From NCBI GenBank assembly GCA_947471985.1, contig CANIZL010000076.1:1-33858 (forward strand): 33,858 nucleotides of DNA, read 5' to 3'. Below the pieces are notes generated by a model. It worked only from the letters and a program-made list of their open reading frames with translations, had not been told where the DNA came from and searched no databases. Shown one piece after another: positions 1-33,858 of the stretch. Numbering within the stretch: the first letter of the stretch is position 1; each line of letters starts with the position of its first letter. Origin of the DNA: Verrucomicrobiota bacterium (GTDB lineage Bacteria > Verrucomicrobiota > Verrucomicrobiia > Limisphaerales > UBA9464). The translations under genes were made by a program, and so were the position numbers.

Positions 1-128
1 AGAAACTTCCGGCAATCGTGCAATTGACCGCCCAGTTTATCCGGGCGCTGCGCAACGGAATTATCCGCGCTCTGCGCTGGACGGCCGCCCTGAGCCACTT
101 CCGCATTGCAATGAAAGCTTACCTGTGA
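1..128 (+). CDS. C-terminal end of an unidentified protein (5' truncated)
   Basis: An open frame enters from the left edge (codons start at base 3) and ends at TGA 126-128, giving about 41 residues. The residues are a mix of hydrophobic and arginine-rich stretches, such as FIRALRNGIIRALRW, ending in AMKAYL. This looks like the amphipathic tail of a larger, possibly membrane-associated protein, but I cannot assign a family. The opposite strand is also open here, so the strand choice is an inference from the natural-looking amino acid composition. The stop lies only two bases from the end of the catalase remnant on the other strand, which suggests a rearrangement junction close by. Confidence 0.4.
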   Translation, partial: KLPAIVQLTAQFIRALRNGIIRALRWTAALSHFRIAMKAYL

Positions 129-130
129 AA

Positions 131-298
131 CTAGACAGACACCGTTGGAGCCAGCTTCTCGTTGAGCCACCAATCCTGCATCAAGACCGGCCCGCGCGGA
201 CCGGCGGTCAACGAGTTCTGATTGTCGCCCACCGGGGCCCCGGATGCGGAGGTCAGTTGCGGTGCGGGAGAACCGTCGTGGGAGGTCGGCTTGGACAT
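131..298 (-). pseudogene. Catalase N-terminal fragment (truncated katE-like)
   Basis: Reading the minus strand from ATG at 298 gives 55 residues ending at TAG (133-131). The segment [20 protein letters not shown], followed by [11 protein letters not shown], matches the conserved N-terminus of monofunctional haem catalases. In the family this is normally followed by HFDRERIPERVVHAKG, which leads to the catalytic histidine. Here the homology stops right after EKLA and is replaced by PTVSV and a stop. More than 400 residues are missing, including the haem pocket and the active-site His and Asn, so no catalase can be made. The ATG and upstream region look intact, so a short peptide could still be expressed. 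This is a deletion or rearrangement remnant. Confidence 0.8.
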
Positions 299-482
299 GG
301 TAAAAGCGGTCGGAGCTCCTCACTTTGCCGGCTGCGCGGGATGGCAGGCAAATCTTTGGCCCGGCCGGCCGAAGATGGCGCCCCGGGCGGCCCGGCCGAA
401 CACCTGGCCAGCGAAAAAGGCAGAACGACACTTGAGCCGACCCGGTTTTCGGGCCTTAATTGCCAAAATCATTTACGCGTCC

Positions 483-1778
483 ATGCCACTTTCGCGCTCC
501 ACATCCTTCGCCCACAACACGCTCAGCATCATCATGGGAGGCGGCCAGGGCACGCGCCTGTTCCCGCTGACCAGTGAACGCTCCAAGCCCGCGGTTCCGC
601 TCGCCGGCAAATACCGGCTGGTCGACATTCCCATCTCCAACTGCCTGAACAGCGGTCTGAACAAAATCTTCCTGCTCACCCAGTTCAATAGCGCGTCGCT
701 GCATCGCCACATCAGTCAGAGCTTCAAGTTCGATCACTTTTCCAACGGGTTCGTCGAGATCCTCGCCGCCGAGCAGACTTTTGCCAGCACCAGCTGGTAC
801 CAGGGGACGGCCGACGCGGTCCGGAAGAACCTGATGCATTTCAAGAACTCCAACTTCGACTACGCGCTGATCCTGTCCGGGGATCAGTTGTATGCGATGG
901 ACTTCCGCGAAGTGCTGCAAACGCACATTGAAAACTCCGCCGATTTGACGATCGCCACCATCCCGGTGCCGAAATCGGAGGCCACGGCCTTGGGGCTGAT
1001 GCAGGTCAACCGCGAACGCCGCATCACCCGTTTCGCCGAAAAGCCCAAGGATCCGGCCCTGTTGGAATCCTTCCAGATCCCCCGGTCCAGCTACCCCGAA
1101 TTTGGGATCACCCGCGACGAGGATCTCTACCTGGCCTCGATGGGGATTTACGTCTTCACGCGCGAGGTGTTGTTCGATCTGCTGGACAACAACCTCACCG
1201 ACTTCGGCAAACACATCATTCCCGGAGCGATCGATTCGCGGCGCGTCTTCTCCTACATCTACCAGGGATACTGGGAGGACATCGGTACGATCCGCAGCTT
1301 CTTCGAAGCCAATCTGGATCAGGCGGCCGAACATCCGCGCTTCAGTTTTTTCCAGCCGCCGGTATTCACCCGGCCGCGCTTTTTACCGGCGTCCAAGATC
1401 AACTCCGCCGCCATCGACCACGCGATCATCGCCGACGGCTGCATCCTCAACCACTGCCGCGTCCAGCATTCCGTCATCGGCGTGCGAGCCACCTTGGGCG
1501 AAGGTTCCCTGGTCAATCGGGTAGTCATGATGGGATCGGACTACTTTGACACCACGGAACGGTGCAATCGCCCCGAAAACCGCGGCATACCGCTGGGCGT
1601 CGGTCGCAATACCCGCATCGACAATGCCATCATCGACAAAAATGCGCGCATCGGCGAGAACTGCATCCTGAGTCCGGCTGGTAAGGCGGAGAATGTCGAT
1701 CACCCGCTGTATTACGTCCGCGACGGGATCCTGGTGATTCCCAAGCACGCGGTCATCCCTCACGGCACCGTCATTTGA
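483..1778 (+). CDS. glgC: Glucose-1-phosphate adenylyltransferase
   Basis: This enzyme makes ADP-glucose from glucose-1-phosphate and ATP, the committed step of bacterial glycogen synthesis, in the cytoplasm. The 431-residue product has the nucleotidyltransferase signature MGGGQGTRLFPLT near the N-terminus, then RSKPAVPLAGKYRLVDIPIS and NCLNSG. SWYQGTADAVRKN, the LSGDQLY motif and FAEKP follow, and the C-terminal half is a left-handed beta-helix with hexad-like repeats. The length fits the family (420-430 residues). The frame is open upstream to 222, but homology begins just after the ATG at 483 and the upstream part is low-complexity, so I chose 483. No clear Shine-Dalgarno site is visible. 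The stop overlaps the next gene's start. Confidence 0.95.
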   Translation: MPLSRSTSFAHNTLSIIMGGGQGTRLFPLTSERSKPAVPLAGKYRLVDIPISNCLNSGLNKIFLLTQFNSASLHRHISQSFKFDHFSNGFVEILAAEQTFASTSWYQGTADAVRKNLMHFKNSNFDYALILSGDQLYAMDFREVLQTHIENSADLTIATIPVPKSEATALGLMQVNRERRITRFAEKPKDPALLESFQIPRSSYPEFGITRDEDLYLASMGIYVFTREVLFDLLDNNLTDFGKHIIPGAIDSRRVFSYIYQGYWEDIGTIRSFFEANLDQAAEHPRFSFFQPPVFTRPRFLPASKINSAAIDHAIIADGCILNHCRVQHSVIGVRATLGEGSLVNRVVMMGSDYFDTTERCNRPENRGIPLGVGRNTRIDNAIIDKNARIGENCILSPAGKAENVDHPLYYVRDGILVIPKHAVIPHGTVI

Positions 1779-2884
1779 AGCTGTCTTCCCTGTTTACCGC
1801 ACGGCAAAGCCTCCGTACGCCCGGGGTTTTGGCCATCCTGGCCGGTTGGATCCAACTGCTGGCTGCGGCGGGCTCCCCGGAGCTGCTCCGCGAGTTTGTC
1901 TATGATCAATCGGCACCGACGCCGGAGTGCCACGCGTCCACCCTGTGCGAAATCCCGGGAGGCATTGCGGCGGCGTGGTTTGGGGGCACTCGCGAAAAGG
2001 CGCCGGATGTCGGCATCTGGTTCAGTCGCCGCGAAGATGCCGGCAACAGCGGGCGTTGGAGCGCCCCGGTCGAACTCTTTAATGGCGTGGGCGCGGGGAC
2101 CAACGGCACCCGCCTGCCTTGCTGGAATCCTGTGCTGTTTCAGAACAAGGGCGATCAGTTGACGCTTTATTACAAAGTCGGCCCCAGCCCGGATACCTGG
2201 TGGGGCCTGCTGTCGACCAGCGCCGATGGCGGCCGCACCTGGACCCCGCCACAACGCCTGCCCGGCCAACACCTCGGGCCGATCAAAAACAAGCCGGTTC
2301 GCACGAGTGACTCCTTTCTGGTGTTGCCATCCAGTACGGAAAACCACGGCTGGCAGGTGCTCTTTGAACGCCACGCGCCCTTGGACGGGCGTTGGAGCTA
2401 TGGAGAGCCCGTCCCCGATCCGGCGAATCTCCAGGGAATCCAACCGACCGTTCTCCAACTCTCCGGCGGCCGACTTGCCGCCCTGGGTCGAACCCGCCGG
2501 GCGGGCGTCCTGTTCCGGACCGTCTCGAGCGACCAAGGTGTCACCTGGTCACCGTTGGCCGCCACGGACCTCCCCAATCCGAATTCCGGTGTCGACGCAG
2601 TGACCCTGGCCGATGGTCGACACCTGCTCGTTTACAATCATACCAAGGCCGGGCGCACGCCCCTGAATGTGGCCCTCAGCTCCGACGACGCGACCACGTG
2701 GTCGGCGGTCCATACCCTGGAAAGCGAGCCGGGGGAGTACAGCTATCCGGCGGTGATCCAAACGTCCGATGGACGGATTCACATCACGTACACGTGGCAT
2801 CGCACGCGCGTGCGCCATGTGGTTTTGGAGTCCGGAAAGTTCCAACCCCGCCGGATCGTGGGCGGAATTTGGCCGGCGCCCTGA
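1775..2884 (+). CDS. Exported sialidase-like beta-propeller protein (BNR/COG4692 type)
   Basis: The 369-residue product has a hydrophobic N-terminal segment (about residues 15-32) that could be a signal peptide or anchor. It is followed by a propeller with three Asp-box motifs of the S-x-D-x-G-x-T-W type: STSADGGRTW (about residue 147), SSDQGVTW (about 251) and the degenerate SSDDATTW (about 302). The segment AAWFGGTREKAPDVGIW is typical of the predicted-neuraminidase family COG4692. The substrate is unknown; family members are often labelled exo-alpha-sialidase without biochemical proof. The start is a TTG sharing bases with the glgC stop (TTGA, 1775-1778), implying translational coupling. 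Another ATG-start frame is not available near the signal segment. Confidence 0.8.
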   Translation: MKLSSLFTARQSLRTPGVLAILAGWIQLLAAAGSPELLREFVYDQSAPTPECHASTLCEIPGGIAAAWFGGTREKAPDVGIWFSRREDAGNSGRWSAPVELFNGVGAGTNGTRLPCWNPVLFQNKGDQLTLYYKVGPSPDTWWGLLSTSADGGRTWTPPQRLPGQHLGPIKNKPVRTSDSFLVLPSSTENHGWQVLFERHAPLDGRWSYGEPVPDPANLQGIQPTVLQLSGGRLAALGRTRRAGVLFRTVSSDQGVTWSPLAATDLPNPNSGVDAVTLADGRHLLVYNHTKAGRTPLNVALSSDDATTWSAVHTLESEPGEYSYPAVIQTSDGRIHITYTWHRTRVRHVVLESGKFQPRRIVGGIWPAP

Positions 2885-2914
2885 TTCAAGTTCAAGGCGT
2901 TCCGCCCCCGGCGT

Positions 2915-4003
2915 TTAAGGGGCCGGATCCGGCGCCGGCGCTGGGACAGGCTTCAATTCCAGTTTCGGGGCCTCAATGGGCGGGCGATCATCGGGCGCGA
3001 CATCCAGCCCGCTCTCCCGTTGCACGAGATTACGTTCCAAACGTCGCTTCAACTCCGCATGCTCCTGCAGGGTGACCCGCGCCAGGTTCGCCCGAGCTTC
3101 TTCCCAGCGACCTGACTTGATCTGCCAGCGGGCAAAATGGAGAAAAATTCCATCGCGATCCGTCTCGTTGTTGGCGACGACCAACGCTTCGTCCCACGCC
3201 TTTAAAGCCCGCACCGCGAGCCGCTCCTCGGCCTGCTTCTTCCCCTCCGGAGTGTCCGCCGGCTCCGGCTTCACCCCGTAGAACGTTTGGGCGTACTCGA
3301 AGGCGTAACGAAAATTATTCGGGGCTAATCGGCGGCACTCCCGATAATGGTCCAGTGCACGCTCGAACACCGCTGTCTCGTTACAGTGGTAGTAATCCAT
3401 GGCGTCCGCCCGATACAGAAAGACCACCGTCCCGAAATTGTAATGGTAGAGGGGTTCAAACGGCCGTAGCGCCAGCGCTTGTTCGTACGCATGAAAGGCA
3501 TTGGTGATGGGCCCGACATGAGCGAAGTGGCCCGCGTAGTTGTTCCACACCACCGGATTCCGGGGATCCAGTTTCAAGGCAATCCCCAGTTGCTCCAGCA
3601 CCTCGGAATCCTCGCCATGGGTGCTTAGATGATCCCCGTAGGCCAGTCGTGCGCGAACATGATCCGGGTGCCGTTTGAGAAACACCTCATATCGGTCGCG
3701 GGTCCGATTGATGATCTGGAGCAGCGCCTTTCGCTTGGCTTCACGGAGCGTGGCCCGCGTTTCCGCCCGAGCCAGATCCGGTGGAGTAGTCTCCAGGAGC
3801 ACGCGCTCCATCTCGGCCTCGCCGGCATCATCAACCTTCAGAACATCCTGAAATTCAATCTCCACGGGATCAGCCGGATCCACCATCGGTTCACCCATCA
3901 GCACCGAAAGGGGCGCCACGCGCTCCGTGAAGTAATGGGACACGGCCGCCGGCTGATTTGTCGCCAGCAGCAGACTCAACGCACCCACCAAAATATCACT
4001 CAT
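2915..4003 (-). CDS. Tetratricopeptide-repeat protein of unknown function
   Basis: The 362-residue protein starts with a short hydrophobic segment (ILVGALSLLLATNQ) that could be a signal peptide. A charged region follows. From about residue 110 come helical repeats of TPR type: a run of R-x-x-Y-x-x-F-L-K-R-x-P, then EQLGIALKLDPRNPVVW, HAYEQALALRPFEPLYHY and ALDHYRECRRLAPNNF. The C-terminus is a proline/alanine-rich tail. TPR domains hold protein complexes together; no catalytic domain is visible. It converges with the sialidase-like gene (30-base gap) and diverges from the dUTPase gene, so it is probably a single-gene unit. Confidence 0.8.
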   Translation of the reverse strand: MSDILVGALSLLLATNQPAAVSHYFTERVAPLSVLMGEPMVDPADPVEIEFQDVLKVDDAGEAEMERVLLETTPPDLARAETRATLREAKRKALLQIINRTRDRYEVFLKRHPDHVRARLAYGDHLSTHGEDSEVLEQLGIALKLDPRNPVVWNNYAGHFAHVGPITNAFHAYEQALALRPFEPLYHYNFGTVVFLYRADAMDYYHCNETAVFERALDHYRECRRLAPNNFRYAFEYAQTFYGVKPEPADTPEGKKQAEERLAVRALKAWDEALVVANNETDRDGIFLHFARWQIKSGRWEEARANLARVTLQEHAELKRRLERNLVQRESGLDVAPDDRPPIEAPKLELKPVPAPAPDPAP

Positions 4004-4153
4004 GCCTTACCGTAAGATCGCACAGATCATCGCCGAGCGAAATACCGAATTCCGCCGCCACTCCGACCCACCGCCATCGGCGGATCAACGGCGAGTGCGC
4101 CGGTGTGCCAACTGGGACTGGCGGACCGAGCGACGACCGAGCATCGTTGCCCC

Positions 4154-4540
4154 ATGGCCACCGAGTCGCACGATCAACTGCGGGAACTGTTCCGCATGCA
4201 ACAAGCCCTGAACGCCCGCATCGGCGTTGTTACGGAGGGCATGTCCGAGGCGGATCAAACCAAGTGGGTCCTGAACTACTCCCGCGCCCTGTCGCAGGAA
4301 CTCGCCGAACTCACGGACAGCGTCCCCTGGAAATGGTGGGCCAAGTACCAGAAGTTCGATCTGCAGAACGCGCGGGTGGAAGTGGTCGACATGCTCCACT
4401 TCCTCATCAGTCTGGCCCAGGTGCTGGGGATGAGCGCCGACGACGTCTTTGCCGCCTACCTGAAGAAGAACCAAGTCAATCTGCAGCGGCAGGACAGCGG
4501 CTACACGCTGAAGGACGCCGACGATTCCCGGCACATTTAA
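4154..4540 (+). CDS. Dimeric-type dUTPase (all-alpha NTP pyrophosphatase)
   Basis: This 128-residue all-helical protein matches the dUTPase_2 (MazG-like, dimeric dUTPase) family, which hydrolyses dUTP to dUMP and keeps uracil out of DNA. Diagnostic segments in order are SQELAEL (metal-binding acidic helix), WKWWAKY, VEVVDMLHFLISL (second acidic helix with the ExxD pair), YLKKNQVNLQRQDSGY and the terminal DADDSR. A longer frame from 4103 exists, but the family normally starts close to DQLRELFRMQQALN, so ATG 4154 is preferred. The gap 4541-4713 before moaD has no recognisable gene or riboswitch. Cotranscription with moaDE is possible but not shown. Confidence 0.88.
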   Translation: MATESHDQLRELFRMQQALNARIGVVTEGMSEADQTKWVLNYSRALSQELAELTDSVPWKWWAKYQKFDLQNARVEVVDMLHFLISLAQVLGMSADDVFAAYLKKNQVNLQRQDSGYTLKDADDSRHI

Positions 4541-4713
4541 TCCGCCACCGCAATTTCACGCCCCCCGCAAACAAGGTAGCCAGTTTATGGATCGGCCCCA
4601 CTGTTCGTCAGCGATGCCCGCAGGTTACGGGGACCAACCGATGCTGACCGTGGCGCCAAAGGTTCGGGCGTCGTAGACGCTCGTAAAAGCCGACTGCACA
4701 ACAGATCCAAGCC

Positions 4714-4959
4714 ATGCAAATCAACGTCCACTTTTGGTCGTATTTCGCGGACATCGCCGGGACGCGGGATCTGGCGCTCCAACTCCCCGAAGCCACCACG
4801 GTTGGCGAGGCCATGGCGTTGATTTACCAACGCTTTCCCACACTGGAAACTGCGCGAAAAAGCACCCTGATCGCGGTGGGGGTGGACTACGCCAGCGCCG
4901 ACCAGGCGCTCAAAGACGGGGAAGAACTATCATTGTTCCCCCCCGTGCAAGGAGGCTGA
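4714..4959 (+). CDS. moaD: Molybdopterin synthase sulfur carrier subunit MoaD
   Basis: This 81-residue ubiquitin-fold protein carries the thiocarboxylate sulfur used by MoaE to convert cyclic pyranopterin monophosphate to molybdopterin. The C-terminus is the required double glycine (SLFPPVQGG), and LPEATTVGEAMALI and DGEELSLFPPV are typical of the family. The length is normal. It is followed directly by moaE, with two bases between the moaD stop and the moaE ATG. The moaE ribosome-binding site lies inside the moaD 3' end, so the two subunits are coupled. The genes for the earlier pathway steps (moaA, moaC) are not in the window. Confidence 0.95.
   Translation: MQINVHFWSYFADIAGTRDLALQLPEATTVGEAMALIYQRFPTLETARKSTLIAVGVDYASADQALKDGEELSLFPPVQGG
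4949..4955 (+). promoter_or_regulatory. Strong Shine-Dalgarno site of moaE
   Basis: AAGGAGG sits six bases before ATG 4962 and overlaps the last codons of moaD. It fixes the moaE start, although the frame is open upstream to 4734. It is one of the few textbook ribosome-binding sites in this window. Confidence 0.85.
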
Positions 4960-4961
4960 CC

Positions 4962-5354
4962 ATGTTGACCGAACTCATTCTAACCCCGGACCCGATCGTC
5001 ATCCCTGCGTCCCCGGCCGAGGCTTTGGACCGGGCGGGCAGTGGCGCCATCATCACCTTTCTGGGGGTGGTTCGGGGCCAGGAAAATGGGGAGCCGATCT
5101 CCGGACTCGAATACACGGCCTTTGAAGCCATGGCTCGACATCAGTTTGAGCTGCTTTTCCACAGCGCCGGCGAGCGGTGGCCCATAACCGCCATTCGCCT
5201 GATCCATCGCCTTGGCTGGGTGCCCGCGGGAGAACCCTCGCTTTGGGTGGAGGTCGCCAGCCCCCACCGCGGCGAAGCCTTCGCAGCCTGCCAGTGGGTA
5301 ATTGATGAAATGAAACGGGTTGTACCGATCTGGAAGAAGGTCCGGACCGCCTAA
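4962..5354 (+). CDS. moaE: Molybdopterin synthase catalytic subunit MoaE
   Basis: The large subunit of molybdopterin synthase inserts two dithiolene sulfurs, delivered by MoaD, into the pterin precursor. The 130-residue product shows the family landmarks VRGQENGEPISGLEY, HRLGWVPAGEPSLWVEVAS, HRGEAFAACQWVIDEMK and the lysine-containing end VVPIWKK. The conserved lysines of the active site are present. It is slightly shorter than E. coli MoaE (about 150 residues), losing part of the C-terminal tail. The start is set by the AAGGAGG site at 4949-4955. A bidirectional-looking terminator follows 45 bases downstream. Confidence 0.95.
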   Translation: MLTELILTPDPIVIPASPAEALDRAGSGAIITFLGVVRGQENGEPISGLEYTAFEAMARHQFELLFHSAGERWPITAIRLIHRLGWVPAGEPSLWVEVASPHRGEAFAACQWVIDEMKRVVPIWKKVRTA

Positions 5355-5398
5355 TAAACGAAAAGGTCGCCCGCCTTGCGACGAGCGACCCCGGAAAC

Positions 5399-5428
5399 AA
5401 CGCCTTGGGCCATTGCCCAAGGCGTTTT
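5399..5428. terminator. Intrinsic terminator between convergent moaE and surface-protein gene
   Basis: A perfect 12-bp stem (AACGCCTTGGGC at 5399-5410 with its complement at 5415-5426) closes a CATT loop and is followed by a T run (5425-5428) on the plus strand. It serves moaE directly. Lying only nine bases past the stop of the minus-strand surface gene, it may also stop that transcript, though its minus-strand T tract is poor (GTTGTTT). A second small stem (GGTCGC/GCGACC) lies at 5365-5390. Confidence 0.85.
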
Positions 5429-5436
5429 CGTTGTGA

Positions 5437-8400
5437 TTACTGGGGAGGAATGGTCACCAGGCAGATGGTCGTCGGAGTACCGGTATGGCACTTGGTGGTG
5501 CAGGTACTCTTGGGACAGGAGGTGGTCGTCGTTTGGCATCCACCCAGATACTTGACGGCATCTTGTAGATCCTTCGACGGCGACGAAGTGCTGCAGGCCA
5601 TATTCAAGATCTCCAGAACCGTCTTGCCTCCGCAGGAACCCGTCCCATAAACGCCGAGGGCGAAGGCCGGGTGGTTGGCAACGTTCAACTCCGCCGACAT
5701 CAAGCACCGGTGGTACTCGTCGTTGGTGTTGTTCAAGAGCGACATCACTTGGGTCACCGTCTTGGTGCTGCAATGCGGCGTTTTCGTGATGATACCTTGC
5801 AGCTGGGTGGTGGTGTAGTGGCTGCTGCAACCCGCCCACTCGGTAGGCGTCGTGATCAGGTCGCACGCCGGAGTGGAAGTGGTACCGCCCGGAGTACCGG
5901 GCCGGCAATCCGTCAAATCCAGGGCCAAAGCGCCAGATCCACTGGTCGCCAGAGTGGCACCGCAGGCTTGCACATTCCGGGTGTAGGTGAAGGTCCCACT
6001 GGCACCCCAATTGAGATTCTTGCCATTCGCTCCCACACCCAACTGGAAGCTCGGTCCGGAGCTGGTGACGGTCAGTACCGCCCCCTGATACCCGCCGAAT
6101 CCGGTCATCGTTCCGGAGAACGAGGTGTAATAACTCCAGGTCGCCGGGTTGATGGTCCCGCCATTCTGGATGTACTTGGACGGGCTCAATCCCAACACCG
6201 GGCTACCCGCGGGGCTCGTGGGCACCGTGGTGGTATACCCGCTCAGGTTGAGCGTCACCATAAACCCGTTGTCCCGGTTGGCGCGGCTGCGAATGTAACC
6301 AGTGATCTTGGCCAGGCCGCCGGCCAGTTCCGAAAATTGGCCCGAAACCGGATCAAAGATGAAGTCGGTGCCAATGCCCGTCAGCGAGAACGCCCAGCCG
6401 GCTTCTGTCACTGAGGACATATTGGAAACCAGGCACGCCTCTCCGCAATTGCCTTCACCACCGGCACCCAGATAGAGGACCGTGTTCAAGAGTGCCGTCG
6501 GAGCAGAAGCCGCCGCAGTGTTGTAGGCAATAGTTAGAACCTGCAGCACCGTCTTGCCAGCATAGGCACCGGACGCCGTATAGGTTCCAGCCCCAAAGCT
6601 CGGATTGAGCGCGACATTCAGTTCCGCCGCCATCAAATGCCGGTTGTATTGATTCGCATTGTTGTTCAAGATCGCTTCCACTTGCGCAACCGTCTTGGTC
6701 TTGTAGTGGGGCGTATTGGCGATGATTGACTGGAATTTAGTCTGGGTATAGTGATTCTTCCAGTTCTTCCAATATCCGGGACTGGAGATGAATCCACACA
6801 GCGGCGCCCCGACCGTAAAGGCAGCTTCGTCGACGCAGAGGTCGGCGTAGTTCTGCACCAAGCCGGCATCAATGGTCAGCTTCTGTTCACCCGTCAGGAC
6901 CGTGAACGCAGTGGACACGCCCGAGGTGGTTTCGATATCGCTATCGATCGCATCACTGGCGTTTGCGTTGGCATCCCGGGCGGTGAACCCGAAATTGGTC
7001 GGCGCCGTCACGCGGATACGGTATGTACCCGCGTTGACGTTGCGGAAGGCATACTTGCCGCTGGCGTCGGTGTTGGTGGAGGTCAGGACCGTGGTTCCCG
7101 CGGAACCGGAGAGCAACTCGACGAGCACGCCCTCTTTGCCCACTTCACCCGTGTCCTGCAATCCGTTGCCGTTGGCATCCAGCCAGACAAAGTCACCCAC
7201 CGAGGCCAACAGAGGCAGCGAGGGTTCCTGATAGTAGCCGAAATCCACGTCGGAGCGGGTCTGGTTCGCCGCCACCGTCACCGTCGCCCGATTGGGCGAA
7301 ACAAACGGTCCATGGCCGTCATCCACGTCGTAGGACGGAGTGCCAGGCACACCCGAAACCACCACCGTGTACGTTCCCGCTTCCAAGCCCGTGAACAGGT
7401 ATTGTCCACTCGATCCGGTGGTCGTGGTCTGCAGCACAGTGCCGTTCTGCTGGAGTTGCACCTGCGCCGCGGGCAAGCCCGGTTCGCCAGTGTCCCGGAC
7501 ACCGTTGTTGTTGATATCGTTCCAAACCAAGTCGCCAATAGCGGAGTTAAGAACGGGCTGACGTGCGGCGTAGCCGAAGTCGAACGACCGGTTGTCTTCG
7601 CCGGGGTTCAAGAGACTGCTCGCCTGGTTGGGCGTGTTGAACCCGCTCAAACGGAAGCCGTCATCGAGGTCATAGGTCGGATCCACCGTCAAACCGCTCG
7701 GTAGTTGCACCACCACCGTATAGTTGGCCGCCGGCAGGTTATCGATCAGATACTGACCATTCACGTCCGTCGTAGTGGTATAGGTACCCGCCGTCAGGGA
7801 CGTGGCAGTGATCAGGGCGCCGGAGATACCGACCTCCGCGGCACCATCCTGAACACCATTGCGATTGACGTCGAGCCAGACCGTGTCGCCGATCGAGCCC
7901 AGCGGCTGATAGCCGAAGTCCAAAGTGTAACGAACCTCACCCGCCGCCAGCGTAAACACCGCCGTATGGGGCGTGGTCACCGCACCGCTCTGATTGTCGA
8001 AATCCCAGGTGGGGATGTGCCGCGTGGGCGGATTGAGCACCGTCAACCGGTACGTTCCGGGAAGGAGATTGGTGAAGGTATAGAAACCATTGGCATCCGT
8101 CGTCCGGGTGTCCACCGAGGACTCAACCCCGTTGACGATCTGGGACAGCGCCACCGTCCGGCCGACAATACCGGTTTCACCGGAGTCCTGCGCGCCATTG
8201 CCATTATAATCCAACCAAACACGATCGCCAACCGAGGCCAGCTTCTGGAAGCCGAAGTCAACATCGGTACGGGTCTGACCCGCGGCCAATTCAACGACCG
8301 TCGACAGAACTGTGGTAAAGCCGGTCAACCGGGCGCCATCATCCAAATCATACGTCTGACGATAGCCGGGAGGCGGCGTAACACTGACCACGTAAGTGCC

Positions 8401-10317
8401 CGCGGGGAGTTCGAGGTCGCCCACGGAATAGAAGCCGTTCTGGTCGGTCGTCGTCGTATATTCGGCGGCCGGCAAATCCACGGTTTCCGCACGCGTGATG
8501 GTAATCACCGCACCCACAAGACCAGACTCGCCACTATCCTGAATACCATTGGCGTTGGCATCATCCCAAGCGCGGTCGCCCAAGGTTCCGCCGGCATAGC
8601 CAAAGTCGATGTCGTCGCGGTTTTGTCCCGGGATCAAATCGAACGACGCCGCGTCCGCACTATTAAATCCTCCCGGAGGCGAATTCTGATCGTCGTAATC
8701 GTAGGTCTCGATATAACCCGGTGCCGGCGTGGCCAGAACCGTATAATGTCCGGCCGGCAATCCCGTGAAGAGATAATGGCCGCTAGCATCCGTCGCCGTG
8801 GTGGCAAGAATCGTGCCCGCGGCATCCCGCAAGGACACCTGCACACCGGGCATGGCCGGCTCGTCGTTGTCCTGCTGGCCATTGCTGTTCCGATCAATCC
8901 AAACGAGATCACCGACACTCGCGTCAATCTGTTGGTAGCCAAAATCCAGATCCTCACGGCGCTCGCCCGTGACAATGGTCACACTCGCACTGTTGGCGCT
9001 GGCAAATGTTCCGCCCGCCGGAGTTCCGTCGTCGAGATCATAGGACTGCCGGAAAGTGGCCGCCACACCGCTAACCACCACCGTATAATCCCCACCCGCG
9101 AGGTCGGTGAACAGGTACTTGCCGTCGGTATCCGTCAGCTGCGTCGCCAGCGGCGTCGTCAGATTGGAGGACGCATACAGGGTCACCGTCAGGTTCGGGT
9201 ATCCCGGCTCGTCCGCATCCTGCACGCCGTCGCCATTCACGTCTTTCCAGACGCGATCACCGATGGATCCAACGGGCTGGTAGTAGCCAAAATTCACATC
9301 CTTTTGGAATTGTTGACTCACGATATAGAGGAATGCCGCATTCGGGGACGACGGCAGTGCCGGCCAGAGCGTAATCCCGTCGTCCATGTCGTAGGACTGC
9401 GAATAACCCACGGGCTGTGAGACGGTCACCCAGAAAAGCCCGAAACCGGGACTCTCGGAAATCGAAACTCCAGTAAACAGGTAATTGCCGTTGGCATCCG
9501 TCACCTGGGAGGGCACTCCCGGCACCGGTTGCTCAAACATATCCAGCAGCGTGACCGTAACGCCGGCCATCCCGATTTCGTTACCCTGTGGATTGCCATC
9601 CTGATTGATGTCCAGCCAGACCTTACCGCTGATCGCGGCATCGGTCGGCGTATAATTGTAAACCACTTCCAAGTCAGCCCCTACTTCGGTGGAAATCTGG
9701 AACGAGATGGTGTCCGCTCCCGTGGCCACTGCCACGCCTTCGCCAATCAACCCCAGAGTGGTGTCGCCCGTGCCGACAAAAGAAGTGAACTCCACGCTGC
9801 CCGGTTGAAACTGAATCGTGGCGTACCCATCCGCCGAGAGCGGCGGATCGATCACAAACCCCGAGCCCTCAGTTCCCCCGCTGCCGGCGTAATCTGTCGT
9901 TCCGTCATACGCCGTCGCTTCGTAGCTGGTGGTGATACTGGGAGAATTTCCCAGCAAGGCGGACGAATAATCAGAATTAAAAACCGTAATCTGCCCCGTT
10001 GATCCAACGGTCAGGGTTCGTGCGGCGGGATCCAGATTCTCCGCCCGGGGCGTCGAACGGACGTGGCCGGTCAGGCGGAGTTCCACGCTGTTCAGCGTAC
10101 CGATCGCCGGATTGAACTTCGGAATCGTTTGAGGATGCGACCACGGCGACGGCTGGTTGTTAACCGTAACCGGCTCGGTCACCACCGAAGCCAAATAGCT
10201 GATGGTTAAATCCGAGGCGGCGGCCGTAACTCCAGCGGCCACAGCCGCCCCGAGGGTGATTATTCTGGGAGCCAAGCCCAGCCAGAGTCGTCGACTCCAG
10301 TCTTTTTGAGATTTCAT
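5437..10317 (-). CDS. Giant exported surface protein with eight SdrD B-like repeats
   Basis: The 1626-residue product has a signal peptide (about 1-36) and a choice-of-anchor-like N-terminal domain (about 37-225). Eight SdrD B-like domains follow, beginning near residues 228, 349, 464, 575, 690, 805, 924 and 1037. Each opens with a motif like GDxVWxDxNxNGxQDxxE, whose aspartates usually bind calcium, and most end in DFGY. A C-terminal part follows: a module with GYWKNW (about 1172-1294), an unassigned beta-rich domain (about 1295-1480), a second copy of the module (about 1483-1592) and a cysteine-rich tail. No LPXTG, PEP-CTERM or type IX sorting signal is visible, so the mode of attachment is unknown. 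An adhesive or structural surface role is inferred. It converges on moaE across a terminator. Confidence 0.9.
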   Translation of the reverse strand: MKSQKDWSRRLWLGLAPRIITLGAAVAAGVTAAASDLTISYLASVVTEPVTVNNQPSPWSHPQTIPKFNPAIGTLNSVELRLTGHVRSTPRAENLDPAARTLTVGSTGQITVFNSDYSSALLGNSPSITTSYEATAYDGTTDYAGSGGTEGSGFVIDPPLSADGYATIQFQPGSVEFTSFVGTGDTTLGLIGEGVAVATGADTISFQISTEVGADLEVVYNYTPTDAAISGKVWLDINQDGNPQGNEIGMAGVTVTLLDMFEQPVPGVPSQVTDANGNYLFTGVSISESPGFGLFWVTVSQPVGYSQSYDMDDGITLWPALPSSPNAAFLYIVSQQFQKDVNFGYYQPVGSIGDRVWKDVNGDGVQDADEPGYPNLTVTLYASSNLTTPLATQLTDTDGKYLFTDLAGGDYTVVVSGVAATFRQSYDLDDGTPAGGTFASANSASVTIVTGERREDLDFGYQQIDASVGDLVWIDRNSNGQQDNDEPAMPGVQVSLRDAAGTILATTATDASGHYLFTGLPAGHYTVLATPAPGYIETYDYDDQNSPPGGFNSADAASFDLIPGQNRDDIDFGYAGGTLGDRAWDDANANGIQDSGESGLVGAVITITRAETVDLPAAEYTTTTDQNGFYSVGDLELPAGTYVVSVTPPPGYRQTYDLDDGARLTGFTTVLSTVVELAAGQTRTDVDFGFQKLASVGDRVWLDYNGNGAQDSGETGIVGRTVALSQIVNGVESSVDTRTTDANGFYTFTNLLPGTYRLTVLNPPTRHIPTWDFDNQSGAVTTPHTAVFTLAAGEVRYTLDFGYQPLGSIGDTVWLDVNRNGVQDGAAEVGISGALITATSLTAGTYTTTTDVNGQYLIDNLPAANYTVVVQLPSGLTVDPTYDLDDGFRLSGFNTPNQASSLLNPGEDNRSFDFGYAARQPVLNSAIGDLVWNDINNNGVRDTGEPGLPAAQVQLQQNGTVLQTTTTGSSGQYLFTGLEAGTYTVVVSGVPGTPSYDVDDGHGPFVSPNRATVTVAANQTRSDVDFGYYQEPSLPLLASVGDFVWLDANGNGLQDTGEVGKEGVLVELLSGSAGTTVLTSTNTDASGKYAFRNVNAGTYRIRVTAPTNFGFTARDANANASDAIDSDIETTSGVSTAFTVLTGEQKLTIDAGLVQNYADLCVDEAAFTVGAPLCGFISSPGYWKNWKNHYTQTKFQSIIANTPHYKTKTVAQVEAILNNNANQYNRHLMAAELNVALNPSFGAGTYTASGAYAGKTVLQVLTIAYNTAAASAPTALLNTVLYLGAGGEGNCGEACLVSNMSSVTEAGWAFSLTGIGTDFIFDPVSGQFSELAGGLAKITGYIRSRANRDNGFMVTLNLSGYTTTVPTSPAGSPVLGLSPSKYIQNGGTINPATWSYYTSFSGTMTGFGGYQGAVLTVTSSGPSFQLGVGANGKNLNWGASGTFTYTRNVQACGATLATSGSGALALDLTDCRPGTPGGTTSTPACDLITTPTEWAGCSSHYTTTQLQGIITKTPHCSTKTVTQVMSLLNNTNDEYHRCLMSAELNVANHPAFALGVYGTGSCGGKTVLEILNMACSTSSPSKDLQDAVKYLGGCQTTTTSCPKSTCTTKCHTGTPTTICLVTIPPQ
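5540..6800 (-). repeat. Duplicated C-terminal module flanking an unassigned domain
   Basis: Two copies of a module of about 110 residues lie at roughly 6436-6800 and 5540-5870. They align along HYTxTxxQxII, TPHxxTKTVxQV, LNNxNxxYxRxLMxAELNVA and GKTVLxIL. The second copy has gained several cysteines (for example HCSTKT, YHRCLM, GSCGGK, YLGGC) that the first copy lacks. Between them sits a glycine- and threonine-rich domain I cannot name. Confidence 0.75.
6850..9640 (-). repeat. Eight tandem SdrD B-like repeat units in the surface protein
   Basis: Units of about 105-125 codons repeat head to tail at the protein level. Conserved anchors are the opening GD-VW-D-N-NG-QD motif, a central TDxxGxYxFTxL segment, a YDxDDG segment and a closing DFGY. 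The DNA of the units has diverged, so this is an old duplication series rather than a recent expansion. Unit 6 has an extra residue in the calcium-loop region (QDGAAEVG). Confidence 0.85.
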
Positions 10318-10784
10318 AACGAAATTCCATTAGCAGAACTTACCTGTCAGCGGCCGGGCGGCTTGGAAAGCGCGCAGCGGGACCAGACGTCGACACTCAT
10401 TAGGTAAGAAGCTTCTTGTGAAGAGATAAGAAAACAGCCTGAAAACACGAGCAAGAGAAAGTTTCAACATTTCTAGCGCAAAGTAGAGAATATGCTTACC
10501 AGACTAAGGCATTAGCCCTTACATAATCCGAATTTCATGCTCTTTTCTTTAGGCGCCAGCGAAATGAGGACGGGATTCCGCGAGCAACCGTCAACTTGCT
10601 TGGACTGAGTTTCTTAGCCGTAAAAATAAAATTTCCCGTGCCGGGAATAACATTCATTACCCCTCCCCCAACGCCCGCCCCACCAGCGAAATCCCCGCTA
10701 CTTCGCTTCGGCGTCCAGATTTGAGGATGCACGTTCCGGGTTGTTTTGGGCCGAGGCAGGCAACTAAGGTACCTGCTTTGACGA
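10318..10784. other. Divergent intergenic region between surface protein and SDR gene
   Basis: This 467-base stretch holds no convincing gene. The half next to the surface-protein start (about 10320-10540) is AT-rich compared with its surroundings and should carry that gene's promoter on the minus strand. A perfect 12-bp palindrome (AAGAAGCTTCTT) lies at 10406-10417. No Shine-Dalgarno site is seen before ATG 10317. I could not fix a confident -35/-10 pair. Confidence 0.5.
10406..10417. promoter_or_regulatory. Perfect 12-bp palindrome upstream of the surface-protein gene
   Basis: AAGAAGCTTCTT reads the same on both strands and lies about 90 bases upstream of the surface-protein ATG at 10317. 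It could be an operator half-site pair, but no second copy was found and chance is not excluded in AT-rich sequence. Confidence 0.25.
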
Positions 10785-12365
10785 ATGTCAGCTGAAATCG
10801 AAAACAACGTTTCCGGACCCGCGTCCGGCGCGGGCACCACGCCGGCCCAGCTCAAGACGGTAATTGATCTACTGGAACAGGTTGCGGCCAATCGCGTGCT
10901 GCTCGCCGGGCTTTCCGAAGCAGACCGAACCCGGTTGTCGCAGGCCACGGCGGCGATCTTCAACCCGGACATCTCCGAGCGGCGCCGCCTCGTGAAGGCG
11001 CGATCCCGTCAGCGCAAGGCCGAGAAAGTGGACCGTGACCAGGCCCGGTTGCAGGAAACGGGCATCCGGAAACTGCGGCGGGAAAAGGTCTTCACCACGC
11101 CGAATTTTTTCCCTCCCCTGCCCGCCCCCACGCCGGCCGCCGCGGCCGCCGGCGTCGAAGCGCCACCGCCGCCGGAGGTTGCGGCCCCGCAGAACTGCTA
11201 CTGCTGCAAACGCGACTATTCGACGCTGCATCATTTTTACGACCAATTGTGTCCCGCGTGTGCGGAATTGAACTTTCGCAAGCGGACGGAGACGGCCGAT
11301 CTCCGGGGGCGCGTCGCTCTCCTGACCGGCGGTCGTGTAAAGATCGGCTACCAAGCTGGTATCAAGCTTCTCCGGGCCGGCGCCCAACTCATCGTCTGTA
11401 CTCGGTTTCCCCGCGACTCCGCCGCCCGCTACGCCGCGGAGCCGGATTTTGCCGAATGGGGGCATCGTCTGGAGATCTTCGGCCTGGATCTCCGACACAC
11501 ACCCAGCGTGGAGGCCTTTTGCCGTCATCTGCTGACCACGCGCAACCGGCTGGATTTTATCATCAACAACGCCTGTCAGACGGTGCGGCGGCCCCCGGAT
11601 TTCTACCAGCACATGATGGAACTGGAAACGGCCGGGCGGGAAACCCTTCCCGTTTCGGCCCAGCATCTCCTGGGAGCCTATGAGGGACTGCGCGGCTACA
11701 ATCTTCTGCAGAGCAACGACTCGTCCGTCACCGACCCCGGGCTGGGCGCGGTGGCCGGCTTGACCCACGCCGCCCAGCTGTCGCAAGTACCGCTGCTACC
11801 CGAGGAAGCCGCGCCGCAACCCAGCCTGTTTCCGGCGGGTCGCCTCGATCAGGACCTGCAGCAGGTCGATCTCCGCGATCGCAATTCCTGGCGACTGCTG
11901 CTCGCCGAGGTGCCAACGGTGGAACTGCTGGAAGTGCAACTCGTCAACGCCATCGCGCCGTTCATCCTGAACGCCCGTTTGAAGCCGCTGATGCTGCGCT
12001 CGCCGGAGCGCGACAAACACATCGTCAACGTCTCCGCCGTGGAAGGACAGTTCTACCGGAAGTTCAAAACCACCCGGCACCCGCACACCAACATGGCCAA
12101 GGCGGCGCTCAACATGATGACCCGCACCTCGGCGACCGATTATCAAGCAGACGGCATCCACATGAACAGCGTCGATACCGGCTGGGTCACCGACGAGGAT
12201 CCCGTGCTCATCGCCACCCGGAAGCAGCAGGAGCACCGGTTTCATCCTCCGCTCGACATTGTCGATGGCGCGGCCCGCATCGTGGATCCGATCATCGCCG
12301 GCTTCAACACCGGGGAGCACGTTTGGGGACAATTCCTTAAGGATTACCGACCTACCGATTGGTAA
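10785..12365 (+). CDS. Zinc-ribbon SDR-family protein with atypical active site
   Basis: The 526-residue protein has an N-terminal helical region (1-105), a proline/alanine linker and a Cys4 zinc-ribbon-like segment (Cys138, Cys141, Cys156, Cys159). A Rossmann short-chain dehydrogenase domain follows from about residue 173. The nucleotide loop is TGGRVKIG (181-188) instead of TGxxxGxG. NNACQT replaces the usual NNAG. Around the usual YxxxK site the sequence is HTNMAKAAL, so the tyrosine position is threonine while the lysine remains. The catalytic-serine region VNVSAVEG is present. These features recur, to my recollection, in a distinct subgroup of large SDR proteins, so they are probably not decay. 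Substrate and cofactor are unknown. The start at ATG 10785 has no obvious ribosome-binding site. Confidence 0.82.
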
Positions 12366-12466
12366 GGGCCGCCTCGCCCCGCCGTGGCAGGTGCGCCGGG
12401 AAATTCCCGCCGCCCGCCCGCGGATCTGCTTGCGCAACCTCCCCTCACCCGGTGCAGATTCAGCCC

Positions 12467-13666
12467 ATGGCTTCCGCTCCCGCCACGCCCAGCGCCCGGG
12501 TCACCTCGATCGACGCCTACCGTGGGTTCGTCATGCTGCTGATGGCCGGCGAGGTGCTTCGGTTTGGGCACGTCGCCAAAAACCTGCCGGGAAATTCCTT
12601 CTGGGCTTTCCTGGATCAGCAGCAATCGCACGTCGACTGGCGCGGCTGTGTGCTGCACGATCTCATCCAGCCTTCGTTTTCCTTTCTGGTTGGTGTCGCT
12701 CTGCCGTGGTCCCTGGCCAGCCGTCAGGGCCGGGGAGACGGTTTTGGGAAAATGCTCGGTCACACCGTGATACGGTCCCTGGTTCTGATTCTGATGGGTG
12801 TTTTTCTCCGCTCCACCCACGCGAGCCAAACCAACTGGACGTTTGAAGATACGCTGTCCCAGATCGGCTTGGGCTACACCTTCCTCTGGCTGCTGGGCTG
12901 GTTGAAGCCCACCGGACAAGGGCTGGCCTGGGCCGGCCTCCTGCTCGGTTACTGGCTCCTCTTCGCCCTAACGCCGGTGCCGGGACCGGACTTCGACCTC
13001 GCCGCCAACGGAATCACCCCGGACTTCCATCGCGATCACTGGCTAAGCGGCTTTGCGGCCCACTGGAACAAGAACGCCAATCCCGCCCATTATTTCGATC
13101 AAGTGTGGTTGAATCTGTTTTCGCGCTCAAAACCCTGGCTCTACAACGGCGGAGGCTACGTAACGCTGAGTTTTGTGCCCACGTTGGGTACGATGCTCCT
13201 CGGGCTTCTGGCGGGTGGCTGGCTCCGCCGAACCGATTGGTCGGGCTCCCGCAAGGTTGGGCAATTGGCCATCGCCGGTCTGGCTGGACTCGGCCTGGGC
13301 TTGGCGCTGGATGCCGCTGGCGTTTGTCCGGTGGTTAAGCGGATCTGGACGCCGTCCTGGGTTCTCTTCAGCGGTGGATGGTGCTGCCTATTCCTCGCCG
13401 CGTTTTACGGGGCTTGCGATGTTCTCGTCCGCCGGGCTTGGGCATTTCCCCTGGTGGTGGTCGGCGCCAATTCGATCTTCATGTATTTCATCGCCCACCT
13501 GTGGGACGAGTTCTTTTTCCGCAATCTGAAAACCCACCTCGGACCCGACTTCTGGCCAAATCTCGCCGGGCCCTACGCACCCATGGTGGAAGGTCTGGCG
13601 GTACTGGGCTTGATGTGGCTGTGCTGCGCCTGGCTCTGGCGGCGGCGCATCTTCATCCGCGTCTAA
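12467..13666 (+). CDS. Multipass membrane acyltransferase (COG4299 / HGSNAT-like)
   Basis: The 399-residue protein has about ten hydrophobic segments. It matches the predicted acyltransferase family related to heparan-alpha-glucosaminide N-acetyltransferase (DUF5009/COG4299): the opening SIDAYRGFVMLLM, then DWRGCVLHDLIQPSFSFLVG and SFVPTLGTMLLGLLAG, and a C-terminal ANSIFMYFIAHL segment. Members are thought to acetylate sugars at the membrane using acetyl-CoA; the actual acceptor here is unknown. The frame is open from 12359, but the family starts just before the SIDAYRG motif, so ATG 12467 was chosen. It follows the SDR gene by 101 bases and precedes the HAD-Nudix gene by about 35. Confidence 0.9.
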   Translation: MASAPATPSARVTSIDAYRGFVMLLMAGEVLRFGHVAKNLPGNSFWAFLDQQQSHVDWRGCVLHDLIQPSFSFLVGVALPWSLASRQGRGDGFGKMLGHTVIRSLVLILMGVFLRSTHASQTNWTFEDTLSQIGLGYTFLWLLGWLKPTGQGLAWAGLLLGYWLLFALTPVPGPDFDLAANGITPDFHRDHWLSGFAAHWNKNANPAHYFDQVWLNLFSRSKPWLYNGGGYVTLSFVPTLGTMLLGLLAGGWLRRTDWSGSRKVGQLAIAGLAGLGLGLALDAAGVCPVVKRIWTPSWVLFSGGWCCLFLAAFYGACDVLVRRAWAFPLVVVGANSIFMYFIAHLWDEFFFRNLKTHLGPDFWPNLAGPYAPMVEGLAVLGLMWLCCAWLWRRRIFIRV

Positions 13667-13701
13667 GTCCCGGATCGCACCACCGCAGCCCCCCATTTCC
13701 C

Positions 13702-14790
13702 CTGAAAACTCTCAATCACCTCATCCTCGATTGGTCGGGCACCCTGGTTGATGACCTGCCGGCGGTGTGGCAGGCGAGCAATCACTGCTTCGAACAAGCG
13801 GGCGTGCCGACGATGTCGCTGCCCCAGTTCCGGGCGGAATTCACGCTGCCGTACGAGCCATTCTACCAGCAACGAGCGCCCCATGTCGCCCTGACCCAGT
13901 TGGAGCGGTGGTTTCAGGACCGCATGCGCGGACTTCGAGACGGGGTGACCGAACTCCCGCACGCCCGCGAATTTCTTGTCTGGGCCCGACAGAGTGGACT
14001 CACCCTGCATCTGCTGAGCGCCATCCATCCGGATGATTTTGCGGCCCAGGTCCGCCAGAACGGCTTCGATCAGTACTTTCATAGCATCCACCTCCGGGCA
14101 CTGGACAAGGTAACCGTCATTGGCCGGCTCCTGGCAGAGCATCGCCTGGACCCCGCCTCGACCTTGTACGTGGGCGACATGGAGCACGATATCCACACCG
14201 CCCGGCACGGTGGGGTCCGCAGCGCCGGGGTGCTCACCGGGTACAACTCACGGGCCCAACTGGAAGCCGCACGACCGGACTGGATTTTCGAGCACCTGGG
14301 CGAATTGCGCGCCCACCTGGAGGCGTCCGCGGTCTCACTGAATGTCTCCCCGGCCACCCCCCGTCGATTCCCGATTCCCACGGTGGGTGCGCTGATTTTC
14401 GACGACGCCGGGCGGGTATTGATGATTCAAACCCACAAATGGTCACATCTCTGGGGCATTCCCGGCGGTAAGATCGAGTGGGGCGAAGCCAGCGAGGCCG
14501 CACTGCATCGTGAAATACTGGAAGAAACGGCCTTGAAAATCACCGAGGCCCGGATGGTTCTGGTGCAGGATGCGATTCATCCCAGCGAATTCCATCGGGA
14601 CGCCCACTTTCTGCTCCTCAATTACGTCTGCCGGGCGCCCGGGCACCAGACCGTCCAGCTCAATGACGAGGCGGAAGAGTTCCGGTGGGTCACGGTCGCG
14701 GAAGCGACCCGGATGTCCTTGAACACGCCGACCCGTATCCTCTTGGAGCACTGGGCTCTTCACGGGGCCAAAGCGGGTTTGCTGGCCTGA
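13702..14790 (+). CDS. HAD phosphatase-Nudix hydrolase fusion
   Basis: The 362-residue product joins two hydrolases. Residues 1-205 are a HAD domain with motif I DWSGT (Asp10; the usual second Asp is Ser12), motif II Ser106, Lys136, and motif IV GDMEHD (158-163). Residues 222-350 are a Nudix domain with box G256-x5-E262-x7-REILEE (270-275). The usual glycine after the EE pair is threonine. The absence of the HAD acid/base Asp recalls phosphonatase, which has DWAGT. Substrates are unknown; a metabolite-repair role is an inference. There is no ATG, GTG or TTG in frame between the acyltransferase stop and the HAD motif. The CTG at 13702 (reading MKTLNHLILDW) fits best, while GTG codons further up lie inside the acyltransferase gene. 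Confidence 0.85.
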   Translation: MKTLNHLILDWSGTLVDDLPAVWQASNHCFEQAGVPTMSLPQFRAEFTLPYEPFYQQRAPHVALTQLERWFQDRMRGLRDGVTELPHAREFLVWARQSGLTLHLLSAIHPDDFAAQVRQNGFDQYFHSIHLRALDKVTVIGRLLAEHRLDPASTLYVGDMEHDIHTARHGGVRSAGVLTGYNSRAQLEAARPDWIFEHLGELRAHLEASAVSLNVSPATPRRFPIPTVGALIFDDAGRVLMIQTHKWSHLWGIPGGKIEWGEASEAALHREILEETALKITEARMVLVQDAIHPSEFHRDAHFLLLNYVCRAPGHQTVQLNDEAEEFRWVTVAEATRMSLNTPTRILLEHWALHGAKAGLLA

Positions 14791-14893
14791 TTCCCCAGCC
14801 ACGGATGCCCGCCAACGCGGCGGCATACCGACGCGCCTGGGCCGGTCCCGGTGCTTGGCCGTGCCGGCGACCCAGGCGGCAAAAGCAGTTCCC

Positions 14894-14954
14894 GGCCCCG
14901 CCGCTGCCGCGTCGCAGCACCCCTGCCACACCGGGTAACATATCCGGCGGGGCC
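14894..14954. repeat. Perfect 10-bp GC inverted repeat with internal hairpin
   Basis: GGCCCCGCCG at 14894-14903 is the exact reverse complement of 14945-14954. The 41-base interval contains a smaller hairpin (GCTGC/GCAGC, 14902-14917 region). No T tract follows, so it is not a standard intrinsic terminator. It may be a Rho-type or unusual terminator for the HAD-Nudix gene, or part of a structured RNA. Confidence 0.5.
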
Positions 14955-14984
14955 CTCCTCCGGCATTCACCCGGATACGTTTTA

Positions 14985-15005
14985 TTCTTATATTATACAT
15001 AAGAA
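14985..15005. promoter_or_regulatory. AT-rich inverted repeat overlapping a possible -10 region
   Basis: TTCTTAT at 14985-14991 and ATAAGAA at 14999-15005 form a perfect 7-bp inverted repeat around ATTATAC. The centre contains TATTAT (14991-14996), close to a -10 box, but no good -35 box sits at the right distance. It could be an operator over the surface-protein promoter. Confidence 0.35.
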
Positions 15006-15250
15006 ATAAACCGTAAAACCGTAAACCAAAACACATAATCAGGCTCGTTAATAGAGTCCAGCTATAAATTAGAATGCCTTAAATGAAAGGCTTTCGATGC
15101 TCAACACACCGAAAAACCCCTAAGAATTCGCGGGTTTTCCGTGCGAAAACCATTGAAAATCAACCATCAAAAGCCACGAAACATTTTGAAAATATCGAGA
15201 AACTTTTGTTCTTGAATCATGTTTTCGCGCGTCTTACTTATTTAAAATGG

Positions 15251-15304
15251 CCTGATTTTGGGGCCCCTAATGGCGCCGCAAATGAGGCCCTGATAAGAAT
15301 CAGG
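15251..15304 (+). promoter_or_regulatory. Long-range stem in the leader of the second surface-protein gene
   Basis: CCTGATT (15251-15257) pairs with AATCAGG (15298-15304), and inside it GGGCC (15261-15265) pairs with GGCCC (15286-15290). The nested stems form an extended hairpin ending 39 bases before ATG 15344. This could be a 5'-UTR regulatory structure. No known riboswitch class is recognised. Confidence 0.35.
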
Positions 15305-15343
15305 CGTTGGGCCCTTGGGAAATGGGAGGTTTTTATTTAAATT

Positions 15344-18300
15344 ATGGCAAAGATAAACAACAATTATCATTGTGCTTATCGGCACGTGATGGCCGCCGCC
15401 GGCGCTTTCTTCGCAGCGGCTTCGGGCTGGGCGGAAGATTTATCCGTCGCGTACGGGCCCTCCTCGGTCTTCCTACAGAACGTTGATGCCAATGGGTGGT
15501 CGGAAACCAAGCTCATTCCCCGGTTCAATCCGCAGATCGGCACTCTCACCAGCATCGAACTTCAGCTCACCGGCTATGTTCGATCCAACATCCGCGTGGA
15601 AAATGAGGATCTCGCCCGCGGATACTCGCTGAACGTCGGTTCGTCCGGTGCGGTCAGTCTTTACAATCCGGCCACGACCTTCTCGTTCCTCAACGTCGGC
15701 GTGCAAGCGACCGTAAGTCAGGACGTCGACCTGTACGACGGCACCACCGATTCCGCCGGAGCTTCCGGTTTCCAAGTGGATCCGCCCATTTCCAACTCCG
15801 CCCAGAATCACCTCGAACTCCAACCGTCGGACAGTGAATTCGCGGGCTTCATTGGGACCGGAAACATCAGCCTGGGCATGATCGGGCAGGGATCCAAGAT
15901 CGTGAACGGTGGCCACCCCAATAAAACGGCGGCACCGATTGCAACGGAAGTCGGGGCCGATTTGCAGGTCATTTACTTCTATACCACGGAAACGGCCGCC
16001 ATCGAGGGCCGCGTCTGGCTCGACGCCGATCAAAACGGCATCGTCAACCCCGGTGAGGTCGGCATTCCCAATGTCACCGTGACGCTGACCGACTGGTTCG
16101 GCAATGCCGTGCCCGGCGTGGCTTCACAGACCACCGACAACCAGGGTCGATACACCTTCACCGGCGTCGACGTGCCCGACGCGTATGGCTCCCTCTTCAA
16201 CGTCACGATCAGTCAACCCGGGCCCTACATGCCCACCTACGACTTTGACGACGGCGTCACCGGAGTTCCGTCCTCGCCCAACCAGGCGGTCCTCTTCGTG
16301 GTCCCGCGTCAGTATCTGCAGGAGGTGAACTTCGGTTTCTATGATCCGAACGCCCTCCCGCCGGTAACGGCCTCGATCGGTGACTTCGTCTGGCATGACG
16401 TCAACGGCAATGGCCTGCAGGAAGCGGGCGAGACCGGCATCAATGACGTGGTGGTAACCCTGCTACGCTGCGACGGAACCCCGACCGGCTTGACCACCAC
16501 CACCGCCACGGTGGGTGGCGTGGCCGGATACTACGGATTCAGCAACCTGCCGACCGCCTGCTACAAGGTTCAATTTGCCACGCCGGCAGGCTACCTGCCG
16601 AGTCCGGCCAATCAGGGGGCCGACGACTCCAAGGACAGCGACGCAGTCAATGGCGTGACCGGGAATTACCTGCTGGTGGACCCGATGATCAATAACCGGA
16701 CGGCGGACGCCGGATTTTATCAACCGGCAAGCCTCGGCGACTTCGTGTGGAACGACGTAAATTCCAACGGCATCCAGGATGCGGGCGAATCCGGTATTAA
16801 CGGCGTCGTTGTCACTCTGCTGAATTGCGACGAAACTCCAACTGGATTGACCACGACCACAGGCACGGTGGGCGGGGTATCGGGCTACTATATGTTCGGC
16901 AATCTGGCGCCGGGTTGCTACAAGGTGCAGTTCGCCACGCCCGCCGGCTATGTGCGCACGCTGGCCAACGTCAATGGCACCACGCCCGGCGGCGATTCCG
17001 TGGACAGCGATTCCGTCGGCGGTACCACTGGCAATTATCAACTGACCTCCGGTGAACACAATACCACCGCCGACGCCGGCTTCTATCAGGCCGGCCCCAG
17101 CCTCCTGCTAACCAAGGCCGCCAGCACCCCCAGCGCTGATCCGTTCGATGCCGTCACTTACGCCTATACCGTCCAGAACACTGGCAGCTCGACGCTCAGT
17201 AATATCGTGGTGACCGACAACAACGGCACCCCCGCCTTCGCTGGCGACGACTTCACCGTGGGCACCATCCCCACTCTTCCGCCGGGATCCATGATCACGC
17301 TCACGGCCCAAGTGACCCCCGTGGTTTCCACCACCGCGGTGGCGAATGGCACCAACGTCGCCCCGGGCACCATCATCGTTCTGCGATTGGCCAACGGCGA
17401 CATCAAGGTGACCTACGTCATGAGCTCCGGCGTCAATGACAACACCTACGGCACCGGCTCGATCGGTTGGACCCCGAGCCACAAATTCAATGAAATCAAA
17501 GACACCGATAAGCTGGAATTCCGCTTTTCGGACGGGAGCGGATCAACCGTCCTCGATTTCTACGTCGACCTGATCTCCGCCGCCAATAGCGTCACCGTGC
17601 CCGGTACCGGTCAGGCAATTAGCTATCCGTCCGGCTTCGGCACGCTGGGGCCCGTTGGAGGGGACGGCTCCATGGTCACCGGCAGCGTTAACAATATTGT
17701 CAGCTTCTCCACCTCGCTTTCGGACAACCTGAATCTCGCGGCGAACGTGCCCAAGAAGGCCTCTCTCGCGGTTGATTCACCGACCAAGCTGGTGGGCGGA
17801 GTGCTGGTCGTGGATGCGGCGAAGGCTCCGGGCGGATGGGATCCGGTGCTGAGTTACACGGTGGTCGTCAAGGCGGCGGCCTTCGGAGCGGCCGGCTTCG
17901 GCGGCGTCGCCATTCCGGACCAGATGAATTCGCCCTCCAAATTAGGCGTAACCCAGCTCGTCGCGACCGCGAAGAACAGCACCGTGGTCAACACGGCCAA
18001 GGCCACCAGCGGCACATTGTCCTCCACCGCCACGGCGTCGGTGGATGTTGTGGTCCCCCCTGGCCCCCTCCCCCCGCCCTGCCAAATGATGGTCGTCGCC
18101 AAAAAACTCGCGAGGGCGGAAGTCCAAATCACGGTCACCAACTCGGGTCTCGCCGACATCGTCCTGACCGGCTTCAACCTCAGCTGGCCCGCCACCAGCG
18201 GTAAGCTGAAGCAGGTCAAATTCGACGGCGACGTCGTCTACGACAACCCCGATCTCACGTCGCCGGCCACGGTTACTTCCTCGCAGTTGGTCACCAACCT

Positions 18301-19126
18301 CGTCAAACGCACCATCGCCCACGGTACCAGCGATGTCATTCACCTGATCTTCGAGAAGGATGGCAAGGGAGATGAACTGATCGACTACACGGGGTCGTTT
18401 ACCTTCGGAACCTGTTCCGTGGCGATCCTGCCCGGCTGTAACTGCAACCTGGGTTATCCGTTTGTCAGCGCCAACCCGCTGACCAGTATTGTCTTCAACG
18501 AGAGCGACATCCTGCGCCTGCTGGAGCCGGAGGACGCTACGGCCGGAGACACCATCCGGGTATACTACAACGACGAACGGGCCCTGCTGCTGGGCGTTCG
18601 CAACGGCACCGCCCTCCCCGTCTCCCCCTTGTCCACGAATCCGGGACACGTGGTGAACCCGGCCGTGGGTGACAAGTCGGTCCATGACCCCGCCGGTCGC
18701 CCGATCTTCCCGGCGCTCTTCATCACTGACATCACCGGGATCAGCGACAACGCCGGCTTCACGAGTCCGCAATACCGTGCGGGCGATTGGCAGTTCGGTG
18801 GCACACCGATCCCGCCGCACGAAATCTTCGGATCCTGGAAGGGCGCGGTGAAAACCGGCGCCGACCTCGTGACCGATGCCGATCCAGCCAAGAACAACTG
18901 GAATCTGGGCGCCGGCAGTGACATCCCCCTCACCGGATTCGCCCTGCTGCAAAACGAAGGGTTTGGAACCGAGATCCGTTGGAACGTCAATGACCTGCGG
19001 GTGGGCGGCCTACCCCTTCAGGCGGGCCACACCTATCGCATCCAGGTGATGGTGCACGACGGAGATCAGAACAAGGTCGGCGGCGACGTAGGCCAAGCCT
19101 GCGTGGTCGTGACGATCAAGCCCTAA
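15344..19126 (+). CDS. Second giant surface protein (choice-of-anchor, SdrD-like, DUF11-like modules)
   Basis: The 1260-residue product has a signal peptide (cleavage near GWA-ED, residue 30). Its N-terminal domain (31-215) is homologous to that of the 5437-10317 protein: shared I-P-K/R-F-N-P-x-I-G-T-L, then S-x-E-L-x-L-T-G, and YDGTTD. Three SdrD B-like domains follow, starting near residues 220, 343 and 462. A DUF11-like domain (LLLTKAAST, about 584-670) comes next, then a module with VNDNTYGTGSIGW (about 673-880). After a proline hinge (PPGPLPPP), the C-terminal part includes FNESDILRLLEP, YPFVSANPL and VMVHDGDQNKVGGD. Similar C-terminal modules occur in other bacterial surface proteins as I recall. 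No sorting signal is seen. An intrinsic terminator follows 18 bases after the stop. Confidence 0.9.
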   Translation: MAKINNNYHCAYRHVMAAAGAFFAAASGWAEDLSVAYGPSSVFLQNVDANGWSETKLIPRFNPQIGTLTSIELQLTGYVRSNIRVENEDLARGYSLNVGSSGAVSLYNPATTFSFLNVGVQATVSQDVDLYDGTTDSAGASGFQVDPPISNSAQNHLELQPSDSEFAGFIGTGNISLGMIGQGSKIVNGGHPNKTAAPIATEVGADLQVIYFYTTETAAIEGRVWLDADQNGIVNPGEVGIPNVTVTLTDWFGNAVPGVASQTTDNQGRYTFTGVDVPDAYGSLFNVTISQPGPYMPTYDFDDGVTGVPSSPNQAVLFVVPRQYLQEVNFGFYDPNALPPVTASIGDFVWHDVNGNGLQEAGETGINDVVVTLLRCDGTPTGLTTTTATVGGVAGYYGFSNLPTACYKVQFATPAGYLPSPANQGADDSKDSDAVNGVTGNYLLVDPMINNRTADAGFYQPASLGDFVWNDVNSNGIQDAGESGINGVVVTLLNCDETPTGLTTTTGTVGGVSGYYMFGNLAPGCYKVQFATPAGYVRTLANVNGTTPGGDSVDSDSVGGTTGNYQLTSGEHNTTADAGFYQAGPSLLLTKAASTPSADPFDAVTYAYTVQNTGSSTLSNIVVTDNNGTPAFAGDDFTVGTIPTLPPGSMITLTAQVTPVVSTTAVANGTNVAPGTIIVLRLANGDIKVTYVMSSGVNDNTYGTGSIGWTPSHKFNEIKDTDKLEFRFSDGSGSTVLDFYVDLISAANSVTVPGTGQAISYPSGFGTLGPVGGDGSMVTGSVNNIVSFSTSLSDNLNLAANVPKKASLAVDSPTKLVGGVLVVDAAKAPGGWDPVLSYTVVVKAAAFGAAGFGGVAIPDQMNSPSKLGVTQLVATAKNSTVVNTAKATSGTLSSTATASVDVVVPPGPLPPPCQMMVVAKKLARAEVQITVTNSGLADIVLTGFNLSWPATSGKLKQVKFDGDVVYDNPDLTSPATVTSSQLVTNLVKRTIAHGTSDVIHLIFEKDGKGDELIDYTGSFTFGTCSVAILPGCNCNLGYPFVSANPLTSIVFNESDILRLLEPEDATAGDTIRVYYNDERALLLGVRNGTALPVSPLSTNPGHVVNPAVGDKSVHDPAGRPIFPALFITDITGISDNAGFTSPQYRAGDWQFGGTPIPPHEIFGSWKGAVKTGADLVTDADPAKNNWNLGAGSDIPLTGFALLQNEGFGTEIRWNVNDLRVGGLPLQAGHTYRIQVMVHDGDQNKVGGDVGQACVVVTIKP

Positions 19127-19144
19127 ACGGTCAGCCGTTCAATC

Positions 19145-19176
19145 AGGGGCTTGGGCTTCGGCTCAAGCCCCTTTTT
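19145..19176 (+). terminator. Intrinsic terminator with TTCG tetraloop
   Basis: AGGGGCTTGGGC (19145-19156) pairs with GCTCAAGCCCCT (19161-19172) across a TTCG loop, with one G-T wobble, and runs into TTTTT (19172-19176). UUCG is an exceptionally stable tetraloop. It ends the surface-protein transcript. Confidence 0.92.
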
Positions 19177-19305
19177 CATGGCCACGCGTCATCGACCGGA
19201 ATCGATACACCACCGCCACCCCTGCCCGCGCTCAGAACGTTGCAATCCTCCCCGCAAAATCGGTAAACCCCGCCGGCAACGGACGGAACAGTCGCCCACA
19301 AACGC

Positions 19306-20265
19306 TCAAACGCCCTCCGCGGGCCAGCGTTGCGATCGGTTCACCATTTCGAGGTGGCTCCTTGCACCTTGGATCACCTCCGGATTGGCGATCGCCTGTT
19401 CCAATTGCCACAGGTCCACGAAGACCCGCCCGCGCTTCGCCTCCACTCCGTGACGAAAGGCCGACACGAGCGTTTCAAATCGCGGGGGTGAGAATTCGCC
19501 TTGGCGGGCCAACTCCTCCAGCGCCCCGTTGCCCGCTCGCGTCGCAATCAAGGACACCACGTTCACGCCGCAATCAAAGGCGAAGTCGATGCTTCGACAC
19601 GCCCAATCCAACGCCTCCGATTCGTCTAGGAAGGGCGGCTTCACGAGGACAAATGCCCGAACATCGATCTCCTTCTCCCGCAGGAAACCAACTGCCCGTC
19701 GGAAATCGTCAAGCCCGACGCGTTTGTTCAAGCGCTCCAGCACCATTGGATGAGCCGTTTCGAGCCCGATGGCAACCTCCAGCTGGGCGCCCCCTAGTTG
19801 GTCCCGAAACGGCAGAACCCGCCCGTCGGTTAAGGCTGGATGGTTTTCCAGGATCACGCGGCGAAAACCCTGAACCTGCCGCGCAATGGAGGACCTATCC
19901 CCCACCGGAACGGCACCGGGATCAAAGAAGGAACCCGCGTTGTAGAGCTTGATCCAATCCGGGCTGTGGCCAGCCAAACGCGACTCATTCAATGCCTGGT
20001 CAATCTGAGCGGGAAGGTCGCCTGCCCGAACCCGTACGGAGAGCGTATGGCGCCACAGATCGCACATGAGGCACCGCCAAGGACACTCCCGATTCGTCAG
20101 GAACAAAGCCAGTCCGGAATGGATTCGACCGTGATCGTCCGGTTCGTTTTCGGGAATCCAAGCCGATACCCGCCGGGGATCCAAGGTCGCCCGCGGCACG
20201 CCACGGCGGAGCCCCAGAATCCAGGCATCGCGCTTCTCCGGTTCGACGGGATATGCTTCGGCCAT
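19306..20265 (-). CDS. Radical SAM protein, Elp3/RaSEA-like
   Basis: The 319-residue protein carries the 4Fe-4S motif CxxxCxxC (Cys61, Cys65, Cys68 in NRECPWRCLMCDLW) and so uses S-adenosylmethionine to make a 5'-deoxyadenosyl radical. VAIGLETAHPMVLERLNKR and VRAFVLVKPPF fit the Elp3-type radical SAM fold. The overall pattern resembles bacterial relatives of the TIGR01210/RaSEA group, whose archaeal members act in archaeosine tRNA modification. The bacterial substrate is not known to me. No extra C-terminal acetyltransferase or iron-sulfur domain is present. It lies downstream of the ribosomal operon terminator on the same strand and so probably has its own promoter, in the 36 bases between them or by read-through. 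Confidence 0.85.
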   Translation of the reverse strand: MAEAYPVEPEKRDAWILGLRRGVPRATLDPRRVSAWIPENEPDDHGRIHSGLALFLTNRECPWRCLMCDLWRHTLSVRVRAGDLPAQIDQALNESRLAGHSPDWIKLYNAGSFFDPGAVPVGDRSSIARQVQGFRRVILENHPALTDGRVLPFRDQLGGAQLEVAIGLETAHPMVLERLNKRVGLDDFRRAVGFLREKEIDVRAFVLVKPPFLDESEALDWACRSIDFAFDCGVNVVSLIATRAGNGALEELARQGEFSPPRFETLVSAFRHGVEAKRGRVFVDLWQLEQAIANPEVIQGARSHLEMVNRSQRWPAEGV

Positions 20266-20301
20266 GCCGTGTCACTTGGGGGTATGGAGACCCCAGGTAA
20301 A

Positions 20302-20331
20302 GAAAAAAGCGCGCAGCCGGAGCTGCGCGCC
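20302..20331 (-). terminator. Strong intrinsic terminator after rplW
   Basis: On the minus strand GCGCGCAGC (20330-20322) pairs with GCTGCGCGC (20317-20309) around a TCCG loop and is followed by six T (complement of 20303-20308). It closes the ribosomal transcript 22 bases after the rplW stop. Confidence 0.93.
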
Positions 20332-20352
20332 TTTATTCAACCGTGGAACGGT

Positions 20353-20640
20353 TTACTGGAGTTCGATCTTGTCACCCTTCTTCAGGGTAACAACCGCCTT
20401 CTTCCAATCGCTGCTCTTGCCAGCAGCCTTGGTTGATTGACGACGGCTCTTGCCCAGGAAGTTGGACGTATTGACCTTGGTGACCTTCACCTTGAACAGA
20501 TCCTCCACTGCTTTTTTGATCTCGATCGCATTCGCTCGGGGATCAACGCGCAGGGTGAATTTGTTGAACTTATCCGCCTGGATCGTGCCCTTCTCGGTGA
20601 TCCGGACGTTCTTGACGATATCGAAAGAAGTAAGCGCCAT
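20353..20640 (-). CDS. rplW: 50S ribosomal protein L23
   Basis: L23 binds 23S rRNA domain III near the peptide exit tunnel and docks trigger factor and SRP. The 95-residue protein shows VRITEKGTIQADKFNKFTLR, then NAIEIKKAVEDLFKVKVTKVNT, the family core. Length is normal. It is the last gene of the cluster and is followed at once by a terminator. In most bacteria rplB follows, so the S10 operon is cut short here. AAGGAA nine bases or so before the ATG may serve as ribosome-binding site. Confidence 0.96.
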   Translation of the reverse strand: MALTSFDIVKNVRITEKGTIQADKFNKFTLRVDPRANAIEIKKAVEDLFKVKVTKVNTSNFLGKSRRQSTKAAGKSSDWKKAVVTLKKGDKIELQ

Positions 20641-20648
20641 GGGGTTCC

Positions 20649-21275
20649 TTATTTGCTAGCGAGCCGCGCTTCGACCTGGGCAAACGCATCCTTTGTGAAG
20701 ATGAGCTTGTCATAGCGAAGCAGGTCATAGGTGTTGACGTTCTTACCGGTGGCCACTCCCACAGTCGGCACGTTGCGCGACGCGAGGTCGAAATTCTTCT
20801 CGAGGCCCGTCACCACAAACAACAGGGTGCCGTCGAGGCCGAGGGTCTTCAAGACTCCGGCGAATTCCTTGGTCTTCGGCGTGGAGAGATTGACGTCGTC
20901 CACCAGGATGACATCACCCGATTTGAGGCGCTCGCTCAGCGCCTTGCGAAGGGCGAGCTGGGACACCTTTTTGTTGACCTTCTTGGAGAAGTCACGGGGC
21001 TTGGGACCGAAGGTCACACCGCCGCCACGCCAAAGCGGGCTGCGGAAGGAACCGGCGCGGGCGCGACCGGTGCCCTTCTGACGCCACGGCTTCTTGTTGG
21101 AGCCAGCCACTTCGCCCATGGTCTTGGTGCAGGCAGTACCACTGCGCAGCCCCGCCCGGAAAGCGGTAACGGTGTCATGCACCGCCTGGGTTCCCCGGCC
21201 ATTCGCAATGATCTCGAATTTCACCTCGTGATCACCGGCTTCCTGGCCCTTCAGATTTTTGATGGAGATTTTCAT
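20649..21275 (-). CDS. rplD: 50S ribosomal protein L4
   Basis: L4 is a primary 23S rRNA binder whose loop lines the exit tunnel; in E. coli it also represses the S10 operon. The 208-residue protein contains the tunnel loop signature SNKKPWRQKGTGRARAGS, then RSPLWRGGGVTFGPKPRDF and a C-terminal NVNTYDLLRYDKLIFTKDA. The length is normal. A GAGGG ribosome-binding site lies before the ATG. It is eight bases from rplW and ten from rplC, so clearly cotranscribed. No S10-type leader for autogenous control is visible upstream of rpsJ. Confidence 0.97.
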   Translation of the reverse strand: MKISIKNLKGQEAGDHEVKFEIIANGRGTQAVHDTVTAFRAGLRSGTACTKTMGEVAGSNKKPWRQKGTGRARAGSFRSPLWRGGGVTFGPKPRDFSKKVNKKVSQLALRKALSERLKSGDVILVDDVNLSTPKTKEFAGVLKTLGLDGTLLFVVTGLEKNFDLASRNVPTVGVATGKNVNTYDLLRYDKLIFTKDAFAQVEARLASK

Positions 21276-21285
21276 CGTTTAACCC

Positions 21286-22032
21286 TCACTTCTTCTTCTT
21301 ATTAGCGGCCGCAGCAGCCTTCTTTTCAACCTTCTTACCGGCGGCGACTTCCTTCGCCTTCTTGCGGGCGTCATGGATCTGCTTGTGACGGGCCGAACCG
21401 ATACCAATCTTCTTGGACTCACGGACGATCACATAATCATCTTCGCTGCCCGGGAAACCACCCTTGATCAGGAGAATGTTGTCATCCTTGCGCACCTGGA
21501 TGATCTCCAGGTTCTGGGAGGTCCGCTGCACCGAGCCCATGTGACCGGGCATCTTCATGCCCTTGTTCACGTGACCGGGGAAGAGACGGCAACCAATGGC
21601 GCCGGAACGACGATGCCAGCCCTTCGCACCGTGGGTCATGTCACCGCCGCGGAACGACCAGCGTCCCACGACACCTTCAAAGCCACGGCCCTTGGTGACG
21701 CCGATGCAATCAACGAACTGGCCGATTTCGAAAACGTCCGCCGACAGCACATCGCCGGGCTTCACGTCCTTGGAGAAGTCACGGAATTCCTTGATCCGCT
21801 TCACGGCCGCGCCGTTAAACTTCTTGATGTGTCCCAGGACCGCCTTGCTCAGGCGTTGTTCCTTCTGGTCATCGAAACCGAGCTGAACGGCGTTATAGCC
21901 GTCCGTATCGGTCTTCTTAACCTGCAGAACGCGGTTGGGTCCGACGAGGACGACCGTAACCGGGACCAGCACGCCATCCGCGTCATAAACGCGGGTATGG
22001 CCTAATTTCTTTCCGAGTAATCCGAGTGGCAT
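21286..22032 (-). CDS. rplC: 50S ribosomal protein L3 with basic C-terminal tail
   Basis: L3 binds 23S rRNA near the peptidyl transferase centre. The 248-residue product starts with the bacterial LGLLGKKLGHTRVY segment and contains the core motifs SVQRTSQNLEIIQVRKDDN and GHVNKGMKMPGHMG. E. coli L3 has 209 residues; this one has an extra tail of about 35 residues made almost only of Lys, Ala and Glu (KKAKEVAAGKKVEKKAAAA and onward). That tail is probably disordered and may contact rRNA. It lies 11 bases from rpsJ and ten from rplD. Confidence 0.97.
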   Translation of the reverse strand: MPLGLLGKKLGHTRVYDADGVLVPVTVVLVGPNRVLQVKKTDTDGYNAVQLGFDDQKEQRLSKAVLGHIKKFNGAAVKRIKEFRDFSKDVKPGDVLSADVFEIGQFVDCIGVTKGRGFEGVVGRWSFRGGDMTHGAKGWHRRSGAIGCRLFPGHVNKGMKMPGHMGSVQRTSQNLEIIQVRKDDNILLIKGGFPGSEDDYVIVRESKKIGIGSARHKQIHDARKKAKEVAAGKKVEKKAAAAANKKKK

Positions 22033-22043
22033 GGCGTGTCTGA

Positions 22044-22352
22044 TTAGATTTTGATGGTGATATCCACGCCGGCCGGAAGATTCAGCTTCTTCAGCTCATC
22101 AACGGTCTTGGCCGTGGGATCGAGGATATCGATCAAGCGCTTGTGGGTGCGCTGTTCGAACGACTCATGGGACTTCTTATCCGCATGAGGCGAACGACCA
22201 ACGGTCACGCGCTCGATTTGGGTGGGGAGTGGGATGGGACCAGCGACCTTGGCGCCGGAGCGTTTGACAGTGTCCACGATTTCAGTCGCGGACGCGTCAA
22301 TCACCCGGTGGTCATAGGCCTTGAGACGGATACGTATACGTTGTCCAGCCAT
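22044..22352 (-). CDS. rpsJ: 30S ribosomal protein S10
   Basis: S10 sits in the 30S head and, as NusE, takes part in antitermination. The 102-residue protein has the standard [17 protein letters not shown] start, [20 protein letters not shown] and [17 protein letters not shown]. It follows fusA by only 34 bases, so it has no long S10 leader. The nine bases before the ATG (GTTCTTTGT) are identical to those before rpsG and contain no Shine-Dalgarno site. Confidence 0.97.
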
Positions 22353-22386
22353 ACAAAGAACAGGTTATAAGTTTTGGAACGGAAAG

Positions 22387-24573
22387 TTAACTACGGGCAG
22401 CGCCCTTCTTCTTGGCGACATCGAGAATGCCGGCCAGAACGCTGTTGGGGACTTGTTCGAAATTATTAGGCTCCATGCTGTAAGAGGCACGGCCCTTGGA
22501 AAGAGAGCGGATCGCCGTCGCGTAACCAAACATTTCCGCCAACGGCACCATGGCCGAGAGGATCGTCTGGCCGTTCTTGGCATCCACACCCTGAATGATA
22601 CCCCGACGACGATTGATGTCGCCCAGGATGTCACCTTGGTACTCGTCAGGCGTGGTGGCTTCCACTTTCATGACGGGCTCAAGCAGGATCGGACCCGCCT
22701 TGGAGAAGGCGTCCTTCATCGCAAAAATGCCCGCCATCCGGAAAGCCAGTTCGTTCGAGTCAACCTCGTGGAACGAGCCGTCCACCATCTTGACCTTGAC
22801 GTCGATCACCTGATAGCCGGCATAGACGCCCGACTTGATCGCCTCACGGATACCGCCTTCGACGGCACCGATGAACTCGCGCGGAATCGCACCGCCGACG
22901 ATCTCGTTGAGCACTTCGACGCCCTTGCCCTTTTCATTGGGCTCGATCTCGATGCAGGCGTGACCGTACTGACCACGACCACCGGACTGACGAATCCACT
23001 TACCTTCGCCCTCGGCCGCCGAGGTGATGGTTTCGCGATAAGCGATTTGGGGCGCACCGGCATCGGCTTCCACGCTGAACTCACGCTTCAAACGATCACG
23101 GATGATTTCCAAGTGGAGCTCACCCATGCCCGCGATGATCAGCTGACCCGTTTCCTCGTTGGTAAACACCTTGAAGGTCGGATCCTCTTCAGCGAGACGC
23201 TGCAGACCGATCGACATCTTCTCTTGATCCGCCTTCGTCTTCGGCTCGATCGCCATCGAAATGACGGGCTCAGGGAAGGTGGGAGGTTCGAGCGTGATCT
23301 CGTAGTCCTCGTTGCAGAGGGTATCGCCCGTAATGATGTTCCGCAGACCTACCAGCGCCGCGATGTCGCCGGAGTAGACGCTGTCCACGTCCTTGCGCTC
23401 GCTGCCTTGGATGACCATGAGGCGGCTGACACGCTCGCGCTTGCGCGTGCGGGGGTTATAGATCGTATCGCCCTTCTTCAGCTGACCGGAGTAGACCCGG
23501 AAAAATACGAGTTTGCCAGCGTACGCGTCCGTCCAGAGTTTGAACGCGAGCGAGCAGAACTTGGCGTTGTCGTCCGGCGGAACCTCGACCTTTTCCAGGG
23601 AGTCGGGTGCGAGACCCTGCGCGGCCGGAATGTCGATCGGCGACGGGAGATAATCGATGACCGCATCGATCAGGCACTGCACGCCCTTCTTCTTGAAGGC
23701 CGAACCGCAAAGCACCGGGATCAATTCAATCTTGCAGGTAAGGCGACGGATGGCGGCCTTGAGCACGGGAGCCGTGATCGGCTTCTCTTCGAGAACCAAT
23801 TCAGCGATGCTGTCGTCCTTGTTGGAGACCGCATCGATCAGTTCCTGCAAAGCTTCCTGAGCCTCTTCGATCTGGGGACCAACGAGATCGCGAACCTCGT
23901 ACTTGAGACCTTCGTTGGTGACATCTCCCTCGCCCCAGTAGAGTGCCTTCTGGTTGACGAGATCGATAAGACCGGCCAAACGGTCTTCGGCGCCGATCGG
24001 CAAATAGATCGGGAACGCATACGCTCCGAGCTTTTTGCGCATGTCATCCAGCGCGTTTTTGAAATTGGCACCGGTCCGGTCCATCTTATTGACGAACGCG
24101 ATCCGCGGCACTTTGTACTTGGTCGCCTGGCGCCAAACCGTCTCCGATTGGGGCTGAACACCGGCCACGCCGCAGAACACGGCGACCGCGCCGTCCAGAA
24201 CGCGCATGGAACGTTCCACTTCGGCCGTGAAGTCCACGTGTCCGGGGGTGTCGATGATGTTGACCCGGTGAGCCAGACCTTCACGACTCTTGAAAATGCC
24301 TTCGTCCTTCTTCTGGGTCCAGAAGCAGGTCACCGCCGCAGAGGTGATCGTGATACCACGTTCCTTTTCCTGCTCCATCCAGTCGGTCACGGTGTTACCG
24401 TCATCGACGTCACCGATCTTGTGGATCAGTCCGGTGTAGAACAGGATCCGCTCGGTGGTGGTGGTCTTGCCCGCATCGATGTGCGCGGCGATGCCGATGT
24501 TGCGGGTCCGCTCCAGAGAGAACTGGCGGTTCGGCGAGTTGAGGGCGGCGTTAATCGCGGCTACGTCGCTCAT
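22387..24573 (-). CDS. fusA: Elongation factor G
   Basis: EF-G is the GTPase that drives ribosomal translocation and, with RRF, recycling. The 728-residue protein has G1 AHIDAGKTTTTERI, the switch region GITITSAAVT, G3 DTPGHVDF and G4 NKMDR, then the domain II-V segments PEPVISMAIEPK and GQLIIAGMGELHLEI. It is somewhat longer than E. coli EF-G (704) because of small insertions and an N-terminal extension before RNIGIAAHIDAGK. It lies between rpsG and rpsJ; tuf, usually found next, is absent. A terminator-like hairpin sits upstream, between it and rpsG. Confidence 0.97.
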   Translation of the reverse strand: MSDVAAINAALNSPNRQFSLERTRNIGIAAHIDAGKTTTTERILFYTGLIHKIGDVDDGNTVTDWMEQEKERGITITSAAVTCFWTQKKDEGIFKSREGLAHRVNIIDTPGHVDFTAEVERSMRVLDGAVAVFCGVAGVQPQSETVWRQATKYKVPRIAFVNKMDRTGANFKNALDDMRKKLGAYAFPIYLPIGAEDRLAGLIDLVNQKALYWGEGDVTNEGLKYEVRDLVGPQIEEAQEALQELIDAVSNKDDSIAELVLEEKPITAPVLKAAIRRLTCKIELIPVLCGSAFKKKGVQCLIDAVIDYLPSPIDIPAAQGLAPDSLEKVEVPPDDNAKFCSLAFKLWTDAYAGKLVFFRVYSGQLKKGDTIYNPRTRKRERVSRLMVIQGSERKDVDSVYSGDIAALVGLRNIITGDTLCNEDYEITLEPPTFPEPVISMAIEPKTKADQEKMSIGLQRLAEEDPTFKVFTNEETGQLIIAGMGELHLEIIRDRLKREFSVEADAGAPQIAYRETITSAAEGEGKWIRQSGGRGQYGHACIEIEPNEKGKGVEVLNEIVGGAIPREFIGAVEGGIREAIKSGVYAGYQVIDVKVKMVDGSFHEVDSNELAFRMAGIFAMKDAFSKAGPILLEPVMKVEATTPDEYQGDILGDINRRRGIIQGVDAKNGQTILSAMVPLAEMFGYATAIRSLSKGRASYSMEPNNFEQVPNSVLAGILDVAKKKGAARS

Positions 24574-24605
24574 AGTCAGGGAAAAGGTCGAGAGTTTTGG
24601 AGATG

Positions 24606-24633
24606 AAAAACGCCCCGATTGGCCATCGGGGCG
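24606..24633 (-). terminator. Intrinsic terminator-like hairpin between rpsG and fusA
   Basis: On the minus strand CGCCCCGAT (24633-24625) pairs with ATCGGGGCG (24619-24611) across a five-base loop and is followed by TTTTT (complement of 24606-24610). The stem is nine perfect base pairs. It starts 18 bases after the rpsG stop and ends 33 bases before the fusA start, so it may end or attenuate transcription from rpsL-rpsG. Confidence 0.85.
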
Positions 24634-24650
24634 AAGTTCGGTGGGAAAGT

Positions 24651-25124
24651 CTACCAGCGGAAGTGCGCGAATGCCTTGTTGGCCTGCGCCATCTTGTGCA
24701 CGTCATCCCGCTTGCGGATGGCGTTGCCCTGGCCTTGATAGGCTTCCATGAACTCGGCGGCGAGCGCCTCCTTCATCGGCAGACCCTTGCGGTCGTCGGC
24801 AAAGCCAACGATCCAACGAAGAGCCAGTGAGGTTTGGCGATCCGCCGGAACCTCGAGCGGAACCTGATAGGTGGCACCGCCTACGCGACGCGCCTTGGTC
24901 TCGATCCGCGGCTTGGCGTTGTCGACCGCCCGTTGCAGGACTTCCACCGGATTCGCTCCCGGATTTTTTTCCGCGAGCGCATCCAAGGCACCGTACACGA
25001 TGCGGCGGGCGAGATTCTTCTTGCCGCCCTGCATGACCATGTTCACGACACGGCCAACAAGGACGCTTTGATACTTGGCATCCGCAACAACGGAACGCCG
25101 ATCAGCTTGACGACGACGAGACAT
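24651..25124 (-). CDS. rpsG: 30S ribosomal protein S7
   Basis: S7 nucleates assembly of the 30S head by binding the 3' domain of 16S rRNA. The 157-residue protein shows MSRRRQADRR, VNMVMQGGKKNLARRIVYGA, KPRIETKARRVGGATYQVP and HKMAQANKAFAHFRW, all characteristic. Length is normal. It follows rpsL by 82 bases. GTTCTTTGT directly precedes the ATG, as at rpsJ; there is no Shine-Dalgarno site. Confidence 0.97.
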   Translation of the reverse strand: MSRRRQADRRSVVADAKYQSVLVGRVVNMVMQGGKKNLARRIVYGALDALAEKNPGANPVEVLQRAVDNAKPRIETKARRVGGATYQVPLEVPADRQTSLALRWIVGFADDRKGLPMKEALAAEFMEAYQGQGNAIRKRDDVHKMAQANKAFAHFRW

Positions 25125-25206
25125 ACAAAGAACGACAGGAGCAGACGGTTTAGCGAACGAGATTCAATGGTTTATCAGAGTGGCGCGGCAGTTACCTGCC
25201 AGGCGC

Positions 25207-25608
25207 CTACTTCTTACCCGCGGTTTTAGCCACGGCGGCCTTCGGGCGTTTGACGCCGTATTTGGAACGGCTAACGCGACGTTTTTCAACGCCGGCGCAG
25301 TCGAGAGTGCCACGCACGATGTGGTAGCGGACACCCGGAAGATCCTTCACCCGGCCACCCCGCACGAGCACAATTGAGTGCTCCTGCAGATTGTGGCCTT
25401 CATCCGGGATGTAGGCGATCACTTCGATCCCATTGGTCAGTCGCACTTTGGCGACCTTCCGCATGGCGGAGTTGGGCTTCTTTGGTGTGCGGGTCATGAC
25501 CTGCAGACAGACGCCGCGACGAAATGGCGCGTTTTGAAGAGCAGGAGATTTGCTCTTGTAACGAACCTTACTACGGCCCTGACGGACCAACTGATTTATG
25601 GTGGGCAT
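25207..25608 (-). CDS. rpsL: 30S ribosomal protein S12
   Basis: S12 lies at the decoding centre and sets translational accuracy. The 133-residue protein has [31 protein letters not shown] and [20 protein letters not shown]. The lysines of the KKPNSA and RVKDLPG loops, where streptomycin-resistance changes arise in other bacteria, are the wild-type residues. The C-terminal tail is lysine/alanine-rich and slightly longer than in E. coli. It is the first gene of the ribosomal cluster; its promoter must lie in the 25609-26037 region. Confidence 0.97.
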
Positions 25609-26037
25609 TGCAGCCGAAAATGTTTGCCTCGCCAGCTCTGGCGAAACGGAGCGGGCACTTTATCGAAGGAGGCTCTGAGGGCAATACGTTTTTTTGAAAA
25701 TCTGGTGGAGCGACCTTCCTCAGTCTCCTGACAAACAACCCGACGGGCCTCCCGGGATCCACGCGGCAACGCATCTTTCGGGCGAGATTTGCTCGCAATT
25801 CGACTCAATTGCCAAACCGGGGGCAGTGACAACTCGCACGCCAATCGATCCCCCCTCCCGCCACGTCGGCGATGAAATTTATTTTGGTTACCGCCCGCCT
25901 TGGGGGACGCCAACGGCGACATTGCCGGTTCCCGGGGTCGTTCATGGACGTCTTCGGACAGCGAATCGGCCACCGCTTCCCTCCCGCGCAACAAGCTCCC
26001 CAGGATCCCGCTCCCATCGGGGCCGGGGGTGGATGTT
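25609..26037. other. Non-coding region upstream of rpsL
   Basis: No recognisable gene lies in these 429 bases; overlapping frames translate to arginine/proline-rich sequence without known motifs. The region must contain the end of the EEP-family transcript and the promoter of rpsL, both on the minus strand. The only clear element is a small hairpin in the rpsL leader at 25629-25644. I could not fix a confident promoter. Confidence 0.5.
25629..25644 (-). promoter_or_regulatory. Hairpin in the rpsL leader
   Basis: TCGCCAG and CTGGCGA form a perfect inverted repeat separated by two bases, about 20 bases upstream of the rpsL ATG. Such a stem close to the start could influence translation, but it is short and may be fortuitous. 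Confidence 0.35.
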
Positions 26038-27057
26038 TCACCTATCCTGCGCGTAGAATTCACAAAGCACGGGGCGATGATCACTTCCCTGCCCCCAGTC
26101 GGGCACGCTCACGACTTCGGATTTCTCCGGACACCACTCCCGTTTCAATCCCCGGCTGACCAGGAGGTAGTCGAGGCGCGAATAGGTGTCTTCGCGCCCA
26201 AAGTAGTGGGTCCAGGTGATCCGACGGGGCTCGTACCGGGGATTCTCTGACGGCGCCGCATCCCCGTTGCGCTCCACGGGGCGGGGATCGAACAATCGGG
26301 GCTCCCGCTCACCAACCAAGGTCCGCAGTGTCGCGGTATTCCGGGTGTCGTTGAAGTCGCCACAGACCACGAGGTTGGCGTCCGGGCGGGCCCGAAGTCG
26401 CGCCTCAATCAGTTCCCGGAGCACCGCCGCCTCATGTTCCCGAATTTCGGTCTCACTGGCTTCCCCGATGGCCCGCTTGGACTTCAAATGCGCCGTAATG
26501 AGCGTGAGGTGGTAGCGTGGACTCACCTCAATCTCCACCTCGCCAATGCCGCGGCTGACATGCCATCGGCGGCCGTTCAGCAGAAAGCTTTCATTCGTAT
26601 GCGGCAGGCGGCGAACGATGGGAAAGCGGCTGAGGCAGGCAACAAAGATATTGGTGTCCCACCCCCGAATATGCTCCCAGTACGGCAGGTCCAGGCCCCG
26701 ATTGCGCAAGCGCTGCTGCAGTTCCCGCAAGGCCGTCACATCGCCCATTTCCTGGAGCGCGAGAATGTCGGGACGCCCGGCGACAATGCTCTCCGCGACC
26801 TTGTCCCGGGACGCCGGCGATTTTCCCGGGCGGCTCGCCGTGGGCTGCAGGAGATAATTCTCCACATTATAGGTCATGACCCGGAAGGACGTTGATCCTG
26901 CAGGTAGGGAAGTGGCGCGCCCCGAAGTCGCCAGCACACCCCATAAGAATACCCAGGTCGTGCAGAACCGGGCCCAAGCGATGATCGGGTGATGATGATC
27001 GCCCCGGGGACCGCCACCGTGGCATGGTCCCACTTCCGCGTTTAACAGGTTTGCCAT
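26038..27057 (-). CDS. Exported endonuclease/exonuclease/phosphatase-family protein
   Basis: The 339-residue protein has a hydrophobic N-terminal segment (FCTTWVFLWGVLATSG) that looks like a signal peptide. An EEP (DNase I-like) domain follows: TYNVENYL, LALQEMGD (metal-binding Glu), LITAHLKSK, VVCGDFNDT, SRLDYLLVS and the terminal GSDHRPV with its catalytic His. All core catalytic motifs are present, so it is probably an active Mg-dependent phosphodiesterase acting outside the cytoplasm on nucleic acid, lipid or sugar phosphate; the substrate is not predictable. The frame is open to 27255, but that would overlap the prepilin gene, so ATG 27057 is chosen. Confidence 0.88.
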   Translation of the reverse strand: MANLLNAEVGPCHGGGPRGDHHHPIIAWARFCTTWVFLWGVLATSGRATSLPAGSTSFRVMTYNVENYLLQPTASRPGKSPASRDKVAESIVAGRPDILALQEMGDVTALRELQQRLRNRGLDLPYWEHIRGWDTNIFVACLSRFPIVRRLPHTNESFLLNGRRWHVSRGIGEVEIEVSPRYHLTLITAHLKSKRAIGEASETEIREHEAAVLRELIEARLRARPDANLVVCGDFNDTRNTATLRTLVGEREPRLFDPRPVERNGDAAPSENPRYEPRRITWTHYFGREDTYSRLDYLLVSRGLKREWCPEKSEVVSVPDWGQGSDHRPVLCEFYAQDR

Positions 27058-27169
27058 TTCACCTGCTCTACGCGGATTTCGCCCAAGTGTTACCGAAAAT
27101 CCGCCGCAAGGCACGAAACCGGGCGCCCGGCAGATTGGCAAAATCCACCGCCCGCCGGCCGGAATCCCG

Positions 27170-27919
27170 CTACCACCAGGCATTCGCCGAGTTCGGCGCG
27201 ACCTGCCAGAACGGGTCCGAATCCTTGATCGTGGGAAACTTGTAGGCTTCGACATGCATATCCCCGAAGAGGATGTTGGCGAGGCTCTTACCCTTGAAAT
27301 TGTGCCACAGGCTCTTGCTCACATCCCACCCGCGGTTGGGATGCCAGATCCAGTCCCCTTGCATGATTTTATTGGCCGGACTCAACGCCACTTCGGACAT
27401 CTTCATGGACACCCCGCTATAGCCGGATCCAGCCGCTCCGGCATCGCCCGTTATACGCTTGGTTCGGGCAAAATCCGCCGCCCATTCCATCAGGTAACTA
27501 TTGCCGAATTGGACGTAACAATTCGTGGTTTTCACCCCGCGCGCGGTGTCGGAAAACGTATCACCCTTGTCGCTCGGACAGCGAAAAACCTCCGGGCTGC
27601 CTTGATACGGATATAGCGGCCGATTGGTCATCGCGACGAAGAGATCGTATTTGCCGTCCTTCCCACCGGACGAGGCCCAATCCCGGCAAAGTGGGAGCTG
27701 ATCCCGGTTGTCGTCGGCATACAGCGTGAAGGCGATGCCGATCTGCTTTTGATTACTGATGCAGCGGACCGTCAGGGCCTTGCGCTTGGCATTCGAAAGC
27801 GCCGGCAGCAGTAGTCCCGCCAGAATCGCAATGATGGCAATGACCACCAGCAGCTCGATCAACGTGAAGGCCCGGTCGGAATAAGTAAGGCGGCAGGCCG
27901 GGGTCGTGTTCGGAATCAT
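27170..27919 (-). CDS. Prepilin-like type II secretion/pseudopilin protein
   Basis: The 249-residue protein starts with a prepilin N-terminal cleavage/methylation motif: a short leader ending SDRA, then [20 protein letters not shown] with the conserved glutamate at position 5 of the mature chain. Ala rather than Gly precedes the cleavage site, as I recall from many PVC members. The body has paired cysteines (RCISNQ, FRCPSD) and ends with a [16 protein letters not shown] segment, a variant of the H-x9-DG C-terminal domain of the large PVC pseudopilin family. Such genes often occur as dispersed orphans in these genomes. The frame is open to 28117, but the motif sits just after ATG 27919. Confidence 0.9.
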
Positions 27920-28037
27920 AGTAATGCAGCTTCGGTGGACGCTCCGTTTTGTACGCCTTCGAACTCCGCGGGTCGAGATCCGAATTGGGCAATCTTGCGG
28001 CGTTTTGACACCGCCGGATCTTCCCAAGGCGCTCCCG

Positions 28038-29318
28038 TCAAGGCCGCTGAACGGCCCGCAGCACGTCGTCCAAATCCGCCCGTCCGGTGGGAAAACGCCC
28101 GGGCGCCACCGTCGCACCTGCTGCCAACAACAGCGTCAGGACCCGGGCGAATTCGCCCTCCGGATGCCGACCCGCTTGCACACAGCTGTGGAGCGCCCAA
28201 TCCAACGGCGTGCCTTGATGCTGCGGATCCCGGACGTCCACCGGATGCCCGCGTTGCAGCAGCAGTTCCACGAGGCCCGCGTGCCCGCACCACGCGGCGT
28301 TATGCAGTGGTAAAAATCCGTGGTTGTGTTCGGGCACCGCCACCGGAAAACCCAAATCCAACATCAGGCGAACAGCCGCGGGATTCAGGTTGGTTTCCCA
28401 GCAACACTTGGCCAGCAGGGCCAGATCCTCGCCGGTCAGCTCCGCCCGCAGTCCAGAATGCCGGGCCAGGATGTCCTCCGCACGAACCCGATCCGCCATG
28501 GCACACGCAATCAGGAACGCCGCCCGGGGCGGCGTCCGGCTCATCAGGAAGTCGAAAATCGCCCGGTGGCCCCGCGCCCAGGCAATCTCCTGGGGCGACT
28601 GATTGAACCCCAGGGTCCACTGATAAATGGTTCCACCGCGGCCCTGAAATCCAATCCCCGGAAAGGGACCGGAGTTATTGCCAATCCGATCGGTCGTGCA
28701 CTCCGGATGCGCCGCCACCATCCGTCGAGCCAAAGCCTCATCCCCCAAACCCGCCGCCATGAACAAATCCGGCGTCGCCCCGCGCTGCAGCAAGAAGCGG
28801 GTGACGTCCGGGGCCTCCCCGATCCGCCACTGGGCGGGTGTGGAGTCATGGTCGTCATCCCGGGCATCAAGTTCGGCACCGCGCTCCAGCAGGAGCTCCG
28901 CGACGGCCACCGTGCGGGCAAAATGCAAGGGATGACACCCATCGCCGCCCGGCGCGCCAACCTGGTCGGGAGCGGCGTCCAACAACTCACGCAACGGCCC
29001 GATCAATCCCAGGGCCGCGGCGGCGTGAACCGATAACGTGGCCCCCCGGGCCACCCATCGTTCCGCAACGGGTCCAGGGATGGCCCCCAGGCCGATCCCC
29101 GAGGCCCACGCCGCGCTCACCACCGCCAGATCCAGTCCGTGATCCACCAGCAACTCGGCCATCGCCGGCGTCCGCACCCGGCCCAAAGCCCCCGCCATCG
29201 AAGCACCGGAATGCCGGCCGACCCGGAACAGCCACCCGGGCCGCGGCTCCAGCCAAGCCTGCACCGCCACCAAATCGTCCGCCTGCACCAACGCCAGCAA
29301 CTGGGGCAGCAAATCCAT
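28038..29318 (-). CDS. Ankyrin-repeat protein
   Basis: The product (426 residues from ATG 29318) is made of ankyrin-type repeats. Clear ones read [40 protein letters not shown] and [20 protein letters not shown]; the central part has degenerate units. Ankyrins mediate protein contacts; no enzymatic domain is present and no signal peptide is visible, so it should be cytoplasmic. Two ATGs are possible: 29330 abuts an AGGAG directly, and 29318 lies 12 bases from it. I prefer 29318. The frame stays open far upstream (to 31595), but that part is only the antisense of aconitase. Confidence 0.82.
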
Positions 29319-29543
29319 GTCTGTTTTCATCTCCTGAAACCCGTAGCGTGAACGGCTGGGCGGATCCCGGCAATGGCCTCCCGGGGTGCCCCTCCACGCG
29401 GAAAACGCCCACCCACTCCCCGGACCAACGCGTCCATCCCCGGAAGCAGCTGCGATCACGCCCCCGACGCCTTGACGTTGGAAGGTCCAAACCGCAGTGT
29501 GGCGCTTCGTTTTTTTGCTGTCATTCAGGTATTCAAGATCGAC

Positions 29544-32249
<2,706 letters not shown>

Positions 32250-32260
32250 AGAGCTTCCAA

Positions 32261-32347
32261 ATGTCCGACCACGGCAAGTACGTATTGGCCTAGGGCGCCA
32301 CGGCGGCTCGGCGGCTGGAGGCCATTCACGAACTTTGGGGCACCGGC
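32261..32347 (+). pseudogene. Original 5' end of the methyltransferase gene, cut by an in-frame TAG
   Basis: ATG 32261 opens a frame MSDHGKYVLA, then TAG (32291-32293), then GATAARRLEAIHELWGTG running without a break into the methyltransferase. The two halves look like one family N-terminus (YVLAxGATAARRL). A single C-to-T change from CAG (Gln) would explain the stop. The intact family would therefore start at 32261, 11 bases after acnA. Confidence 0.75.
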
Positions 32348-33070
32348 ATGCGGCGCATCGCCGGTGAGGCCGGACTCCGGGCGGGCATGAAACTCGCCGA
32401 CTTCGGCTGCGGCGTCGGCACGGCCCTGGCCAGCTTTGCCCAGGTTCTCGGGCCCGAGGACCATGTCACCGGCATCGACATCAGCGAGGCCCAACTGGAC
32501 GTCGCACGACAGCGCCTGGCCGCCATGGGCGCCCGCGATGTCCGCCTGCTCGCCACGCGGGCCGATCAGGTGCCGCTGCCGGATCACAGCTTTGATTTCG
32601 TCTACTCGCGCTATTTGCTGATTCATCTCACCGACCCCATGGCGGCGATCCGCGAAATGCTGCGGGTGTTGAAGCCGGGAGGTGTGCTCTTTATCGACGA
32701 CGGGGATCTGACCACGGTTTACAGCGATCCGCCCTCGGCCGGGGACCATTTCCCCCGGATTTTCGCTGCCCTCGGGGAGAAGCGTGGCGTCGACTACACA
32801 CTGGGTCGCCGACTGCACCGACTGTTGCTGGAAGCCGGCATCCAGGACTTGAACGTCCAGATCGAGCAACCCGGATACCTGCGAGGCGACATCAAACGCA
32901 TCATGGCGTGGAGCGTGGAAGAGACCCGACCGGCGGTCCTCGCGGGCGGCCTGCACACGGAAGCGGAGTTCGACGCCCTCGTGGCCGACATGCACCGGGC
33001 GGTCGACGACGAGACGATCCTGTTCGTGGTCCCCCGCATGACCCGCGCGTGGGGTCGGAAGCCGAGGTAA
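32348..33070 (+). CDS. Class I SAM-dependent methyltransferase (5' end interrupted)
   Basis: From the first ATG after the in-frame stop the product is 240 residues. It shows the SAM-binding motif I LADFGCGVGTAL, the acidic end of strand 2 VTGIDISEAQLD, motif LPDHSFDFVYSRYLLIHL and the post-motif LKPGGVLFIDDGD. This is a ubiE/Methyltransf_11-like small-molecule methyltransferase; the substrate is unknown. The region before motif I is short because 29 codons of the natural N-terminus are separated by TAG 32291-32293. The Rossmann core is complete, so a product made by internal initiation might still fold. It is probably cotranscribed with acnA. Confidence 0.8.
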   Translation: MRRIAGEAGLRAGMKLADFGCGVGTALASFAQVLGPEDHVTGIDISEAQLDVARQRLAAMGARDVRLLATRADQVPLPDHSFDFVYSRYLLIHLTDPMAAIREMLRVLKPGGVLFIDDGDLTTVYSDPPSAGDHFPRIFAALGEKRGVDYTLGRRLHRLLLEAGIQDLNVQIEQPGYLRGDIKRIMAWSVEETRPAVLAGGLHTEAEFDALVADMHRAVDDETILFVVPRMTRAWGRKPR

Positions 33071-33142
33071 GCGCCGGGCCAACTATTGGGGCAGTATCAA
33101 AATGCGCCCCACAATAACCTCCTTGGTTTAGGCAACTGAAGC

Positions 33143-33160
33143 GCGTACGCTGCGTACGCT
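33143..33160 (+). repeat. Tandem 9-bp duplication directly before the PEGA lipoprotein start
   Basis: GCGTACGCT occurs twice in perfect tandem (33143-33151 and 33152-33160), ending right at ATG 33161. Each unit contains the palindrome GCGTACGC. It occupies the place of the ribosome-binding site, which is otherwise missing. Confidence 0.8.
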
Positions 33161-33574
33161 ATGCATCTACGGCTCAAATGCCTTCTTTTGTTGGGAATTG
33201 TCGCCACTGCAGGATGCAATTCTGTGTCCACGGGTCAGAAAAAACACGGTCCGAATGGGACCATCGAGTATTCCATACAGATTGAATCGAGCGAACCCGG
33301 CGGGCGCGTAGAAATAAATGATGACTACGTCGGTAAAACGCCACTGGAAGTGAAAGTCTGGGGAGATCGGGATGGTACATTCCACAATTTTGGCGCCGCG
33401 GATTACGTCATCAAAGTCTTCCCCGTTAAAGAAGGGCAAACGGGACAAATGAAGGTATTCCGCACGGGCGGATGGTTTGGACAGGAGGATCAAATCCCGC
33501 GGCGCCTCTTTTTTGACCTCGACCAGAAAGGTGCGGGCGGGTTCACCGCAGAACCCGGCAAGCCCCGCTTTTGA
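33161..33574 (+). CDS. PEGA-domain lipoprotein
   Basis: The 137-residue protein has a lipoprotein signal (LLLLGIVATAGC, Cys19 predicted as lipidated) and a PEGA domain with GGRVEINDDYVGKTPLEVKVWG-type sequence (about residues 48-69). PEGA domains are small beta-sandwich units found on exported and S-layer-associated proteins. The tail has aromatic and basic residues (RTGGWFGQEDQIPRRLFF). The -3 position of the lipobox is Thr, slightly unusual. It is a small envelope protein of unknown role, followed 19 bases later by an exported peptide. Confidence 0.8.
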   Translation: MHLRLKCLLLLGIVATAGCNSVSTGQKKHGPNGTIEYSIQIESSEPGGRVEINDDYVGKTPLEVKVWGDRDGTFHNFGAADYVIKVFPVKEGQTGQMKVFRTGGWFGQEDQIPRRLFFDLDQKGAGGFTAEPGKPRF

Positions 33575-33593
33575 TGAATCATCGTTCCGCATT

Positions 33594-33716
33594 ATGAAAT
33601 CATACCGATTTGCCCTGACACTCGCCGTTGTCGCTACGCTGATCGCGGTCGTTTTCGTCCCTAGATTTGTGCAAGCCGCACCCGTCTCGCCCGGCGGTAG
33701 CGAGTATTTAACCTAA
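33594..33716 (+). CDS. Small exported or membrane peptide, 40 residues
   Basis: ATG 33594 opens a 40-codon frame with a Lys/Arg N-terminus, a hydrophobic core (LTLAVVATLIAVVFV) and an AxA-like site (VQAAP), ending GGSEYLT. It looks like a complete signal peptide with a mature part of about ten residues, or a one-pass membrane peptide. The frame is open further upstream inside the PEGA gene, but the hydrophobic design fits the 33594 start. It is not a family I recognise. Confidence 0.5.
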   Translation: MKSYRFALTLAVVATLIAVVFVPRFVQAAPVSPGGSEYLT

Positions 33717-33773
33717 AAACGTGAGTCGACGAAGTGGGTTTTTCTGGCAACCTGTTACCACAGAACGATATGG

Positions 33774-33779
33774 AAGGAG
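33774..33779 (+). promoter_or_regulatory. Shine-Dalgarno site before the last, truncated gene
   Basis: AAGGAG lies six bases before ATG 33786, ideal spacing, which supports a real gene start at the right edge of the window. Confidence 0.5.
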
Positions 33780-33785
33780 ATATTG

Positions 33786-33858
33786 ATGCGTCGTCGCCTC
33801 CCTCACGGGGTGAGGTGCAAAAGTCGGCAAATCGGACCTTGGATTTGTCGACCGATCA
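33786..33858 (+). CDS. Start of an unidentified gene (3' truncated)
   Basis: The frame from ATG 33786 stays open to the window end (24 codons), starting MRRRLPHGVRCKSRQ. It is basic and not recognisable from so little sequence. The main support is the well-placed AAGGAG site. It could also be a chance frame. Confidence 0.35.
   Translation, partial: MRRRLPHGVRCKSRQIGPWICRPI

Follow-up and report, generated by a model that had tools for sequence, protein, structure and literature searches.

Other choice-of-anchor E proteins end in known sorting tails. The protein described here shares their N-terminal domain, and its own C-terminus consists of two modules and a tail. We named the module GYWKN in the present analysis, after its motif. 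The protein also shares SdrD_B stalk domains with the staphylococcal MSCRAMM proteins SdrC and SdrD, but its scores of 388 bits (cut-off 1700) and 349.2 bits (cut-off 2500) place it in neither family. A stand-alone GYWKNWKNHYT protein (L004, on JAKOPZ010000102.1, a Chloroflexota MAG) has the same module over its length, and differs in having a single copy and in a mature protein that would be the module alone. Disulfide cross-linking of the envelope is described for Chlamydia (PMC6752827).

The window, i.e. the whole stretch of 33,858 nucleotides that was analysed (contig CANIZL010000076.1 of a Verrucomicrobiota bacterium), encodes at 5437-10317 what is, by its sequence, a secreted surface protein of very large size. 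Its parts, and a paralogue lying 5 kb away in the opposite orientation, are as follows.

5437..10317, minus strand: mosaic surface protein of 1626 amino acids carrying both modules (ORF and translation)
10216..10317, minus strand: signal-peptide-like segment, residues 1-34 (hydropathy; cleavage site by eye)
9652..10164, minus strand: choice-of-anchor E domain (NCBIfam NF033208, E 3.8e-25)
6859..9636, minus strand: stalk of 8 SdrD_B-like stretches (Pfam PF17210, E 5.1e-161; limit at 9636 by eye)
6466..6804, minus strand: GYWKN module copy 1, residues 1172-1284, with one core cysteine, C1174 (alignments with copy 2 and L004)
5872..6438, minus strand: middle beta domain, residues about 1294-1482 (profile matches, alignments and model)
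5542..5871, minus strand: GYWKN module copy 2, residues 1483-1592, with six core cysteines (alignment and helical model)
5440..5541, minus strand: C-terminal Cys- and Thr-rich tail, residues 1593-1626, with 5 Cys (sequence; pLDDT below 50 over model residues 116-144)
15344..19126, plus strand: paralogue with choice-of-anchor E, SdrD_B, a DUF11-type repeat and another C-terminal domain (profile matches and alignment)

At the N-terminus, the best 19-residue stretch within the first 45 residues has a mean hydropathy of 1.64. The choice-of-anchor E domain reached 89.2 bits against the curated cut-off of 23.8 for NF033208, and the eight stalk stretches 526.3 bits against the gathering score of 29.7 for PF17210, which places both in their families. 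The C-terminal 468 residues are unnamed: modules 1 and 2 and the middle domain gave no Pfam or PHROGs match at E ≤ 10, and an NCBIfam scan of the two modules up to E 10 gave no match either.

The sequence-only reading had placed a duplicated C-terminal module, its two copies flanking a beta-rich domain, at 5540-6800, and had proposed aligning the two copies and searching for single-copy homologues. Copy 1 (1172-1284) and copy 2 (1483-1592), which lie in one ORF, are identical at 53 of 110 aligned residues, with a score of 255 that stands well above the shuffle background (maximum 61 in 2000 shuffles). The duplication is thereby borne out at the expected location, the parts extending slightly further, up to 6804 and down to 5440. 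LMSAELNVA and GKTVLEIL are kept in copy 2. Within the same genome, the whole C-terminal region used as a query matched this gene only (up to E 10), and the matches of a three-row profile were the two copies only (up to E 0.001).

The domain between the modules was indeed modelled as beta-rich (mean pLDDT 66.3), and comparison of the model with the PDB pointed to LpqH-, dirigent-, AbyU- and avidin-like barrels with Z up to 7.7, which is a common arrangement; the best Foldseek match had E 0.14. Its one NCBIfam match was weak (E 0.05; its 12.5 bits fall far below the cut-off of 504). Among 146 genomes of the order, a profile of the domain had matches in 4, namely that of the window, G067 (two places, both of them profile rows), G947 and G068. 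The match in G068 was partial and contained a stop, and this partial match (L042) was left out. The domain precedes SdrD_B in L002 and L041. A cysteine near each end is common to all four rows, and C1291 aligns with the edge cysteine in 4/4 rows, C1295 being equally likely by eye. The middle domain forms an independent unit that also occurs in further proteins of this order.

The 17 cysteines of the window protein all lie after residue 1160, and since their number is odd at least one of them would be free or bonded outside the chain. Those in or around module 1 are at 1161, 1174, 1291 and 1295, only 1174 falling within the aligned core, and the middle domain has two, at 1452 and 1471. Residues 1483-1626 contain the other 11, six in the aligned core of copy 2 and five in the tail, which is an enrichment over the remainder of the protein (11 in 144 residues versus 6 in the other 1482; binomial P 2.7e-11, for a boundary picked after viewing the sequence). 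The claim that the first copy is almost free of cysteine and the second rich in it holds for the aligned cores (1 versus 6) and fails at the edges of module 1, where cysteines are present. C1485 of copy 2 aligns with C1174 of copy 1 and is shared. In a three-row alignment, those gained in copy 2 are C1497, C1516, C1538, C1562 and C1575 in the core and C1594 at the start of the tail; opposite them stand, in this order, W, Y, H, Y, Y and G in copy 1 and W, F, H, F, Y and N in L004. Five of the six replace aromatic or His residues (hypergeometric P 1.4e-4). When the comparison is restricted to codons one step from a cysteine codon, the bias is 4/5 (P 0.16, not significant), so that codon accessibility accounts for most of it and the replacement pattern may be largely mutational.

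The search for single-copy homologues yielded L004, the sole relative among 43 stretches from the genome_contigs scan. It is identical to copy 1 at 60 of 124 positions (BLASTP E 3e-41), which makes it a member of the GYWKN module family, and to copy 2 at 47 of 116. Read from an internal ATG, it consists of a signal-like segment (by eye) and one module alone. The gene upstream encodes SdrD_B domains, and the downstream gene is similar by eye. Copy 1 and L004 have SPGYWKNWKNHYT in common; copy 2 has TPTEWAGCSSHYT instead, and its hallmark motif is altered to TPTEWAGCSS. The cysteines of L004 are found only near its two ends. L004 is without the extra cysteines of copy 2, so these look derived, a direction that is supported with L004 as the reference and that does not make them idle. 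A relative rate comparison gave 24 sites at which copy 1 agrees with L004 and not with copy 2, and 13 of the reverse kind (P 0.10, not significant). None of the genomes searched yielded an orthologue of copy 2. Of the earlier interpretation, the part that is supported is duplication with specialisation of one copy, on the strength of the motif lost from copy 2 and of its cysteines absent from copy 1 and L004; the relative rate comparison leans the same way, though not significantly.

A model of copy 2 built from eight rows (mean pLDDT 76.9, pTM 0.74) has seven helices of at least 4 residues, with block means of pLDDT between 80 and 95 over residues 11-110 and below 50 over 116-144, which lie in the tail. 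The five models ranged in mean pLDDT from 76.9 down to 58.2, two of them lying near 60. A compact and helical fold of copy 2 is supported by this prediction. According to the DSSP line, two of the six core cysteines are in loops and two at the ends of helices of three residues; of the remaining two, one adjoins a helix end and the other is within a helix. Foldseek returned no PDB chain under E 0.001 (best E 2.4), a missing match that does not amount to a new fold, and one VIA row was obtained against the PDB (Z 2.5, rmsd 4.3, 76 aligned). No viral model matched under E 0.001. Sequence searches of the PDB gave no match with the single sequence or with A8, and two weak ones with A7 (E 0.29 and 1).

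Further members of the family were collected with profiles. The whole C-terminal region as a query matched 1 of 115 other near genomes, in the middle domain only, and the three-row profile had no match in 386 further genomes of the window's own phylum. In the phylum of L004 this profile matched 4 of 400 genomes at E 0.01, those of L004 itself, L008, L009 and L010, the last of which was dropped as spurious, being the opposite strand of a sensor kinase. With a five-row profile, 4 of 301 genomes of that phylum were matched, three being sources of profile rows and one giving L036; in the window's own order this profile found 1 of 194 other genomes (L038, E 8.3e-4). An eight-row profile matched 1 of 47 genomes of the order of G405, namely G405 itself. 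By these searches the close form of the module is rare. Comparison of the three-row profile by hhalign gave 96.8% over 29 columns only for L008, 92.0% over 41 columns only for L009, 71.0% over 53 columns for L038 and 16.6% over 13 columns for L018. These matches are short, and it is chiefly the N-terminal part of the module that carries them. The TPGYWKNHPxAWP modules of L018 and L038, both from the window's phylum, are identical to each other at 56 of 119 positions. They are like the GYWKN module in their C-terminal location, their opening motif and a block around 'LN', and differ from it in that the similarity is low; kinship with these PGYWKNHP members is probable, and common ancestry is likely for the module of L038. 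SdrD_B domains precede the module in L018.

In all six relatives (L004, L008, L009, L036, L018 and L038) the module ends the protein, and all start with an export-signal-like segment by eye; L036 is a close orthologue of L009. In the window protein the end is formed by copy 2 and the tail, and copy 1 is internal. Given this terminal position in the relatives, the module probably acts at one protein end.

Of the readings considered we prefer one, with a probability of roughly 0.4, in which copy 1 keeps the ancestral role and copy 2 became a disulfide-braced end cap after duplication of a terminal module. The module would work as a docking or capping domain at the protein end. After the duplication copy 1 would have retained the motif and, presumably, the role of the ancestral module. 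Copy 2 would have lost the motif and gained five cysteines where copy 1 has aromatic residues or His. The cysteines of copy 2 and the tail would then form intramolecular disulfides, stiffening the terminal module into an end cap.

A main rival, which takes up the envelope cross-linking named in the sequence-only reading, is that of disulfides between molecules, by which copy 2 and the tail would lock the protein either to itself or to a different protein of the envelope, in the manner of the chlamydial outer-membrane complex. We regard this as unlikely. The odd number of cysteines and their confinement to the part after residue 1160 would suit such cross-links, as would a tail with 5 Cys in 34 residues and low model confidence, and disulfides in the chlamydial envelope (PMC6752827) offer a precedent; the paralogue in the window, however, has 10 Cys in 1260 amino acids and is without a cysteine-rich tail. 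Copy 2 might on the other hand be a relaxed, drifting duplicate, its cysteines being no more than changes to codons one step away. The loss of the hallmark motif, the 24 changes against 13 in copy 1 (not significant) and a residue bias that loses significance once codon accessibility is considered would all be expected of drift, but copy 2 keeps LMSAELNVA, GKTVLEIL and a compact predicted fold, and both the five further cysteines of the tail and the overall enrichment (P 2.7e-11) argue against it, so that this reading too is improbable to our minds.

A role of these cysteines in binding a metal or cofactor, such as zinc, an iron-sulphur cluster or haem held covalently at CTTKCH in the tail, appears highly improbable. 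CTTKCH has the CX3CH arrangement, which turned up in 2.5% of 20000 shuffled versions of these residues (6.9% for the looser CX2-4CH pattern), but the stretch occurs just once and no family was matched.

Whether the modules stand where an anchor would be expected was considered from the choice-of-anchor E proteins of the same genome. There are four matches to this domain, the window protein, the paralogue and two on contig C35. The paralogue is identical to the window protein at 228 of 574 positions over the best stretch. The two on C35 are adjoining short proteins (L046, 1402-3183, minus strand) ending in VPEAETYVAGLALVG...RR, and by eye these tails look like an anchor tail; they fall below every anchor cut-off (LPXTG E 0.44, PEP-CTERM FxDxF E 0.015). 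PEP-CTERM was matched 25 times in this genome at up to E 1, in every case over the cut-off but in four cases only together with neighbours in the frame, and the short C35 tails are not among the 25; in control genomes the short PEP-CTERM model matched 7 of 14, 2 over the cut-off. For the window protein, the NCBIfam scan gave no PEP-CTERM match, none of the 25 lies on contig C76, and no LPXTG model is among its 7 NCBIfam matches up to E 1. The best mean hydropathy, 0.96 in one of the short C35 tails and 0.83 over the final 80 residues of the window protein (there inside module 2), separates the two poorly. The same N-terminal domain thus comes before different C-termini, which fits, though weakly, with the GYWKN modules taking the place of an anchor.

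The module is unnamed in Pfam, NCBIfam and PHROGs and forms the terminus of secreted surface proteins in at least two phyla; at the sensitivity used, no solved structure is clearly like it. If GYWKN attaches proteins to cells, this would contribute to an explanation of how stalk proteins that lack known sorting tails are retained, and the two copies, one with the motif and one with the cysteines, offer a natural contrast for testing attachment. The broad form of this idea, a family of C-terminal helical modules that dock secreted stalk proteins without LPXTG or PEP-CTERM in at least two phyla, with copy 2 as a covalent disulfide lock, strikes us as quite doubtful.

Several further candidates were set aside. 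A PGYWKN DNA pattern matched 24 of 387 genomes of the window's phylum (2 for the reversed control); 22 of the 24 places were, by eye, other proteins or chance frames, the GYWKN modules being those of the window and L018. In viral contigs the pattern of module 1 gave 9 stretches and profile A2 59, none of them a relative, PGYWKNW gave three, all short chance frames, and PGYWKNHP none. A tblastn search with module 1 returned only three plasmid records at E 7 and two phage records at E 2, and L004, L008 and the module of L018 had no match among plasmids. Matches of NF052345 (anammox S-layer) to L008 (E 0.14, over linker and motif), of TIGR02369 to L009 (E 0.014) and of two PHROGs to L004 (E 0.16 and 0.2) were not believed. 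A literature search on GYWKN-type motif strings gave nothing related, and one combining SdrD B-like with Verrucomicrobia gave no hit.

Two neighbouring observations concern other domains. The C-terminal domain of the paralogue (NCNLGYPF...GDVGQACV), not named in the library scans, is shared with L002 (118 of 250 identical), and that of L003 is alike by eye. In L038, the GYWKNHP-module protein (1441-2370, minus strand) has a thioester match in NCBIfam at E 0.061 only, and its N-terminal part holds GWCVEAY and VQNAIWWF, which we take to resemble the motifs of thioester-forming adhesins.
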